Assembly: GCF_003967195.1 (NCBI RefSeq)
Contig: NZ_AP018725.1
Span: forward strand, 2,848,001-2,912,000
Length of the DNA: 64,000 bases
Direction of reading: 5' to 3'
Source of the DNA: Sulfuriflexus mobilis
GTDB lineage: Bacteria > Pseudomonadota > Gammaproteobacteria > AKS1
Shown one piece after another: positions 1-64,000 of this stretch; position 1 is the first letter of the stretch; each line of letters begins with the position of its first letter. A model generated the notes under the pieces. That model ran no database searches and was not told the DNA's origin. It was given only the letters and a program-made list of their open reading frames with translations. Position numbers and translations under genes: made by a program.

Positions 1-917
1 TGTTGTTGCCCAATCCGGACCGATGTCACCGTACAGGTATTACCGGCCTTGAGTATGCTGCGGTGTGCCGTCACCGGCAGGATGTCCGGGTTGCTCACCA
101 GTTCACGAAACAGGGCCTTATCTTCATGGCGGTCATAAACATGGAAGCGTCGCCAGGTTTTGTTGGCGACAAAGGCCGTGCAATGGCGGAAGACCTTATC
201 GAGAAACTTGTTTTGCTTATAACGACGTTGTCGCCGGACTTCGACCAGCAGTTTGGCTTCATCATGGGGGTCCACCTGCCAACCCCGATGTTGACAATAG
301 CGGGCATAAAACTCCGCCAACCACTGATCGTATTCCGGCCTGAGCAGGGCAAACAGGGCGGCAAGATTTTCCACTGACGCCTGTTTGTTCAATTCACCAG
401 GGTTGATCTCAATATCAGCGGCATCCAGCGTATACAGTATTGAACCACTGTATAAAAAATTCCTCATGTGCAGGTCTTGTTGTCGCAAACCGGCGGCATG
501 ATGCGTTGCCAGCAGGTCTACCAGTTCTTCAAGCAACTGGTGACGACCCTCATCATCCTCACTTTCCCAGCGCTCACGACTGCTCTGCACCTGCTCGAGT
601 GCGGCATAGACAAGCACATGGGCGGCAGGTTGTGTCAGACTTGTGCTCAAGAGTAATTTCGGCGCGGCAATCGCCTTCTCTTCCAACTTACCTATGCCGC
701 GCTGCTCATTCTGCCATTCCCGTGTGGCTCGGGCCTCTTGCATAAACAATTTTATAAAGACGTCACGCTCACCCCATTTACCACGACAAACATAACGCCG
801 CCCGGGCATCGCACGCACAACTTCGTCACAGGTGATATGACTCCCATCAGGCAGATCGATACCTAATGGCAGTATTGGGGTATAACCGGAATCCCACAAT
901 TGTGACGCTTCCTGCAT
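1..917 (-). CDS. LPS kinase-like protein (3' part beyond window)
   Basis: The reading frame is open from the ATG at 917 to the left edge (about 305 residues), so the C-terminus lies outside the window. Its ATG overlaps the stop of the preceding gene by one base (TGATG), which points to translational coupling. The middle holds a kinase-like catalytic loop, HHAAGLRQQDLHMRNFL, followed by LDAADIE in the place of the DFG-type metal-binding motif. This pattern is known from the Kdo/heptose kinase family that phosphorylates sugars of the LPS inner core on the cytoplasmic side. It is the last visible gene of the waa operon and the third kinase-like gene in it. The exact sugar acceptor cannot be read from sequence. 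It may correspond in position to the extra kinase genes that follow waaP in Pseudomonas. Confidence 0.75.
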   Translation of the reverse strand, partial: MQEASQLWDSGYTPILPLGIDLPDGSHITCDEVVRAMPGRRYVCRGKWGERDVFIKLFMQEARATREWQNEQRGIGKLEEKAIAAPKLLLSTSLTQPAAHVLVYAALEQVQSSRERWESEDDEGRHQLLEELVDLLATHHAAGLRQQDLHMRNFLYSGSILYTLDAADIEINPGELNKQASVENLAALFALLRPEYDQWLAEFYARYCQHRGWQVDPHDEAKLLVEVRRQRRYKQNKFLDKVFRHCTAFVANKTWRRFHVYDRHEDKALFRELVSNPDILPVTAHRSILKAGNTCTVTSVRIGQQ

Positions 918-1699
918 CAGTGATTTTTATCCTCACGGGCTTTATAACGTTTTTTCCTGCGTTCAAGCAGCTGTGACCAAAGATTCCGCACAGCACTTGT
1001 TAAGCTTTCACTGTGCAGGTAGCTGTGTAAAAAGAACAAGCGGTCTGCTGACGACCAATTATGTGTGTGCCGATTAAGCGAATCCAGATCACGAACCATG
1101 GCCGTACGCTCAAACAAGCGTCGTTTGGTTTTTTCCAGGTCAATCAAGCGCGCCTCAAAACCAGCCCCTGTCTGTTTGACAAAAATATGTTTCGGGTACA
1201 GGCAATTATGCTGCAAATTCTTCGCATGCAAGCGCCGAACCAGGGTCGCAACGGCCTTGATAAGCTGACGACGCGCACTATGTTCAAGTTCACCCGTTGA
1301 GATTTCATCAAGTGGCGTGAAGCCGTCAAGTGATTCAGTCACTAACACTGCGCGTTGTGCACCATTTATTGTCCGTACTGCAAAATAAACAGGCTCCAGG
1401 GCAGCAACACCCGCCTCCTTTAGTCGCAGGATATTGTGCATTTCCCGAACAAATGTTGGTACCCCGCGCAATGGATGCAAGAGCGTTTTTGCAACATGAT
1501 TTTCCTGGCGCTTGAGAAATACTACGCGTGTTGATCCATCTGTCGCCCTTAGTTCCAGCCGACTCACACCACTCCAGCCACCACGCCGGTAATTGGGTTC
1601 TTCAAACCAGTCGGCTTCACGTTGCCACCAGTCATCGAAACTCTTAAGGCCATTGTTTGCCAGAAATGCTTTCCAGTTATCCGCCTGATAGTCTTGCAT
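917..1699 (-). CDS. InaA/WaaP-family LPS kinase-like protein
   Basis: This 260-residue protein belongs by pattern to the lipopolysaccharide kinase (InaA/WaaP) family. Visible marks are VFLKRQ near residue 58 (possible nucleotide-binding lysine), LQHNCLYPKHIFVK near residue 165 in the position of the catalytic loop, and LIDLEKTKRR near residue 185 as the DFG-like segment. The usual HxD aspartate is replaced, since the loop reads HNCLYPKH, as in InaA-type members, so activity should not be assumed. It starts 6 bases after the stop of the methyltransferase gene and overlaps the next kinase gene by one base. It probably acts on LPS core assembly in the cytoplasm or at the inner membrane. The substrate is unknown. 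Confidence 0.8.
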   Translation of the reverse strand: MQDYQADNWKAFLANNGLKSFDDWWQREADWFEEPNYRRGGWSGVSRLELRATDGSTRVVFLKRQENHVAKTLLHPLRGVPTFVREMHNILRLKEAGVAALEPVYFAVRTINGAQRAVLVTESLDGFTPLDEISTGELEHSARRQLIKAVATLVRRLHAKNLQHNCLYPKHIFVKQTGAGFEARLIDLEKTKRRLFERTAMVRDLDSLNRHTHNWSSADRLFFLHSYLHSESLTSAVRNLWSQLLERRKKRYKAREDKNH

Positions 1700-1705
1700 T
1701 GTTTG

Positions 1706-2386
1706 TTATTTTTTCCGCAAGACATAGATACGCCACATGGCGTAATACTTTAAGAAATCGACGTGATCAACGATCTCAAAACCGGCCTCGCGCATTTCCG
1801 CTTCGATGCTCTCGCGTGGCTGCACGAAACGGTTTTGATACTTCTTGTGTCGACGATGCTGTTCTAGCCTGGCGCGCTTGCGCGCCTTGTAATTACCATC
1901 CACCCACAGTGATACGACTACGGTATCCGAGGTGACGCGGTGAAACTCGCGCAGCATCTTCATACGGTCTTCGCGTTCCCCGATATGGTGCAACAGGCGC
2001 ATGCTAAATATGCATTCAACAAAGTTATCCGGCTTCGGGATATCAAAGGCCGAGGCCTGGAAGGTTTCAATCCGGCGGGTGATTTCCCGCGGGCGCTCTT
2101 CCAGAGCCACGTTGAGCATGCTCTGGTTGTAATCGGCGGCATACAGCTTGCGTCCTTCGTCTTCGGCCAGCATGGACCAGAAACGCCCGGTACCGGATGG
2201 CAGGTCCAGAACCGTCCTGGGATGACCCGCCAGCTTCAGGGCCTTGCGTGCGATGCTGATCTCGCGCTTGTTTGAAAGATTCCGCCAAAAGCCATCCATG
2301 TGCTTGTGAAAATAGGCGCGTGCATGTTCATCCGTGTACTTCTCGGAGAACTCCAGATTCGGCACGTCTTTATCAGTCTCGCTCAT
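1706..2386 (-). CDS. class I SAM-dependent methyltransferase in LPS core operon
   Basis: This 226-residue protein has the Rossmann-type SAM-binding motif VLDLPSGTGRFW near residue 59, an acidic residue after the second strand (YAADYN near residue 82), and the fold's later strand VECIFSMRLLHHIGE near residue 123. These are marks of class I methyltransferases of the Methyltransf_11/25 type. Its start codon shares one base with the stop of waaP (TAATG), so it is part of the waa operon and is probably made together with WaaP. A methylated LPS core or a methylated sugar intermediate would be a fair guess, but the sequence does not show the acceptor. Confidence 0.8.
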   Translation of the reverse strand: MSETDKDVPNLEFSEKYTDEHARAYFHKHMDGFWRNLSNKREISIARKALKLAGHPRTVLDLPSGTGRFWSMLAEDEGRKLYAADYNQSMLNVALEERPREITRRIETFQASAFDIPKPDNFVECIFSMRLLHHIGEREDRMKMLREFHRVTSDTVVVSLWVDGNYKARKRARLEQHRRHKKYQNRFVQPRESIEAEMREAGFEIVDHVDFLKYYAMWRIYVLRKK

Positions 2387-3279
2387 TACTTTGCCTCATT
2401 AATATTACTGTTTTGCTCATACCATGCCTGTAAACAAGCTGGTAACGGTGCGACCACACCTTTGTCTTTTTTATAGGTGCGCATAATACGCTGCAACACC
2501 CGTCGCCAGAAATCACGGCGGTCTATCATTGCCTCACGCCAGTGCTGCCCCGTATAGGCTTCAATGAAGCGGATCATATCACTTCGGTTAAGGGCAATGC
2601 CCTTGCTGTCGTACAGGGCCGAATACAGCAGTCCGGCGATATCCTTCACTGCCCAGCGCTCGGGCAGTTTTTTGTACTGCTCGACCCGGTGCAGGTCCAT
2701 TAAATAGATATGCAGGTCGTCCACATTCGGCAGCGGCGCGGCCTTGCTCATATCGAGACGAAAGTGGCACAGGTAAAAATCGCGGTGGTTCATACCACTG
2801 CCGTGCAGGCGGCGGCCGATGTCACCGAGGCGACGGATAATCGCCCGCTTCAGGCGCAGGCGCTCGGCCCGGTTTGGCCACTGCCCCAGCTCCGGCAGCC
2901 AATGCTCGAGGTCGACCGTGTCATCCAGCGCATCGGTCATGATAAATGAGCGCTGCCGCGCCGGGTTCCAGCCCTGCTTGCCACAGGCCGCCAGGCGCAT
3001 GGTCTCGATTCCGACCTCGGGCTGTTCAAAACGGCGGATCGCCCGCCATTCGTTTTCTGCGCCAAGCACCGGGCGTTTCAGCTGGAATAGATTTTTGACG
3101 ATCTCACGCCAGCCGACCCCGAAGTGGGCCTTCATATAAAAGGCGTGGCCACCGCGCTCGAAGCGGTAGGTGCGGCGTGAGGCCACCTCCTGCTTGACGG
3201 TCTCGCCGTCGATGGCGAGGAACGCCTCGACCGTGCGTTCCGGGAACAGGGCCTTCAGGTCATCACGCAGGTAGGTCAT
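2386..3279 (-). CDS. waaP: LPS core heptose(I) kinase WaaP/RfaP
   Basis: WaaP transfers phosphate from ATP to the first heptose of the LPS inner core. The protein has 297 residues, somewhat longer than the usual 265-270. It shows FERGGHAFYMKAHFGVGW near residue 40 (the N-lobe with the ATP lysine), the catalytic loop MNHRDFYLCHF near residue 162 with the essential HRD aspartate, and LMDLHRVEQ near residue 191. Its ATG overlaps the waaG stop as ATGA, the usual arrangement in this operon. Core phosphates are bridged by divalent cations and stabilise the outer membrane. The position right after waaG matches the conserved gene order of pseudomonads. Confidence 0.92.
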   Translation of the reverse strand: MTYLRDDLKALFPERTVEAFLAIDGETVKQEVASRRTYRFERGGHAFYMKAHFGVGWREIVKNLFQLKRPVLGAENEWRAIRRFEQPEVGIETMRLAACGKQGWNPARQRSFIMTDALDDTVDLEHWLPELGQWPNRAERLRLKRAIIRRLGDIGRRLHGSGMNHRDFYLCHFRLDMSKAAPLPNVDDLHIYLMDLHRVEQYKKLPERWAVKDIAGLLYSALYDSKGIALNRSDMIRFIEAYTGQHWREAMIDRRDFWRRVLQRIMRTYKKDKGVVAPLPACLQAWYEQNSNINEAK

Positions 3280-4445
3280 GCCACCTCCCTATTACGGGCT
3301 GCGCGCGCGATAATGACATCGGCGGCGCGTTCGATGAGGCTGTACAAATCGGTCTGCTGACAATATTTCGGTCCGTTCGCGGCCCACTCCCCTAACTGCT
3401 CGCTGGCGATCATCTCACTTAACAGCCGGTTAAACTGTGACTGGCTGAACGGTTCTGGACATACCCTGCCGGCCCCGGCATCGCGCACGTGGTAGGCGAA
3501 GCCGCAATTATCGGTAACCAGGATCGGTAACGAACACAGCATGGCCTCGATCAGGATGGTACCGGTATTTTCGCTATAGGGCGGGTGCACAAGCAGATCG
3601 GCGGCATGATAGAACCGTACCAGGTCTTCGCGCGCACCGGTAAACACGACTCGGTCCATGATGCCGAGCTGCTCAGCCTGCCTGCGGTAGGGGCCCTGCT
3701 TGTCACCGCCAACGACGACAAAGCGGACCTGTTCACGCTGTTCAACGGGCAGGGCGGCGATCGCCGCCAGCGCCCGGTCCAGGCCCTTGGTCTTAAAGCG
3801 CGCCCCGACCAGTAACAACATCTTTTCATTCTGGGCGACACCGAGCTGGGCACGTAACAGGGCAATGTCTTCTGCCAACGGCACGTTTTCAAAACGTGCC
3901 TTGTTGATACCCGGCGGTAGCAGATGAAAACGCGCCGCCTCGGTGCCGTAATAATGCATAAAATATTGCTGCTCGTTGTGTGCGATCAACATCAACTCGG
4001 TGTCCAGGCCCTTTGCAAAAACAGCCGCCTCCTGGCGACGCAGACCACGGTAACGTGGCGTAAGGCGATACCACCACGGACGAGTCTGCCTGATGCGCTC
4101 GACGTAACAGGGGTCACCGGCATAATAGACATCCAGCCCGGGTATTTTGGTAAAACCGATGACGGCATCAAAGCCACCGTCACGTTTTATCTCTTCGGCC
4201 AGCCTGCGGGCGAGGCGGTCGTTACTACGGACATTGGTCAGGGCGCGCGTATCGAGCTCATGTACGTGAATGCTGTCATCACGCTCGCCGATCCAGCCAC
4301 CGGTAAAGATATGTACCTCGTGACCACGGGACACGCATTCCTGCGCGATACGCAACAGACTGCGTTGCATGCCGCCGTATTCAAAAAACAGTGACACGGC
4401 AAAGGCCAGTTTGTAAGGTTTATCTCCGCTCATGCCAACATTCAT
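3276..4445 (-). CDS. waaG: LPS core glycosyltransferase family 4, WaaG-type
   Basis: This 389-residue GT-B glycosyltransferase of family 4 has the N-terminal glycine-rich turn FFEYGGMQRSLLRIA near residue 20 and the donor-binding C-terminal segment HPPYSENTGTILIEAML near residue 287, where family 4 enzymes carry the E-x7-E motif. WaaG adds the first outer-core hexose to heptose II in enteric bacteria. The donor here is not certain. It overlaps the upstream heptosyltransferase gene and the downstream waaP by ATGA junctions. The upstream overlap favours the first ATG over an internal ATG four codons later. Confidence 0.88.
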   Translation of the reverse strand: MNVGMSGDKPYKLAFAVSLFFEYGGMQRSLLRIAQECVSRGHEVHIFTGGWIGERDDSIHVHELDTRALTNVRSNDRLARRLAEEIKRDGGFDAVIGFTKIPGLDVYYAGDPCYVERIRQTRPWWYRLTPRYRGLRRQEAAVFAKGLDTELMLIAHNEQQYFMHYYGTEAARFHLLPPGINKARFENVPLAEDIALLRAQLGVAQNEKMLLLVGARFKTKGLDRALAAIAALPVEQREQVRFVVVGGDKQGPYRRQAEQLGIMDRVVFTGAREDLVRFYHAADLLVHPPYSENTGTILIEAMLCSLPILVTDNCGFAYHVRDAGAGRVCPEPFSQSQFNRLLSEMIASEQLGEWAANGPKYCQQTDLYSLIERAADVIIARAARNREVA

Positions 4446-5518
4446 AGCGCTGGCCCCTCAAGCACGGCACTGAGGCGTTCGAGGACCTCATCGACCGTGA
4501 TCAATTGCATGGCGCGTGCATCGTGCACACGTGTACCCCACTTGACGGTTTGCGGGTCCTTGCCAAGGATCTCGCGCACGGCCTGATCATAATGGTCAAT
4601 CACATACTCGCGTTGCCGGTACGGCCCCGACAACCATGACGGTGCCACGGCATACAGACCGACCACGGGGGTGCCCACGGCCACGGCCATGTGCACCGGG
4701 CCGGTGTCGGGTGCCAATAGACAATCGGCGGCCTCTAACAGCGCGGCCAGTTGCTTGGGATGGGTCTGGCCGGCGAGATTCTTTATCGGTATTACCAGCT
4801 GCCTTTCAATGGCCTGGATAAGCGCAGCCTCTTCAGGGTTCGCGCCCCCGGTGAGAATGATCTGCGCGCCCCTTGCCTGCAGCTGCGTGATCACCTCGGC
4901 ATAACGCTCGGCCGGCCAGTTACGTTCGGCCTTGCTCGCCGCCGGGTTTACGATCACGACGCGCCCGGTGCCACCGGCCAGTTGCTGTCGCGCCCAGTCG
5001 CGCTCGGCATCGCCGATAGGCAGGCGCCAGTCGATGACGGTGTTTTCTATACCAAGGGTCTTCGCAAAGGCGAGGAAACTGTCCAGCAGGTGTTCATTAG
5101 CAAAGGGGATGGCGGCGTTGGTGAACCAGTCTTGCCGGTCGCGGGCACGCCGGGCATCAAAGCCGATCTTCAAGGGCGCCTGGATCAGCGGGTAGATCAG
5201 GTTGGCGCGCAAGGCGGCCTGCATGGCCAGTAACACATCAAAACGTTCGTGTTGGAGTCGCTTGCGCAGGGCCAGATAATCACCGGGCCCGCGCGGCTTG
5301 TCGATGACGATGAACTCTACGCCATCCAGGCCCTCGACTAAATTATACGCCGGGCGGGAAATGATCCAGGTGATCTGTGCCTGCGGCAGGGCCTGTTGCA
5401 GGGTGCGGATGACGGGCACGACCATGCAGATATCACCGAGTGCCGACAGGCGCAGCACGGCAATGCGCCGAATATTTTTTAACTCGATGGCCTTGTCGGG
5501 CTTCATACCGGCACTCAT
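4442..5518 (-). CDS. glycosyltransferase family 9 (heptosyltransferase-type)
   Basis: This 358-residue GT-B protein belongs to family 9, which transfers ADP-L-glycero-D-manno-heptose to the LPS inner core. Family marks are IAVLRLSALGDICMVVPVI at residues 18-36 and the C-terminal donor site LLAPDTGPVHMAVAVGTPVVGLY near residue 263. Between waaF and waaG, the position is that of waaC (heptosyltransferase I) in Pseudomonas. The N-terminal motif is also compatible with a WaaQ-like heptosyltransferase III, so I leave the symbol open. Stop and start codons overlap with both neighbours. The product should work at the cytoplasmic face of the inner membrane on Kdo2-lipid A or heptosylated core. Confidence 0.87.
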   Translation of the reverse strand: MSAGMKPDKAIELKNIRRIAVLRLSALGDICMVVPVIRTLQQALPQAQITWIISRPAYNLVEGLDGVEFIVIDKPRGPGDYLALRKRLQHERFDVLLAMQAALRANLIYPLIQAPLKIGFDARRARDRQDWFTNAAIPFANEHLLDSFLAFAKTLGIENTVIDWRLPIGDAERDWARQQLAGGTGRVVIVNPAASKAERNWPAERYAEVITQLQARGAQIILTGGANPEEAALIQAIERQLVIPIKNLAGQTHPKQLAALLEAADCLLAPDTGPVHMAVAVGTPVVGLYAVAPSWLSGPYRQREYVIDHYDQAVREILGKDPQTVKWGTRVHDARAMQLITVDEVLERLSAVLEGPAL

Positions 5519-6546
5519 ACCGCTGACTCAAGGGCGTCGATGACCCGTGCGGGGAGCAGGTCTTTCAGGCACTTCAGGTGGCCGAGCGGGCATTCGCGCT
5601 TGAAACATGGGCTGCAATCCAGCCCCAGGCGCAATACTCTTGCCTGGGCATTCAGGGGTGGGGTGAAACCCGGATCGGAGGAACCGTATATCGCCACCAG
5701 TGAACGACCCAGGCTGGCCGCCACATGCATGAGACCGGAATCGTTACTCACCACGTGCGTCGCCAGTGACATGAGGTCTATCGCCTCACCCAGCGAGGTG
5801 CGTCCGGCAAGATCCACGCAACGGTTTTCTGTTAGCATATTGATCGCCGTCGTCACCGGCTCATCTTTATTCGAACCAAATAACCACACCTGCCCACCCT
5901 TATCTAACCAGTAGCGTGCGACCTCGGCATAATATTCTTCCGGCCAGCGCTTGGCCGGGCCGTACTCGGCCCCGGGGCAAAGGACCAGGATCGCTTCCGC
6001 GTTGTTTAAACCATGTTTATTTAACGCGGTCTCAACACCTTCATCAGAAATGGACAAGACCGGTGTTGGTATCGGCGGCGGTTGCGGGGCATCGGCGGCA
6101 TAGGCGGCATAGGCGAGCGCACAAAAGCGCTGCACCGTCATGCTAAGCACTGTCTTATCCAGCTTGCGTGCGTCATTGAGCAGGCCGTAACGAAATTCAC
6201 CAACATAACCGGTGCGCGTTGGCGCACCGGTAAAGAATGGCACCAGTGCCGACTTCCACGAGTTCGGCAGGACGATGACTTGTGAATAATTGTTTGCACG
6301 CAGCGCCACGCCCAGGCGACGGCGTTTGCCAAAACCAAACTCACCATGACCGAGTGGCATGTCGATCGCCGCATTCACCTCGGACATGCGTTCCAGCAAG
6401 GGCCGTGACCAGGCCGGCGCGAGCACATCAATCAGGCAATCGGGCTGCTGTTGCTTGAGGGTAATGAACAGGCTTTGTGCCATAACCATGTCGCCGACCC
6501 AGGATGGGCCAACAACGAGAATATTTGATGCAGGTATAGCAGACAT
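5515..6546 (-). CDS. waaF: ADP-heptose:LPS heptosyltransferase II
   Basis: The 343-residue protein is a family 9 glycosyltransferase with the WaaF signature VVGPSWVGDMVMAQSLF at residues 11-27 and the donor-binding SNDSGLMHVAASLGRSLVAIYGSS near residue 268. The late segment DCSPCFKRECPLGHLKCLKDL, with its four cysteines, is also characteristic of WaaF. It adds the second heptose to the LPS inner core. This is the first gene of the visible LPS operon; the upstream gap to the zinc-finger gene is only 53 bases, so transcription could come from further upstream. Length is normal for the family. Confidence 0.93.
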   Translation of the reverse strand: MSAIPASNILVVGPSWVGDMVMAQSLFITLKQQQPDCLIDVLAPAWSRPLLERMSEVNAAIDMPLGHGEFGFGKRRRLGVALRANNYSQVIVLPNSWKSALVPFFTGAPTRTGYVGEFRYGLLNDARKLDKTVLSMTVQRFCALAYAAYAADAPQPPPIPTPVLSISDEGVETALNKHGLNNAEAILVLCPGAEYGPAKRWPEEYYAEVARYWLDKGGQVWLFGSNKDEPVTTAINMLTENRCVDLAGRTSLGEAIDLMSLATHVVSNDSGLMHVAASLGRSLVAIYGSSDPGFTPPLNAQARVLRLGLDCSPCFKRECPLGHLKCLKDLLPARVIDALESAV

Positions 6547-6599
6547 GATGCGGCTAATCGTCAGACCCCGCGTGTGCCACGGCGTAGAACGTGAATAGT

Positions 6600-6800
6600 T
6601 TATTTATCCTTGAGGATGTATTCGGCGCCACAGTAAGGGCACTTGGCCTTTCCGGTTTCCTCAATCGGCAGGAATACGCGCGGATGGGAGTTCCATAAGG
6701 ACTGGTTTGGCATCGGACAGTGCAGGGGCAACTCACCGCGCGTGATCTCATAGTGAGTGTGTACCTTACTCGCGTTCAAACTCTTTTGCGCCTCAGCCAT
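6600..6800 (-). CDS. small zinc-finger protein (zf-CHCC type)
   Basis: This 66-residue protein has HCPMPNQSLWNSHPRVFLP around residues 28-46 followed by AKCPYCGAEYILKD at the C-terminus. The C/H...CxxC arrangement matches the zf-CHCC domain, related to the zinc-binding subunit NDUFS6 of complex I and found as a free small protein in many gammaproteobacteria. A strong ribosome site, GGAGGAGAG, lies just before the ATG. It sits between ilvE and waaF in the same direction, as in Pseudomonas. Its cellular role is not established. Confidence 0.85.
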   Translation of the reverse strand: MAEAQKSLNASKVHTHYEITRGELPLHCPMPNQSLWNSHPRVFLPIEETGKAKCPYCGAEYILKDK

Positions 6801-6847
6801 GTTCTCTCCTCCGGAACTCGATTTATTTTATTTTAATAAATTCTTTA

Positions 6848-6872
6848 TCCCCCTCCCTCGATGGGAGGGGAT
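6848..6872. terminator. possible terminator or attenuating hairpin after ilvE
   Basis: An 8-bp G/C-rich stem, CCCCTCCC at 6850-6857 and GGGAGGGG at 6863-6870, closes a short loop directly after the ilvE stop codon. There is no clean T-tract on the minus strand, so it may be a weak terminator that partly separates ilvE from the zinc-finger and LPS genes. Confidence 0.4.
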
Positions 6873-6876
6873 TAAA

Positions 6877-7812
6877 TTAAACCGTTGTCAGCCAGTCCTG
6901 ATGTTCTTTACGGCGCCCGTGCACGTAGTCGAAATACAGCGACTGCAGACGTTCGGTTACCGGCCCACGTGAACCCTCACCGATAGGGCGACCATCGAGT
7001 TCACGAATCGGCGTCACCTCGGCGGCGGTGCCGGTGAAGAAGGCCTCGTCGGCGACATAGACCTCATCACGGGTGATGCGTTTTTCGCGCACCTCGTAAC
7101 CGCACTCATTGGCGATCTGCACGATGGTCTCGCGCGTGATGCCTTCCAGCGCCGAAGTCAGCTCCGGGGTATAGATAACGCCATTGCGCAGCATGAAAAA
7201 GTTTTCACCACTGCCCTCGGCAACAAAACCATCGACATCGAGTAACAGCGCCTCGTCACAACCACAGGCCAGGGCCTCCTGCAGGGCAAGCATGGAGTTG
7301 ATGTAATTACCATTCGCCTTGGCCTTGCACATGGCGATGTTGACGTGGTGACGGGTATAAGAGGACGTACGAACCTTGATGCCATTCTTCATGTTATCGG
7401 CACCGAGATAAGAACCCCACTCCCAGGCCGCGACCATGACGTGCGTCTTCAGGTTATCGGCGCGCAGGCCCATGCCCTCGGAACCATAAAAACACATCGG
7501 CCGAATGTAGGCCGACTCGAGATTGTTTTCACGCACCGCGGCGCGGGTCGCCTCGTTGACCGTGACCTTGTCGAACGGCATCGGCATGTTCAGGATCTTC
7601 GCCGAACGAAACAGGCGATCGGTATGTTCCTGCATGCGGAAGATCGCCGTGCCCTGCTCGGCCTTGTAGGCACGCACGCCTTCAAACACCCCCAGGCCAT
7701 AGTGCAACGTGTGCGTCAGTACATGAACGGTGGCCTCGCGCCATGGCACCATCTCGCCGTCCAGCCAGATGAGGCCGTCACGATCTGCCATGGTAGGTGT
7801 TAAAGTAGTCAC
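6877..7812 (-). CDS. ilvE: branched-chain amino acid aminotransferase
   Basis: IlvE is a PLP enzyme that carries out the last step of leucine, isoleucine and valine synthesis. The frame opens upstream at 7857, but a GTG at 7812 follows a good ribosome site (AGGAAGAG, about 3-5 bases before) and gives 311 residues, the usual length. The protein has TLHYGLGVFEGVRAYK near residue 35, the PLP lysine region CKAKANGNYINSMLALQEA near residue 157, and EGSGENFFMLRNGVIYTP near residue 192. A long palindromic repeat ends only about 10 bases upstream of the ribosome site, so the leader may fold. The neighbour glnE is also nitrogen-related and on the same strand. Confidence 0.94.
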   Translation of the reverse strand: MTTLTPTMADRDGLIWLDGEMVPWREATVHVLTHTLHYGLGVFEGVRAYKAEQGTAIFRMQEHTDRLFRSAKILNMPMPFDKVTVNEATRAAVRENNLESAYIRPMCFYGSEGMGLRADNLKTHVMVAAWEWGSYLGADNMKNGIKVRTSSYTRHHVNIAMCKAKANGNYINSMLALQEALACGCDEALLLDVDGFVAEGSGENFFMLRNGVIYTPELTSALEGITRETIVQIANECGYEVREKRITRDEVYVADEAFFTGTAAEVTPIRELDGRPIGEGSRGPVTERLQSLYFDYVHGRRKEHQDWLTTV

Positions 7813-7830
7813 GTCTCTCTTCCTATTTAA

Positions 7831-7971
7831 AGGCACCCGTATAAATTGCTCCAGCACTTTCTGAGGGTGTCAAAAATCTGCTCAAAATGCTCATTTACTA
7901 TTTGTAAACTCCGCTTTTTCGCAGATGTTTTCCTACTCAGAAAGCACTATCCCTAATTTATACAGGCACCT
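7831..7971. repeat. 141-bp imperfect palindrome between glnE and ilvE
   Basis: The segment between glnE and ilvE folds almost end to end. Outer arms are AGGCACCCGTATAAATT (7831-7847) and AATTTATACAGGCACCT (7955-7971). Next come GCACTTTCTGAG and CTCAGAAAGC, and inside them AAAATCTG...GTAAACTCCGC-type arms with mismatches. A CCTATTT direct repeat lies at 7822-7828 and 7969-7975. The structure resembles a miniature inverted-repeat element. It occupies the only leader of ilvE. Confidence 0.75.
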
Positions 7972-7980
7972 ATTTTAAGT

Positions 7981-10890
7981 TTAACTGCCCAGCCAGGCCT
8001 GCCAGAGCCGCTGGACGGTTTGCCGCTCCGCCACGAACCGGTCTGCCGGGACGCGCGCGGGCTGGGCCTGCAGCTTCAAACGGTGGACCTCGGCGCGGTA
8101 GGCGCGATAGGCATCGGCCAATGCCGCCCCGTCCGCCTCGGCTAATAAGCCGGTGGCGACCAGTGTCTCAAGCAAGCGGATATTGTCCGTCCATTCGAGC
8201 AATTGCGGGTGGCTAACCGACCACTGCAGGACTGCGTATTGAACCATAAACTCAATATCGACGATACCACCGAGGTCCTGCTTGAGGTCAAATTCTTCAC
8301 GATTTTTACTGCCCAGCTCGCTGCGCATACGGGCACGCATCTCGACCACCTCGCGCACCAGTTCTGCGGTCTCGCGTGGCCGGGCAAGCACCTCTCGACG
8401 CACCGCGGCAAAACCCTCGCCGAGGCGTTCATCACCGGCGACCTTACGTGCCCGCACCAGGGCCTGATGCTCCCAGGTCCAGGCCTCTGCCTGCTGGTAG
8501 GTACGGAAGGCCTCGAGGTCGGAGACCAACAGACCGGAGGCACCGCTCGGGCGCAGGCGCAGGTCGACCTCATACAGGATCCCGGCCGTGGTCTGGGTGT
8601 TCAAGAGGTGGGTCATGCGCTGCGCGAGGCGGGCGAAAAATACTGTAGAATCAATTGGTTGCTTTCCATCCGTAACGGTCTCGGCGACCCCGGCATGGAG
8701 GAACACAATATCGAGGTCGGAGCCGTAACCCAGCTCGATGCCGCCGAGCTTGCCGTAGGCGAGCACGGCAAAGCCCGGGTCACAGGGCTTGCCGTCAAAC
8801 AGCGACGGCGGGCGACCGTGCCGCCGGACCATATGCTGCCAGGCCAGGTCCAGCACGCGCTGCAGACAGACCTCGGCGATCTCGGTGAGGTGGTCACTGA
8901 CCTGCATCAGGGGCATATCGGCGGTGACATCGGCGGCGGCAACACGCAGCACGTTGGCCTGCTTGAACTGGCGCAGGATATCCATGTGCCGCTCCAGGTC
9001 CGCCTCGTCGACGCCCTGGAAGCGCATATCCAGCTCGGCCTGCAATTGCTCGCGTTTCGGTAACTGGTAAAGACTGCGCACATCGATGAGCTCGTCGAGC
9101 AACAGCGGGTAATTGCTCAGTTGCTCGGTGATCCAGGGGCTGGCCGCGCACAGGCGCACCAGTTGTGAGAGGGCAATGGGGTTTTCAACCAGCAAAGACA
9201 GATACGCGGTACGCCGCGCAATTTGCTCAATCAGGCCCAGTACGCGGATCAGGGCCATGTCGGCCTCTGCCCCCGCTGAGCCTGTGGTCCCGGCCGCACC
9301 GAGCAATAGGGGCATGAGCCGATCCATACGCTGGCGGCCCTGCGCGCTCAGGGCGCGGCAGGCGTAGCTGTCGCGTAACTCGCCCAGCCGACGTAATATC
9401 TCGCCGACATCCTGGTAACCGGCCTGGTGCAAAATCTGCTCGGCCCGCGCCGTATCAAGGCTATTCTGCCAGACGGCCTGCAGGTCGGTATGGCCACTGG
9501 CCTCGGTCTGTGTCTCGCCCTGCGGCGCGGCAAATACCTGGCGGAAATGCGAGTCGACCTGCCTGCGATAGGCCGCCAGCCTGGTACTAAAGACCTGCCA
9601 GTCGGCACAGTCCATGGCCAGGGCGAGACGCGCCTGGCCGGCGGCGTCAGACGGCAGCTTATGGGTTTGCTCATCACGCCACATCTGCAGGCGGTGTTCG
9701 GTATTTCGCAGGAAGATATAGGCCTCGCGCAACGCGGTAACAACATAGCCCGGTAACATCCCCTCTTCTTCGAGGACCTGTAAAATCTTTAAAATCGGCC
9801 GCTGCCGCAGGGACTCATAGCGGCCGCCATGGATGAGCTGAAAGGCCTGGCCGATGAACTCGACCTCACGGATCCCACCCGCACCGAGTTTGACATTGTT
9901 CGCCATGCCCTTGCGCGCCACCTGCCGCTCAATCATCTGCTTCATCTCGCGCAGTGACTCGAAGACACCGAAATCGATATAGCGCCGATAGACAAACGGC
10001 CGCAGGGTCTCGAGGAGTTGCGCGCCCTGCCTGCGATCACCGGCCACCACGCGGGCCTTGATCATGGCATAACGTTCCCACTCACGACCGTGGGTCTGGT
10101 AATACTCCTCGAAGGCATCAAAACTCATCGCCAATGGCCCGCTCTCGCCAAACGGACGCAGGCGCATGTCGACGCGGAAGACGAAACCCTCGGCAGTGGC
10201 GGCATCCAGGGCATTGATCAAACGACGGCCGAGGCGAGTGAAATACTCGCTGTTGTCCAGCTGCACGCGCCCACCGCGCGTCGTACCCTCTTCCGGGTAG
10301 GCAAGGATAAGGTCGATATCCGAGGAATAATTCAGTTCCCTGGCGCCGAGCTTGCCCATGCCCACGACCACCAGCGACTGGTCTCGGCCCTCGGCATCAC
10401 AAGGCCGGCCGAGTTCCTTCTGTTGCCAGCGTGACAGCATGCCGAGCGCCGTTTCCAGGCAGGCCTCGGCCAGCCAGCTCAATTCATGGGTGGTTTGTCG
10501 CAGGTCATTCCAGTGCAGCAGGTCGCGGAAACTAATACGCAGCATCTCGCGTTGCCGGTATTCGCGCAGTACCTGCTGTAAGGCCGCCTCGTTGCCGACA
10601 TCGAGCACGCGGTGTGCGAGTGTCTGCAGTTGCTCGCCATAGCGGTAGGCACGAAACAGGTCACCACTGCGACACAGGTCAGCAAACAAATGGGGTTCTC
10701 GCGCGCAGAGGCCGGCAGCAAACTCGCTTAAGGCGAACACCTTAATCAGGCCGCGATGCAAACCCGGCTCAAGGGGAGGGGCCAATCCTGCTTCATGGAG
10801 GGCCTGCTGATAGCGTTCCCAGGCCTGGCCTGCTGATGGCTGTAATATTTCAGGCAGGTCAGCAAATAACGCTGTTTGTTCGTCACTCAT
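7981..10890 (-). CDS. glnE: bifunctional glutamine synthetase adenylyltransferase/deadenylase
   Basis: GlnE adds and removes AMP on glutamine synthetase in answer to the PII protein, setting nitrogen assimilation. The 969-residue protein has the expected two nucleotidyltransferase domains. The N-terminal one shows GMGKLGARELNYSSDIDLIL near residue 175, and the C-terminal one shows AYGKLGGIELGYGSDLDIVF near residue 705. Each carries the GS...DxD metal-binding pattern. The regulatory domain lies between them. Both catalytic centres look intact. glnE upstream of ilvE and the waa genes is a conserved gammaproteobacterial order. Confidence 0.97.
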   Translation of the reverse strand: MSDEQTALFADLPEILQPSAGQAWERYQQALHEAGLAPPLEPGLHRGLIKVFALSEFAAGLCAREPHLFADLCRSGDLFRAYRYGEQLQTLAHRVLDVGNEAALQQVLREYRQREMLRISFRDLLHWNDLRQTTHELSWLAEACLETALGMLSRWQQKELGRPCDAEGRDQSLVVVGMGKLGARELNYSSDIDLILAYPEEGTTRGGRVQLDNSEYFTRLGRRLINALDAATAEGFVFRVDMRLRPFGESGPLAMSFDAFEEYYQTHGREWERYAMIKARVVAGDRRQGAQLLETLRPFVYRRYIDFGVFESLREMKQMIERQVARKGMANNVKLGAGGIREVEFIGQAFQLIHGGRYESLRQRPILKILQVLEEEGMLPGYVVTALREAYIFLRNTEHRLQMWRDEQTHKLPSDAAGQARLALAMDCADWQVFSTRLAAYRRQVDSHFRQVFAAPQGETQTEASGHTDLQAVWQNSLDTARAEQILHQAGYQDVGEILRRLGELRDSYACRALSAQGRQRMDRLMPLLLGAAGTTGSAGAEADMALIRVLGLIEQIARRTAYLSLLVENPIALSQLVRLCAASPWITEQLSNYPLLLDELIDVRSLYQLPKREQLQAELDMRFQGVDEADLERHMDILRQFKQANVLRVAAADVTADMPLMQVSDHLTEIAEVCLQRVLDLAWQHMVRRHGRPPSLFDGKPCDPGFAVLAYGKLGGIELGYGSDLDIVFLHAGVAETVTDGKQPIDSTVFFARLAQRMTHLLNTQTTAGILYEVDLRLRPSGASGLLVSDLEAFRTYQQAEAWTWEHQALVRARKVAGDERLGEGFAAVRREVLARPRETAELVREVVEMRARMRSELGSKNREEFDLKQDLGGIVDIEFMVQYAVLQWSVSHPQLLEWTDNIRLLETLVATGLLAEADGAALADAYRAYRAEVHRLKLQAQPARVPADRFVAERQTVQRLWQAWLGS

Positions 10891-11021
10891 GCCGCAAGCT
10901 TAAGAGCCTTGCCCCGTCCATGACAAGCGCTTTACACATTTAGACCTAAAGTCCTGTGCCTGCAGGCCGCAATAAATAGGGAATAAACCTACTCAAGCAG
11001 ATATTCAGCAGGAGACCTTGC

Positions 11022-12218
11022 ATGGAGTTTAAGGACTATTTGAAGATCATGGTCATGAAGGATGCCTCGGACCTGTACCTGGCCGCCGGTGCCCCGCCTT
11101 CGGCCAAATTCCATGGCTCACTCAAGGCCATGGAGCAAAAGACCCTGACCGGCCAGGATGTCAAAGACATTGCCTATGCGATCATGGATGAAGGCCAGAT
11201 CGCCGAATTTGAGGCCAAGCCGGAGATGAACCTGGCCCTGTCACTATCCGGAGTCGGCCGTTTTCGCGTCAATATCTTCAAACAGCGCAATAACCTGTCG
11301 ATGGTGATCCGCAACATCAAGACCGATATCCCGCACTTTGAAGACCTCGGCCTGCCGCCGATCATGAAAAAGATCATCATGACCAAACGTGGCTTGGTGT
11401 TGTTTGTCGGTGCCACGGGTTCCGGTAAATCGACCTCGCTAGCCTCGCTCATTGATCACCGCAACACCAACAGCGCCGGGCACATCATTACCATCGAAGA
11501 CCCGATCGAATTTGTGCACCAGCATAAAAAGAGCATCGTCAACCAGCGTGAGGTCGGTGTCGATACCGACAGTTATGCCGACGCACTGAAAAACACCCTG
11601 CGCCAGGCCCCGGATGTGATCCTGATTGGTGAGATCCGTGACCGCGAGACCATGGAACACGCACTGGCCTTCGCCGAAACCGGCCACCTCGCCATCTCGA
11701 CCCTGCACGCCAACAATGCCAACCAGGCACTCGATCGTATTATCAATTTCTTCCCGGAAGAGCGTCGTAACCAGTTACTCAATGACCTGTCCATGAACCT
11801 GCAGGCCTTTATCTCACAGCGCCTGATCCCGACCGTGGATGGCAAGCGCTGTGCCGCCATCGAGATCCTGCTCGGTACACCGCTGGTACGCGACACCATC
11901 AAGCGTGGTGAGATCGGCGAACTTAAGGAGATCATGAGCAAGTCCGCCAACATCGGCATGCAGACCTTCGACCACGCCCTCTATGAACTGTTCAAGACCG
12001 GCAAGATTAGTGAGGAAGAGGCCCTGCGCAATGCCGACTCTGCCAACAACCTGCGTCTGCGCATCAACCTTGCGGATGAACAGCGTGATGATAACGCGGC
12101 CGGTGCCGGCCTGAGTCTGGTCGATGACGAACCTGGAGAAGAAGAGGCACCAGCCACTGGCGGACCGGCTAGCTTTAGCCTTGAGGATATACCCAGCGAT
12201 GAAGAAACTACTAGCTAG
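11022..12218 (+). CDS. pilU: type IV pilus twitching ATPase PilU
   Basis: This 398-residue hexameric ATPase of the PilT/PilU retraction family has the Walker A motif GATGSGKST near residue 129, the Asp box IITIEDPIEFVH near residue 153, the Walker B region VILIGEIRDRETMEHAL near residue 200 and the His box GHLAISTLHANNA near residue 222. The sequence MVMKDASDLYLAAGAPPSAK at the N-terminus and the acidic tail after residue 350 favour PilU over PilT. It assists PilT in pulling back pili at the inner membrane. AGGAG lies 7 bases before the start. No pilT is in the window, so pilU stands alone; an unlinked or upstream pilT is expected. Confidence 0.92.
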   Translation: MEFKDYLKIMVMKDASDLYLAAGAPPSAKFHGSLKAMEQKTLTGQDVKDIAYAIMDEGQIAEFEAKPEMNLALSLSGVGRFRVNIFKQRNNLSMVIRNIKTDIPHFEDLGLPPIMKKIIMTKRGLVLFVGATGSGKSTSLASLIDHRNTNSAGHIITIEDPIEFVHQHKKSIVNQREVGVDTDSYADALKNTLRQAPDVILIGEIRDRETMEHALAFAETGHLAISTLHANNANQALDRIINFFPEERRNQLLNDLSMNLQAFISQRLIPTVDGKRCAAIEILLGTPLVRDTIKRGEIGELKEIMSKSANIGMQTFDHALYELFKTGKISEEEALRNADSANNLRLRINLADEQRDDNAAGAGLSLVDDEPGEEEAPATGGPASFSLEDIPSDEETTS

Positions 12219-12958
12219 GCCTGCCTGCTTTTAATAGTTCAATAGCTCAAAGAACCCTGCAGGTTACACCATAGAACCTGTTCAGGTTCGTTATGAGTAC
12301 CCCACCCGTACCGAATCGGGGTAACCTCAACCTTCTCCGATGTCTGCGGAGCTTACGATTTCTACGTATTTGCAAGCTTCCTAGGTTGTCAAATTCACCA
12401 CTCATAGATGCCCTGACGCTGGAAGCGTAGGGTACTCATGATGGAGCTTGAAAAGCTCCTATGAGCCACTACGGGTCCATCATGCTGTCTCATAGAATGC
12501 TTGCAGCATTCATTATGAGTACCCCACCCATACCAGGTCGGGGCAACCTCAACCATCTCCGATTTATCTGTGCTTAGTTGAGTTCTTACGTTTATGTGAG
12601 CTTCTTAGGTATCTTATTTAACCACTCATAGATGCCCCGACGCTGGAAGCGTAGGGTACTCATGATGGAGCTTGAAAAGCTCCTATGAGCCACTACGGGT
12701 CCATCATGCTGTCTCATAGAATGCTTGCAGCATTCATTATGAGTACCCCACCCATACCGGGTCGGGGCAACCTCAACCATTTCCAATGGGTCAGGGCAAA
12801 AAAAGCCCCGTCATTGCTGACGGGGCTTTTATCATTTAGCTCGCGCATAGATACCTACGGCATCATCATGCTGTCTCACAGAATCCTCTTCGGGTTACAC
12901 CATAGAACCCTGCGGGTTCATTATGGATACCCTAACCACTTCCAGTGGTTCAGGGCAA
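12219..12958. repeat. 740-base repeat field of two-hairpin elements
   Basis: The region between the converging ends of pilU and the porin gene holds no credible gene. It has six copies of a two-hairpin element: forward at 12270-12328, 12491-12550, 12715-12772 and 12901-12958, and reverse at 12411-12465 and 12634-12690. Each reads CATAGA, a first hairpin, AT(C/T)ATGAGTACCC, a second hairpin, then a GGGCAA-like end. Stems differ between copies but stay paired, for example GAACCTG/CAGGTTC, GGAGCTT/AAGCTCC, GAATGCT/AGCATTC and GAACCC/GGGTTC. The reverse-forward pair is itself duplicated with a 223-bp period (12401 and 12624). Confidence 0.85.
12801..12830. terminator. bidirectional rho-independent terminator
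   Basis: A perfect 13-bp stem, AAAAGCCCCGTCA at 12801-12813 and its complement at 12818-12830 around a TTGC loop, ends in T runs on both strands. It can stop transcription from pilU and from the converging porin gene. It is embedded in the repeat field between two copies of the hairpin element. Confidence 0.9.
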
Positions 12959-14431
12959 TTAAAAAAGATACGTTAACTGCAGGCCCATGCGGTCACCAAT
13001 TGAATCCGTAACAATGTCGACATTGTTATTGGATGCGCCAGCAACCGTCGCATTAGAGAAGGCGGCCGTGTAATCATTTGGTTTTTCAACATCGCGGAAG
13101 CCGTAGTTAAAGGTCAAACGCGCCTTCGGTGTGAAGTGATAGGTAACACCCAATGTGGTTTCATCGATTTCACGCTCATTACCCGGGTCGATGCCTGCGG
13201 CGACAGAATACAGGCGCTGTTCACGCGCCCAACGGATGTCAAACTGCCAGTGCTTGTCGAGATAGAAGCCATATTCTAATTGTAAGGCGCGTGATTTGTT
13301 GTCTTCATCGGCAGCCAATTGAACTGTCCCTACGAAAGGGTTACCCGTTTGACCTGCGACACCCGCAACAGGGCCAAGGAAGATCATGCCTTTGGCATAT
13401 TCAAGCTCGGCGGCAAAGCGGTGTTTGTACTTGGAGCCAAAGAATTTGCCCAGACCCTTAACACCAACACCGTAGCGGGTACGGTCAAATTCTTCACCCG
13501 TAGGGTCGGTGTAGAACTGGCGCTCACCACTCTGGTGCCAGGCAAACATCTTCACGCCATTCTTGCGTGGGCCTTTCCCGCCTGGCAGCAATTTTTCTGC
13601 TGAGGCATAAAGATATAGTTCCTCGTTGTTATCGCTGTCACTGCCGCGGCTAATGGATTCGCCACGACCGACCTTGACGGCGTAGCTCAAGTCCCACGAA
13701 TTGTTGGCAACCTTAAAACTATCAAAGACCTGCACACCCCAGTCACGCGCCGCACTAAAGCCATAGGCCTCACGCTGTGCCGTGCCGATGTCATCTGACC
13801 CCGGTACTTGACCGACAGCAGTGGTATTACCACTGTAGAAATTTTCCAGTACCTGTGCCGCACCAAAGGTGGTGAATTCGATGAAATCAATGGTATGGAC
13901 AGCCTGAAAGATTTCTTCTGAAATCGGGTTTTTGAACAAACCTGCGCGGATACGGGCGCCCGGGATATGGTTAAAGGTCAGGCTGGCATGGTCGAGCGAG
14001 ACCGGGCGACGATCTGTACTAAATTGGTTCTGATTGAACAGGCCATCATCGAGTGCCAGCAGGCCGAAGTAGTTAATCTTCGAGGTAAAGCTATTTAATA
14101 ACGGCCCCGATAAACGACCACGCATCCCCAGGCGTGCGCGACGCAGGTAGACTTGTTCGGTCTCGTTAAAGTCAGGGACAACGGTATTAGGCACGGCATA
14201 AGAGCCGTTAGCAGGGGCACCTACAAGGGTGAGCCCTTTCAATTTTTCAGCACCCGGGTTAGCACTGTAGGCAGGCTGAACAAAGGCAAACAGACGGTGA
14301 TCCGGCGCCTTTTTCCCTTCCGTGCCCTGCAACATCAGCCAGTTAGCAGCACTGGCGGTACCCGTGAGCAGCAGCCCTGACAGGCAAGCAACCGTAGTCA
14401 CCGCATGCTTAATATGGGGGGATATGAACAT
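12959..14431 (-). CDS. outer-membrane porin (phosphate-selective porin O/P type)
   Basis: This 490-residue beta-barrel protein starts with a signal peptide (VACLSGLLLTGTASA, then ANWLM) and ends in QLTYLF with the terminal phenylalanine needed for outer-membrane insertion. Alternating beta strands fill the rest, with features such as YLRRARLGMRGRL and SRALQLEYGFYLDKHWQFDIRWAREQR. This pattern suits the OprP/OprO-like porin family (Porin_O_P). A TTG at 14443 lengthens the frame, but GGAGAG lies five bases before the ATG at 14431, which I chose. The final coding bases abut a two-hairpin repeat. The substrate is unknown. The divergent sigma/anti-sigma pair may regulate it, which is an inference from position only. 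Confidence 0.8.
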   Translation of the reverse strand: MFISPHIKHAVTTVACLSGLLLTGTASAANWLMLQGTEGKKAPDHRLFAFVQPAYSANPGAEKLKGLTLVGAPANGSYAVPNTVVPDFNETEQVYLRRARLGMRGRLSGPLLNSFTSKINYFGLLALDDGLFNQNQFSTDRRPVSLDHASLTFNHIPGARIRAGLFKNPISEEIFQAVHTIDFIEFTTFGAAQVLENFYSGNTTAVGQVPGSDDIGTAQREAYGFSAARDWGVQVFDSFKVANNSWDLSYAVKVGRGESISRGSDSDNNEELYLYASAEKLLPGGKGPRKNGVKMFAWHQSGERQFYTDPTGEEFDRTRYGVGVKGLGKFFGSKYKHRFAAELEYAKGMIFLGPVAGVAGQTGNPFVGTVQLAADEDNKSRALQLEYGFYLDKHWQFDIRWAREQRLYSVAAGIDPGNEREIDETTLGVTYHFTPKARLTFNYGFRDVEKPNDYTAAFSNATVAGASNNNVDIVTDSIGDRMGLQLTYLF

Positions 14432-14691
14432 GTGTCTCTCCAAATGAATAGTGTTAAATACACTTTGTTATTATCAGTTGTTATTATTAACTGACGGCGC
14501 AGTATAGAAATTTTTTTGCCTGTTTTTATAAGCTAAAGATGGCAATCAGATGGATAGACGAACTTGAGGAGCCATTTATTCCATTTTCTTCATTTGTATA
14601 TTTTATGGCTGCCATAAAAATAAAAAGTACGTGAGCGATGGAATAATTGCTTATTGTTATCCGTCTACGCTTAAGGGCTACGATAATTATC

Positions 14692-15240
14692 ATGAAGCTG
14701 CTTGATACATTATGCAAAAACCGTGAATTTGACCAAGCACTAACCAAAAGCCGTGAACGTCTGTATCGGATCGCCTTTGCATGGAGCCATCACCCCGATG
14801 TCGCCGATGATTTAGTGCAGGAGACGTTTTCCAAGGCCTTGCGTCAACGCAAGCAGCTTAGAGACATCGATTCAATCGGGCCGTGGTTATTCAAAATACT
14901 TATGAATACCTGGCATGATTATCTGCGTTGCAAAAAAGAGACTATTGAATATGACGAAAATCTCTTTGCCGATGAGGAAACCCCCGAGTCAGTCAATTCA
15001 CGCTATGAAACGAAACAGCACGTGAGACAAGCGATGCAGAGTTTACCGATGGGCCAACGTGAGGTATTAACATTGGTTGATCTGGAGCATTGCAGTTACG
15101 CCGAGGTGACCGAAATATTAAATATACCCGCAGGCACCGTGATGAGCCGGTTATGTCGTGCTCGGCGTCTTTTAAAAGAGATATTGCTTGATAATAGTCG
15201 ACAAGCCAATGTGCTTGAACTAAGGAGACACAAGCTTTGA
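14692..15240 (+). CDS. ECF-type RNA polymerase sigma factor
   Basis: This 182-residue protein has sigma region 2 (LYRIAFAWSHHPDVADDLVQETFSKAL near residues 23-50) and region 4 (MQSLPMGQREVLTLVDLEHCSYAEVTEILNIPAGTVMSRLCRARRLL near residues 118-165). Regions 1 and 3 are absent, which defines the ECF group. The longer frame starts at a TTG (14647) and would add a hydrophobic, atypical N-terminus, so I prefer the ATG at 14692. The downstream gene is its anti-sigma factor, coupled by a stop/start overlap. The signal is likely the one sensed by the DsrE-like domain of that partner. Confidence 0.88.
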   Translation: MKLLDTLCKNREFDQALTKSRERLYRIAFAWSHHPDVADDLVQETFSKALRQRKQLRDIDSIGPWLFKILMNTWHDYLRCKKETIEYDENLFADEETPESVNSRYETKQHVRQAMQSLPMGQREVLTLVDLEHCSYAEVTEILNIPAGTVMSRLCRARRLLKEILLDNSRQANVLELRRHKL

Positions 15241-15956
15241 ACCGGGATAAACATTTTATTTCAGATGAAGAGCTAAGTGCTTTTCTCGATGATCAACTCG
15301 ATGCACATGAACGCGACCGGATATTGGCCGTGATTAATCACGATAGTAATACTAACCACCGCCTGAGCGAACTGCGCCTGTTACGGGATATGCTTCAACA
15401 TACCTACGAGCAACCACCCCGTCGCAACAATATGAATAAAAATTCTGTTGCTACCAATAATTTCACTACGCGCTGGGCCATGGCAGCCTGTGTGATGCTG
15501 TGTTTTGGCGTAGTACTGGGTTGGTTCGGCCATCTGGGAGTAACTACCGACAAACCGTTAGAAAATTTATCTGCTGTCAGTACCCCTACACAGTCGGCTA
15601 ATATGATTTTGCATCTGACGTCCTCTGATCCGGATAAAATTAATGCTGCGCTGGATCGGGCAGAGCATATACTTGCAACGAATAAAACACATAACAAGAA
15701 TTTTCAACTTGAGATTATTGCCAACGATGGTGGGCTTAATTTAATGCGTCAGGACGAACCTTCTTACCAATTGCGCGTCAAGGCATTAACGGCTCAATAC
15801 GACAATGTGACATTTCTTGCTTGTGCCAAAGCAATCAAGAATTTGCAGGAAAAAGGTATCGATATAGAGTTATTGCCCGAGGTTGGAATCGCCCCATCGG
15901 CATTAAAGCAAATTATTCAGCGCATGCAACAAGACTGGCAATACATCAAGGCTTGA
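15237..15956 (+). CDS. anti-sigma factor with membrane segment and DsrE-like C-terminal domain
   Basis: The frame begins with a TTG that overlaps the sigma-factor stop and is preceded by AAGGAG at 8-9 bases, which decides this unusual start. The 239-residue protein has an acidic N-terminal anti-sigma segment (ISDEELSAFLDDQLDAHERD, residues 8-27) and a membrane helix at about 80-100. From about residue 122 it resembles the DsrE/DsrF family: MILHLTSSDPDKINAALDRA, then LEIIANDGGLNLM, VTFLACAKAIKN with Cys196, and the closing IIQRMQQDWQYIKA. That domain should lie outside the cytoplasmic membrane if the topology is the usual one. DsrE proteins carry sulfur on a cysteine, so this may be a sulfur or redox sensor that releases the sigma factor. 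The fusion is the unusual point; I do not know a described case. Confidence 0.8.
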   Translation: MNRDKHFISDEELSAFLDDQLDAHERDRILAVINHDSNTNHRLSELRLLRDMLQHTYEQPPRRNNMNKNSVATNNFTTRWAMAACVMLCFGVVLGWFGHLGVTTDKPLENLSAVSTPTQSANMILHLTSSDPDKINAALDRAEHILATNKTHNKNFQLEIIANDGGLNLMRQDEPSYQLRVKALTAQYDNVTFLACAKAIKNLQEKGIDIELLPEVGIAPSALKQIIQRMQQDWQYIKA

Positions 15957-16056
15957 AGCAAAACCCTACTTCCACTATATCGCTTGCAGGGCAACCCCGC
16001 TAAAAAGAGATTCCAGGAACAATTTTAAACCTCGGTGTACGTGCACAACGGGCATA

Positions 16057-16085
16057 AAAAAACCCCCGCCTTTCGGCGAGGGTTT
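16057..16085. terminator. terminator after groEL (and the sigma operon)
   Basis: AACCCCCGCC and GGCGAGGGTT form a 10-bp stem with one G-T-type mismatch around a TTTC loop, flanked by A and T runs. It lies between the converging anti-sigma gene and groEL and can serve both. Confidence 0.85.
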
Positions 16086-16112
16086 CATATAAGGCTTGGG
16101 AAAAGCCAGGGC

Positions 16113-17783
<1,671 letters not shown>

Positions 17784-17810
17784 TTATTCGTTAATAGTCG
17801 CGGGATGGCC

Positions 17811-18101
17811 TTAGCCTTCTACCACGCCCATGATGTCTTCTTCGCGCATAACCAGCAGGTCTTCGCCGTTAACCTTGACTTCGCTGCCTGAGAACTTGCC
17901 AAACATCACGATGTCGCCCACCTTAACGTCGAGGGCGCGAATATCGCCGTTCTCGAGGATCTTGCCCTTACCTACTGCCAAGACTTCACCCTGGGCAGGC
18001 TTTTCGGTTGCTGAATCTGGGATCACGATGCCCCCGGCGCTGGTGCGCTCCTCTTCCTTACGGCGGACGATCACACGATCATGCAAAGGACGAATGTTCA
18101 T
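17811..18101 (-). CDS. groS: co-chaperonin GroES
   Basis: The 96-residue lid of the GroEL chamber begins [20 protein letters not shown], contains the mobile loop [20 protein letters not shown] at residues 21-40, and ends [12 protein letters not shown]. Length and sequence are fully typical. It is the first gene of the operon and lies about 65 bases downstream of the CIRCE operator. Confidence 0.99.
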
Positions 18102-18164
18102 GAATAAACTCTCCTGAAATTATTACTATATAAATCAATGGTTAATCTTTTATTGCGAGCGTTG

Positions 18165-18191
18165 TTAGCACTCACCGCGGATGAGTGCTAA
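18165..18191. promoter_or_regulatory. CIRCE operator for HrcA
   Basis: TTAGCACTC at 18165-18173 and GAGTGCTAA at 18183-18191 form a perfect 9-bp inverted repeat with a 9-base spacer. This is the exact CIRCE consensus bound by the heat-shock repressor HrcA, and it lies upstream of groES-groEL. It implies HrcA control of the chaperonins in this organism. Confidence 0.97.
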
Positions 18192-18276
18192 TCATAAGGC
18201 CGAAACATGAAAAATCAAGGGCGCAGGGGAAGAATTATCTCGTGGGAAGAATTATCTCGTTGCAGATCGAGTCAAT

Positions 18277-18516
18277 AACGCAAAGGGCGCAAAGACGCAG
18301 AGGACGCCAAGAAAACCTAACTGTAAGAATAAGAAAGTGTTATAGAGGATTTATATGATTAACAGGGTAGTTTGCCGCTCTATGTTGAATATATACGACT
18401 TTTTAATCCTTTCAATTTTGTCCAGATTATTTAATACCGCATAGAATAAGCATAGTCTCCTGGTATTTTTTTCTGGATTTCCTTTGCGTCCTCTGCGTCT
18501 TTGCGCCCTTTGCGTT
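18277..18516. repeat. 240-bp element with perfect 31-bp terminal inverted repeats (GCAAAG type)
   Basis: The left arm AACGCAAAGGGCGCAAAGAC... (18277-18307) is repeated exactly in reverse at 18486-18516. The 178 bases between are A/T-rich and hold no gene. Just upstream, a 17-base unit with GAAGAATTATCTCGT is repeated twice in tandem (about 18227-18260). The arms match the edges of two other copies in this window (22.4 and 25.2 kb). It looks like a miniature transposable element or mobile intergenic repeat. Together with the CIRCE site it accounts for the gap between groES and the next gene. Confidence 0.8.
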
Positions 18517-18540
18517 ACTTTCCAGAGAGTTAACGACTAC

Positions 18541-18978
18541 TCAGTCATCATCACGCCAGTATTCGCCCTCGATGGTGCGGGAAGAGTCAGTGGGGCGGCG
18601 GCCAGGTCCCGGCGGCGGGCGCATGCGGCGACGTAACCAGGCCTTGATCACGGCACGCCGCAGCGGCGTGACCAGGCACAGAAATCCAATAATATCTGTG
18701 AAAAAACCGGGGGTTAGCAACAATATGCCGCCAATGAGCAGGAAAAAACCTTCCAGCATTTCAATCGCCGGGACCTCTCCGCGTGCAGTGGCCTCCTGCA
18801 CCCGGCGCAGGGTCGACAACCCCTGGGCCTGCAACAGCATGGCGCCGAGTACGGCGGTAAAGACCACCATGAAGACGGTCGGGATGGCACCGATCACCGA
18901 GCCTATCTCGATCAACAGGTAGAGCTCGAGCAGGGGCACGGCGATAAACAGCAGGAATAAAATATGGCCAGGACGCAT
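18541..18978 (-). CDS. fxsA: FxsA family membrane protein
   Basis: This inner-membrane protein of about 145 residues has hydrophobic helices (ILFLLFIAVPLLELYLLIEI, AIPTVFMVVFTAVLGAMLL, and EGFFLLIGGILLLTPGFFTD) and a basic, proline-rich cytoplasmic tail ending EGEYWRDDD. The helix arrangement and LLTPGFFTDIIGFLCL fit FxsA, known in E. coli for relieving F-plasmid exclusion of phage T7; its normal role is unclear. The frame is open to 19014 (157 residues), but the family normally starts just before the first helix, so I use the ATG at 18978. No strong ribosome site decides between them. Its position beside groES-groEL is common in gammaproteobacteria. Confidence 0.83.
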   Translation of the reverse strand: MRPGHILFLLFIAVPLLELYLLIEIGSVIGAIPTVFMVVFTAVLGAMLLQAQGLSTLRRVQEATARGEVPAIEMLEGFFLLIGGILLLTPGFFTDIIGFLCLVTPLRRAVIKAWLRRRMRPPPGPGRRPTDSSRTIEGEYWRDDD

Positions 18979-19090
18979 CTTGTATAAGGTACTCGGGACA
19001 GCGGCTGAGGGCAAAGAAAAATCCGCTACCTCGGCTATTACGGGATCATCACTAGTGGCGAGTCTGTGAATCTAGTATCTTTCCTTATAT

Positions 19091-19453
19091 ATGGAGCCAA
19101 AGACTGTCCATTCGCACACACCCATGCTGGTGTATTGCACCTGTCCGGATCATGCGACAGCGGTTAGCCTCGCCAACACCCTTGTCGATGAGGCGCTGGC
19201 CGCCTGCATCAATATCGTGCCGGGCCTGACCTCGATATATCACTGGCAGGGCAAACGCGAAACGGGCAGCGAAGAACTACTTATGATAAAAACTATCCAG
19301 GAACAGTACCCGACCCTGCAGGCACGTATCGTGGCATTACACCCTTACGAACTTCCCGAGGTGATCGCTGTCTCTATTCAGGCAGGCTTACCCGCCTATT
19401 TGGACTGGATTGATACATCCTGTCACCGAAATACCATGAAGCCGAACCATTAA
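19091..19453 (+). CDS. cutA: divalent-cation tolerance protein CutA
   Basis: CutA1 is a small trimeric protein linked to copper and divalent-metal tolerance. The 120-residue sequence shows LVYCTCPDHATAVSLANTLV, LAACINIVPGLTSIYHWQGK, and HPYELPEVIAVSIQAG, all typical of the family. It lies 14 bases before dsbD, and the cutA-dsbD pairing is found in enteric bacteria. The N-terminal 11 residues before MLVYCTCPD are not conserved, so an internal ATG at 19124 could be the true start. Confidence 0.92.
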   Translation: MEPKTVHSHTPMLVYCTCPDHATAVSLANTLVDEALAACINIVPGLTSIYHWQGKRETGSEELLMIKTIQEQYPTLQARIVALHPYELPEVIAVSIQAGLPAYLDWIDTSCHRNTMKPNH

Positions 19454-19467
19454 CGAAGACAACAGAT

Positions 19468-21753
19468 ATGAAAAAACTACTACTCCTGCTCGGCACCCTG
19501 CTTATCAGTCAGCTGGCCTTTGCCATTGCTGAAGATGAACTCCTGCCCCCGGAACAGGCGTTTAGTGTTAACGCCCGCGCCATTGACGCCAACACCATCG
19601 AGGTTGAATGGAAAGCGGCTGAGGGTTACTACCTCTACCACGACAAATTCAATTTCCAGTCAGAAACCCCCGGCATTGATCTGGGCACGGCACAAATTCC
19701 ACCAGGCAAAAAGAAGTTTGGCCTGCGTGCCGACGGTACCGAGGGCGAACTGGAGGTCTACCGTCACAAGGTAGCGATCACCCTGCCGCTGAAACGCAGC
19801 GATGCCGCCAGCCAGAACAGCCTGCGCCTGAGCGTCGGTTCCCAGGGCTGTGCCGATGTGGGTGTCTGCTACCCACCCCGTCGCCAAACTGTTTTACTCA
19901 ACCTGCCCGCAGCCACGCTTGTATCAAAAAACGTTACAGGCCTGCAGTCATTAACCTCACTCGGTAACAGTCTGGGTCTGGGCAGCGCCGAGCGCGAGTT
20001 CCTGCCCCCCGATGAGGCCTTTGCCTTTAGTGCCCACATAAATGAAACCGGCAACATCATTGCCGACTGGCAGATCGCAGAGGGTTATTACCTGTACCGT
20101 GACAAGTTTGCCTTCAGTACCGACAGCGCCGGCATGCAAGTCGGTAATGTCAGCCTGCCCGCGGGTGAAATGCACCACGGTATTCTGCCTAGCGGTGGCG
20201 AAGGTGACGTTGAGGTTTATATGCACGGTGTGCAGGTCGCCGTGCCCGTGCTACGAAGTAATGCCGCAGGCAAAGTAATTAACCTGACTGCCAAGTTCCA
20301 GGGTTGTGCCGATGCCGGTATATGTTATCCACCGATGAAGAAAACGGTGAGCCTCGAGTTACCCGCCGGTCTTGCCAGTAGCTCTCAAGGCAGTGCGTCA
20401 GCAGATACCAGCTCAACTGTCTCGTCAACCAAAGACGAGCCTGTTGCCGAACAAGATCGGCTTGCGCACCTGCTTACCAACAAGCCTGTGCTTGCGGTGT
20501 TATTGTTCTTCGTCTTCGGTATCGGACTAGCACTAACACCCTGTGTCTTCCCGATGATACCTATCCTGTCCAGTATCATTGTTGGCCAGGGCGAAGGCAT
20601 TACCACGCGCAAGGCCTTCACCTTATCACTTGTCTACGTTTTAGCTATGGCGGTTACCTACACAACTGGCGGTATTATTGCCGGCATGTTTGGTGAAAAC
20701 CTGCAGGCCGCCTTCCAGAATGCCTGGATCATCAGTGGTTTTGTCGGCATCTTCGTCGTCTTGTCGCTGTCGATGTTCGGTTTCTATGACCTGCAACTGC
20801 CCTCCGCCCTGCAGAGCAAACTCACCGAGATCAGCAACAAGCAGGAAGGCGGTACACTCATCGGTGTTGCTATCATGGGTTTCCTCTCGGCCTTGATCGT
20901 CGGCCCTTGTGTCGCCGCACCACTGGCCGGTGCACTGCTTGTCATCGGTCAGACTGGTGACCCAGTTCTAGGAGGCTTTGCCTTGTTCTCATTGTCGATG
21001 GGTATGGGTGCACCGCTTCTCGCTATCGGTGTCTCGGCCGGTAAATTCCTGCCACGCGCCGGTGACTGGATGAAACCGATCAAGGCCGTGTTCGGCGTAG
21101 CCCTGCTGGCCGTGGGTATCTGGATGCTGGAACGCATTATCCCGGCAGAAGTCACCAATACGCTCTGGGCCGTGTTGCTCATCATCTCTGCCGTTTATAT
21201 GGGTGCACTCAGCCACCTACCGGTAGAGGCTGATGGATGGAGCAAACTTTGGAAAGGCATAGGACTGGTCGGTCTGATCTATGGTGTTATGTTGTTGATT
21301 GGTGTAGCCAGTGGCAATACCGACATGATGCAACCACTGCGTTCTTCTAACACCGTGATCATGGGAGGTAGTGCAACGGCCATGGAGCATAAAGTCTTCG
21401 ACAAGGTAAATAATAATGCTGAACTCGATGTCGCGATCAAGAAGGCCAGTAGTGAGGGTAAGGCGGTGTTCCTCGACTTCTATGCCGACTGGTGCGTCGA
21501 ATGTATCCGCATGGAAAAATCGACCTTTGCCAAACCAGAGGTACAAGCCCTGTTTGCCGACATGGTTCTGCTCAAGGCCGACGTTACCGACAATAATGAT
21601 GAACACAAGGCGATGCTTAAACGCTTTGGTTTAATAGGCCCGCCGGCGATGATGGTGTTTGGCAAGGATGGCATGGAAAGGCGTAACTATCGCATGATCG
21701 GTTTCTATCCACCGGAAGAATTTGTGCCACACGTACGCCAAGCCTTGCAGTAG
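19468..21753 (+). CDS. dsbD: thiol:disulfide interchange protein DsbD with duplicated alpha domain
   Basis: DsbD carries electrons from cytoplasmic thioredoxin across the inner membrane to periplasmic thiol proteins. This form has 761 residues, about 200 more than the E. coli protein. The excess is a second N-terminal alpha domain: LLPPEQAFSV...EGYYLYHDKFNF...QGCADVGVCYPP and then FLPPDEAFAF...EGYYLYRDKFAF...QGCADAGICYPP, each with its own cysteine pair. The membrane part has the redox cysteines in ALTPCVFPMIP and IVGPCVAAPLAG. The C-terminal thioredoxin-like gamma domain has DWCVECIRME near residue 676. It ends in a strong terminator and is followed by a TlpA-like gene, its likely redox client. 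Confidence 0.93.
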   Translation: MKKLLLLLGTLLISQLAFAIAEDELLPPEQAFSVNARAIDANTIEVEWKAAEGYYLYHDKFNFQSETPGIDLGTAQIPPGKKKFGLRADGTEGELEVYRHKVAITLPLKRSDAASQNSLRLSVGSQGCADVGVCYPPRRQTVLLNLPAATLVSKNVTGLQSLTSLGNSLGLGSAEREFLPPDEAFAFSAHINETGNIIADWQIAEGYYLYRDKFAFSTDSAGMQVGNVSLPAGEMHHGILPSGGEGDVEVYMHGVQVAVPVLRSNAAGKVINLTAKFQGCADAGICYPPMKKTVSLELPAGLASSSQGSASADTSSTVSSTKDEPVAEQDRLAHLLTNKPVLAVLLFFVFGIGLALTPCVFPMIPILSSIIVGQGEGITTRKAFTLSLVYVLAMAVTYTTGGIIAGMFGENLQAAFQNAWIISGFVGIFVVLSLSMFGFYDLQLPSALQSKLTEISNKQEGGTLIGVAIMGFLSALIVGPCVAAPLAGALLVIGQTGDPVLGGFALFSLSMGMGAPLLAIGVSAGKFLPRAGDWMKPIKAVFGVALLAVGIWMLERIIPAEVTNTLWAVLLIISAVYMGALSHLPVEADGWSKLWKGIGLVGLIYGVMLLIGVASGNTDMMQPLRSSNTVIMGGSATAMEHKVFDKVNNNAELDVAIKKASSEGKAVFLDFYADWCVECIRMEKSTFAKPEVQALFADMVLLKADVTDNNDEHKAMLKRFGLIGPPAMMVFGKDGMERRNYRMIGFYPPEEFVPHVRQALQ

Positions 21754-21791
21754 AACACTGCTGGGAAGCCGTCATTGTTGTTACTATGCGC

Positions 21792-21824
21792 GCCGGTCGT
21801 ATTGATTACGACCGGCCTTTTTTA
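21792..21824 (+). terminator. rho-independent terminator after dsbD
   Basis: GCCGGTCGTA and TACGACCGGC make a stem (21792-21816, with an ATTGAT-type centre) followed by a run of T. It closes the cutA-dsbD operon. Confidence 0.9.
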
Positions 21825-21877
21825 TAAAACAAACGAGAAAGATGCTTTCTCAAGTACCTTTATTTAGGGATATGTCC

Positions 21878-22420
21878 GTGAAAAAACTCAGCCTCGTCAG
21901 CCTTGGATTACTGGCAGTATTACTCAGTGCTTGTGGTGAGAACAAGAATGCAAATACTGAAAACCCACCAGCCAAAACAGTAACCAGCAGCATAAGCATT
22001 ATCGGCAGCCCACGCCCCGGGTTTGCCCTGCCTGATACCGAGGGTACACCACACCATATTAAAGAATGGGATGGCAAGGTGCTCGTGATCAACTTCTGGG
22101 CGACCTGGTGCCCGCCCTGTCGCAAAGAGATGCCAGCCTTTATCGCCTTACAGGAACAATATGGCGCACAGGGCCTGCAGTTTATCGGCGTCGCCATCGA
22201 TGAGGCCGACAAGGTCATCGACTTCATGGATACCTATGGTGTGAACTACCCGATGCTGCTTGGTGATCTGGCCGCCATCGATGTGGGCAAACAATATGGC
22301 AATCGCTTCGGCGCGCTGCCCTATACCGTGATCGTCGACCGCCAGGGCATGATCGCCTTTACCCGCCGTGGAGAGCTTGAAAAACACGACGCCGAGGCCG
22401 AGATCAAAAAACTACTCTAG
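21878..22420 (+). CDS. TlpA/ResA-like thioredoxin lipoprotein
   Basis: The protein (about 180 residues) begins with a lipoprotein signal, LGLLAVLLSAC, whose cysteine would be lipidated. The thioredoxin fold follows, with the active site WATWCPPCRKEMPA near residue 80, GVAIDEADKVIDFM, and the cis-proline region RFGALPYTVIVDRQG. It is a periplasmic, membrane-anchored thiol reductase of the TlpA/ResA type, as used for cytochrome c maturation or copper-site assembly. The frame extends to 21842, but the GTG at 21878 has AGGGA seven bases before it and gives a normal lipoprotein N-terminus. The preceding dsbD probably supplies its electrons. Confidence 0.87.
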   Translation: MKKLSLVSLGLLAVLLSACGENKNANTENPPAKTVTSSISIIGSPRPGFALPDTEGTPHHIKEWDGKVLVINFWATWCPPCRKEMPAFIALQEQYGAQGLQFIGVAIDEADKVIDFMDTYGVNYPMLLGDLAAIDVGKQYGNRFGALPYTVIVDRQGMIAFTRRGELEKHDAEAEIKKLL

Positions 22421-22439
22421 GCCTCGCTTGGCCTTCTGG

Positions 22440-22662
22440 AAAGTAACGCAAAGGTCGCAAAGACGCAGAGAACGCTGAGTAAACTCGAAAAAAATCAGTT
22501 CCACATAGTAATTCAAGTGAAATACGAATTATCCAGTTATCATGTAAATCCTGTTTAATTAGCTTTTGTTCTTCTCTGCGAGCTTTGCGTCTCGCGCGAT
22601 GTTTAGGAGAAACAAGTGTCGCGAAGTGCATGGACGCACGAGGGCGACCCCCTGCGTTACCT
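22440..22662. repeat. GCAAAG-type repeat element, second copy
   Basis: The left edge AACGCAAAGGTCGCAAAGAC (about 22446) and the right CTCTGCG...GCTTTGCGTCTCG (22574-22594) form imperfect arms of the same family as the 18.3-kb element. Its tail 22596-22661 (GCGATGTTTAGGAGAAACAA..., with GTGCATGGACGCACGAGGG) is shared almost base for base with the copy at 25.3 kb. The rest of the gap to aroQ (22663-22869) shows no gene or clear signal. Confidence 0.75.
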
Positions 22663-22869
22663 ACCGGGAATAAAAATATACTCCATGCCTATTTTGTGAA
22701 CTTTGTTGAGAAATTCGGCGAATTTTGGCTTAAATTCTCAAAACGTGCGCAGAACTGGACAAGCTTTCCCAGATCCTTCACAATACGCACAGGATTACTG
22801 AAAATTTCATGCGTGATCATGTAGCTATATGCATCGATCATGCCGCTATTTCAAAGATTAACGATAGAC

Positions 22870-23307
22870 ATGGCAAAACTATTACTCCTGAATGGCCCGA
22901 ATCTGAACCTGCTCGGCACCCGTGAGCCGGCGATCTATGGTGCCACTACGCTCAAGGATATCGAGACCCGCCTGACCGAACTGGCCACCGGGGCCGGCCA
23001 TAAACTCGACTGCCTGCAGAGTAATGCCGAGCATGAGCTCGTCAACCGCGTACAACAGGCACAGCAGGAAGGCGTCGCCTTTATCATTATTAACCCGGCC
23101 GCCTTTACGCATACGAGTGTCGCCCTGCGCGATGCCATCGCCGGGGTCGCCATCCCGTTTATCGAATTACACCTGTCCAACGTCCACGCCCGTGAGGAGT
23201 TTCGCCGCGAGTCCTACTTCTCGGACCTCGCCGTCGGTGTCATCACGGGGCTTGGCGCACAGGGTTATGAACTTGCACTGCAGGCGGCCATCGCCCGCGT
23301 TGAATAA
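22870..23307 (+). CDS. aroQ: type II 3-dehydroquinate dehydratase
   Basis: AroQ removes water from 3-dehydroquinate in the shikimate pathway. The 145-residue protein has [16 protein letters not shown] at residues 4-19, including the catalytic tyrosine region [41 protein letters not shown] and [21 protein letters not shown] chose the ATG at 22870 because the family begins [11 protein letters not shown]; ten extra residues from 22840 are unlike it. aroQ-accB-accC is a common gammaproteobacterial operon. Confidence 0.97.
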
Positions 23308-23336
23308 CAATTTTGATTAGAAGAGTCTGAAACATC

Positions 23337-23789
23337 ATGGATATTCGCAAAGTAAAAAAACTCATTGAACTGCTTGAAGAGTCCGGCATTGCCGAGATTG
23401 AGATCAAGGAAGGTGAAGAGTCCGTACGCATCAGTCGCCACGGCCAGGCCCCTGCCTATGCCGCGCCGATGCCGGCACCGGTTGCCGCGGCGCCGATAGC
23501 CGCACCGGCCGCAGCAGCTGCCGCTGCCCCTGCCGAGGCAAGCAGTTTGCCGACAGGCCACCAGGTCTTGTCACCAATGGTCGGAACCTTCTACCGTTCA
23601 CCTTCCCCCGGTACGCCAGAGTTTGTAAAGGTCGGACAGAGTGTTAGCGTCGGCGATACCCTCTGTATCATCGAGGCGATGAAGATCCTGAACCAGATCG
23701 AGGCTGACAAGTCAGGTGTGGTCAAGGCCATCCTTGCCGAAAACGGCCAGCCTGTCGAATACGACGAGCCATTGTTCATCATTGAGTAA
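23337..23789 (+). CDS. accB: acetyl-CoA carboxylase biotin carboxyl carrier protein
   Basis: AccB carries the biotin of acetyl-CoA carboxylase, the first committed enzyme of fatty acid synthesis. The 150-residue protein has the N-terminal [20 protein letters not shown], an Ala/Pro-rich linker at residues 42-70, and the biotinyl domain with the modified lysine in [13 protein letters not shown] near residue 115. It lies between aroQ and accC in the same direction with short gaps, as usual. Confidence 0.98.
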
Positions 23790-23841
23790 AACTTGTCGGC
23801 CATCTGTAATCAGTTGCCGTCAGTGAGAGTGATCGGATCCT

Positions 23842-25182
23842 ATGTTTGAAAAAATTGTTATCGCCAACCGCGGAGAGATCGCGTTGCGTATCCTGCGCGC
23901 CTGCCGTGAAATGGGCATCAAGACCGTTGCCGTGTATTCATCTGCCGACCGTGACCTGAAGCACGTGCGCCTGGCCGACGAGGCCGTCTGTATCGGTCCG
24001 CCCCCATCAGCCGACAGTTACCTGAATGTCCCTGCCATCATCAGTGCCGCCGAGGTGACTGATGCCATGGCGATTCACCCGGGTTATGGCTTCCTCGCCG
24101 AAAACGCCGACTTTGCCGAACGTGTCGAACAGAGTGGCTTTACCTTTATCGGTCCGAAGCCACACTCGATTCGCACCATGGGCGATAAAATCGCCGCTAT
24201 CGAGGCCATGAACGCTGCCGGTATCCCCTGTGTACCAGGCTCCGATGGCCCAATTACCGAGGATGACAGCAACGTGTTAGAGGTAGCCCGCCAGATTGGT
24301 TATCCTGTCATCATCAAGGCCGCCGGTGGTGGTGGTGGACGTGGTATGCGCGTCGTGCACAGCGAGGCCGCACTGCTGAACGCAATTTCACTGACCCGCA
24401 GCGAGGCGCGCGCCGCCTTTAGCAACGATATCGTCTATATGGAAAAATTCCTCGGCGACCCGCGCCACATTGAGATCCAGGTTCTATCCGACTCGCATGG
24501 TAACGCCATCCATCTCGGTGAACGTGACTGCTCCATGCAGCGTCGCCATCAGAAGGTCGTTGAAGAAGCACCGGGTCCGGGGATTACCGCGGAGCAACGC
24601 AAGTTCATCGGTGAGCGTTGTGCTGAAGCCTGCCGCTCAACCGGTTACCTCGGTGCCGGGACCTTCGAGTTCCTGTTCGAAAACGGCGAATTCTACTTTA
24701 TCGAAATGAACACACGCGTGCAGGTGGAGCACCCGGTTACCGAAATGATCACCGGTGTCGACATCGTCAAGGAACAGATCCGCATCGCCGCCGGTGAGAA
24801 ACTTGGTTATAAACAGGAAGACATTGTCCTGCGTGGTCACTCGATCGAGTGCCGTATCAATGCCGAGGACCCGAAGACCTTCATGCCGTCACCGGGTACG
24901 ATCAATAACTACCATGCCCCGGGCGGGCCGGGTGTGCGCGTTGATTCACACATCTATAACGGCTATCGCGTGCCACCGAATTACGATTCGATGATCGCCA
25001 AGATCATCACCCACGGTGATACCCGTGATATCGCCATCGCCCGCATGCGAGGAGCCCTGAGCGAACTGGTCGTCGATGGCATCAAGACCAACGCACCGCT
25101 GCAACTCGACATCCTCGCCGACAGCGCCTTCCAGGCCGGCGGCACGAATATCCACTTCCTCGAGAAAAAGTTAGGCTTGTAA
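23842..25182 (+). CDS. accC: acetyl-CoA carboxylase biotin carboxylase subunit
   Basis: AccC carboxylates the biotin on AccB using ATP and bicarbonate. The 446-residue ATP-grasp enzyme shows [21 protein letters not shown] at the N-terminus, the glycine-rich ATP loop [14 protein letters not shown] near residue 159, [19 protein letters not shown] near residue 230 and the active site [17 protein letters not shown] near residue 285. Length is normal. It forms the operon end before a repeat element. Confidence 0.99.
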
Positions 25183-25199
25183 TACAGCGCCTTTCTTGA

Positions 25200-25372
25200 A
25201 TCCCGATATAAATGCAGAGGTCGCAAAGACGCGAAGGTCGCCGAGAAGAACAAAAAATAACCATGAAAAAATTATTCATGTTTCCTTTGCGTTCTCTGCG
25301 TCTTTGCGCGATGTTTAGGACGAACAAGTGTCGCGAAGTGCATGGACGCACGAAAGCGACCCCTTGCGTTAA
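25200..25372. repeat. GCAAAG-type repeat element, third copy
   Basis: Arms with GTCGCAAAGACGCGAAGGTCGC (about 25209) and the reverse CCTTTGCGTTCTCTGCGTCTTTGCGCG (25284-25309) flank about 50 bases. The tail 25307-25371 repeats that of the 22.4-kb copy with few changes. The element separates accC from prmA, which are adjacent in many relatives. Confidence 0.78.
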
Positions 25373-25384
25373 TAACTCCTGATC

Positions 25385-26269
25385 ATGCCATGGTTACGTT
25401 TCACACTCCGCACCGATAACGCCCACGCCGATGCCGTGATCGAAGCGCTTGAGGCCGCCGGTGCGCAGGCCGTGACACTCGTCGATGCCGAAGACCAACC
25501 CCTGTTTGAACCCGGCCCGGGCGAGACACCGATGTGGACCGAACTCGAGGCCACCGGCCTGTTCGAGGCCGACATCGATACAAAGGCCCTGCGCCAGCAA
25601 CTCGCGACACAGATACCGGAAACCATCCTCGCCACGCAGCGCCTCGAACCGCTCGAGGATAAGGACTGGTCGCGCGTCTGGATGGACGACTACCAGCCGA
25701 TGCGTTTTGGCCAGCGGCTGTGGATCGTGCCGAGCTGGTGCGAGGCCCCGGAAGCAGAGGCCGTCAACATCCTACTCGACCCCGGCCTGGCCTTCGGTAC
25801 CGGCACCCATCCGACCACGGCCCTGTGCATGGCCTGGCTGGATGCACAGGACCTGCAAGACAAGACCGTGCTCGATTACGGTTGTGGCTCCGGCATCCTC
25901 GGCGTCGCCGCCGCCAAGCTCGGTGCCAAAAGCGTTACCGCCATCGATATCGACCCGCAGGCCCTGCTTGCCACACGCAGTAACGCTGAACGCAACGGGG
26001 TCAGTGACAAGATCCGCACCGGTCTGCCGCACGAACTGCATGATGATGAACGCTTTGATGTTGTGCTGGCCAACATCCTCGCCGGCCCGCTCGTCGAGCT
26101 GGCGCCGAGCCTCTGCCAGGCCCTGCGACCCGGCGGCTTAATAGCACTATCCGGCATCTTGCAAGAACAGGCCATGGCGGTACGCGAGGCCTACACCGCT
26201 TACTGTGACATGGACGAGCCCGTCACTGAGGGTGACTGGTTTCGTCTAAGCGGGACCAAAAGATCCTAA
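25385..26269 (+). CDS. prmA: ribosomal protein L11 methyltransferase
   Basis: PrmA trimethylates lysines and the N-terminus of ribosomal protein L11. The 294-residue protein has an N-terminal substrate-binding domain beginning MPWLRFTLRTDNAHADAVIEA, the GTGTHPTT motif near residue 138 specific to PrmA, and the SAM-binding VLDYGCGSGILGVAAAKLGA near residue 162 followed by AIDIDPQAL and VLANILAGPLVELAP (the NI..-type motif IV). The gene order accC-prmA-dusB-fis supports it. Confidence 0.98.
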   Translation: MPWLRFTLRTDNAHADAVIEALEAAGAQAVTLVDAEDQPLFEPGPGETPMWTELEATGLFEADIDTKALRQQLATQIPETILATQRLEPLEDKDWSRVWMDDYQPMRFGQRLWIVPSWCEAPEAEAVNILLDPGLAFGTGTHPTTALCMAWLDAQDLQDKTVLDYGCGSGILGVAAAKLGAKSVTAIDIDPQALLATRSNAERNGVSDKIRTGLPHELHDDERFDVVLANILAGPLVELAPSLCQALRPGGLIALSGILQEQAMAVREAYTAYCDMDEPVTEGDWFRLSGTKRS

Positions 26270-26319
26270 TGGCCACTGAGCACTATGGCCGTGGCGGCCA
26301 ATAATGCTATCTTCGAGCC

Positions 26320-27516
26320 ATGATGCAGACCCAATGTCCACAATGCCACACCGCCTTTCGCGTCAGTGAAGAACAGCTTGAACTCGCCGGGGGGCGGGTC
26401 CGCTGTGGCCAGTGCCTGCATGTGTTTGTCGCCCGTGAGCACTTTATCGACACGCTGCCCGCGAAAACTATTGATCTTATTAGCGCGGATGAAATCACCC
26501 TCCCCGATATTGAGACCGACAACCAGCTTGTCGAGGTCGAGCTTGAGGGCATCGAACTCGAACAACCTGAGGAACTGGTCCTTACCGAATTAGACGTCCC
26601 TGAGATCGAAATACCCTCTCTCGACGCACTAGATGACCATGCCGAACAACCGCTAGAAACAGAAGCCGCCAGCACCGAGCCCCCGGCCGAGGATGCAACC
26701 GAGACACTGGCGAAAGCCCCAGCGGATACCTCGACTGGCATAGGGGGCGTTGAAAGTACTCCGCCTACTGACGCCGTAGCCGGCCTCCCGCCGGCCATCA
26801 ATACGGCATGGTTGGGACATTATGCGGCCAATGAGGAATACCAGCCGGACGAGCTTGCCGCAGGAGAAATTCAGACTGGCCAAACGGTAGAAGTCGCCGA
26901 GGCTACACAAGGGCAGCAGGCGGCAACAGCGGCGACTGATATCACTGAACCCAGCGGCCCGGATGAAACCATACCGCTACTCACCGAAACCTATGATGCC
27001 GCGCAGCTCTACCCCGAGCTGAGCGCCGCGCCGATGCCCGTGCGGACGGCGCATACCGGACTCTACAGTCTCGCCATTCTTGCCCTGCTGGTGACTTTTC
27101 TTCTGCAAGCAACCTACGTCCTGCGCGATACCCTGGCCGAACAGCCGGCACTGCGACCCTTCATGAGCGATTTCTGCGCGGTTCTTGACTGCCGGCTCAG
27201 CCTGCCGCGTGAGCCGGAAAAGATCCTCCTCACACGTAGCGAGGTGCGCAGTCACCCGGCCCAGCGCGGCGCGTTGCTGGTCAAGGCAAGCATGCAGAAC
27301 CGGGCCCACTTCCGCCAACCCTACCCTGTCCTGCGCCTGCAGTTCACTGACCTCGATGGCCGCGCCCTGGTCGGTCGCGATTTTCTACCCCGTGAATACC
27401 TGCCGGATGATGTGAATATTCAGGCCGGTATGCCCATCAATAGTGATGTCAACCTATCGCTGGAACTCGTCGATCCCGGCGGCCAGGCGGTCAGTTTCAA
27501 CTTTAACCTGTTATAA
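26320..27516 (+). CDS. zinc-ribbon, single-membrane-segment protein (DUF3426)
   Basis: This 398-residue protein begins with a zinc ribbon of the MJ0042 type, CPQCHTAFRVSEEQLELAGG followed by CGQCLHVF. A long acidic, low-complexity region follows (residues 50-235, rich in Glu, Leu, Ala and Pro), then a membrane helix (YSLAILALLVTFLLQATYVL, about 250-270). The C-terminal domain, with FMSDFCAVLDCRLSLPREPEKI and VLRLQFTDLDGRALVGRDF, matches DUF3426. Such genes lie regularly between prmA and dusB in gammaproteobacteria. The function is not known. The second codon is also ATG, so the start is uncertain by one residue. Confidence 0.88.
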   Translation: MMQTQCPQCHTAFRVSEEQLELAGGRVRCGQCLHVFVAREHFIDTLPAKTIDLISADEITLPDIETDNQLVEVELEGIELEQPEELVLTELDVPEIEIPSLDALDDHAEQPLETEAASTEPPAEDATETLAKAPADTSTGIGGVESTPPTDAVAGLPPAINTAWLGHYAANEEYQPDELAAGEIQTGQTVEVAEATQGQQAATAATDITEPSGPDETIPLLTETYDAAQLYPELSAAPMPVRTAHTGLYSLAILALLVTFLLQATYVLRDTLAEQPALRPFMSDFCAVLDCRLSLPREPEKILLTRSEVRSHPAQRGALLVKASMQNRAHFRQPYPVLRLQFTDLDGRALVGRDFLPREYLPDDVNIQAGMPINSDVNLSLELVDPGGQAVSFNFNLL

Positions 27517-27632
27517 GGCCCTAAAACGTGAATCCGGCACTTTGCCTATGGAGTCGAAGGGGGTATGATCGGCGGTTCGCCGTTGGCGACACTGTGTATT
27601 TAAAATAACAATTTCGGACACAAACCAGCAAC

Positions 27633-28619
27633 ATGCAAATCGGGCCTTACCACATCAGTAATCGTCTCGTCGTCGCACCGATGGCCGGCGTCACCGATCG
27701 CCCGTTCCGCCAGTTGTGCAAACGCCTCGGTGCTGGCATGGCCGTCTCCGAAATGGTCTCCTCGAACTCCCTGCTCTGGGGCAGCGAAAAGACCAAGCGC
27801 CGTGCCAACCACGATGGCGAAACCGACCCCAGATCAGTACAGATCGCCGGCGCCGTGCCGGCCATGATGGCCGAGGCCGCCAGGCACAATGCTGATAATG
27901 GTGCCCAGCTCATCGATATCAATATGGGCTGCCCGGCGAAGAAGGTCTGCAACGTCATGGCCGGTTCGGCCCTGCTGCAGAACGAGCGCCTGGTCGGCGA
28001 CATCCTTGAGGCCGTGGTCAATGCCGTTGATATCCCGGTAACCCTGAAGATTCGTACCGGCTGGGACCGTGACAATCGCAACGCCGTCAACATCGCCCGC
28101 ATTGCCGAACTGGCCGGTATCCAGGCGCTGGCCATCCATGGTCGCACCCGCGCCGATGCCTACAAGGGCGAGGCCGAATACGACACCATCGCCGAGGTTA
28201 AAAGCCGTATTGCGATCCCGGTAATCGCCAATGGCGATATCAACACGCCCGAGAAGGCCCGGCACGTGCTCGACTACACGGGTGCCGATGCCGTTATGAT
28301 CGGTCGTGCCGCCCAGGGTCGGCCGTGGATCTTCCGCGAGATCGACCACTACCTGAACACCGGTTCACTGCTGGCCGAACCTAGCCTAACCGAGATCCGC
28401 GATATCCTTATTGAACACCTCGATAACCTGTACGCCTTCTACGGTGAATACACCGGCGTACGCATGGCGCGTAAGCACATCTCCTGGTACAGCAAGGGCC
28501 AGACCCACGGTGCTGCCTTCCGCGATGCTGTTAACCGTATCGAAACGCTTGATGATCAACTTCACATGGTCCATGAGTTCTTTGCCGAGCTCATCGACAA
28601 ACAGGAACTTGCTGCATGA
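27633..28619 (+). CDS. dusB: tRNA-dihydrouridine synthase B
   Basis: DusB reduces specific uridines in the tRNA D-loop with FMN and NADPH. The 328-residue TIM-barrel protein shows VVAPMAGVTDRPFRQLCKRL near residue 13, the catalytic segment DINMGCPAKKVCNVMAGSAL near residue 90 with its cysteine, VTLKIRTGWD near residue 137, AIHGRTRADAYKGEA, and VMIGRAAQGRPWIFREI. Its stop overlaps the fis start (ATGA), the classic dusB-fis operon of gammaproteobacteria. Confidence 0.98.
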   Translation: MQIGPYHISNRLVVAPMAGVTDRPFRQLCKRLGAGMAVSEMVSSNSLLWGSEKTKRRANHDGETDPRSVQIAGAVPAMMAEAARHNADNGAQLIDINMGCPAKKVCNVMAGSALLQNERLVGDILEAVVNAVDIPVTLKIRTGWDRDNRNAVNIARIAELAGIQALAIHGRTRADAYKGEAEYDTIAEVKSRIAIPVIANGDINTPEKARHVLDYTGADAVMIGRAAQGRPWIFREIDHYLNTGSLLAEPSLTEIRDILIEHLDNLYAFYGEYTGVRMARKHISWYSKGQTHGAAFRDAVNRIETLDDQLHMVHEFFAELIDKQELAA

Positions 28620-28906
28620 GTACTACTGCCGAAGCCGCCGTGCTTGAAACCTTGTTTCAGGTCAGCGCCGAAAAGAGCCACCGCCCCTTACGCGAGTGTA
28701 TCGCCACTGCCCTGGAAGAATATTTTCGTCACCTCGACGGCCATGAGCCGGATGACCTGTATCAACTGGTCCTGCAGGAAATGGAAGAACCCCTGTTGCG
28801 TGCCGTACTCGATTACACGCGCAGCAACCAGAGCCGCGCTGCCATAATGCTCGGCCTGAACCGCGGTACCCTGCGCAAGAAAATGAAACAGTACAATCTC
28901 GACTAA
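28616..28906 (+). CDS. fis: nucleoid-associated DNA-bending protein Fis
   Basis: Fis bends DNA and tunes rRNA and recombination. This 96-residue protein, against 98 in E. coli, has the dimerisation core (PLRECIATALEEYFRHLDGH) and the C-terminal helix-turn-helix LDYTRSNQSRAAIMLGLNRGTLRKKMKQY. It is translationally coupled to dusB by ATGA and is followed by purH after 39 bases. Confidence 0.97.
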   Translation: MSTTAEAAVLETLFQVSAEKSHRPLRECIATALEEYFRHLDGHEPDDLYQLVLQEMEEPLLRAVLDYTRSNQSRAAIMLGLNRGTLRKKMKQYNLD

Positions 28907-28945
28907 CACCCACCGCCTTTACATCTTTTGCCTCCGAGGTCTTCC

Positions 28946-30505
28946 ATGTCTGCTATTCGTCGCGCCCTGCTCAGTGTCTCTGATAAAACCGGCATTGTTG
29001 AATTTGCCCAGTCCCTGAGAGATTCAGGTGTAGAAATTCTCTCCACCGGCGGCACTGCCAAGTTACTGGCCGACAATGGCATTACGGTTATCGAAGTCTC
29101 CGACTACACCGGCTTTCCGGAGATGATGGACGGTCGCGTCAAAACCCTGCACCCGAAGGTACACGGTGGCCTGCTCGGTCGTCGCGGCATCGATGACGCG
29201 GTGATGGCCGAACACGATATCCCGCCCATCGATATGGTGGTTGTAAACCTGTACCCGTTCCAGGAAACCATTGCCCGTCCGGACTGCGACCTGCCGATGG
29301 CGATCGAAAACATCGACATCGGTGGCCCGACCATGTTGCGTTCGGCCGCGAAGAATCACAAAGACGTGACCGTAATCGTCAATGCCGATGACTATGCCCG
29401 CGTACTCGAAGAGATGGCCGCCAATAACGGTGCCGTCAGCGATGCAACACGCTTCGACCTCGCGGTTAAGGTTTTTGAACATACGTCAAACTATGATGGT
29501 GCGATCGCCAACTACCTCGGTGAGCGTACCGAACCTGGCGAACAAGACTTCCCGCGCACCTGCAACCTGCAGTTCCAGAAGGTACAGGCCATGCGTTACG
29601 GTGAGAACCCGCACCAGTCTGCGGCCTTCTATGTTGAGGCCGGTAGCAAGGAGGCCAGCATAAGCACGGCCAGACAGTTACAGGGCAAGGAACTCTCCTA
29701 TAATAATATCGGTGATACCGATGCCGCGCTCGAGTGCGTCAAGCAATACAGCGACGGCCCGGCCTGTGTCATCGTCAAACATGCCAACCCCTGCGGAGTC
29801 GCCATTGGTGGCTCGCTGCTCGAGGCCTATGACCGCGCCTACAGCACCGACCCGGAATCGGCCTTCGGTGGCATCATTGCCTTCAACCAGGCCCTTGATG
29901 CCGAAACGGCCAGCGCGATTGTTGAACGTCAGTTTGTTGAGGTGATCATCGCACCGAGTGTCAGCCCGGAGGCGATTGAAGTCGTCGCCAGCAAGAAGAA
30001 CGTCCGCCTGCTTGAGTGTGGCCAGTGGTCAAATGAACCCGCTGCGCGTTTCGATTACAAACGCGTTAACGGTGGCCTGCTGGTACAGGGTGCCGACCTC
30101 GCCCTCTATGATGACCTGAAGGTCGTCAGCAAACGCGCGCCGACCGAGCAGGAAATGCTCGACCTGTTGTTCAGCTGGAAGGTCGCCAAGTTTGTGAAGT
30201 CGAACGCGATCGTCTACGGCCTGAACAATATGACTATCGGTGTCGGTGCCGGCCAGATGAGCCGCGTCAATTCGGCCCGCATCGCCGCGATCAAAGCCGA
30301 ACAGGCCGGGCTGGAGGTGAAGGGTTCGGTAATGGCCTCGGATGCCTTCTTCCCGTTCCGTGACGGACTCGACCAGGCGGCCTCGGTCGGTATACGTGCC
30401 GTCATCCAGCCGGGTGGCTCGATGCGTGACGATGAGGTCATTGCCGCCGCCGATGAACACGACATCGCCATGGTCTTCACCGGCATGCGGCACTTTAGAC
30501 ATTGA
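28946..30505 (+). CDS. purH: bifunctional AICAR transformylase/IMP cyclohydrolase
   Basis: PurH performs the last two steps of IMP synthesis. The 519-residue protein has the N-terminal MGS-like cyclohydrolase domain ([19 protein letters not shown], and [16 protein letters not shown]) and the transformylase domain with [26 protein letters not shown] (catalytic Lys-His) and the C-terminal GMRHFRH. The frame opens at 28928, but the ATG at 28946 has GAGG about seven bases upstream and matches the family start. A 17-bp hairpin follows the stop. Confidence 0.98.
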
Positions 30506-30511
30506 TGACTC

Positions 30512-30549
30512 ATTGGCCCACAGAACCCTAAAGGGTTCTGTGAGCCAAT
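30512..30549. terminator. 17-bp hairpin between converging purH and kinase genes
   Basis: ATTGGCCCACAGAACCC and its near-perfect complement (one mismatch) flank a TAAA-type centre. It contains the ACAGAACCC/GGGTTCTGT stem seen in the two-hairpin repeats, so it may be a reduced member of that family acting as a bidirectional terminator. Confidence 0.6.
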
Positions 30550-30574
30550 AAATCCTTGTGCCTCTCCACCGGTT

Positions 30575-33220
30575 TCATTCTGAGTCCAGCAAGTTACGCA
30601 CGCGTCGCAACAAGGTTTTGACAGAGTAAGGCTTGTCGAGAAGGGTCTTGCTATAGGGGTTGTCTTTTTCCCTGTTGTTCAGGTCGCTGGTATAACCACT
30701 GGCAAGTTGAATTTTGACCTGTGGATACATTTGTTTAACCTGGCGAGCGAGTTCATAACCATCCATACCCGGCATAATGACATCACTGACCATCACATCA
30801 ACCCTGTTACGCGACAGGATCCACAAGGCACTGTCAGCACCTTCGGCACAATAGACCTTGTAGCCCTGTTGCCTGAGAATATTCTGACCCAGTTCCAGCA
30901 GGGCCTTTTCATCATCAACCAACAACACGATTTCAGTACCTCTAAATTCCTCAGGATCGTCGCCTTCACCCGACGGGCCTTCATCGGCTATAGCTCCGGA
31001 ATGATCGCGCGGAAAATACAAAGAAAATTCGGTACCCCTGCCCACATCGGAATGTACCGTGATAATCCCGCCGCACCGTTCCATAAAACCATAAACCTGA
31101 CTCAGACCCAGTCCGGTTCCCTGTTTCCCCTTGGTAGTAAAAAATGGGTCAAAGATCTTGCTTTGTGTTTTTTCATCAACCCCGATACCACTGTCAATGA
31201 TTGACAGCCTGACGTAATCGCCCGGACAGGGTAAACCGACTGCATCCGCCTCCAGTGCCGCCAGGCTTTCATTCTGTGTGACATAGGATAGCTTGCCACC
31301 ACCCGGCATGGCATGCATGGCGTTGATACTCATATTCAGGATTGCGTCTTCCAGCTCGCCCTTATCGACCATGACCGGCCAGAGCTCATCATCCAGTTTC
31401 ATCGTCACGTGGACCCTGGCGGTGAGTGTCTTTTTCAACATGTTTGCATCGTCCTGCAATACCCTGTTGATGTTAACCTTCGACTCCTCGGTGCCGCTTT
31501 GCCCGGAGAACGACAGCAATTTACGGGTTAACGCCGCGCCACGTTCGCCGGCGGCCTTGATCTCCTCGGTGAAATGCAGATTCGGTGAATCCTTATCAAG
31601 ATTCCGCCGCAGGATCTCGGCATAACCAATAATCACATTGAGTATATTATTAAAGTCATGCGCAACACCGCCCGTAAGTTTGCCGATGGCATCCATCTTC
31701 TGGCTACGGCGTAGCAATTCGGCCTGCTTTCGTGACTCGGTGATATCGGTTGATATACCACACACGGCATAAGGCTCGCCCTCCTGGTCAAACAGACAGA
31801 ATTTGGAGCTGGAATATATGTGCATGCCATCTTCCTGTGGTGCTCTTTCCTCGGAATGCAAAGCCAGACGGGAGTGCAGCACATCCTGGTCATTACTTGC
31901 CATTTCATCGGCAATCGTCCGGGGAAATACATCATGTGTGGTCTTGCCACAAATCTCCTCACTACTGATATTAAAGAGCGTCTCAAACTGCCGGTTAATC
32001 ATCATGTAGCGGCCTTCAACATCCTTGACATAAATGACCGCAGGGCTGTTATTTATGATGGCCTGCAGGCGCTGCTCATTACTTCTAATCGTTTCCTGCA
32101 GGGCGTATTCTTCCGTGACATCCCTGAAGACGAGGATGGCACCAATAATATGCTGTTGTTCAGCGTAGATGGGTGCCGCGCTGTCGGCAATCTGGTACTC
32201 CGTTCCACCCCTGGCGATCAACACCGTATGGCTGGCCAGACCCACCATCTCACCGGTTGCAATCACCCGCTCCACCGGATTTTCTGCAGGCTCACGTGTC
32301 TGCGCATTAACGATCGAAAATATCTCGCTCAGGGGCTTGCCCCTGGCATCGGCCAGTTTCCAGCCCGTCAACTTTTCCGCCACCCGGTTCATCCGCGTGA
32401 CCTGGCCTTTGATATCGGTGGCAATAACGCCATCACCGATACTGTTGAGTGTCTGTGACAGGTTCAGCTCATTCTTCGACAGTTGTGTGATCGATTCATC
32501 AAGATTGAACTGCATGGTATGAAAGGCATCGACAAGCAAATCGAATTCATCCTGGTGGCTGCTGTCATTTTCCCGGCGATCCAGCACCAGACGGCGATCC
32601 AGGTTTTTTATGCTGATAGTCTCCGCATATTCCGCCATCTTGCGTAAATGTCTTGCCACCAACTGGAAAAAAAGAAACAACATGAAACCACTGATCAGGA
32701 ATGTCTTAATGGCATTACTGATAATAATGGTCGTCGCCTGATCAATGAGGTGCTGATATACACTTTCCAGGCTTGCGGTGATCTGTATCAGGCCGATCAG
32801 TTGCGGCTGATTCTGAAACGTATATGTCAGCGGGTATTCCCGTTTTATGGTATTGGTATTCGGCAAGGTCCCTTTGTCAATAATTAATTCCGCATCTTCA
32901 TAGACCCGGATATGTTCGATATCCGGAAGGCGCAGGATGCCCTGCAGGGTTTGCTCAAGTTCCTCCTGGTCCGCCACCCACAGCCGCGAGGCAATATTGT
33001 CAACATAACTGTCACGAATTTCATTCAGACGCGACTCAATACCGCTTACATCCACCTTATATATTTCGTACAACTGAAAGGCCGAGGTAAACACTGTGAT
33101 GAGGGTGCTCGCCAGCACCACATAGATAACCAGGCGTCTGGCAAGACGACTGCTGCTGCGAAAAATATTATTATTCTTTATAAGATTCACTTTATTAAAT
33201 TCACTTTTTTGTATAGCCAT
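30575..33220 (-). CDS. hybrid sensor histidine kinase with two PAS domains and receiver
   Basis: This 881-residue inner-membrane protein has helices at about 29-53 and 165-190 bracketing an extracytoplasmic domain. Then come a HAMP-like linker to about 250, PAS domains at about 255-370 and 380-495, the phospho-acceptor segment [20 protein letters not shown] with the histidine near 520, an ATPase domain ([31 protein letters not shown]), and a receiver from about 757 ([28 protein letters not shown] with the phosphorylated Asp). The histidine motif HDFNN belongs to the HisKA group common in hybrid kinases. It starts two bases after a solute-binding gene, which may sense the ligand. No output regulator is encoded next to it. 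Confidence 0.93.
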
Positions 33221-33222
33221 GC

Positions 33223-33945
33223 CTACTTTAATGGCAACAAATGTTTTTTCTCCAACTGGGCATAGCTACCATCTTTTTTCATAGCCACCAGGGCAGCGCT
33301 CAATTTTGGTACCAGTGCCTGGTGTCTGTTATGCAGGTATATAAACATTTCCTTAACGGCCAGCGGTGGGCTACGCAGCTGCACATCGTTCATGTCAAGG
33401 TCTCGCAACAAGTAACGGCCGCCCCAGCGCTCGTACAAAACATAATCCGTACGCCTTTTGCGTAACAGGTTAAACAACTGCTCCGCGCTGCTGGTTTTGG
33501 TCACTTCCGTAGTGACCGGCAGATTTTTCTCAAGGATCTTCCAGCCATTGACATGGGCAACGGACTTGCCTGACAGGCCAGCCCACCCCTGATGCAATTC
33601 GACCGGCTTGTAGGAGAACACCACGAATTCCCAGTCCATGATCTTTTCCGGCACCCGGATCAGGTTGAGGTAATAACGTTCAAGCCCCGCGACCCGACTC
33701 ATTTCGCCGTCGATGAGACCTCGATTGGCATTCTTCAGACCGCGTTCGGCCGGCAGGCGTATGGTCTGCAGTGGGTAACCGATACGCCGAAATGCCGCAG
33801 CCGCCACCTCATCCATAAAACCATCCTGGGCGGCCGTATTCAGGGGTGGCTGGCCGGTCGTATTCATGCGTAATATCGGTTCAGCCCACAACAGACCGCC
33901 ATAGGCGAGCAAGCCTACCAGCATGACGAGATATAACCGTTTCAC
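33223..33945 (-). CDS. periplasmic solute-binding-like protein, probable kinase partner
   Basis: This protein of about 240 residues has a signal peptide (LYLVMLVGLLAYGGLLWAEP) and the pattern of family 3 solute-binding proteins: FMDEVAAAAFRRIGYPLQTIRL, EMSRVAGLERYYLNLIRVPE, and KSVAHVNGWKILEKNL. There is no ABC permease or ATPase beside it. It is followed after two bases by a hybrid histidine kinase, which suggests a free periplasmic sensor. The frame opens at a GTG at 33954; I prefer the second GTG at 33945, which has AAGG eight bases ahead and gives MKRLYLVMLV. Ligand unknown. Confidence 0.82.
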   Translation of the reverse strand: MKRLYLVMLVGLLAYGGLLWAEPILRMNTTGQPPLNTAAQDGFMDEVAAAAFRRIGYPLQTIRLPAERGLKNANRGLIDGEMSRVAGLERYYLNLIRVPEKIMDWEFVVFSYKPVELHQGWAGLSGKSVAHVNGWKILEKNLPVTTEVTKTSSAEQLFNLLRKRRTDYVLYERWGGRYLLRDLDMNDVQLRSPPLAVKEMFIYLHNRHQALVPKLSAALVAMKKDGSYAQLEKKHLLPLK

Positions 33946-34280
33946 TCCCTGCACCTTAACTGTAACGTCCCTGGTAACCCGTTTTTATCGTCATGGTTAG
34001 TATTCTTTGAATAGCCGTGTCAGGCATTTATATGCAAGCCCCAGCAATACCACACTGTCAAACTCGGGAATCGATTGGATTAAGCATAGCCTAAAGTCAC
34101 CACAACAACATGTTTAGGCTGAAAGTGTCCCTTCGCTTCGATCCGGTGATCGTTTAGAATGTCGTGCTGTTACTGTATCGTCAGCCAGACCCTGTTAGTT
34201 AACTATTTGTAGCATTTTCAATTTGCTATCGCTGACATGCAGATTTCCATATGCACCAATATAGAGCGAAGAATCTGATC
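33946..34280. other. intergenic region between divergent genes, no gene seen
   Basis: This 335-base region separates the leftward solute-binding gene from rightward purD and must hold promoters for both. I see no repeat, no conserved operator and no open frame worth calling. A PurR-type site (ACGCAAACGTTTGCGT-like) was looked for and not found. Confidence 0.5.
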
Positions 34281-35567
34281 ATGAATGTACTGGTTGTCGG
34301 CGGCGGAGGTCGCGAACATGCCCTGGCCTGGAAACTGGCACAATCACCGCGCGTTGATAAGGTTTTTGTCGCCCCCGGCAATGCCGGTACGGCACTGGAA
34401 CCTAATATTGAAAATGTTGCCATCGATGTCGAGGCGATTGATGAACTCATCGCCTTCGCCAAAAATAATGACATTGCCCTGACTGTCATCGGCCCCGAGA
34501 CCCCGCTCGTGCTTGGCATTGTTGATGCCTTCGAGGTAGCCGGCCTGCGTTGCTTTGGTCCGCACAAGGCCCCCTCACAGCTGGAGGGCTCGAAGCGTTT
34601 CAGCAAGGACTTCTTCGCCCGCCACCATATCCCTACCGCCGCCTACCAGACCTTTACCGAGATCGAGCCGGCCGTGGCCTACATCAAAGACCAGGGCGCA
34701 CCGATTGTGGTCAAGGCCGACGGCCTGGCCGCCGGCAAGGGCGTGATCATCGCCCACACCAAACAGCAGGCCATCGATGCCGTTAATGACATGCTCGCCG
34801 GTAATGCCTTCGGTGAGGCGGGCTCTCGGGTGGTCATTGAAGCGTTTCTCAGCGGCGAAGAGGCCAGTTTTATTGTCATGGTCGATGGCACGCACATTCT
34901 GCCGATGGCCACCTCACAGGACCACAAGGCCCGTAATGAGGGGGATACAGGCCCCAATACGGGGGGCATGGGTGCCTACTCACCGGCCCCGGTATTAACC
35001 CCGGAGATTGAGGCCCGCGTCATGCGTGAAGTCATTGAACCCACGGTCCGGGGTCTCGCCGCCGAGGGCATGCCCTACACCGGATTCCTCTATGCCGGCC
35101 TGATGGTGGCCGCGGATGGCAGTGCCAAGGTCCTCGAATACAATTGTCGCTTTGGTGACCCGGAGACCCAACCGATCATGCTGCGCCTGAAGTCGGACCT
35201 CGTCGACCTGGTTGAAGCAGCCCTTGACGGCAAGCTCGACACGGTCAGCGCCGAATGGGACCCTCGCGCCTCACTCGGCGTCGTGCTCGCTGCGGCGGGC
35301 TACCCTAACAGCTACCGCAAGGGCGACGTCATTCGTGGCCTGCCCGAAGGGGAAACCGAGGGCACCAAGGTCTTCCATGCCGGCACACTGCTCAAGGACG
35401 GCCAGGTTGTCACCAACGGCGGCCGTGTGCTCTGCGCCTGTGCCCTCGGTAACAGCGTCGCCGAGGCCCAGCAGGCCGCCTATAAACTGGTCAATACGAT
35501 TGACTGGGACGGCATGTACTGTCGTCGCGATATCGGCCACCGCGCCATTGCCCGCGAACACACCTAA
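34281..35567 (+). CDS. purD: phosphoribosylamine-glycine ligase
   Basis: PurD joins glycine to phosphoribosylamine in purine synthesis. The 428-residue ATP-grasp enzyme begins MNVLVVGGGGREHALAWKLA and shows VIGPETPLVLGIVD, KADGLAAGKGVIIAHT near residue 146, PNTGGMGAYSPAPVL, and YNCRFGDPETQPIM near residue 290. The frame opens ten codons earlier, but the family starts exactly at this ATG. In many relatives it follows purH directly; here the kinase pair is inserted between them in the opposite direction. Confidence 0.98.
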   Translation: MNVLVVGGGGREHALAWKLAQSPRVDKVFVAPGNAGTALEPNIENVAIDVEAIDELIAFAKNNDIALTVIGPETPLVLGIVDAFEVAGLRCFGPHKAPSQLEGSKRFSKDFFARHHIPTAAYQTFTEIEPAVAYIKDQGAPIVVKADGLAAGKGVIIAHTKQQAIDAVNDMLAGNAFGEAGSRVVIEAFLSGEEASFIVMVDGTHILPMATSQDHKARNEGDTGPNTGGMGAYSPAPVLTPEIEARVMREVIEPTVRGLAAEGMPYTGFLYAGLMVAADGSAKVLEYNCRFGDPETQPIMLRLKSDLVDLVEAALDGKLDTVSAEWDPRASLGVVLAAAGYPNSYRKGDVIRGLPEGETEGTKVFHAGTLLKDGQVVTNGGRVLCACALGNSVAEAQQAAYKLVNTIDWDGMYCRRDIGHRAIAREHT

Positions 35568-35851
35568 GCGCTTTCCGGGCCAATAACGGCCTCTCATCCT
35601 ACACAAAAATCAGCATTTTCTTACAAGGAAAGTGTGTGCCCGTCACGCCCCTGTCACGCTTTGTCCGGTAGAATGGACTCGTTCCAAAATCCTGCTCAAA
35701 AGGGATGCGAACAGAAAAAATAACTGTAAAGTTTAATTATAACAATAAGTTAGAATCAATGTGTCGCCCTTAGAGGAAGGCTGTGTGCAGTAGTGATATG
35801 GGCACAGGTATGACACGTACAAGTACGTTCACAACAAAAGGGAGAAATACT

Positions 35852-37369
35852 ATGAAATTACGTAATCTCAGCGTTGCCTGCGCGATCGCGCTCGCCACGC
35901 CTGTCGTCGCCATGGCCGGCGATGATGTCGATATCGGCAAACTCTATCGTGATGATTTCCGTGTTAACCAGGACACCATTACTGATTTGAGCCGTGATGA
36001 AATCCGTCTCGCCGGTATGCGCATGTTCACCAACCCGTTCCTGAAGCAGGAAGGCTACGGTGACGGCGACGACAACCCGCCCAGCCCAACACCCGGGACG
36101 AACCACGAAGGTGAGCGCGGCACCCTGCAGGGTAATGGCACCTTCCAGCGCATTAACGGCCTGGATGCCCAGGCCTGTCTCGAGTGTCACAGTATCATCA
36201 GCCGCCGCAAGGTGCCGATGACATTCGGTATCGGTGGTGTCGGTGGCGTCAACAATAACGTGCTCGGTGCCGGGGGCGCGACTTTCGTTGACCTGACCAC
36301 GAGCGACAAGCAGGCCAATATCAATGGCCGTGTCATCAACCCGCCCTTCATCTTTGGTGCCGGGGGTATCGAACTGCTCGCCAAGGAAATGACCATCAGG
36401 CTGAACCGTCAGCTGCAGCACACCGGCCCTAACGAGACCACGGCACTGCGTGCCAAGAGTGTCGATTTCGGCAGCGTCAGCAAAGATGCTGCGGGCAACA
36501 TTGTTACGGTTGACCATGATGGTGACCCGAGCACTGAGGAAATCGCTGATGGTGTAGTGGGCGTGTTCGATCTGCGTCCGAAGAGGTATGTTGACGGTGC
36601 ATTAGTCGATAACGATGACTTTCTTGTCGTCGCCCCATTCGGTCGCAAGGGTGACAACAAGTCCACCCGCACCTTCGACATAGGTGCCCTGTCCTTCCAC
36701 TTCGGTATGCAGATTGGCAACCATGACGATGATAATGACGGCATCTCTAACGAAGTCACCGATGGTGAGTTATCTGCCCTGAGCGTGTTTGTTGCCACCG
36801 CGCAGACGCCTTTCCAGACCGAGCTGAATGCCGAGGCCCGCCGTGGTCGTCGTGTCATGAATGAGGTGGGTTGTACCGAATGCCACAAGCCGAAGATGAA
36901 CACGCACAGTAAATTGCTTACCTTCAGCTCTGACGAGGTCGGTAATGACCCAACCCATGCTGTCTACTACAGCGTTGACCTGACCAAGCCACCGATGAAC
37001 TTCCCCAAGAATAATCGCGGTGGTGTCACGGTGGAGTTGTTTGCGGACCTGAAGCGTCACTACATGGGACCGTCACTGGCCGAGTTTAATGGCGATGCCA
37101 TGTTCACGACCATGCGCCTGTGGGGTGTGGCGGATACCGCTCCATACCTGCATGATGGCCGTGCCCTGACCATTCCTGATGCCATCAGGGAACACGGTGC
37201 CGATGCCAGCAGTGAGGCCAATCCGGCCGTGTCTGCCTTCCTTGCACGCAGTGCCGAAGACCAGGAGGCCGTGCTCGCCTTCCTCGACACGCTGCGTTCA
37301 CCGGACGGTACCTTCCCGCGCCTGCAACGCCTGGCGAAGGATGTTGCCACGGTACAGGGTGTAGACTAA
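35852..37369 (+). CDS. periplasmic di-heme oxidoreductase (DUF1111/peroxidase-like)
   Basis: The 505-residue protein starts with a signal peptide (LRNLSVACAIALATPVVAMA) and has two c-type heme motifs, CLECH near residue 110 and CTECHK near residue 348. The later WGVADTAPYLHDGRALTIPD is typical of MauG/cytochrome c peroxidase relatives and of the di-heme oxidoreductase family formerly DUF1111. The ribosome site AAAGGGAG supports the ATG at 35852. An Asp/Asn-rich HDDDNDGISNEV near residue 290 resembles a calcium-binding loop. Substrate and redox partner are unknown. It stands alone, ended by a strong terminator. Confidence 0.87.
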   Translation: MKLRNLSVACAIALATPVVAMAGDDVDIGKLYRDDFRVNQDTITDLSRDEIRLAGMRMFTNPFLKQEGYGDGDDNPPSPTPGTNHEGERGTLQGNGTFQRINGLDAQACLECHSIISRRKVPMTFGIGGVGGVNNNVLGAGGATFVDLTTSDKQANINGRVINPPFIFGAGGIELLAKEMTIRLNRQLQHTGPNETTALRAKSVDFGSVSKDAAGNIVTVDHDGDPSTEEIADGVVGVFDLRPKRYVDGALVDNDDFLVVAPFGRKGDNKSTRTFDIGALSFHFGMQIGNHDDDNDGISNEVTDGELSALSVFVATAQTPFQTELNAEARRGRRVMNEVGCTECHKPKMNTHSKLLTFSSDEVGNDPTHAVYYSVDLTKPPMNFPKNNRGGVTVELFADLKRHYMGPSLAEFNGDAMFTTMRLWGVADTAPYLHDGRALTIPDAIREHGADASSEANPAVSAFLARSAEDQEAVLAFLDTLRSPDGTFPRLQRLAKDVATVQGVD

Positions 37370-37396
37370 TAACGGTTTCTTAACACCGTTATGCAG

Positions 37397-37427
37397 ACGC
37401 GGGGACTTCGGTCCCCGCGTTTTTTTT
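37397..37427 (+). terminator. rho-independent terminator after di-heme oxidoreductase
   Basis: A perfect 10-bp stem (ACGCGGGGAC and GTCCCCGCGT) around a TTCG tetraloop is followed by eight T. This is a textbook terminator. Confidence 0.96.
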
Positions 37428-37460
37428 GCCTTGACCTCACTGGGACAGTGAGGTAGGGAT

Positions 37461-37813
37461 CATAGATGCCTTTCAGGCATCATCATGAATACCCCACTCA
37501 CGTCTAGTGAGTCTGGGCAACTCATAATGACCAGAACCTGCGGAGCAGGTGCAGGAAATCCCTAATGAAGCTCGTAGAGATTCTTGGGAGAAACCCGTTA
37601 GGGTTCTGTGAGCGCCCTGACACTCCGAAGGAGGGTGGTGGCTCATAGAAGCTTTTCAAGCTTCATCATGAGTACCCTACGCTTCCAGCGTCAGGGCGCT
37701 CAAAGAAACTTTTCAAGCTTCATCATGAGTACCCTACGCTTCCAGCGTCAGGGCGCTCAAAGAAACTTTTCAAGCTTCATCATGAGTACCCTACGCTTCC
37801 AGCGTCAGGGCAA
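37461..37813. repeat. second field of two-hairpin elements with a 57-bp tandem triplet
   Basis: One copy lies at 37461-37523 (first stem GATGCCT/AGGCATC, second ACTCAC/GTGAGT). Three near-identical copies follow in tandem at 37644, 37701 and 37758 with a 57-bp period (first stem GAAGCTT/AAGCTTC, second ACGCT/AGCGT). Copies two and three carry one mismatch in the first stem. Between them, 37530-37640 holds other hairpins (GAACCTGC, AACCCGTTAGGGTT) and a segment resembling 60440-60505. The last copy runs into the 3' end of the DUF427 gene. Confidence 0.85.
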
Positions 37814-38087
37814 CTTCGACATCTTTCCAGAAGGCAACATGGTCTTTAATCCGGTCTGCGGCGGCTTTCGGCGCAGGGTAATACCAGGCCGCATCAGGAT
37901 GGGTCTGTCCGTTCACAACAAGGTGGTAATAATGTGCTGTGCCCTTCCATGGGCAGGCAGTGGTAGTCGGGGAGTTTATAAAATACTCGGCATGGATCGC
38001 CGCAGCAGGGAAATAGATGTTGCCTTCCAGCTCAACACAGGCATCGCTCTCGGCGAGTAACACCCCTTGCCAGCGTGCCTGCCACAC
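37791..38087 (-). CDS. DUF427 domain protein
   Basis: This 98-residue protein shows IYFPAAAIHAEYFINSPTTT followed by CPWKGTAHYYHLVVNG, the DUF427 (Nucleotidyltransferase-like beta-barrel) signature with the conserved CPWKG. The function of the family is not established. The last residues (VALTLEA) and the stop codon are encoded inside the third tandem copy of the hairpin repeat, so insertion of the repeat has rewritten the C-terminus. It is followed in the same direction by no other gene. Confidence 0.87.
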   Translation of the reverse strand: MWQARWQGVLLAESDACVELEGNIYFPAAAIHAEYFINSPTTTACPWKGTAHYYHLVVNGQTHPDAAWYYPAPKAAADRIKDHVAFWKDVEVALTLEA

Positions 38088-38093
38088 AAGAGA

Positions 38094-38492
38094 TTACTCC
38101 GACGGCCCCTGCAGGGCCTTCTTCACCTCTTCGAGCAGACGCTCGGCACGAATCGGTTTGGCAAGAAATTGATAACTACCATCCTTGTTATCGACCATCA
38201 TCTCCTGTTCCTCGGAAATAATACTGGTCAGGAAGATAATCGGGATATCCTTGGTGGCGATATTCTCTGACAAGTGATGGGCGGTCATACCACCACTCAT
38301 ATCCGGCATCATCACATCCAGAACGATCAGGTCAGGTAATTCCAAACCCGCCAGTTCGATACCGCGCGTCCCGTTAGGGGCCGATATCACTTTATAACCT
38401 TTATGGCTGAGTAATTCTTCAAGAAAGGAACGGAAGGAATCATCGTCATCGACGACGAGAATTTTTTCCATTTTCATACCGTTATCAGCCAT
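38094..38492 (-). CDS. single-domain response regulator
   Basis: This 132-residue CheY-like receiver has ILVVDDDDSFRSFLEELL with the acidic pocket, LIVLDVMMPDMSG with the phospho-accepting aspartate near residue 59, IIFLTS with the conserved threonine, and QFLAKPI with the lysine. There is no output domain. GGAGATG precedes the ATG. No kinase lies beside it; the orphan hybrid kinase at 30.6-33.2 kb is one candidate partner. The stop is six bases before the DUF427 start, so both may be in one transcript. Confidence 0.93.
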   Translation of the reverse strand: MADNGMKMEKILVVDDDDSFRSFLEELLSHKGYKVISAPNGTRGIELAGLELPDLIVLDVMMPDMSGGMTAHHLSENIATKDIPIIFLTSIISEEQEMMVDNKDGSYQFLAKPIRAERLLEEVKKALQGPSE

Positions 38493-38678
38493 TCAATAAC
38501 ATCTCCTACCCGTATACCCATCCTTAGACAGATTCTTGTTGTTTTTCCCGGGTTAAGATTGCTTACCCAAAATCCGCTACGAGTGTACACCAAAGGATTT
38601 ATCAATAAAACAAGATGTCTTGTTGCTTAACCGTCTCATAGGTTGTTGCAAAACAGCATATCTTCGCAACGCATAAAG

Positions 38679-39350
38679 TCAGGGCCTTGAGACCTGACGC
38701 AGTATGTCTCTCAGGGCCTCGGCCTTATCCTTGCCGAAGGTGTTGTGTAACAGCACCTCTTCAGCACTGATCTTGCGACCATAATACTTTTGACTATAGT
38801 TATCGTTCAGGCTGACGATCCCGCCCTCCAGCGATACCCCGGCAAACAGGCCCCGGCTGCGGGCATAGGAATAGATGTCTGCGACCAGATTACCTGTGGT
38901 CGCCGTTTCATTACGCACCCCGACCGGTCCGGCGGCAATACTCAAATCGGCACCCAGTTTCACCTTGTTATTCATCACCGACCGCAGGCCGCGCTCATTC
39001 ATGATCACCATCACGACCTCCGATGATGAAACACCAATCTGCAGACCGACACTCGCCAGGGCCAGGGAATAAAAGACCGGTGCACTCCACTCACCACTCT
39101 GATGATCATGGGAAAGTAAGATACCCGTCCCCCCGGCACCGCCCCAGACGAGTCCGGCCTTAATATAAGAAGGCACGATCAGGACACCGTGCGCCTGCGA
39201 CAACATCGAACGGAATGCGCCTTGATTGGGATCCTCTTGCAATGCCTTGATAACGAGTCTGGCATCATCGACAAGTTCACTGGCGTCATCTGCATGACTA
39301 GGCGATGTAAATAGACTTAGTCCCAGTAAAATGGTTATCAGGTATTTCAT
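38679..39350 (-). CDS. SYLF/YSC84 domain lipid-binding-type protein, exported
   Basis: This 223-residue protein has a signal peptide (YLITILLGLSLFTSPSHA) and the SYLF (YSC84) domain: AHGVLIVPSYIKAGLVWGGAGGTGILL, WSAPVFYSLALASVGLQIGV, VVMVIMNERGLRSVM, and GADLSIAAGPVGVRNE. Bacterial SYLF proteins are periplasmic or outer-membrane associated and their role is unclear; eukaryotic ones bind phosphoinositides. It is the last gene of a likely operon with the Rieske, YjbQ and 1348-residue genes, after a 53-base gap. GGAGAGAAG precedes its ATG. Confidence 0.9.
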   Translation of the reverse strand: MKYLITILLGLSLFTSPSHADDASELVDDARLVIKALQEDPNQGAFRSMLSQAHGVLIVPSYIKAGLVWGGAGGTGILLSHDHQSGEWSAPVFYSLALASVGLQIGVSSSEVVMVIMNERGLRSVMNNKVKLGADLSIAAGPVGVRNETATTGNLVADIYSYARSRGLFAGVSLEGGIVSLNDNYSQKYYGRKISAEEVLLHNTFGKDKAEALRDILRQVSRP

Positions 39351-39403
39351 AGCTTCTCTCCTGTCGGCATTACACCATCGGCCCCGCTATGGCGCAAGCA
39401 GGT

Positions 39404-39751
39404 CTAATGTGCCGCACAAACAATGTATTCACCCCGGATGGAGACAGGCCATGGCTCAAGACTCTTACCCGCGCAAGGCCCCCGGATACAATAACCATCT
39501 TCTAGACGAAACAACGCACCGTGTACGGAGCATTGCAGGTACTCGCCACTGCCATCGAAAAACTGATCGGGTACCCAGTCAAGGTTGATACCGGTGTGCG
39601 GACAATGGTTTCGATAGCCATACACAACCGCCCCCTGGCGGACGATAATCACGGCCAGTACCTGCCCCCCGTTATCGACACTGAAACCTCTCGCCGTGTC
39701 GTCGACCATATCATCAAGGCGGCAAAGCACCTCCTCTCTGAGATTATCCAT
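39404..39751 (-). CDS. Rieske [2Fe-2S] ferredoxin-like protein
   Basis: This 115-residue protein has the Rieske cluster motifs CPHTG near residue 66 and CSVHGALF near residue 90 (CxH...CxxH), spaced as in ferredoxin-type Rieske proteins, with DGYCIRGPCAG after. It has no signal peptide, so it should be cytoplasmic. It may donate electrons to an oxygenase or reductase, but none is adjacent. It lies 8 bases downstream of yjbQ and upstream of the SYLF gene in one probable operon. Confidence 0.9.
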   Translation of the reverse strand: MDNLREEVLCRLDDMVDDTARGFSVDNGGQVLAVIIVRQGAVVYGYRNHCPHTGINLDWVPDQFFDGSGEYLQCSVHGALFRLEDGYCIRGPCAGKSLEPWPVSIRGEYIVCAAH

Positions 39752-39759
39752 ACCGCCCC

Positions 39760-40167
39760 CTATTCACTGATGTGGACCACCAGGCGGCGGAGACTGCCAC
39801 GGTGACGGTGTTCCCAGAGATACACCCCCTGCCAGGTACCGAGGGCAAGTTGCCCTTTCACCAGCGGGATACTCAGCGAGGTCGCTGTCAGTACCGATTT
39901 GATATGCGCCGGCATATCATCGACACCTTCATCGGTGTGCGTATAGAGGGGGTCATTTTCGGCGACCAGACGGTTTAACCAGTTGTGCAGGTCTGCCTGT
40001 ACAGCCGGGTCGGCATTTTCCTGAATAATGAGACTGGCCGAGGTATGTTGAACAAAGAGCGTACACAGGCCCTCGCCAATACCCGCGTCACTGACTGCCG
40101 CAGCAAGCTGTGCAGTCATGTCATATAAACCCTGACCACGTGTGGTAACCGATAAATGCTTAATCAC
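39760..40167 (-). CDS. YjbQ family protein (UPF0047)
   Basis: This 135-residue protein shows the family marks LCTLFVQHTSASLIIQENADP, RLVAENDPLYTHTDEGVDDMPAHIKS, and LPLVKG-like SIPLVKGQLALGTWQGVYLWEHR. YjbQ proteins have weak thiamine-phosphate synthase activity in E. coli; the natural role is uncertain. It starts with GTG at 40167, with AGGG ahead, and lies 21 bases after the stop of the 1348-residue protein, with the Rieske gene following after 8 bases. Confidence 0.93.
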   Translation of the reverse strand: MIKHLSVTTRGQGLYDMTAQLAAAVSDAGIGEGLCTLFVQHTSASLIIQENADPAVQADLHNWLNRLVAENDPLYTHTDEGVDDMPAHIKSVLTATSLSIPLVKGQLALGTWQGVYLWEHRHRGSLRRLVVHISE

Positions 40168-40188
40168 AACAAACCCTGGTGGAGAAAC

Positions 40189-43100
40189 TTATTCGCGCAC
40201 CAGTCGGATGCCAATCGTATTCAGGCGACTGTCGATGGCATACTGTGTGCGTTTTTTCAGGCGCAGACTGTCAGACGGGCTATTAAAGGCGCCACCGCGC
40301 ACCATGCGCTGCTGACAGTCGCCACGCTGCCAGGCGGAACCATCCACAGGTGCGCCGCGGTAATTACTATTGGCACAGTCCTGCAGCCACTCACTGACAT
40401 TTCCTGCCATGTCATTCAGGCCAAAGGCATTGGCCTTGAATGAACCGATGGCCGCCGGCCCGGCACGGTCCCACTGACTACCGCAATCAAAACAATTGGC
40501 CTGACCCTTGCCGATCTCTTTACCCCACGGGAAACGGCTGGTCACCCCGGCACTGGCGGCATATTCCCACTCTGCCTCGCTCGGCAGACGATACTTGCGC
40601 CCGGTCTGGGCCGATAACCACTTGGCATATTTCACCGCCTCCAGCCAACTGACTTTTGTTACCGGCTCGTTATCCTTGCGCCCCTTCACAGCCGCAGCGG
40701 AACTGCCCGTGGCCTGCACATAACGGCGGAAGTCTGCGACGCTGACCTCGTAACGTGACATGGCAAAACTACGCAGGCTCACCTCATGCTGCGGTCGCTC
40801 ATCAAACTCCGGTGAAGACGAGGGGCTGCCCATACTAAAACGCCCCGCCGGGATCAGTGCCATAGCCGGGGCCTTGCCCCCTAGCTTGAGCGGGTCCTGA
40901 ATATATATTGGCTTATGTGTTACCGGCTTGGGCTCAGACTTAATACCCGTCACGGCCTGGGGACTGGTGGGTGACTCGATTAGTGGTGAGGGTATGGCTA
41001 AAGGTGCCCTGGCAATTTCTGTTTCGTCAACACCAGGTGCCGGTACGGGTTCGGGCACCACCTGCGCAGGCGCCGTCGCAACCCGGGTAGGCGCCTTGTC
41101 ACCGCCACTTAACCACCAGCCTAAAACCCCGACGACAATCACGGCGGCAACACCGATGCCGGCATATAACTTGCCGCGCCGACTTTTTTCTTCACTGGCG
41201 AGACGGGACTCGATCACCTGCTCGGTAAACTGCGAAACAAATACCGACTCCTCATCAAATGCTTCACTGATCAGTTTTTCGATATCATCCTGACCATCGA
41301 CGAAGCTGGATGGCACCACGACAAAATCATCCTCCGCCCCGGGATCGCCCATTACGATGATCTCGGCCTCATCGTTATCTGTCTCCAGCAGCGGTGCGAT
41401 CTCTTCGATATTGACCTGTTCTATCGGCAAATCCGTATCCATTGCCGCGACGGGTGTGGCCTTGCTGGCTTTATCCTCATCGACCACACGTTGTTTTAAC
41501 GACTCGGCATCGGCGCGCATTTTATGGATCATGCTGTCGGCACGTTTCTGTGCGGCCTCGGCCTCGAGCTGCAAACGCTGACCGTCACGTTCGGCCTGTT
41601 GCCGCGCCATCTCGGCCTCATTAGCCAGGCGCGCCGCCTCCTGCTCGGCCTGTTGACGTGCCACATCCGCCTGCTGCTTGATGCGTTCGGCCTCTTCTTC
41701 GACCTTACGCCGGGTGGTCTCGGCCTCGGCCTGGATACGCTTGGCATCTTCTTCGGCTGCCAGCCGCGCGGCCTCGGCCTCTTCACGTATCTGACGTGCT
41801 ACCGCCTCAGCCTGTTGCCGCGCCGCTTCGGCCTCTTCTTTCAGACGCAGGGCCTCACTGGCCTCGAGCCGCGCGGCCTCGGCCTCAGATTCCAGACGCA
41901 CCAATGCGTCGGCATTTTCATTCTCGACATCCATGCGCGCCGCCTCAACCTCGGCACCCAGGCGCGCCGCCTCTTCCTCCGCCCGGAGGCGGGTACTCTC
42001 GGCCTCGGCCTTAATCCTGGCCGCCTCTTCCTCCGCCCGGAGGCGGGTACTCTCGGCCTCGGCCTGACGTCGATTCAACTCTTCTTCAAGCTGGTGGCGA
42101 CTGGCCTCGGCCTCGGCCTTCAGACGCGCCGCCTCTTCTTCTGCGCCCAGACGTGCCGCCTCGACCTCGCGCATTTTATGTTGTTCCTCTTCGGCCTTGA
42201 TCCGGGCCTGTTCGGCCTCGGCCTTGATCCGGGCAACCTCCTGCTCAACCTTGAGCCGCACCTCTTCCTGTGAAGAAAGGAAACCGGCATGTTCGGCTTC
42301 GGCGCGCAGCTTCTCGGCCTCGGCCTCGGTCAGCAGGCGCGCCGCCTCCTGCTCAATTTCAAAACGGGCCGCCTCGGCCTCGGCAACGATCCTCGAGGCC
42401 AGTTCCTCGGAACGCAGCCGAGCCTCTTCCTCGGCCTCGGCCCGTACCCGTTCGGCCTCGACACGCAGGCGTTCGGCCTCCGCCTCGGCCTTTTCACGCG
42501 CTGCCAGCTGCTCTTTTTGCAACCTTTCTGTCTCAGCCTGTGCCTGCTCCTTCGCCGCGCTCGCCTCGGCCCGGATACGTTGTGCATCGTCTTCTGCGGC
42601 CTGGCGTGCCGCCTCGGCCTCCGCCTTCAAACGCGAGGCCTCCCCGGCGGCGATCTCACGTGCCGTCTCGGCCTCTTCTTTCATCTTTATCGCCTGTGCG
42701 GCGGCCTGCTGTTCCACCTGCTCACGTTGTTCACGCAAGGCGCTTAATTCCACCTCGGCCTTCTCACGTGCGGCCTCTCTTTCTGCCTTCAACTTGCTGG
42801 CCTCGGCCTCAGCCTTGTCACGCGCTACTTGTGCCTCATGTTTGATCCGGGTGGCCTCTTCCTCGACCTCTTTACGCTTCTGGATCTCTTCCTCGGCCTT
42901 TTTACGTGCAGCCTCCTGCTCGATCTGCATCTGTGCCACGGCCTCTTCGGCCTTGAGTCGTTTGCGGGTTTCCTCCTCGGCGAGGCGACTGGCGTCTTCC
43001 TGCGTGGCCTTGAGCCGGACGAGCTCGGCTTCAACCTGGGCACGACGTTCACTCTCCGTCGCGGCGCGTTGCTCGGCATCCTGCTGTGCCGCCGTCTTGT

Positions 43101-44235
43101 CTGCGAGCTCTGCTACAGCCTGACGGGTATTGATATCGACAACCGTGGTATCCGGTTTTTTTGTCTGGGGAGACTCAGTGGCCACCTGGCTGACCATTTC
43201 CGGAGTGTATCCGCCTGCCAGCACATAGGCATCAAAGCCACGCTGACTGAGTAAGAAGGCCGCCACTGAGCTACGTTTGCCGGTGTCGCAATAGATGACG
43301 TATTTACGCGTGGGCTTCAGTCGTTCGGCATTGCTGCGCAGGATCGACAGGGGAAAATTATGGCTGCCGGCAATGCAGGACTGCTTGTATTCGTTCGGTG
43401 CCCGAACATCCAGCCAGACCCCGCCGTCTTCGACGATCATCATCGCTTCGTCCTGGCTCACCCAGTTAATAAGCGGTTGTATCATCAGACTGTCGAAATC
43501 ATCCTTAGACAGCCGCATGAGAACCCCGTCACTGAGCATGGTCACCGTGGCATTTCGCAGGGTCTCGGCGATCAGGGCCTCCTCACCAAACGAGTCCCCT
43601 GCATTAAGTTCCGCCACAACCCGTGACTGGTTATTTTTTTCGACACTCACCTGGCAACGCCCACGACGCACCATAAAAAAATAATCGCCGCGTTCGCCCT
43701 GGCGGATGATGACATCATCGGTCTGTACCGCGACCTCCTCCATACGCATAAACAGGGCCTGGATATTTTCCGCCGGCAACTTGGCAAAGGTCTCGGACTG
43801 CAGCATCTGGCTCATCCAGTCGCTGTCTTCCTCTTCAAGGACCTCGCTGACCTCATAGGTCTCCTGCTGTGGCCCATTGCTATTGAGCAGATTATCGAGC
43901 AACTGGGGGTCTATACGCACGAAACTGACGGCATTCTTGGCCACGGCCGTCAGCTGGCGCGGGATATGGTGGGCAAGCGGATAACGAGAATGTTCGGTAC
44001 CCCCCACCACGGTATCGACCACGCTCTTGCCAGACATCATGGCGACCTTGCCGGCCAGGACGTAGACGGCACGCGCATCCTTGTCACCCTCGCTAAAGAG
44101 CTTGTCGCCTGATTTAATTTCCTGGATATGGGTACCGGCAGCCAGTTCGGCGAATTTTTCATCCGACAGGGCGCTGATCGGCACCAACATGCGTAAACTC
44201 GTCTTCAGGTCTTCATTTTTTTCGACCGCAGCCAT
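40189..44235 (-). CDS. giant cNMP-binding/rhodanese/coiled-coil/membrane/FGE-like protein
   Basis: One uninterrupted frame of 1348 residues. Residues about 15-118 form a weak first cyclic-nucleotide-binding-like fold. Residues about 150-255 form a clear one (IIRQGERGDYFFMVRRGRCQ, GDSFGEEALIAETLRNATV). Residues about 262-345 are a rhodanese domain with the active-site cysteine in VIYCDTGKRSS (Cys316). Residues about 370-920 are a highly charged Ala/Glu/Arg coiled coil of imperfect 11-15 residue repeats. A membrane helix at about 1022-1043 follows (LYAGIGVAAVIVVGVLGWWL), then a proline-rich linker and a C-terminal FGE-sulfatase-type domain at 1120-1346 (MALIPAGRFSMGS, YRLPSEAEWEYAA, GLNDMAGNVSEWL). 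The catalytic cysteines of true FGE are missing, so this end is probably a binding or scaffold domain in the periplasm. ATG at 44235 follows AGGGACAGGAC. It heads a likely operon with yjbQ, Rieske and SYLF genes. Parts are familiar; the whole combination is not known to me. Confidence 0.88.
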   Translation of the reverse strand: MAAVEKNEDLKTSLRMLVPISALSDEKFAELAAGTHIQEIKSGDKLFSEGDKDARAVYVLAGKVAMMSGKSVVDTVVGGTEHSRYPLAHHIPRQLTAVAKNAVSFVRIDPQLLDNLLNSNGPQQETYEVSEVLEEEDSDWMSQMLQSETFAKLPAENIQALFMRMEEVAVQTDDVIIRQGERGDYFFMVRRGRCQVSVEKNNQSRVVAELNAGDSFGEEALIAETLRNATVTMLSDGVLMRLSKDDFDSLMIQPLINWVSQDEAMMIVEDGGVWLDVRAPNEYKQSCIAGSHNFPLSILRSNAERLKPTRKYVIYCDTGKRSSVAAFLLSQRGFDAYVLAGGYTPEMVSQVATESPQTKKPDTTVVDINTRQAVAELADKTAAQQDAEQRAATESERRAQVEAELVRLKATQEDASRLAEEETRKRLKAEEAVAQMQIEQEAARKKAEEEIQKRKEVEEEATRIKHEAQVARDKAEAEASKLKAEREAAREKAEVELSALREQREQVEQQAAAQAIKMKEEAETAREIAAGEASRLKAEAEAARQAAEDDAQRIRAEASAAKEQAQAETERLQKEQLAAREKAEAEAERLRVEAERVRAEAEEEARLRSEELASRIVAEAEAARFEIEQEAARLLTEAEAEKLRAEAEHAGFLSSQEEVRLKVEQEVARIKAEAEQARIKAEEEQHKMREVEAARLGAEEEAARLKAEAEASRHQLEEELNRRQAEAESTRLRAEEEAARIKAEAESTRLRAEEEAARLGAEVEAARMDVENENADALVRLESEAEAARLEASEALRLKEEAEAARQQAEAVARQIREEAEAARLAAEEDAKRIQAEAETTRRKVEEEAERIKQQADVARQQAEQEAARLANEAEMARQQAERDGQRLQLEAEAAQKRADSMIHKMRADAESLKQRVVDEDKASKATPVAAMDTDLPIEQVNIEEIAPLLETDNDEAEIIVMGDPGAEDDFVVVPSSFVDGQDDIEKLISEAFDEESVFVSQFTEQVIESRLASEEKSRRGKLYAGIGVAAVIVVGVLGWWLSGGDKAPTRVATAPAQVVPEPVPAPGVDETEIARAPLAIPSPLIESPTSPQAVTGIKSEPKPVTHKPIYIQDPLKLGGKAPAMALIPAGRFSMGSPSSSPEFDERPQHEVSLRSFAMSRYEVSVADFRRYVQATGSSAAAVKGRKDNEPVTKVSWLEAVKYAKWLSAQTGRKYRLPSEAEWEYAASAGVTSRFPWGKEIGKGQANCFDCGSQWDRAGPAAIGSFKANAFGLNDMAGNVSEWLQDCANSNYRGAPVDGSAWQRGDCQQRMVRGGAFNSPSDSLRLKKRTQYAIDSRLNTIGIRLVRE

Positions 44236-44690
44236 GTCCTGTCCCTACGTTATCCGGTATCACGTTATTCGTTATATTTAGAATGGGCGTGACACAGCGA
44301 CAGCGCTCGTAACGCGCCCATCACATCATTTCACTCGCATTCCAAGATAAATGAGGACCACTGTGCGGTAATGAGTAACACGTCACAATCCCTGTTATTT
44401 AGGCGGGAAGGCCCATTCATTGGTGCATAGCGCCCGCCTGCTGCCGGCGTTGAAACAACCCTGGCAAGGAATTCCCTCTTAGTTAACAGCCAATTAGACG
44501 CTACTGTTAACGCACTCTAATAAATAAGATAACAGGTTTTTCCTCAAGGTAAAGGCCAATGCGGCCGATTTGTCAGTGAAAGCCTACAGCGAACACTGAC
44601 ATTTTCGACTTTTATGTTGTCTCAAGGGAGGGGAGAATATGCCCCGCCTTGTACCTGGCGACCATTATATTGATGGAGAAACCAAAGACC
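44236..44690. other. 455-base intergenic region, no gene supported
   Basis: This lies between divergently transcribed genes. It has a GGCGGG/CCCGCC pair about 30 bases apart (44402-44440) and a GTTAACA/TGTTAAC pair (44484-44516), either of which could be operator-like, but neither matches a site I can name. It must hold promoters for the giant gene and mlaC. Confidence 0.4.
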
Positions 44691-45302
44691 ATGCGATACC
44701 TGACCCTGCTGACTGTACTACTAATGTGTAATCTGAGTTCGCTCGCTGCCGAGCCCCTGCCGTCAGCACGGGCACTGGTGCAGAAGACCGCCGCGCAGGT
44801 CACGAGTCGTATCCGGGCGGACCGACCGCTGATCGACAGCAATCCGCAACACCTGCAAAGCCTGATCGACGAACTGATGATGCCGCACATCGATTTTCAG
44901 CGCATGTCAAAATGGGTACTGGGCAAATACTGGCGTCGCGCCAGTGACGAACAACGCGAGCAATTCGCCACTGAATTCAGCCAGCTCATCCTGCGTACCT
45001 ATTCCACCGCCCTGCTTGAATACAGCGACCAGGAGGTTGCCGTATTACCCGTGCGTGCCGCCGCAGATGCCCGTGAGGTCACCGTCCGTACCGAGGTTCA
45101 ACCCGACCAGGGGCCGGCGATCCCGATCGCCTATGACCTCTATCTCAATCCACAGGGGCAGTGGAAGGTCTACGATGTGTCCATTGACGGCATCAGCCTG
45201 ATCGCCAATTACCGCTCCAGCTTTTCCTCCCAGATACGACGTAGCGGTATCAGTGCCCTGCTGACGCAACTGCATGCACGAAACCAGCAGGCAATAAAAT
45301 AA
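44691..45302 (+). CDS. mlaC: MlaC/Ttg2D-type phospholipid-binding periplasmic protein
   Basis: This 203-residue protein begins with a signal peptide (LTLLTVLLMCNLSSLAAEP) and has the MlaC/Tol-tolerance family pattern: MMPHIDFQRMSKWVLGKYWR near residue 75, ASDEQREQFATEFSQLILRTYSTAL, and WKVYDVSIDGISLIANYRSSFSSQIR at the end. MlaC carries phospholipids between the outer and inner membranes to keep lipid asymmetry. I use the ATG at 44691 with GGAGAA ten bases before; an upstream TTG and ATG give unlikely N-termini. No mlaA, mlaE or mlaF is nearby, so this is a separate copy. Confidence 0.9.
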   Translation: MRYLTLLTVLLMCNLSSLAAEPLPSARALVQKTAAQVTSRIRADRPLIDSNPQHLQSLIDELMMPHIDFQRMSKWVLGKYWRRASDEQREQFATEFSQLILRTYSTALLEYSDQEVAVLPVRAAADAREVTVRTEVQPDQGPAIPIAYDLYLNPQGQWKVYDVSIDGISLIANYRSSFSSQIRRSGISALLTQLHARNQQAIK

Positions 45303-45514
45303 TTTTGTCAAGCCCATCTTCGGATCATGATTTGCATTACCGTGCAAACCGCGATCCAATATGGCACATTTTTATAGCTCTATATCAGTATAAAAATCAC
45401 CCCGAATGAAAAATTTACTTGCATTGTAGCGGTAAAGTTGTGCTATCTTACGCACACACTATACGAACAGGATCGTTTGCAATCCGAAAATAACGAATTC
45501 ATCAGGAGTTACCG

Positions 45515-45826
45515 ATGGCAGCAAAGAAACCAAAAACCAAATCCGAAATTCTCAAGACAATCGCTGAAAACACCGAGTTGACCAAAAAAGATGTCACCGC
45601 CGTGTTTGATGAACTGGCAGGGATGATTCAAAAAGATATGAAGAAGAACGGCCCGGGTGTTTTCACCATCCCTGGTCTGGCCAAGGTTAAGGTTGTGCGC
45701 AAGCCGGCCACCAAGGCACGCAAGGGCACTAACCCATTCACCGGCGAAGAGATGATGTTCAAGGCCAAGCCGGCCCGTAACGTCGTCAAGCTGACCGCGC
45801 TGAAGGCCCTGAAAGATATGGTCTGA
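45515..45826 (+). CDS. HU/IHF-family histone-like DNA-binding protein
   Basis: This 103-residue protein starts MAAKKPKTKSEILKTIAENT and shows the HU fold: ELTKKDVTAVFDELAGMI, VFTIPGLAKVKVVRKPATKARKGTNPFTGEE (beta arm with the RKGTNPFTGEE variant of RxxRNPxTG), and KALKDMV. The arm sequence KARKGTNPFTGE marks the HU-like group with the conserved proline. It bends DNA and packs the nucleoid. It stands alone with its own terminator. Confidence 0.93.
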   Translation: MAAKKPKTKSEILKTIAENTELTKKDVTAVFDELAGMIQKDMKKNGPGVFTIPGLAKVKVVRKPATKARKGTNPFTGEEMMFKAKPARNVVKLTALKALKDMV

Positions 45827-45846
45827 GGCCTGCGTCCAGGTGCATA

Positions 45847-45873
45847 AAAAGGGAGGCCTCGGCCTCCCTTTTT
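45847..45873. terminator. bidirectional terminator after HU gene
   Basis: AAAAGGGAGGCC and GGCCTCCCTTTT form a 12-bp perfect stem with a TC loop, flanked by A and T runs. It serves the HU gene and the converging TerB-like gene. Confidence 0.93.
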
Positions 45874-45895
45874 ATTGTCTTGTTGAATAGCTGCC

Positions 45896-46345
45896 TCAGT
45901 CGCCCATCGCCCGGTGCTTGGCCGCAATGAAGGCCGTGTGCGGCACATAGAGCAGGTCAGCAATCTGCCGGACAAAGGCCTCTTCATACTTGTCCAGCAC
46001 GGCATCGCTGAGTGCCACCTGCCAGAGCATTTCCACCACTTGCTGTTTTTCCCCCTGGCTGAAGTGTTCATTGAGCAGGCGGGTAAACTCCTGCAGGCAT
46101 ACCGCATGCCTGGCCGTCTCGGCGGCAAGCTCCAGCAGTTCGGCGACGGTGGCGGCATCGAGCTGGAAGTACCGACACAATATCCCGGTTATGGCGTCTC
46201 GCTCACGGGCCTCGATATGGTCGTCGGCCTGGGCCATTTCAAACATCAGGGTCGCCGTGGCCACGCGCAGGCTACGCGCATCAACCGGCTCAGGACCCGA
46301 GCTCAGGACACGTTGTTGAAAAAAATCTCGTATAGAATTCAGCAT
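45896..46345 (-). CDS. TerB-like (DjlA/TerB family) protein
   Basis: The 149-residue all-helical protein shows ATATLMFEMAQADDHIEARERDAITGIL near residue 30 and VEMLWQVALSDAVLDKYEEAFVRQIADLL near residue 105, the two acidic metal-binding-like helical repeats of the TerB family. TerB proteins occur with tellurite resistance and membrane stress but also alone, as here; function unclear. I chose the ATG at 46345; a TTG at 46369 would add eight residues. It is divergent from the ferredoxin reductase gene. Confidence 0.85.
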   Translation of the reverse strand: MLNSIRDFFQQRVLSSGPEPVDARSLRVATATLMFEMAQADDHIEARERDAITGILCRYFQLDAATVAELLELAAETARHAVCLQEFTRLLNEHFSQGEKQQVVEMLWQVALSDAVLDKYEEAFVRQIADLLYVPHTAFIAAKHRAMGD

Positions 46346-46412
46346 ACTGATCCGGGTTTTTATCCTCAAGTAAATCGACTGCTATAGTGTAGAGACAATA
46401 CAGGAGTGCGTC

Positions 46413-47390
46413 ATGCCCGCACGGGTCACATTATACCCGAGCCAGATCAGCTTTGAGGCCGCCAGGGGCGAGAGTTTACTCACAGCCGCCCTGCGTGCCG
46501 GCTTGAATGTTGATTATGGTTGCAGCAATGGCAGCTGTGGGCGTTGCCTGGCCTACCTGAAAAGTGGTGAAGTGGTGCCGGTCGCCCACCATGACTATAT
46601 CATCTCTACTGCAGACAAGGCGCAGGGTGGCCTGCTCATGTGTTGCCAGGCCGCAAGCGGCGATGTCTCACTCGAGGCACGGCTCGCCCATGACGGCACC
46701 GAGATCCCCCTGCAACAGCTTCGCGCCAAGGTGCGTAAACTGGAGCACTGCGATGCCCATACCCTGCTCCTGCAATTACGCACCGCCCGCTCCAAAACAC
46801 TGCGTTTTATTGCCGGCCAACATGCCCGCCTGCATCTCGTCAATGGCCTCGAACGCGAGTTGCCTATCGCCAGTTGCCCCTGTGATGGAATGAATCTCGA
46901 ATTTCATCTGCACCGTGACGCCAGTGACCGCTTCACCGAGTATGTCTTTAATGAACTGAGCAACAGTACCTGGGTCGACATAGAGGGTCCCTGCGGCGAT
47001 TTCACCCTCGACGAGGATGACCCCAGCCCGATCCTGTTTATCGCCTGGGGTGCCGGCTTTGGGCCAATCCGCAGCCTGATTGAACACTGCCTGTCACTGG
47101 AGTTGACACAGACAATACGCCTGTTCTGGGTCATTCACGAAGGGGAGGTCCATTATGCCGAGGGCTACTGCCGTGCCGTCGCCGATGCCTTTGAAAATAT
47201 CCACTTCCATGCCTTGCAAACCGAGACGGCAGATGAGGCCCTGCAACAGATCCGTGAACAGGCGGTTGACCTGGCTGGCTGGCATGCCTACATTGCAGCC
47301 CCACCCACGATCATTGACCGCTGTACTGAACAGCTTGGTCAAATCGGCCTGCAGGCGAATAAGGTGAAATCAGACCCGCTGGTGGCCTGA
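46413..47390 (+). CDS. 2Fe-2S ferredoxin/FAD/NAD(P)H oxidoreductase
   Basis: This 325-residue iron-sulfur flavoprotein has an N-terminal plant-type ferredoxin domain with CSNGSCGRCLAYL and LMCCQAASGDV (Cx4Cx2C...C), an FAD domain (RFIAGQHARLHLVN, ELPIASCPC), and an NAD(P)H domain (ILFIAWGAGFGPIRSLIEHCLS near residue 210). This is the domain order of phenol hydroxylase/CDP-6-deoxy-glucoseen reductase types. It should move electrons from NAD(P)H to an oxygenase or other acceptor; no partner oxygenase is adjacent. Its stop lies three bases from the end of the converging dsrC gene. Confidence 0.88.
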   Translation: MPARVTLYPSQISFEAARGESLLTAALRAGLNVDYGCSNGSCGRCLAYLKSGEVVPVAHHDYIISTADKAQGGLLMCCQAASGDVSLEARLAHDGTEIPLQQLRAKVRKLEHCDAHTLLLQLRTARSKTLRFIAGQHARLHLVNGLERELPIASCPCDGMNLEFHLHRDASDRFTEYVFNELSNSTWVDIEGPCGDFTLDEDDPSPILFIAWGAGFGPIRSLIEHCLSLELTQTIRLFWVIHEGEVHYAEGYCRAVADAFENIHFHALQTETADEALQQIREQAVDLAGWHAYIAAPPTIIDRCTEQLGQIGLQANKVKSDPLVA

Positions 47391-47393
47391 CAA

Positions 47394-47750
47394 TTAACCT
47401 GGCCAGTCCACGCAATCATTCGGCATTGGCAAGCCGGCAATGCGACAGCCTTGCCGGGAGGGACCGTTCGGGAACAGGTTATAGAGATGTTTCTTGTTGC
47501 CGACCTCTTCGCCAAACTCCTTGGCCAGGACTTTAACCAACAAGCGGACATTCGGCGAGCTGCCGTACTTGATATAGTGTTGACGTAAAAAATTAACAAC
47601 CTGCCAGTGTGCATCGGTGAGCGATATCTTTTCCTCAGCTGCCAGTGATTGTGCGATCTCTTCCGACCAATCATTCAGGTCGAGCAGAAAACCGTTGGGG
47701 TCGGTATTGATAAGGTCTTCATCAATGATGTAGTTCATAATACTGGTCAT
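47394..47750 (-). CDS. DsrC/TusE-family sulfur carrier protein with C-terminal extension
   Basis: DsrC carries sulfur on a flexible C-terminal arm. The 118-residue protein shows LNDWSEEIAQSLAAEEKISLT, HWQVVNFLRQHYIKYGSSPNVRLLVK, and the arm GPSRQGCRIAGLPMPNDCVDWPG. The two cysteines are 11 residues apart, as in true DsrC, whereas TusE keeps only the last. The usual DsrC ends one residue after that cysteine; here four more residues (DWPG) follow. GGAAGATG precedes its ATG. It stands alone, so it may act with sulfur-oxidation proteins encoded elsewhere. Confidence 0.92.
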   Translation of the reverse strand: MTSIMNYIIDEDLINTDPNGFLLDLNDWSEEIAQSLAAEEKISLTDAHWQVVNFLRQHYIKYGSSPNVRLLVKVLAKEFGEEVGNKKHLYNLFPNGPSRQGCRIAGLPMPNDCVDWPG

Positions 47751-48066
47751 AACATCTTCCTTAATTCATGCGTACAAAAACTAAAACCACATTGGAAACC
47801 GTGCATGACTAATTTACACCCACAACCCCCTCGAATTAAAGCCTTTTATTTGTGCAGTAATAGGGGGATTAAAACCTGGGTTACGCTAAAAGAATAAAGG
47901 CACTTATCATCACAAGCGGCAAAGCGATTGAAACAAAAGGTTCATCAGCATATCACTACATACCTCAATTAATCTGAGTTGTGCAGCGCATAAACTTTAC
48001 CAATTAGACAGCCCGGGGAGTACGTGGTCTTCTTGGCGCCGGGATCATCGTACAAGGGGTAGTACT
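47751..48066. other. intergenic region between dsrC and a small gene, no gene seen
   Basis: This 316-base, A/T-rich stretch contains the dsrC promoter region and the leader of the small gene that starts at 48067. I see no repeat or structured RNA in it. Confidence 0.4.
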
Positions 48067-48273
48067 ATGGTTAGGCCAGCACCGGCAATTGGTACACGTT
48101 ATGACATTGCACCCGATGATCACATGGAGGTCATCGCCATCGGCACACGCGGCATCGTAGTGGAATACTCGGATGGCCGGGTCGAGCTTGTCGCCGGTGA
48201 GCACTGGCCATTACGCCAACGTGAAGTACTACGTCACGCCAACACACGGCGGGGATACGGGGCCAGCCCGTAA
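48067..48273 (+). CDS. small protein of DUF6763-like type
   Basis: This 68-residue protein begins MVRPAPAIGTRYDIAPDDHM and has VIAIGTRGIVVEYSDGRVELVAGEHW, a short beta-barrel-like unit that parallels the DUF6763 gene at 52.3 kb (GxWY...VEYxDxxVExVDxxxW). A strong ribosome site, AAGGGG, lies seven bases upstream, which makes it a likely gene. Function unknown. Confidence 0.6.
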   Translation: MVRPAPAIGTRYDIAPDDHMEVIAIGTRGIVVEYSDGRVELVAGEHWPLRQREVLRHANTRRGYGASP

Positions 48274-48289
48274 TAAAAGCGGACGACGA

Positions 48290-48520
48290 CTAGTTCTCCC
48301 ACTCCTCGATTCGCGGTTTCTCACGCCGGGTCGTCAGCAGGATACGTGCCTGTCTTTCATTATCGGCAAACACGAGACGGAAGTGATTCAGGTCTTCATT
48401 TGGGTAAGCCGCGCGCATGTCCTTGACCTGTTGCTTGGCATCACGGTAACTGTCATGCGAATCCTGCAGTTCAAGCTGGTTGGTCTTTTCCGGAAAAAAT
48501 CTGTACACAAAATAAGGCAT
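48290..48520 (-). CDS. conserved small hypothetical protein
   Basis: This 76-residue protein begins MPYFVYRFFPEKTNQLELQD and ends RREKPRIEEWEN. The FVYRFFPE...YRDAKQQVKDMRAA layout is familiar from gammaproteobacterial hypothetical proteins, but no function is known. The frame is open to 48547; the ATG at 48520 has GGAG eight bases ahead and fits better. It converges with the 68-residue gene. Confidence 0.72.
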   Translation of the reverse strand: MPYFVYRFFPEKTNQLELQDSHDSYRDAKQQVKDMRAAYPNEDLNHFRLVFADNERQARILLTTRREKPRIEEWEN

Positions 48521-48627
48521 GCCGGGATCTCCGTTGGCGACTATCACCCTGTAACCAAAGGGTCTTCCACCACAATTGGCGGGGTCGGCACATTAGCATA
48601 CCGTTGTCACCGCTGTCGAGATGCGGC

Positions 48628-49125
48628 CTAGCCAGTGGCACGCTGGCGCCAGAAATTCGCCTGCAGGGGGTCCCGGGGCAGACCGTACCAGCCCCGGCTA
48701 TAGGCACTGGCCAGCAGTTCCTGGGCCTGTCGATTGCCGCTGCGTGCCGCGCTGCGGAACCAGTAGACGGCCTCTTCTTCATCCCTTTCCACCCCTCGCC
48801 CGGAGGTATAGAGGATCCCCAGGTTGGTCTGTGCCCCGCTATGCCCCTGCTCGGCGGCGCGGTGCAGCCAGTAGGCGGCGCGTTCGCTATCACGCCCCAC
48901 GCCGAGGCCAAGGCTGTACATAAAACCCAGACTGTTCTGGGCCTGGGCCAGACCCTGTTCCGCCGCCCCCCGGTACCAGCGCAAGGCCTCATGAATATCG
49001 GACTCAACCCCGTAGCCGTATTCATACATCACCCCCATCAGGTATTCGACCTTGAGCTGCATCGGGTCATGCCGCGGTGAGCGAAATGGGATGATCTGTG
49101 CGCCCTGCCCTGCTGTTACTGCCAT
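48628..49125 (-). CDS. Sel1-repeat protein
   Basis: This 165-residue protein has at least three Sel1-like repeats of about 36 residues: YLMGVMYEYGYGVESDIHEALRWYRGAAEQG, AQNSLGFMYSLGLGVGRDSERAAYWLHRAAEQG and AQTNLGILYTSGRGVERDEEEAVYWFRSAARSG. These form an alpha-solenoid used for protein contacts. No signal peptide is seen. The frame opens at 49197, but GGGAGAAG precedes the ATG at 49125. Neighbours give no hint of its partner. Confidence 0.85.
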   Translation of the reverse strand: MAVTAGQGAQIIPFRSPRHDPMQLKVEYLMGVMYEYGYGVESDIHEALRWYRGAAEQGLAQAQNSLGFMYSLGLGVGRDSERAAYWLHRAAEQGHSGAQTNLGILYTSGRGVERDEEEAVYWFRSAARSGNRQAQELLASAYSRGWYGLPRDPLQANFWRQRATG

Positions 49126-49269
49126 TTGTCTTCTCCCTGGGTCACGCCCCGTGCGCGACACACATGTCTGTTTAATCAACATTTGTGCCAAGCACAAAAA
49201 CTAATTAATTAACAATCAATTAGGTGATATTTTTTATACCTAAAAAGAAATGCCGGATGACCCAGGGCG

Positions 49270-49971
49270 TCACATAGTGACCCCGAGGCGGTCCAGCAGG
49301 GGCAAGAGTTCGTCGAGTCCGGCGATTTCGTGGCGGGCCTGTCGACGACGGTGGTCCATAGCCGCCTTGTCCAGGCGTGCGGCGACAAAGTGGGTCAGCA
49401 GGACACTGTGCATACCGAGCGCGCTGGCACCGGCGTGCTCCTGGCTACCACCATCCCCCACAAAGGCCGCCTCAGCGGGCTGCACCGCGAGTTGTCGAAG
49501 GGCCTGTTGGTAAATCGCCGCATCCGGTTTGGCATGGCCACAGTGGCAGCTGAAGACCGTGGTATCAAAACAGTCGGCCAGTGGCGAGTCTGGCCAGGCA
49601 TCGACCTCACCGGTCGAGGCATTTGATATCAGGGCCAGCTTCAGGCCGCGCCCACGTAAACGCCACAGATGTTCCAGCACCCCGGCCTCGACATGGCGCA
49701 GGGTATAATCAAAGCGTGCCTTGCGCTCATCGGCCGCCTCATGCAGCAGTGCCTGGGGGATGGTGGGGTCGAGACTGTGCGCCAGTTGTCGCACCACCTC
49801 GCGGTAGTCCGTCGCCTGGCAGATTTCATGGGCTGAGCTGAAACAGACACGGTTCCAGTCCTCACGATCCAGGCCAAGGATATCCGCGGTATAACGTCCC
49901 GGTGTACCCGGGCTGCGACCGACATCCACCAGGGTATGGAACAGGTCAAAACAGACGGCGCGGATCATCAA
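49270..49971 (-). CDS. HAD-superfamily hydrolase
   Basis: This 233-residue protein has motif I CFDLFHTLVD near residue 7 (nucleophile Asp), motif II LALISNAST near residue 120 (Ser), and motif III/IV AKPDAAIYQQAL and AAFVGDGGSQEHAGASALGM. The second acidic residue of motif I is replaced (DLFHT), as in the haloacid dehalogenase-type and related members. It could be a phosphatase or dehalogenase. The stop of dam lies 12 bases upstream, so both may be in one operon. Confidence 0.87.
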   Translation of the reverse strand: MMIRAVCFDLFHTLVDVGRSPGTPGRYTADILGLDREDWNRVCFSSAHEICQATDYREVVRQLAHSLDPTIPQALLHEAADERKARFDYTLRHVEAGVLEHLWRLRGRGLKLALISNASTGEVDAWPDSPLADCFDTTVFSCHCGHAKPDAAIYQQALRQLAVQPAEAAFVGDGGSQEHAGASALGMHSVLLTHFVAARLDKAAMDHRRRQARHEIAGLDELLPLLDRLGVTM

Positions 49972-49983
49972 AGATAACCCACC

Positions 49984-50826
49984 TTACGTGAACAGCGCCA
50001 AGACCTCGGCGGCATGTCCACGCCGATGGGCGTTACAACTGATGGTACGGCGTACCGGGAAGGTCGTGCACTCGGCATTGCGATATACCCGCTGGGTGAA
50101 GGGCGTGTCGTGATTGGAGATGATCACCGTCACCCCGCGGGCGGCCAGTTTTTCCGCCTGCCCGGCCAGGGCCAGCTGTTCGGCCTCGCCAAAACCCCCG
50201 GCACTGTAGGCAGTGAAATTGGCCGTTTTGCTCAGCGGCACATAGGGCGGGTCACAGTAGACGATGTCGCCACGACGCGCCTTGCGCATGGCGGCCAGGA
50301 AACTTTCGTTGGTAAAGCGCGCCTGCCTGACCTGGCGGTGAAAATTTTGCATTTCCTGTTGTGGAAAGTACGGCCGCACGTAACGTCCAAAGGGGACATT
50401 AAAACCGCCCTGGCTGTTATAACGACACAGGCCGTTATAACCATGGCGGTTCATATAAACGAACAGGGCCACACGCAGGTAAGGGTCATCGGTCTCATTA
50501 AAGGTCTTGCGCAGGCGATAATAAGTGGCTTCGTTATTATTCCGCGCCACAAACCATGACTTGATATAGGCAATGAACTCATCGCCCTCATCCTGCAGGG
50601 TGGTATAGAGGTTGATGAGATCAGCATTGGTGTCGTTGAGCACATTCAGGTCGTAGTTTGTATTCAGGAACAGTGCACAGGAACCGGCAAAGGGTTCGAT
50701 CAGACGCCGTCCTTTGGGCAACAGCGGCAGGATACGATGCATGAGCCGGTATTTGTTTCCGGCCCATTTTAAAAATGGTCGTGATACGCCTGCGTTATTC
50801 ATATCCGGGTCTTGGTCATGTCGCAT
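49984..50826 (-). CDS. dam: DNA adenine methyltransferase Dam
   Basis: This N6-adenine methyltransferase, alpha class, has the SAM motif FLKWAGNKYRLMHRILPLLP near residue 19, RLIEPFAGSCALFLNTNYD near residue 40, and the catalytic DIVYCDPPYVPLSKTANFTAYS with DPPY near residue 195. This is the Dam pattern that recognises GATC, here 280 residues. The start may also be the ATG at 50802 (MNNAGVSRPFLKWAG), which is closer to the E. coli N-terminus; no ribosome site decides. No restriction partner is next to it, as expected for Dam. Confidence 0.93.
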   Translation of the reverse strand: MRHDQDPDMNNAGVSRPFLKWAGNKYRLMHRILPLLPKGRRLIEPFAGSCALFLNTNYDLNVLNDTNADLINLYTTLQDEGDEFIAYIKSWFVARNNNEATYYRLRKTFNETDDPYLRVALFVYMNRHGYNGLCRYNSQGGFNVPFGRYVRPYFPQQEMQNFHRQVRQARFTNESFLAAMRKARRGDIVYCDPPYVPLSKTANFTAYSAGGFGEAEQLALAGQAEKLAARGVTVIISNHDTPFTQRVYRNAECTTFPVRRTISCNAHRRGHAAEVLALFT

Positions 50827-51012
50827 GCCGAGCCAACCTGACCTTAGCCATACACCTTGTTATTCGTATTGTCAGGCATTCTATCTCAAAAACAGATGTC
50901 ATAGGTAACCGGCATAGCGTGGCAACAGTTTCCTTCGCCAAAACTGTATCGTCCGTATCAGGAGAGCTATACTTAGAAACAGGTCAGGGTGACCTGCCTA
51001 CCATGTCTGCTT

Positions 51013-52173
51013 ATGAAAAAATTGATTTACCTGACACTCGCCGTTGCCGGCATCACACAACTAGCCGCCTGCAGTACCTATGATGCGGTACGCATCGCGA
51101 CCAGCCGAAACCCCGGCGATGCCCTTGAGAGCATTGCCAGGTCCCGTGTCAGCGGCTACAAGACCAATCCCTTGCGACTGGCCGCTGATGTCAATCGCCT
51201 GGTGCGGCTACTCAGTGGTGAAGTCGATCGTGAATGGGGACGCAAGGAGCGCGTGCTGCCGGGCTCACACCACTATGTGAAATATACACAGAATTACCAG
51301 AGCCGTGCCATTATTGATTTCGATAGTGGCCTGATCCGTATTGAGAGCCTCGACAGGCAACAGCCTATTACCAGTCTGCGTAATGCGATCATCACGACCC
51401 TGCTGACTCCCGATGACCCGCGCGCCGTCGACCTGTATTCAGCAAAGACCATCACACTCAGCGGCCGCCCCTACCTGCATGGGCTGGTACAGAATCAGCA
51501 TGGAGAATATATCGACCACCCTGCTGGCGCCGAGGCCTTTGCCGATCACCTGATCGCCAACAGTCTCGACAAACGTGTCATACACACCGCGACGGGCAAC
51601 AAGACCGTCTATGCCGTTCATCTGCAGATGGTCAATGATCACGAAAATCGTCGCGCCCAGCGCTATGTGCCACTGGTGAATCACTATGCCAGGCATTTTG
51701 CCATCAGCCGCAGCCTGATCTACGCGATAATTAAAACCGAGAGTAACTTCAACCCCTTTGCCATCAGCAACGCCCCCGCCTACGGTCTCATGCAACTGGT
51801 ACCCACCAGCGGTGGTCGTGATGCCCTACGCCGCGCCAAGGGGCAGGACCGTATCCCCTCCGCCAACTACCTGTTCGATGCCCGCAACAATATCGAACTG
51901 GGGACGGCCTACCTGAACCTGTTGAACTACAGTTACCTGAACGGGATCAGCAACCCCTTGTCACGCGAATACTGCACCATCGCCGCCTATAACACCGGCG
52001 CCGGTAATGTTCTGCGGGTCTTTGCCGCTGATCGGCAACGTGCCAAACGCATCATCAATAGCATGCCACCGGAAAAACTCTATCGACACCTGCGCCGCTA
52101 TCTCCAGCAGGCCGAGGCACGCCGCTATCTGGCCAAGGTTACCGAGGCCCGGCGACAGTTCGTCAGGCTCTAG
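51013..52173 (+). CDS. mltC: membrane-bound lytic transglycosylase C
   Basis: MltC cuts glycan strands of peptidoglycan at the outer membrane. The 386-residue protein has a lipoprotein signal (YLTLAVAGITQLAACS), the DUF3393 domain (HHYVKYTQNYQSRAIIDFDSGLIRIE), and the SLT catalytic domain with the glutamate in AIIKTESNFNPFAIS near residue 246 followed by GLMQLVPTSGGRDA and TIAAYNTGAGNVLR. The frame opens at 50989, but the ATG at 51013 gives the standard lipoprotein start. Confidence 0.94.
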   Translation: MKKLIYLTLAVAGITQLAACSTYDAVRIATSRNPGDALESIARSRVSGYKTNPLRLAADVNRLVRLLSGEVDREWGRKERVLPGSHHYVKYTQNYQSRAIIDFDSGLIRIESLDRQQPITSLRNAIITTLLTPDDPRAVDLYSAKTITLSGRPYLHGLVQNQHGEYIDHPAGAEAFADHLIANSLDKRVIHTATGNKTVYAVHLQMVNDHENRRAQRYVPLVNHYARHFAISRSLIYAIIKTESNFNPFAISNAPAYGLMQLVPTSGGRDALRRAKGQDRIPSANYLFDARNNIELGTAYLNLLNYSYLNGISNPLSREYCTIAAYNTGAGNVLRVFAADRQRAKRIINSMPPEKLYRHLRRYLQQAEARRYLAKVTEARRQFVRL

Positions 52174-52245
52174 TGAAGGGAATAAAAGAGAAAGGGTCAC
52201 CTCGCCCGGAGACGACCCAAAAGGACTGGACCTCAAACTAACGGT

Positions 52246-52449
52246 TTAGCCGTCAGCGGCCTGACGTCTTACGTTCAGATCCAGGAAGTTCCAGGCATCG
52301 ATATCCACTATCTTTACCGAACTATCGAGATACTCAATCATGACCCTCGACAATCGCTGCTCGGTATGTAGCAACATACGAACCTTCATAAGTTTGCCGG
52401 TCTGATTCAGATACCAGGAACCGACCACCGGTTCTTGCAAAATTGCCAT
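52246..52449 (-). CDS. small DUF6763-like protein
   Basis: This 67-residue protein has PVVGSWYLNQTGKLMKVRML followed by LSRVMIEYLDSSVKIVDIDAW, which matches the DUF6763 pattern of short gammaproteobacterial proteins. AAGGATA lies just before the ATG. Function unknown. It parallels the 68-residue protein at 48.1 kb. Confidence 0.72.
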   Translation of the reverse strand: MAILQEPVVGSWYLNQTGKLMKVRMLLHTEQRLSRVMIEYLDSSVKIVDIDAWNFLDLNVRRQAADG

Positions 52450-52580
52450 TATCCTTGCGTCCTCTTCTTCGAACTTATATTACGATCCAATTTGCTAATT
52501 CATCCCTGTTGTTATTATCTGCTTCCACCTACCACAAGGGGCCAAACCCGCACCCCGCACACCTCCACGTACAAACATAA

Positions 52581-52608
52581 AAAAACCGGCGCCACGGGCG
52601 CCGGTTTT
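52581..52608. terminator. bidirectional rho-independent terminator
   Basis: AAAACCGGCGCC and GGCGCCGGTTTT form a 12-bp perfect stem with an ACG loop, flanked by A and T runs. On the minus strand it lies downstream of the nrdJ genes. On the plus strand no clear upstream gene is closer than mltC. Confidence 0.88.
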
Positions 52609-52771
52609 AAAGGGGGAAAGCCACACTGCGCCAGTGCCTGGCACCGGACAATGACAAAGTGAAAATTGTTTTTGTTGTTGCAAGTCCGCACCCTGCTTTT
52701 ATTTTAGGCAATAGTATTTCACGCTACGATCCTGGACTCAATATCAATCAAGTCACCACTATTCTGCACAG

Positions 52772-52922
52772 CCTGAGTAGTGAGAGCAAAGCTACCGCAT
52801 CCTGCTCTCGCCCCTTACCTACGTCCATGTAGGCAAGGCGCGAATAATTTTTTACAGCGCAGTTGGCATTAGCCAATGAGCATGTAAAAAATTATTCAGC
52901 AACGCTGCTATCGCTGCTCAGG
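52772..52922. repeat. 151-base nested palindrome downstream of nrdJb
   Basis: Outer imperfect arms CCTGAGTAGTGAGAGCA and TGCTATCGCTGCTCAGG enclose a perfect 14-bp inverted repeat, GAATAATTTTTTAC (52842-52855) and its complement (52884-52897). Inside that lies TTGGC-ATTA-GCCAA (52863-52876). Length and nesting resemble the palindrome at 7831-7971, though the sequences differ. No gene lies between 52450 and 52931. Confidence 0.7.
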
Positions 52923-52931
52923 CGCAGCAGA

Positions 52932-53642
52932 TTAGCCACACTTGCTGTCGCCGCAGTTCAGACAGGTCATACAGCCATCCATCATAATCATGGCCTTGGT
53001 ATGACACTTGCCGCATAGCTTGGAACCAGCCGGGAAGTCACTGGCTTCATCACTGGCCTCTACCTGTGCCGTGGCCGACTCGAACTGGGCGCGCTTTTCT
53101 GCGATCAGGGCTTGCTGGTGCTCGTCAAGACCGTCGTCCTTGAGCAGACCGATCATGCGCATGTGACACTCGATGGCATCACCGATCTCACCAACCAGCG
53201 AAGGCATGTACTTGCCACCCTTCTTGAAATAGCCCCCGCGCGGGTCAAACACCGAGCGCAGTTCCTCCACCAGGAAGGTCACATCACCGCCCTTGCGGAA
53301 CACCGCAGAGATGATTCGGGTCAGCGCGACGATCCACTGGAAATGGTCCATGTTCTTCGAATTAATGAATATCTCGAAGGGCCGGCGCAACTCGTGATCG
53401 GTACCCGGATTCAGTACCACGTCGTTAATGGTGACATAGAGTGAATGCTCGGAGAGCGGGGTCTTGATCTTGTAGGTCGAGCCGAGCAGCATCTCCGGGC
53501 GCTCGAGTTTTTCATGCATGTGAATAACATCGGCGACCTCATCAGCCTTTACCTCGGCGCTTGCCGCTACTACGGGTGCGGCCTCATCTTCCTCTTTGAC
53601 AACATTGTAACTGACGATCTTCTTTTCTAATTTAATAGCCAT
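52932..53642 (-). CDS. nrdJb: class II ribonucleotide reductase, C-terminal subunit NrdJb
   Basis: This 236-residue protein carries the part of the adenosylcobalamin-dependent reductase that follows the catalytic barrel: LGSTYKIKTPLSEHSLYVTIND, GGDVTFLVEELRSVFDPRGGYF, and a cysteine-rich end CGKCHTKAMIMMDGCMTCLNCG of the TSCPD/zinc-ribbon kind that passes electrons to the active site. In Pseudomonas aeruginosa the enzyme is likewise split into NrdJa and NrdJb. The start is 32 bases after the nrdJa stop. Confidence 0.9.
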   Translation of the reverse strand: MAIKLEKKIVSYNVVKEEDEAAPVVAASAEVKADEVADVIHMHEKLERPEMLLGSTYKIKTPLSEHSLYVTINDVVLNPGTDHELRRPFEIFINSKNMDHFQWIVALTRIISAVFRKGGDVTFLVEELRSVFDPRGGYFKKGGKYMPSLVGEIGDAIECHMRMIGLLKDDGLDEHQQALIAEKRAQFESATAQVEASDEASDFPAGSKLCGKCHTKAMIMMDGCMTCLNCGDSKCG

Positions 53643-53674
53643 AATCTTGTTTCCTTCTACCTCGCTATCCGTGC

Positions 53675-55828
53675 TCAGAACTTGCCGTAGTAGCCTTCTT
53701 TCAGGGCATCATACAGGTTGGCGGCGGTATGCATTTCGCCGTCATATTCGATTTCATCATTACCCTTGGCCTCGACCACAGTCCCGTCCTCCAGGGTGAA
53801 GCGGTAGGTCGTATTCTCAAGGTCCTGTTCTTTCACCAGCACGCCCTGGAAGGCCTCCGGGTTAAAGCGGAAGGTGGTACAACCCTTCAGACCCTTGTCA
53901 AAGGCATACATGTAGATGTCCTTGAAATCTTCGTAAGGATAATCGGTCGGCACATTGGCGGTCTTGGAAATACTCGAGTCCACCCACAACTGCGCGGCGG
54001 CCTGAATATCGACGTGTTCCTTCGGTGTAATGTCTTCGGCAGTAATGAAATACTCCGGCAGCTTGCAGGACGCATCCTCAGTATAGGGCAGTGCTTCTTT
54101 ATTGATCAGCTCCCGGTAGGCGAGCAGTTCAAACGAATAGACATCGACCTTTTCCTTGGTCTTGCGACCTTCGCGAATCACGTTACGTGAATAGTGGTGG
54201 GCAAAACTCGGTTCGATACCGTTACTGGCATTATTCGCCAGGGACAAGGAGATGGTGCCGGTCGGGGCGATCGAACTGTGGTGGGTGAAGCGGGCACCTT
54301 TTTTCGCTAGTTTTTCAACTAGCTCAGGCTCGTGTTCGGCGATACGCTGCATATAGTGACTATAACGCGCATGCAGGATACGACCCTTGATCTTGTCGCC
54401 AAGCTTGATGCCGTCTTTCTTCATCTCCGGACGCAGGCGCAGCATCTTTGTGGTGACCTCAAACTCCTCGTCCATGATCGGTGCCGGACCCTTTTCCTTG
54501 GCCAGTTCCAGGGCTTGCTTCCAGCCGGTTATGGCCAGCTCGCGGCTGACGCGCTCGGTGAATTCGACCGATGCCGGGGAACCGTACTTCATGCCGAGCA
54601 TGGTAATGGTCGAACCGAGGCCGAGGAACCCCATGCCATGGCGGCGCTTGTTCATGATCTCCTTGCGCTGACCCTCAAGCGGCAGACCATTGATCTCGAC
54701 CACGTTATCGAGCATGCGAGTAAAGATAGCCACGACCTTGTTGAACTCGTCCCAGTCAAAACTGGCCTTATCGGTGAACGGGTCACGTACGCACTTGGTC
54801 AGGTTCACCGAACCGAGCAGGCAGGAACCATAAGGTGGCAGCGGTTGCTCACCACAGGGGTTGGTGGCACGGATATTTTCGCAGAACCAGTTGTTGTTCA
54901 TCTCATTGACCTTGTCAATGAGAATGAAACCCGGCTCGGCATAGTCATACGTGGAGGACATGATCACGTCCCAGATGCGCTGGGCACGCAGGGTCTTGTA
55001 GACCTTGCAGGCCACCTGGCCATCATCGTTGCTCAGGTATTTCTCAGGGGCCGGCCAGTCACGCCAGATGACCTGCTTCGGGTCATGCACATCGATGTCA
55101 TCAGCCTTCGCCTCGGACTCAGTGATCGGGAAGGCCAGTGGCCAATCGGCATCGTCTTTGACGGCCTGCATGAAGTCTTCAGTGACCAGCAGCGACAGGT
55201 TGAACTGGCGCAGACGACCGTCTTCACGCTTGGCCTTGATGAAGTCGAGCACATCTGGGTGGGCGACATCGAAGGTTGCCATTTGCGCACCGCGACGGCC
55301 ACCGGCCGACGAGACGGTGAAACACATCTTGTCATAGATATCCATGAACGACAGGGGCCCGGAGGTGTAGGCGCCGGCGCCGGAGACATAGGCGCCCCGC
55401 GGACGCAGGGTCGAGAATTCATAGCCAATACCGCAACCGGCCTTCAGGGTCAGGCCGGCCTCGTGGACCTTCTCGAGGATGCCGTTCATAGAGTCCTCGA
55501 TGGTGCCGGAGACCGTGCAGTTAATCGTTGAGGTAGCGGGCTTGTAGGCCTGCGCGCCGGCATTGGAAATAATGCGGCCAGCCGGAATCGCACCGTGCCG
55601 AAGGGCCCAGACGAATTGCTCAAAGCAGGCTTCCTGCTTCTCCGGAGACTCAACCTCAACCAGGGCCTTGGCTACACGCTGGTAGGTCGCATCGATATCC
55701 GCATCAATCGCGGTGTCATCCTTCTTTTTCAGGCGGTATTTTTTGTCCCAGATGTCCATTGAGGCATCCTGGAACGGGATCTGTGCCACGCTAGTCGCCA
55801 CTGGTTTGAGGTGTGCCTTCGCAGTCAT
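53675..55828 (-). CDS. nrdJa: class II (B12-dependent) ribonucleotide reductase, NrdJa
   Basis: This large subunit turns ribonucleotides into deoxyribonucleotides using adenosylcobalamin, with or without oxygen. The 717-residue protein has RIISNAGAQAYKPATSTINCTV, the AGCGIGYEFSTLRPRGAYVSGA loop near residue 135, the radical-site NPCGEQPLPPYGSCLLGSVNL near residue 330 (NPCGE), and the second cysteine-containing CTTFRFNPEAF at the end. A 30-base perfect palindrome with an NrdR-box-like core lies about 75 bases upstream. No B12 riboswitch was found. Confidence 0.95.
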   Translation of the reverse strand: MTAKAHLKPVATSVAQIPFQDASMDIWDKKYRLKKKDDTAIDADIDATYQRVAKALVEVESPEKQEACFEQFVWALRHGAIPAGRIISNAGAQAYKPATSTINCTVSGTIEDSMNGILEKVHEAGLTLKAGCGIGYEFSTLRPRGAYVSGAGAYTSGPLSFMDIYDKMCFTVSSAGGRRGAQMATFDVAHPDVLDFIKAKREDGRLRQFNLSLLVTEDFMQAVKDDADWPLAFPITESEAKADDIDVHDPKQVIWRDWPAPEKYLSNDDGQVACKVYKTLRAQRIWDVIMSSTYDYAEPGFILIDKVNEMNNNWFCENIRATNPCGEQPLPPYGSCLLGSVNLTKCVRDPFTDKASFDWDEFNKVVAIFTRMLDNVVEINGLPLEGQRKEIMNKRRHGMGFLGLGSTITMLGMKYGSPASVEFTERVSRELAITGWKQALELAKEKGPAPIMDEEFEVTTKMLRLRPEMKKDGIKLGDKIKGRILHARYSHYMQRIAEHEPELVEKLAKKGARFTHHSSIAPTGTISLSLANNASNGIEPSFAHHYSRNVIREGRKTKEKVDVYSFELLAYRELINKEALPYTEDASCKLPEYFITAEDITPKEHVDIQAAAQLWVDSSISKTANVPTDYPYEDFKDIYMYAFDKGLKGCTTFRFNPEAFQGVLVKEQDLENTTYRFTLEDGTVVEAKGNDEIEYDGEMHTAANLYDALKEGYYGKF

Positions 55829-55902
55829 GAATAGTGTCGCTCCTGATCTTATTATAATAGATAGCTATTTATTGTTGTTCTGTTGAACGTACCGGGCCTT
55901 TC

Positions 55903-55932
55903 GCCCTTAACACAACATGTTGTGTTAAGGGC
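55903..55932. promoter_or_regulatory. 30-base perfect palindrome, NrdR-box-like, upstream of nrdJa
   Basis: GCCCTTAACACAACA and its exact reverse complement form an uninterrupted palindrome. The core ACACAACATGTTGTGT matches the NrdR consensus (ACACWATATATWGTGT) at 14 of 16 positions by my count. TATAAT on the minus strand at about 55850 would place this site near a promoter's -35 to -80 region for nrdJa. NrdR boxes normally come in pairs about 30 bases apart; I saw no second box. The site could also serve the divergent hsp20 gene. Confidence 0.6.
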
Positions 55933-56078
55933 ATACGATAGCTACAAGATGCGGTATCTGTCAATGACTTTGTGACGATTTTGTTACCGCCGGCCAGCCC
56001 CCGGTATTACTGGTTTTTCAACCGCTTGGCAGGGTCCAGCAAGAAAAACCCCGGGATTTTTCCTCGCAAAAAATTTCC

Positions 56079-56106
56079 CTTGAAAAGTCTCTCGACACCC
56101 CCACGT
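56079..56106 (+). promoter_or_regulatory. heat-shock sigma-32 promoter of hsp20
   Basis: CTTGAA at 56079-56084 and CCCCACGT at 56099-56106, separated by 14 bases, match the sigma-32 consensus CTTGAA-N13-15-CCCCATNT. It lies about 75 bases before the hsp20 start, which fits the gene's function. Confidence 0.8.
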
Positions 56107-56180
56107 ATCCTGTCATGAGAAGGAAATGACGCAACCATACCAGCGTCGGGTGCAACACTACTATGAACGAGGTAAGCCAA

Positions 56181-56612
56181 ATGACTATTTATCGCCCTTT
56201 GCGAAATCTGAACCACCTGCAACGTGAAATGAGCCGGCTGTTTGAGCCAGCCCTGCCAAGTGATAATGATGAATTCAGTAGCAGCGACTGGACGCCGGCC
56301 GTTGACGTAAAGGAAGAGGAAGACCGCTTTCTGATCCGCGCTGACCTGCCCGGTGTAGACCCAAAAGACATCGAGCTGCATATCGAGAAGGGCATGCTCA
56401 GCATCCGCGGCGAACGCGAAAGCGAGAGCAAGGAAGAACGCGAGGGTTATAAGCGCATCGAGCGTATGCACGGCAGCTTTTACCGCCGCTTCAGCCTGCC
56501 GGACAATGTCGATGCCGACAATATCAAGGCCGATAGCAACCATGGCGTGCTCGAGATCAGCATCCCGAAAAAGGATACTGGCCAACCGCGCAAGATCACA
56601 GTGAACGAGTAA
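56181..56612 (+). CDS. small heat-shock protein, Hsp20/alpha-crystallin family
   Basis: This 143-residue chaperone holds unfolded proteins. It has SSDWTPAVDVKEEEDRFLIRADLPGVDPKDIELHIEKGMLSIRGERE, the alpha-crystallin domain, and the conserved DNVDADNIKADSNHGVLEISIPK. I chose the ATG at 56181, which has GAGG nine bases upstream; the frame extends to 56163. A sigma-32-type promoter lies upstream and a clear terminator downstream. Confidence 0.95.
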   Translation: MTIYRPLRNLNHLQREMSRLFEPALPSDNDEFSSSDWTPAVDVKEEEDRFLIRADLPGVDPKDIELHIEKGMLSIRGERESESKEEREGYKRIERMHGSFYRRFSLPDNVDADNIKADSNHGVLEISIPKKDTGQPRKITVNE

Positions 56613-56628
56613 ACGGCCCCGGCTCATC

Positions 56629-56660
56629 ACGGCGCACCGCTAACACGGTGCGCCGTTTTT
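56629..56660 (+). terminator. rho-independent terminator after hsp20
   Basis: ACGGCGCACCG and CGGTGCGCCGT form a perfect 11-bp stem around CTAACA, followed by five T. Confidence 0.95.
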
Positions 56661-56728
56661 ATTTCTCTATGAACCTGTAGACTGGAACACAGTCTCATTT
56701 CTAACAGTACGATTACAGGATGTCCCCT

Positions 56729-58102
56729 ATGCGCTTAAGCCGACCCTGGCTGGCAACACTGGCTGGTTTTTATCTTATTTTAATCAATAGCTTGCTTGTA
56801 AATGCGGCGCTGCCTGTGGCGGTAAATGGCGAGCAATTACCCAGCCTGGCCCCTGTGCTGGAGCGCAGTACACCGGCAGTAGTCAACGTCTTTACCCGCA
56901 CCCGGGTCAAGGTCGAGGAAAACCCGCTTCTCAGTGACCCCTTCTTCCGACGCTTTTTCGACATCCCGCAACAACCGCGCCAACGCGACACACAGGGCCT
57001 TGGCTCCGGTGTGATCATCGATGCGAAAAAGGGCTATATCCTGACCAACAATCACGTCATCCAGAAGGCCGATGTCATCACCGTGACCCTGCGTGACGGT
57101 CGCAAGCTCGATGCCAAACTAATCGGCACTGATCCGGAGACCGATGTCGCTGTGCTGCAGGTCCCGGCCAATAACCTGACCGCCCTGCCTCTGGCGGATT
57201 CCGACGCCCTGCGCGTGGGTGATTTTGTCGTTGCCATCGGCAATCCCTTTGGCCTCGGCCAGACCGTGACCTCGGGGATTGTCAGCGCCCTGGGACGCAG
57301 CGGCCTGGGCATTGAGGGTTACGAAGACTTTATCCAGACCGATGCCTCGATCAACCCGGGTAACTCCGGTGGCGCGCTGGTCAACCTGCGCGGTGAACTG
57401 ATCGGTATCAATACCGCGATCTTCTCGCGCAGCGGCGGCAACATCGGTATCGGCTTTGCCATCCCCATCAACATGGCCCGCGACATCATGCAACAACTGG
57501 TCGAACACGGCGAGGTTCAGCGTGGCCGCCTCGGCGCCCAGGCCCAGGACCTGACCCCGGAACTGGCCGCTGCCTTCAAGCTCAAGCAGAAAGACAGTGG
57601 CGCCGTGGTGGTCAAGGTGATCCCGGATTCACCGGCAGACAAGGCCGGCCTGCGAGTGGGTGACGTGGTCATTAATGTTAACCAGCGCCAGGTGCGTAGC
57701 GCCGATGACCTGCGTAACTTTATCGGCCTACTCCGCGTTGGTACGCATGTACGCCTGACCGTGCTGCGCAAGGGTAAGCAACACCTGATCGATGCGCGTA
57801 TTGCCCGATCTGTACAGAAAAAATCCACGGCGCCCCTGCACAGTCGTCTCAAGGGTGCGGTGCTCGGCTCGCTTGATGAAGGACACCCGGCCTATGGTCA
57901 GATTGAGGGTGTTGTTGTACTCAAGGTGGAACGCGGCAGCCCGGCCGCCCAGGCCGGCCTGCGTCCCGGCGACATCATTACCTCGATAAACCAACAGACG
58001 GTGCATGACCTGGACGAGGCCTTTGAACTGGCAAAACAGGGCGAACGTATACTCTTGAATATCCGGCGAGGACGCAGCTCGCTGTTTATTGTGCTCAACT
58101 AG
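56729..58102 (+). CDS. Do-like periplasmic serine protease (DegP/DegQ family)
   Basis: This 457-residue trypsin-like protease/chaperone works in the periplasm. After a signal peptide (LATLAGFYLILINSLLVNAALP) come the catalytic triad: His in LTNNHVI near residue 109, Asp in GTDPETDVAVLQV near residue 139, Ser in NPGNSGGALVNL near residue 212. Two PDZ domains follow (KVIPDSPADKAGLRVGDVVI, and KVERGSPAAQAGLRPGDIIT). Length is closer to DegQ than DegP, and the long flexible loop of DegP is absent. AGGA lies eight bases before the ATG at 56729; an ATG three codons earlier is possible. Confidence 0.93.
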   Translation: MRLSRPWLATLAGFYLILINSLLVNAALPVAVNGEQLPSLAPVLERSTPAVVNVFTRTRVKVEENPLLSDPFFRRFFDIPQQPRQRDTQGLGSGVIIDAKKGYILTNNHVIQKADVITVTLRDGRKLDAKLIGTDPETDVAVLQVPANNLTALPLADSDALRVGDFVVAIGNPFGLGQTVTSGIVSALGRSGLGIEGYEDFIQTDASINPGNSGGALVNLRGELIGINTAIFSRSGGNIGIGFAIPINMARDIMQQLVEHGEVQRGRLGAQAQDLTPELAAAFKLKQKDSGAVVVKVIPDSPADKAGLRVGDVVINVNQRQVRSADDLRNFIGLLRVGTHVRLTVLRKGKQHLIDARIARSVQKKSTAPLHSRLKGAVLGSLDEGHPAYGQIEGVVVLKVERGSPAAQAGLRPGDIITSINQQTVHDLDEAFELAKQGERILLNIRRGRSSLFIVLN

Positions 58103-58367
58103 GTAATTGATGATCTATGAGTGATGATTTGTCATGGTTCAAATTAATTCTGCATATTAGATAATTTGATTTCAATATATTAAGCAGGATAGCTCTAATT
58201 ATTAGTGATCGTATTTTAAGGGAAGCTTACACAAGCACTGAGCCCGTCTAACTATTTCAAATAGAGGTATAATCATCGGATCTTTGGAATATATTTCCTG
58301 CGTTTTTATTACGGATTGATAACATTCTGCTGCTGCCGTATGCATCGCCCCTCTTATATATCAAAGC
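58103..58367. other. A/T-rich intergenic stretch, no gene seen
   Basis: No open frame, repeat or terminator stands out in this 265-base stretch. Base composition is clearly more A/T-rich than the neighbours, as is common for decayed sequence, and the region of gene remnants begins just after it. Confidence 0.4.
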
Positions 58368-58511
58368 ATGCAGGAGTACCGGGAGCAACTTGCCCTGAAA
58401 GCGCCACAGGACATTGTCGCCCAGCTCGAACAGTATTGGGAAAATGGAAAAAGAATAGCTGCCATAAAAATTTTACGTGACTATGCTGTTATTTCCGAGC
58501 ACATAAAATAG
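58368..58511 (+). CDS. possible 47-residue protein, L7/L12-like C-terminal motif
   Basis: A short frame from ATG 58368 to TAG 58511 reads MQEYREQLALKAPQDIVAQL and then QYWENGKRIAAIKILRDYAVI. The GKRIAAIKILRDY part resembles the helix of the L7/L12 C-terminal fold (GKKIEAIKxxRE), seen also in small proteins of unknown role. There is no clear ribosome site. It could be a fragment of a longer decayed gene, because the region contains other remnants. Confidence 0.3.
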   Translation: MQEYREQLALKAPQDIVAQLEQYWENGKRIAAIKILRDYAVISEHIK

Positions 58512-58514
58512 CCA

Positions 58515-58928
58515 TCATTGGTATGGCTGATAGTGCTGATGATAGAAATATGGAACAAACAATCTACCGCCTGATATACGGGTTATTTGCGGGTCTAATT
58601 TTTTCAGATGAATGATGCTCGTGCCGTACATCAATCTTTGTTCATAAACCATCAATCTATCTACGTTATCAGGCGATGGTAGATATCCGAGACCTTCATC
58701 GGGAGTTTCCGTAGCTCGGAAATGACGGTGTACTTCACCGCGATAACCATCAAAATCATCCGGCTTGCCATCGGCAAGCGTGATCAATAACTTGGTGCGG
58801 GCATCGACCTCGTTGAGCAACCTCGACTGGTACCGGATGGTCACCCCCATGCGGGTGTAATCTTTCGGCTCGATCCCGGCGATGCGTCCCTTCACTGCGT
58901 TACTATAATGCTCGTCAAAACCCTTCAC
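58515..58928 (-). pseudogene. remnant of NorD/CbbO-type von Willebrand factor A protein
   Basis: The frame begins KGFDEHYSNAVKGRIAGIEP, continues DYTRMGVTIRYQSRLL and KLLITLADGKPDDFDGYRGE, and these match the middle-to-late part of the vWA domain of NorD/CbbO proteins (the TRMGxxIRH and DGKPxDxDxYxG segments). The N-terminal two thirds with the DxSxS metal site are missing. After YRGE the sequence departs from the family. It starts at a GTG nine bases after the methyltransferase stop. I read it as a broken gene. Confidence 0.7.
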
Positions 58929-58937
58929 CGGGTAAAT

Positions 58938-59786
58938 TCATAGACTGTCGTCCTGCCAGGTCGCGGCGACGCCGGCCTCGAGGAGTCGCCCGTCAGCGGT
59001 TTGCGTGCCCAGCTGCATAGGCCTCGCCTTGCCCGGCATGACCTGGTTGATGAGGTCGGCCACGTCCTCGGCGAGCATGTCCTTGGTGTGCAGCGAGACC
59101 CAGATACCGCGGCAATCCGGCGTCACCAGCCGCGGCAGATACTTTATCAACGGTTGAAAGTCACAGCGAACATCCCAGACCTTGCCCTTGCCGGCACGAC
59201 CGAAACTGGGTGGGTCCATGATCACCATGTGGTAACGCTCGCCCTTGCGGACCAGGCGCTCGACATAGGTCATGACGTTTTCTTTTATAAAGCGGGCGCC
59301 TTTCTCACCGACATTGAGTCGGGCAAGTTCAAGTTGCGAGGCCTGGGCATCGACGTGTGTAACCTTTGCCCCGGCCAGTACCGCCGCCTGCGTGGCGCCG
59401 CCGGTCCCGGCAAACAGGTTCAGTACGCGCAATTCGTCAATGTGGTAACACCCCTCAAGGTGTTCACGCACCCACTGCCAGCAGACGGCATGTTCCGGGT
59501 ACACACCGACCTGGCCACCTTTACCAAGGCGACAATGCATGCGCTGACCGGACATCTCCACCTGCCATGTCATCGGCAAGCCCTCGCGCTGTGCCTGCCA
59601 CTGCCCGTCTGTAATACGGCTACCGCTGTAGACCCAGTCGGCCTGCCAATCCTGCAGGGACTTCGTACCCGTGGCCTGCGGGGCAGGCCGATCAATCAGG
59701 TAATTACCAAAACGCTCGAGCTTACGCCCGGCGCCGAAGTCCACCAGGGCATAATCCCCGCTGCTTGTATTTTTATCAGGGTTCAT
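58938..59786 (-). CDS. class I SAM-dependent methyltransferase (RlmI-like)
   Basis: The 282-residue protein resembles the catalytic part of rRNA cytosine-5 methyltransferases of the RlmI/YccW type: VLNLFAGTGGATQAAVLAGA near residue 120 (SAM loop), VTHVDAQASQLELARLNVGE, and the NPPY-like MVIMDPPSFGRAGKGKVW near residue 187. The N-terminal PUA domain of RlmI is absent; instead, VYPEHAVCWQWVREHL precedes the SAM domain. The frame is intact and sits inside decayed norQ/norD-type sequence, so it may be an insertion, or the older resident. Confidence 0.85.
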   Translation of the reverse strand: MNPDKNTSSGDYALVDFGAGRKLERFGNYLIDRPAPQATGTKSLQDWQADWVYSGSRITDGQWQAQREGLPMTWQVEMSGQRMHCRLGKGGQVGVYPEHAVCWQWVREHLEGCYHIDELRVLNLFAGTGGATQAAVLAGAKVTHVDAQASQLELARLNVGEKGARFIKENVMTYVERLVRKGERYHMVIMDPPSFGRAGKGKVWDVRCDFQPLIKYLPRLVTPDCRGIWVSLHTKDMLAEDVADLINQVMPGKARPMQLGTQTADGRLLEAGVAATWQDDSL

Positions 59787-59870
59787 GGGGTGGGTAATCG
59801 ATTAGGCATGCTTGTGTACATATACCGATGTTAGCGGCATCGCGATGAAAACTCTATTTTTATACTGTAA

Positions 59871-60107
59871 TACGCCATTTATATTAGCCAGACGCTTGAA
59901 CAGCGTATCCGTGAGCTGGAGATCGCGCGTGATGCGGCCGAAAAAGCCAACCAGATAAAAACGACGTTTCTGTCACAAATAAGTTACAAACTATGCACTC
60001 CCATGATCGAAATGATGGGCGGCCGAATCGGTTTCTACAGTATCGAGAGCCAGGGCAGCTGTTTCTGGATCGAGCTAAAACGGACCGAAGAGACCGGCCC
60101 GGCCTAA
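59871..60107 (+). pseudogene. histidine-kinase remnant with internal deletion
   Basis: This frame has no start codon and encodes LEQRIRELEIARDAAEKANQ, then KTTFLSQISYKLCTPMIE, then MMGGRIGFYSIESQGSCFWIEL. The first part is the dimerisation/phospho-acceptor region of a sensor kinase (normal FLSxMSHELRTPM) with the histidine lost. The second is the end of the ATPase domain (normal LMGGxIGxxSxxGxGSxFWxEL). The 80-100 residues between them are missing, so an internal deletion joined the two ends. Its stop overlaps the stop of the norQ-like remnant on the other strand. Confidence 0.75.
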
Positions 60108-60469
60108 AACACCCAGCTGCTCAACTCGTTCACGGCGGTCAGCGCCTCGGAGAGGGCCCCACGACAGGCGGTGACCGGGTCGATACCCGATACGATGAGC
60201 TTGCCAGTGTGCACGAGCAGGCGCGTACTCGCGCCCTCTTCCAGGCCACTGTCCTTCAGGTTACGTGTCATCCTCGCAAACCTGACCAGTTTCGCCGCCA
60301 TTTCGGCGTCAATACCGGCCTCTTTAACGACGATCGTCTGTTCCGTCGTCTCGCTGGGATAATCGAACTCGAGCGCGACGAAGCGTTGGCGCGTGCTCTG
60401 CTTCAGGTCTTTGGAGAGGTCGCCATGAATCACTGGAGGTCGTGTAGGAAGCCCCTGATGAAGCCTCAA
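60104..60469 (-). pseudogene. remnant of NorQ/CbbQ-type MoxR ATPase (C-terminal part)
   Basis: From about residue 20 the frame reads KDLKQSTRQRFVALEFDYPS, then TIVVKEAGIDAEMAAKLVRFA, and GLEEGASTRLLVHTGKLIVSG. These match the C-terminal third of NorQ/CbbQ (KxSTRQRFVALxFDYP and EGASTRLLVxxxxLI). The AAA+ core with the Walker motifs is absent, and the upstream sequence is unrelated. The orientation and order, norQ-like before norD-like on the minus strand, match intact norQ-norD or cbbQ-cbbO pairs. Confidence 0.72.
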
Positions 60470-60615
60470 AACAGTTCTGGGCTAAGGTTTCTCGGGAGAA
60501 ACCGTGAAAATGCTCCTGTGCTGGCCCTATAAGAAAAGTCCATGGATGCATATTCCATTATTTACTCTATAGTATTAAAACCGGTTGCCGTAGATATCCG
60601 GCTGGAGGAGATAAT

Positions 60616-61515
60616 ATGACACGTTTTACTATAGCCGCACTGGCCGCCGGCCTGTTGCTAGGCAGCAGTCTGTTACAGGCGGCCGAAGAAGCCGCCGGCA
60701 AGACCCTGACCTGGGTCGGTTGCGGTATTTCCAAAAAGGCCTTTATGGCCGAACTGGCCGCTGCCTATGAGAAAAAGAGCGGGGTCAAAATAGACATCCA
60801 GGGCGGCGGTGCGACCCGCGGTATCCGTGAGGTGGCTGCCAAGAATGCCGACATGGGTGGTACTTGCCGGCACAAGATCGACGGTGAGGCCAAGGAGCGC
60901 GGTGCCTCGCTCGAACCCGTGGCCTGGGATGCGCTGGTCGTCATCGTCCACCCCGATAACCCGGTCGACAACATCACCTTTGACCAGATCCGTGGTATCT
61001 ACTTAGGCAAGATCACCAACTGGAAGGAATTGGGTGGCAATGATGCCCCCATCCGCCTGCTGGTCCGCAAGGGCAAGATCTCCGGAGTTGGCCGCGCCCT
61101 GCGCAAACTCGTGTTCGCCGACTACAACCAGGAATTCAAGGCCACCGAGGTCATGAAATCCTCAGGCCCGCTGGAGAAGGCCGTGGTCGAGGACGTCAAT
61201 GCTATTGCGGTAACCGGGATCAGCTCGGCCCGTAAGCGCAAGGTGAAAAACCTCAAGCTCGATGGCAAGGAACCCACTTACGACAACATCCGTGCCGGTG
61301 AGTACGGCCTCTACCGCCCTCTCTACCTGGCCGTGAACAGGCACGGCAAGAATGCAGAGGAGGTCGACAAATTCATCAAGTTTGCCCACAGTGCGGAGGG
61401 CCGGCAGATTATCCGTAATAACGGCACTGTGCCCTACCTTGATGCCCTCAAGCTCGTCCTCAAGCAGGTCGAACAGGAAGAACGTGCCAACGAACGCGGC
61501 CTGTATCAGAACTGA
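60616..61515 (+). CDS. PstS-like phosphate-binding periplasmic protein
   Basis: This 299-residue protein has a signal peptide (IAALAAGLLLGSSLLQA) and the PBP-like pattern: TWVGCGISKKAFMAELAAAYEKKSGVKI, GGGATRGIREVAAKNADMGGTCR, FDQIRGIYLGKITNWKELGG, and GISSARKRKVKNLKLDG. This fits the PstS-like family. No pstC, pstA or pstB is adjacent, so it may be a stand-alone scavenging protein. GGAGGAG precedes the ATG, a strong ribosome site. No Pho box was recognised. Confidence 0.85.
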   Translation: MTRFTIAALAAGLLLGSSLLQAAEEAAGKTLTWVGCGISKKAFMAELAAAYEKKSGVKIDIQGGGATRGIREVAAKNADMGGTCRHKIDGEAKERGASLEPVAWDALVVIVHPDNPVDNITFDQIRGIYLGKITNWKELGGNDAPIRLLVRKGKISGVGRALRKLVFADYNQEFKATEVMKSSGPLEKAVVEDVNAIAVTGISSARKRKVKNLKLDGKEPTYDNIRAGEYGLYRPLYLAVNRHGKNAEEVDKFIKFAHSAEGRQIIRNNGTVPYLDALKLVLKQVEQEERANERGLYQN

Positions 61516-61534
61516 GGCCGTCTAGCAGGAAGTT

Positions 61535-61563
61535 AAAAGGCCCTTTCCGGAGGGCCTTTTTGC
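61535..61563 (+). terminator. rho-independent terminator after pstS-like gene
   Basis: AAAAGGCCCT and AGGGCCTTTT form a perfect 10-bp stem around TTCCGG, followed by T. Confidence 0.95.
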
Positions 61564-61620
61564 CTCGAACCATTGGAAATGGTTGGGGTACGGATAATGA
61601 AGCCCGATAGGGATTCTATG
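61561..61620 (-). repeat. single two-hairpin element (reverse orientation)
   Basis: Read on the minus strand this is CATAGA, a first hairpin GAATCCC/GGGCTTC, ATTATCCGTACCCC, then a second hairpin AACCATT/AATGGTT. It matches the elements at 12.3-12.9 and 37.5-37.8 kb, with new stem sequences. It directly follows the terminator of the pstS-like gene. Confidence 0.78.
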
Positions 61621-61732
61621 CGCGCCCTGCCCCCTTCACTTTTTTCACCCCTATAAACGCGCATACACGGAAGAATTCCTGTAAAATGCGCGCTTTGCCC
61701 CGCCGTCTTAGCGTCGCCGGCCAGATGAAATT

Positions 61733-62809
61733 ATGACCGAACAACAGCTTAACAACGTCAATGTCCTTTCCCAGGACCTGCTGCCGACTCCGGCCGAGGT
61801 CAAGCGTGCCCTGCCGCTGACCGACAAGGCCGAGCAGACTGTGCTCGCCGGCCGCGAGGTCCTGCAACGCATCCTTGACCACAAGGACCATCGCCTGTTT
61901 GTCGTCGTTGGACCCTGCTCGATCCACGACCCGAAGGCCGCCTACGAATACGCCAAGCGCCTGAAGAGACTCGCCGATGAGGTCAGCGACACCCTCTACA
62001 TCGTCATGCGCGTGTACTTCGAGAAACCACGCACCACGGTCGGCTGGAAGGGGCTCATCAACGACCCCTACATGGATGATTCCTTCCATATCGAAAAGGG
62101 CCTGTACCAGGCACGTGAGATCCTGCTGCACCTGAACGAACTCGGCCTGCCGACGGCCACTGAGGCCCTCGACCCGATCACGCCACAGTACCTGTCGGAC
62201 CTGATCACCTGGTCAGCGATCGGCGCACGCACCACAGAGTCCCAGACCCACCGAGAAATGGCCAGTGGCCTGTCGACCCCGGTCGGTTTCAAGAACGGTA
62301 CCGATGGCAGCCTTGATGTTGCCATCAATGCCCTGCACTCGGTCTCGCAGCCGCATAATTTTCTCGGTATCAACCAGGATGGCCAGTGCACCGTGGTCAA
62401 GACCCGCGGCAATGCCTACGGCCATGTCGTGTTGCGCGGTGGCGGTGGCCTGCCCAATTATGATGCCGAGCACGTGGCCCACTGCGAGGCCGTACTCAAG
62501 GCCGATAATCTTCCCCTCAATATCACGATAGACTGCAGCCATGGCAATTCAAATAAAGACCCGGGTAACCAGGCCAAGGTCGTTGAGAATTGCGTACAAC
62601 AAATCCTTGCCGGCAACCAGTCCATCACCGGGCTCATGCTCGAGTCCAACCTTGGCTGGGGCAATCAGCCGATCCCAGCCGACCTCTCGCAGTTGCAATA
62701 CGGTGTCTCCGTTACCGATGCCTGCATCGACTGGGACACCACCGAGGCCCTGCTGCGCAAGACCCGCGAGCAGCTCAAAGACGTACTCGGCAAGCGTTAC
62801 AGCGTCTAA
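61733..62809 (+). CDS. aroG: 3-deoxy-7-phosphoheptulonate (DAHP) synthase, class I
   Basis: The first shikimate-pathway enzyme joins phosphoenolpyruvate and erythrose 4-phosphate. The 358-residue sequence shows VVGPCSIHDPKAAYEYAKRL near residue 60, RVYFEKPRTTVGWKGLINDP near residue 92, and metal and PEP ligand segments GARTTESQTHRE and IDCSHGNSNKDPGNQ near residue 266. This is the AroF/G/H type; which feedback specificity cannot be seen. It stands alone, with aroQ far away at 22.9 kb. Confidence 0.96.
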   Translation: MTEQQLNNVNVLSQDLLPTPAEVKRALPLTDKAEQTVLAGREVLQRILDHKDHRLFVVVGPCSIHDPKAAYEYAKRLKRLADEVSDTLYIVMRVYFEKPRTTVGWKGLINDPYMDDSFHIEKGLYQAREILLHLNELGLPTATEALDPITPQYLSDLITWSAIGARTTESQTHREMASGLSTPVGFKNGTDGSLDVAINALHSVSQPHNFLGINQDGQCTVVKTRGNAYGHVVLRGGGGLPNYDAEHVAHCEAVLKADNLPLNITIDCSHGNSNKDPGNQAKVVENCVQQILAGNQSITGLMLESNLGWGNQPIPADLSQLQYGVSVTDACIDWDTTEALLRKTREQLKDVLGKRYSV

Positions 62810-63023
62810 GCCCGTTTTACCCCCAGACTATTGATTTTACCGCCCTGCTGGGCGATGCTCGACTATGCCCCCTCGGAAGAGGCGTAGCGGATTTATAAAT
62901 CTTTTATTTGTACAGCGTCCCACTATTTTTTAAATAGCCGTTTCTAAATACAACAAAATATACTGCTACCCAACGGCCTGAATTAAAACGGGCATTTAGA
63001 CCCAATAACTATAATTATATTTT

Positions 63024-63425
63024 ATGAAAATAACGTATTTTTCACTCATCAGTGGTTTTGTTTTAGGTGCGGCTGGCTGGGCGATAGTCCCGCTTGTATC
63101 TGACAGGTTTGAACCTTTCGACAGTGACCTCGGATTCTATATGGGCCAATCCATGTTATCTGCCTTTGCCTTTTATTTTGGCTTCAAACACGGCCTGAAG
63201 CAGGTATTTATTTTTATTCTTGGCGCCTACATTAGCGCCAATGTTTATCCCTACGTGTTTGGCTCATCCGAATCGAGGGCGTGGGCCTATTTAGCCCTTA
63301 TAACAACACTGGCCTTATGTATACTCCCCATGTTATCGGGAATACTTGGAAAACTGATGCGTGCAGGAACAATCAAATATAAGCACTGGCTAAAAAATAC
63401 GGCTACCAAACGTCCGGCCTCATAG
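63024..63425 (+). CDS. small multi-pass membrane protein, function unknown
   Basis: This 133-residue protein has about four hydrophobic segments: SLISGFVLGAAGWAIVPLV, SMLSAFAFYFGFKHGLKQVF, VFIFILGAYISANVYPYVF and YLALITTLALCILPMLSGIL, and a basic C-terminus. No family is recognised. The ribosome site is weak. Confidence 0.65.
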   Translation: MKITYFSLISGFVLGAAGWAIVPLVSDRFEPFDSDLGFYMGQSMLSAFAFYFGFKHGLKQVFIFILGAYISANVYPYVFGSSESRAWAYLALITTLALCILPMLSGILGKLMRAGTIKYKHWLKNTATKRPAS

Positions 63426-63515
63426 CCGCGACGTAAAGATTCTTATAGGGATAGGACATATACTCTAGCCTATACTTACAGCTACTATCTTTTAACCGGC
63501 GAGGGGGAAAGTGAA

Positions 63516-63707
63516 ATGAATAAACGAAAAGTGCATGATGGCATCGCAGGTGCCGTAATAACTCTGGGGGTAGTACTGGGTCACTATATTGACCCCTTGT
63601 GGTTATGGGTTCCAGGCGTTCTGGGGCTTACATTATTGCAGAGTGCCTTCACGGGTTTTTGTCCGGTCTACTACACCCTGGATAAAATCGAACCTGAAAA
63701 CCAATAG
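63516..63707 (+). CDS. DUF2892 family small membrane protein
   Basis: This 63-residue protein shows DGIAGAVITLGVVLGHYIDP, LWVPGVLGLTLLQSAFTGFC and PVYYTLDKI, the DUF2892 pattern with two helices and the conserved GxxLLxSxxTGFCP. Such domains are often fused to rhodanese (YgaP) in other bacteria. GGGGAAAG lies just before the ATG. Confidence 0.88.
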   Translation: MNKRKVHDGIAGAVITLGVVLGHYIDPLWLWVPGVLGLTLLQSAFTGFCPVYYTLDKIEPENQ

Positions 63708-63780
63708 GCGCTGTGGCCTGACAAATCATCCCGGCCTATGCTGGAAAACCCTACGCCTTAGCGCCATAAAGTATTCGCTA

Positions 63781-64000
63781 ATGAAATTATTTATTACAAT
63801 ACTGGTTTTCCTGCTGACAATTTCCCAACTGGCCCTGGCATCAACTGGTGAGCCAAGGATTATAGCGTTTTCGAGTGGCGAGCTGAGCCTTCGCGGTGAA
63901 TTATTTCTGCCTGAGGGGAAAGGTCCCTTCCCCACAGTGCTTTACAATCATGGCAGCGCACCGAAGATGTTGAACAGTCAGACCAGTGCTGTCATTGCGC
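63781..64000 (+). CDS. exported alpha/beta hydrolase-like protein (5' part only)
   Basis: The frame runs from the ATG at 63781 through the right edge, so only about 73 residues are visible. A signal peptide (LFITILVFLLTISQLALA) is followed by LSLRGELFLPEGKGPFPTVLYNHGSAP, the N-terminal strand and oxyanion segment of a dienelactone hydrolase/acyl-peptidase-like alpha/beta hydrolase. The catalytic triad lies outside the window. Confidence 0.7.
   Translation, partial: MKLFITILVFLLTISQLALASTGEPRIIAFSSGELSLRGELFLPEGKGPFPTVLYNHGSAPKMLNSQTSAVIA

Follow-up and report, generated by a model that had tools for sequence, protein, structure and literature searches.

The window analysed here is a stretch of 64,000 nucleotides, positions 2848001-2912000 of the single 3,111,340-base contig of Sulfuriflexus mobilis. 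It holds 11 strong copies of a two-hairpin repeat, all at E <= 1.2e-8 with R1, a covariance model built from five equal-length copies. Six copies lie in 12269-12957, four in 37459-37812, and one at 61561-61622 on the minus strand. The first-pass annotation of this DNA had claimed the same 11 copies (6 + 4 + 1), and the covariance model recovers all of them. The copies are not equivalent, some being nested in others and some inverted inside others. Two open frames overlapping them (12685-13011 and 37608-38060) were judged spurious and set aside. The features are:

12269-12323, plus strand: copy 1 (R1 43.1 bits), within a disrupted outer copy (GGTTAC joined to ACCATAG)
12342-12400, plus strand: upstream module U, ending TTCACCA (alignment of U modules)
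12409-12465, minus strand: copy 2, of the inverted subtype (CATCATGAG), enclosed by an outer copy (R1 87.9 bits)
12489-12545, plus strand: copy 3 (R1 73.9 bits)
12564-12624, plus strand: second U module, ending TTTAACCA, part of a 224-bp tandem unit (sequence; copy spacing from 12409 to 12633)
12633-12689, minus strand: copy 4, inverted subtype (R1 84.9 bits)
12713-12769, plus strand: copy 5 (R1 80.6 bits)
12771-12799, plus strand: hairpin 2 (CCTCAACCATTTCCAATGGGTCAGGGCA) of the array's outer element, directly adjoining an A-run (sequence; relatives show the same layout)
12800-12829, no strand assigned: A-run and intrinsic-terminator hairpin adjoining the array (sequence)
12899-12957, plus strand: copy 6, nested subtype (GGGTTAC joined to ACCATAG; R1 46.1 bits and flanks)
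37459-37519, plus strand: copy 7, past the terminator of the upstream gene (R1 55.0 bits)
37528-37589, minus strand: weak twelfth copy, TCCCTAG nested subtype, in a broken inverted copy (R1 23.9 bits, E 2.6e-4)
37642-37698, plus strand: copy 8, first of three in a 57-bp tandem (R1 86.8 bits)
37699-37755, plus strand: copy 9, tandem (R1 74.1 bits)
37756-37812, plus strand: copy 10, tandem (R1 75.9 bits)
61561-61622, minus strand: copy 11, directly after the terminator T-tract of the gene at 60616-61515 (R1 40.4 bits; sequence)

Each unit consists of two hairpins. Hairpin 1 runs CTCAT, A, 7 bp, loop, 7 bp, AT(T/C), ATGAG, with inner arms such as GAACCC/GGGTTC. Hairpin 2 runs CCCTA, stem, loop, stem, T, C, AGGG, with the C bulged and a tail CA after it. 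The fixed linker described earlier dissolves into these stems: its ATGAG supplies hairpin 1 with its 3' arm, which pairs and covaries with the 5' CTCAT (as CTCAC/GTGAG, CGCAT/ATGCG, CCAT/ATGG and CTTAT/ATAAG), and its ACCC makes up the 5' foot of hairpin 2, so that only TA (UA in RNA) joins the hairpins. In three sets the element consensus starts with CTCAT or CCCAT and ends with GGCA.

The stems change in sequence and stay paired. The alignment from the own genome (85 distinct rows) has pairing in 93.5% of pair cells and double changes at 20 of the 21 pairs, against 32-45% paired cells in slid controls of the same alignment. Among relatives (again 85 distinct rows) the values are 90.8% and 19 of 21. 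Both alignments were fitted to the structure and hence lean towards it, a minor concern beside so large an effect and the result of the slid controls. The covariation first proposed from the window therefore extends to the genome and to its relatives, with compensatory double changes. Not all stems of the window are flawless: the copies at 37699 and 37756 carry an A.C mismatch, and the copy at 61.6 kb a T.C mismatch. The 74 distinct copies of the genome use 20 outer-arm, 33 inner-arm and 32 hairpin-2 arm sequences; the stems may take almost any sequence provided that they pair. Near-invariant are A6, the AT bulge, the TA between the hairpins, the bulged C with its neighbouring A-U pair, and the tail. 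These positions, unpaired or next to unpaired ones, are 84-100% conserved in three independent sets. Compared with shuffled sequences, most of the single copies tested have a folding advantage of 4-8 sd, whether as RNA or DNA, which is weak or missing in decayed or short variants. As DNA, either strand folds.

The covariance-model search suggested in the first-pass annotation was run on the genome and its relatives. With R1 and R2, a second model built from 72 copies, the genome yields about 80 copies (a lower bound) with a repeat unit of about 55-65 nt. The exact core TCATNATGAGTACCC occurs 16 times genome-wide, and its reversed control not at all. Almost every copy is intergenic, and gene ends precede about 90% of them. 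At the end of many copies comes an A-run and then a GC hairpin; these copies lie just past the terminator of the gene on the 3' side, and this gene points at the copy in 20 of the 24 A-run copies with a scorable gene. Such terminator-adjoining copies are antisense to that gene. In several of them the other neighbour points away, and therefore no sense transcript is expected. Clusters are enriched near the replication origin, as inferred from GC skew (the origin-proximal 40% contains 33 of 46; KS p 1e-5), and show no replication-strand bias (22 of 40). Module U, about 60 nt long and ending TTCACCA, precedes many copies and builds arrays with them. A tandem array at 2378490-2379222 holds seven near-identical copies in 112-bp steps; in the fetched stretch 2378376-2379222 (L077, L345; C1), this array begins 41 bases after a tRNA gene. 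Rfam gave no match for the element, and neither a plasmid search nor a literature search with the literal element sequence returned anything relevant.

Pairing in RNA tolerates G-U and not A-C, which allows the folded molecule to be told from the substitutions. The element shows 33 G-U and 53 A-C in 3434 pair cells, with three leaky pairs left out. As a control, tRNAs of the same genome, scored on ARAGORN cloverleaf positions, show 37 G-U and 0 A-C in 767 cells. RNA-type wobble tolerance is absent on either strand, and since G-U is not commoner than A-C, the structure is kept in DNA and not in RNA. It is thus well supported that structure-level conservation acts in DNA, and the best reading of these sequences is that a folded DNA strand would be what is recognised. 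The first-pass annotation had proposed selection on structure in either RNA or single-stranded DNA; the structure and the DNA level stand, and the RNA option falls with the missing G-U tolerance.

Comparison with close relatives argues for mobility. Each of three congeneric genomes has 15-20 copies. Two sister species are syntenic over a 12.6-kb block that contains four element sites (I-IV) with readable junctions, and none is common to both species. Such filled and empty orthologous sites are expected of a non-autonomous mobile element, and they support, at the DNA level, the earlier suggestion of mobile units. Site II holds a single element between two AACTT. At site III, one species has an element and modules directly after the T-tract (GGGCCTTTTTTT joined to GCCCTGAACC), and the same terminator has no element behind it in the other three genomes; about 115 bp of the empty genome are missing from the filled one, which indicates that insertion edges are not always clean. 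Site IV, a porin terminator, is filled in two genomes and empty in two. On a wider scale, among the loci fetched from the relatives, 8 of 11, 7 of 16 and 6 of 10 overlap loci of the own genome, which together cover about 8% of it. These common loci could be either old copies persisting or the same terminators struck again. Genome-specific subtypes at common sites would fit renewed targeting or local replacement.

Copies occupy recurrent positions: terminator T-tracts, REP palindrome arms, and hairpin 1 of the element itself. Nested copies occupy a fixed position, GGGTTAC[ACCATAG..GGCA]ATTATGAG or GGGTTC[TCCCTAG..GGTC]ATTGTGAG, and the inverted subtype is placed inside the 5' arm of another copy. 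Left flanks vary by subtype (TTAC, TGG, TTCACCA, GCTGCG).

Beyond the genus, R2 matches were found in 19 of the 369 gammaproteobacterial genomes, from about a dozen families; the carriers include the cultured Thiohalophilus thiocyanatoxydans DSM 16326 (loci L115, L122, L124, L129). Pattern matches outside Gammaproteobacteria and in viral contigs were dismissed as chance, the covariance model finding none there. One carrier, G083, is complete in one contig, and all 11 of its copies sit at the same point inside one REP palindrome arm (..GCCGCGCTGCG[CCCATAG..GGCA]TCGCAATGACG). Within the stretch printed, an intact REP arm stands opposite the copy in 10 of the 11. For the intact short-form REP, 77 matches were obtained in this genome, and the REPs and spacers differ between its near-identical element copies. 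Both insertion into REPs and a joint spread of REP plus element are possible explanations of this pattern. G083 has no match to Y1_Tnp or RAYT, and neither is therefore needed to hold near-identical copies, and perhaps not to spread them.

What, then, would move the element? One candidate explanation is a REP-like family with a RAYT (TnpA-REP) as its mover, or else a PATE that depends on a Y1 transposase of the IS200/IS605 group. The conserved bulges are typical of TnpA-REP substrates (PMC8266576), and all three congeners encode a RAYT of about 170 aa (NF047646, 158.7 bits) between a porin-like gene and rpiA. The own genome, however, has no ortholog of this genus RAYT, and the 3' flanks of the congeners' RAYT genes carry a different REP. 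The RAYT loci of G001 and G002 hold no element copy, and that of G003 is flanked by copies only on its porin-terminator side. The porin-rpiA RAYT was accordingly rejected as the mobiliser, with elements beside it in one relative, none in two, and elements without the RAYT in the own genome. Apart from the one-sided G003 case, no copies lie near the other Y1 genes scanned in element-bearing genomes. Three carriers, G083 and the drafts G093 and G097, match neither NF047646 nor PF01797 (Y1_Tnp). A RAYT-family match is present in 16 of the 19 element genomes, but RAYTs are common regardless (209 of 350 element-free genomes), and we do not find the co-occurrence convincing. The foot of the element, moreover, has no GTAG or CGTC tag. 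We therefore consider the RAYT or Y1 mobiliser of the first-pass annotation unlikely: a RAYT-moved REP is not supported, and the element may work like a REP. Elsewhere in the own genome lies a longer RAYT-like transposase (284 aa with a C-terminal extension, just over the cut-off; L017 1006-1860, minus strand), flanked by inverted GGGGTCAGGTCTTG repeats, and there is also a truncated IS200-like gene fragment (L018 1483-1788, minus strand). The classical REP behind the congeners' RAYT keeps a TGCGA..TCGC frame with an inner stem that differs per species (L223, L227, L231).

It is also rather unlikely, in our view, that no dedicated enzyme exists and that both spread and re-pairing of stems result from replication template switching between palindromes (quasi-palindrome correction). 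Such a process would fit the hairpins nested in hairpins, the copies in inverted orientation, the Watson-Crick double changes without wobble intermediates and the near-identical copies in G083. Yet correction should erase bulges, and the near-invariance of the AT and C bulges disfavours re-pairing by template switching alone; besides, whole elements of near-constant length land beside unrelated terminators. Very unlikely is a transcribed element that works as a structured RNA or in a 3'-UTR (as terminator, mRNA stabiliser or sRNA). Its stable RNA folds, its intergenic placement behind gene ends, and some sites common across species speak for it; the lack of G-U excess, the copies beyond T-tracts and antisense to the terminated gene, several with no expected sense transcript, the missing Rfam match, and the copies inserted inside REPs and each other speak against it. 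The wobble result and the position beyond the T-tracts likewise disfavour the structured RNA that had been offered as an option earlier. The terminator option fares no better, the element having no U-tract and adjoining the real terminators.

Our preferred reading, which we consider fairly probable, is that these repeats are non-autonomous mobile DNA elements of about 55-65 nt, conserved as a folded single strand and targeting hairpins. A DNA-processing enzyme acting in trans would recognise the fold through its extrahelical bases, excise or copy the strand, and insert it where another hairpin exposes single-stranded DNA. Several observations count against this mobile-element reading, namely that the Y1 and RAYT genes scanned include no candidate for the mobilising enzyme, the absent strand bias, the unclean edge at site III, the differing left flanks, the many loci shared among species of the genus, and the chance that in REP-bearing genomes REP and element spread together as one unit. 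By analogy with integron attC sites, we also put forward, tentatively, a more specific possibility: a minimal element that a yet-undiscovered enzyme may read purely as a folded strand, by shape and a few extrahelical bases, and that lands on terminators, REPs, its own kind and possibly tRNA arms.

In our assessment the element is a new family among the small palindromic mobile repeats. REPs, REPINs and BIMEs are short, intergenic, palindromic and non-autonomous, with tens to hundreds of copies and modular clusters (PMC3116915, PMC3733652); their stems vary between families, and some REP dimers lie inside other palindromes (PMC3116915, PMC3733652). The element shares the short, intergenic, palindromic, non-autonomous, many-copy and modular character. 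In contrast, it has two hairpins per unit with conserved bulges, a stem that is near-free within one genome, neither of the two REP tags and no flanked RAYT, and it may be REP cargo. In IS608, too, there are two hairpins; they are recognised in single-stranded form, and an unpaired base is the determinant (PMC8266576). The two hairpins are likewise shared with IS200/IS605 PATEs, but no Y1 gene with these ends was found, there is no fixed 5' target tetranucleotide, and a replication-strand bias as in IS608-type elements is absent. Integron attC sites are recognised on a folded single strand by shape and extrahelical bases, and their stems are poorly conserved in sequence. The element would resemble them in these respects, but occurs as scattered single copies with no cassette arrays seen; the attC core boxes RYYYAAC/GTTRRRY are absent from its consensus. 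Pneumococcal BOX elements combine an upstream module with repeated hairpin modules and form intergenic arrays. The element is similarly modular, arrayed and intergenic, with an unrelated sequence, and to our knowledge insertion into hairpins is not known for BOX elements.

Genomic evidence for DNA folding as a unit of selection is rare. The wobble test tells DNA from RNA, and points to the unpaired bases that a putative enzyme would read. About 80 natural substrates in one genome, and 11 in a genome without a Y1 transposase, provide a test set for finding such an enzyme. CGTC REPs have no known dedicated transposase (PMC3733652), and the substrate set could be useful for finding the movers of these and similar orphans. 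Terminators and REPs serving as hairpin landing sites bear on intergenic growth and on assemblies broken by repeats.

In other genomes, one copy lies within a tRNA T-arm-like sequence (L246 1485-1575) and another abuts the 3' end of an apparent tRNA gene (L242 1501-1602); tRNA arms may be a further hairpin target. A large palindromic repeat (GCGCTGCGTAGGTCAG..CTGACCTACGCAGCGC) holds a copy of the element in one species but not in the other (L289 1-360, L288 4600-4800).
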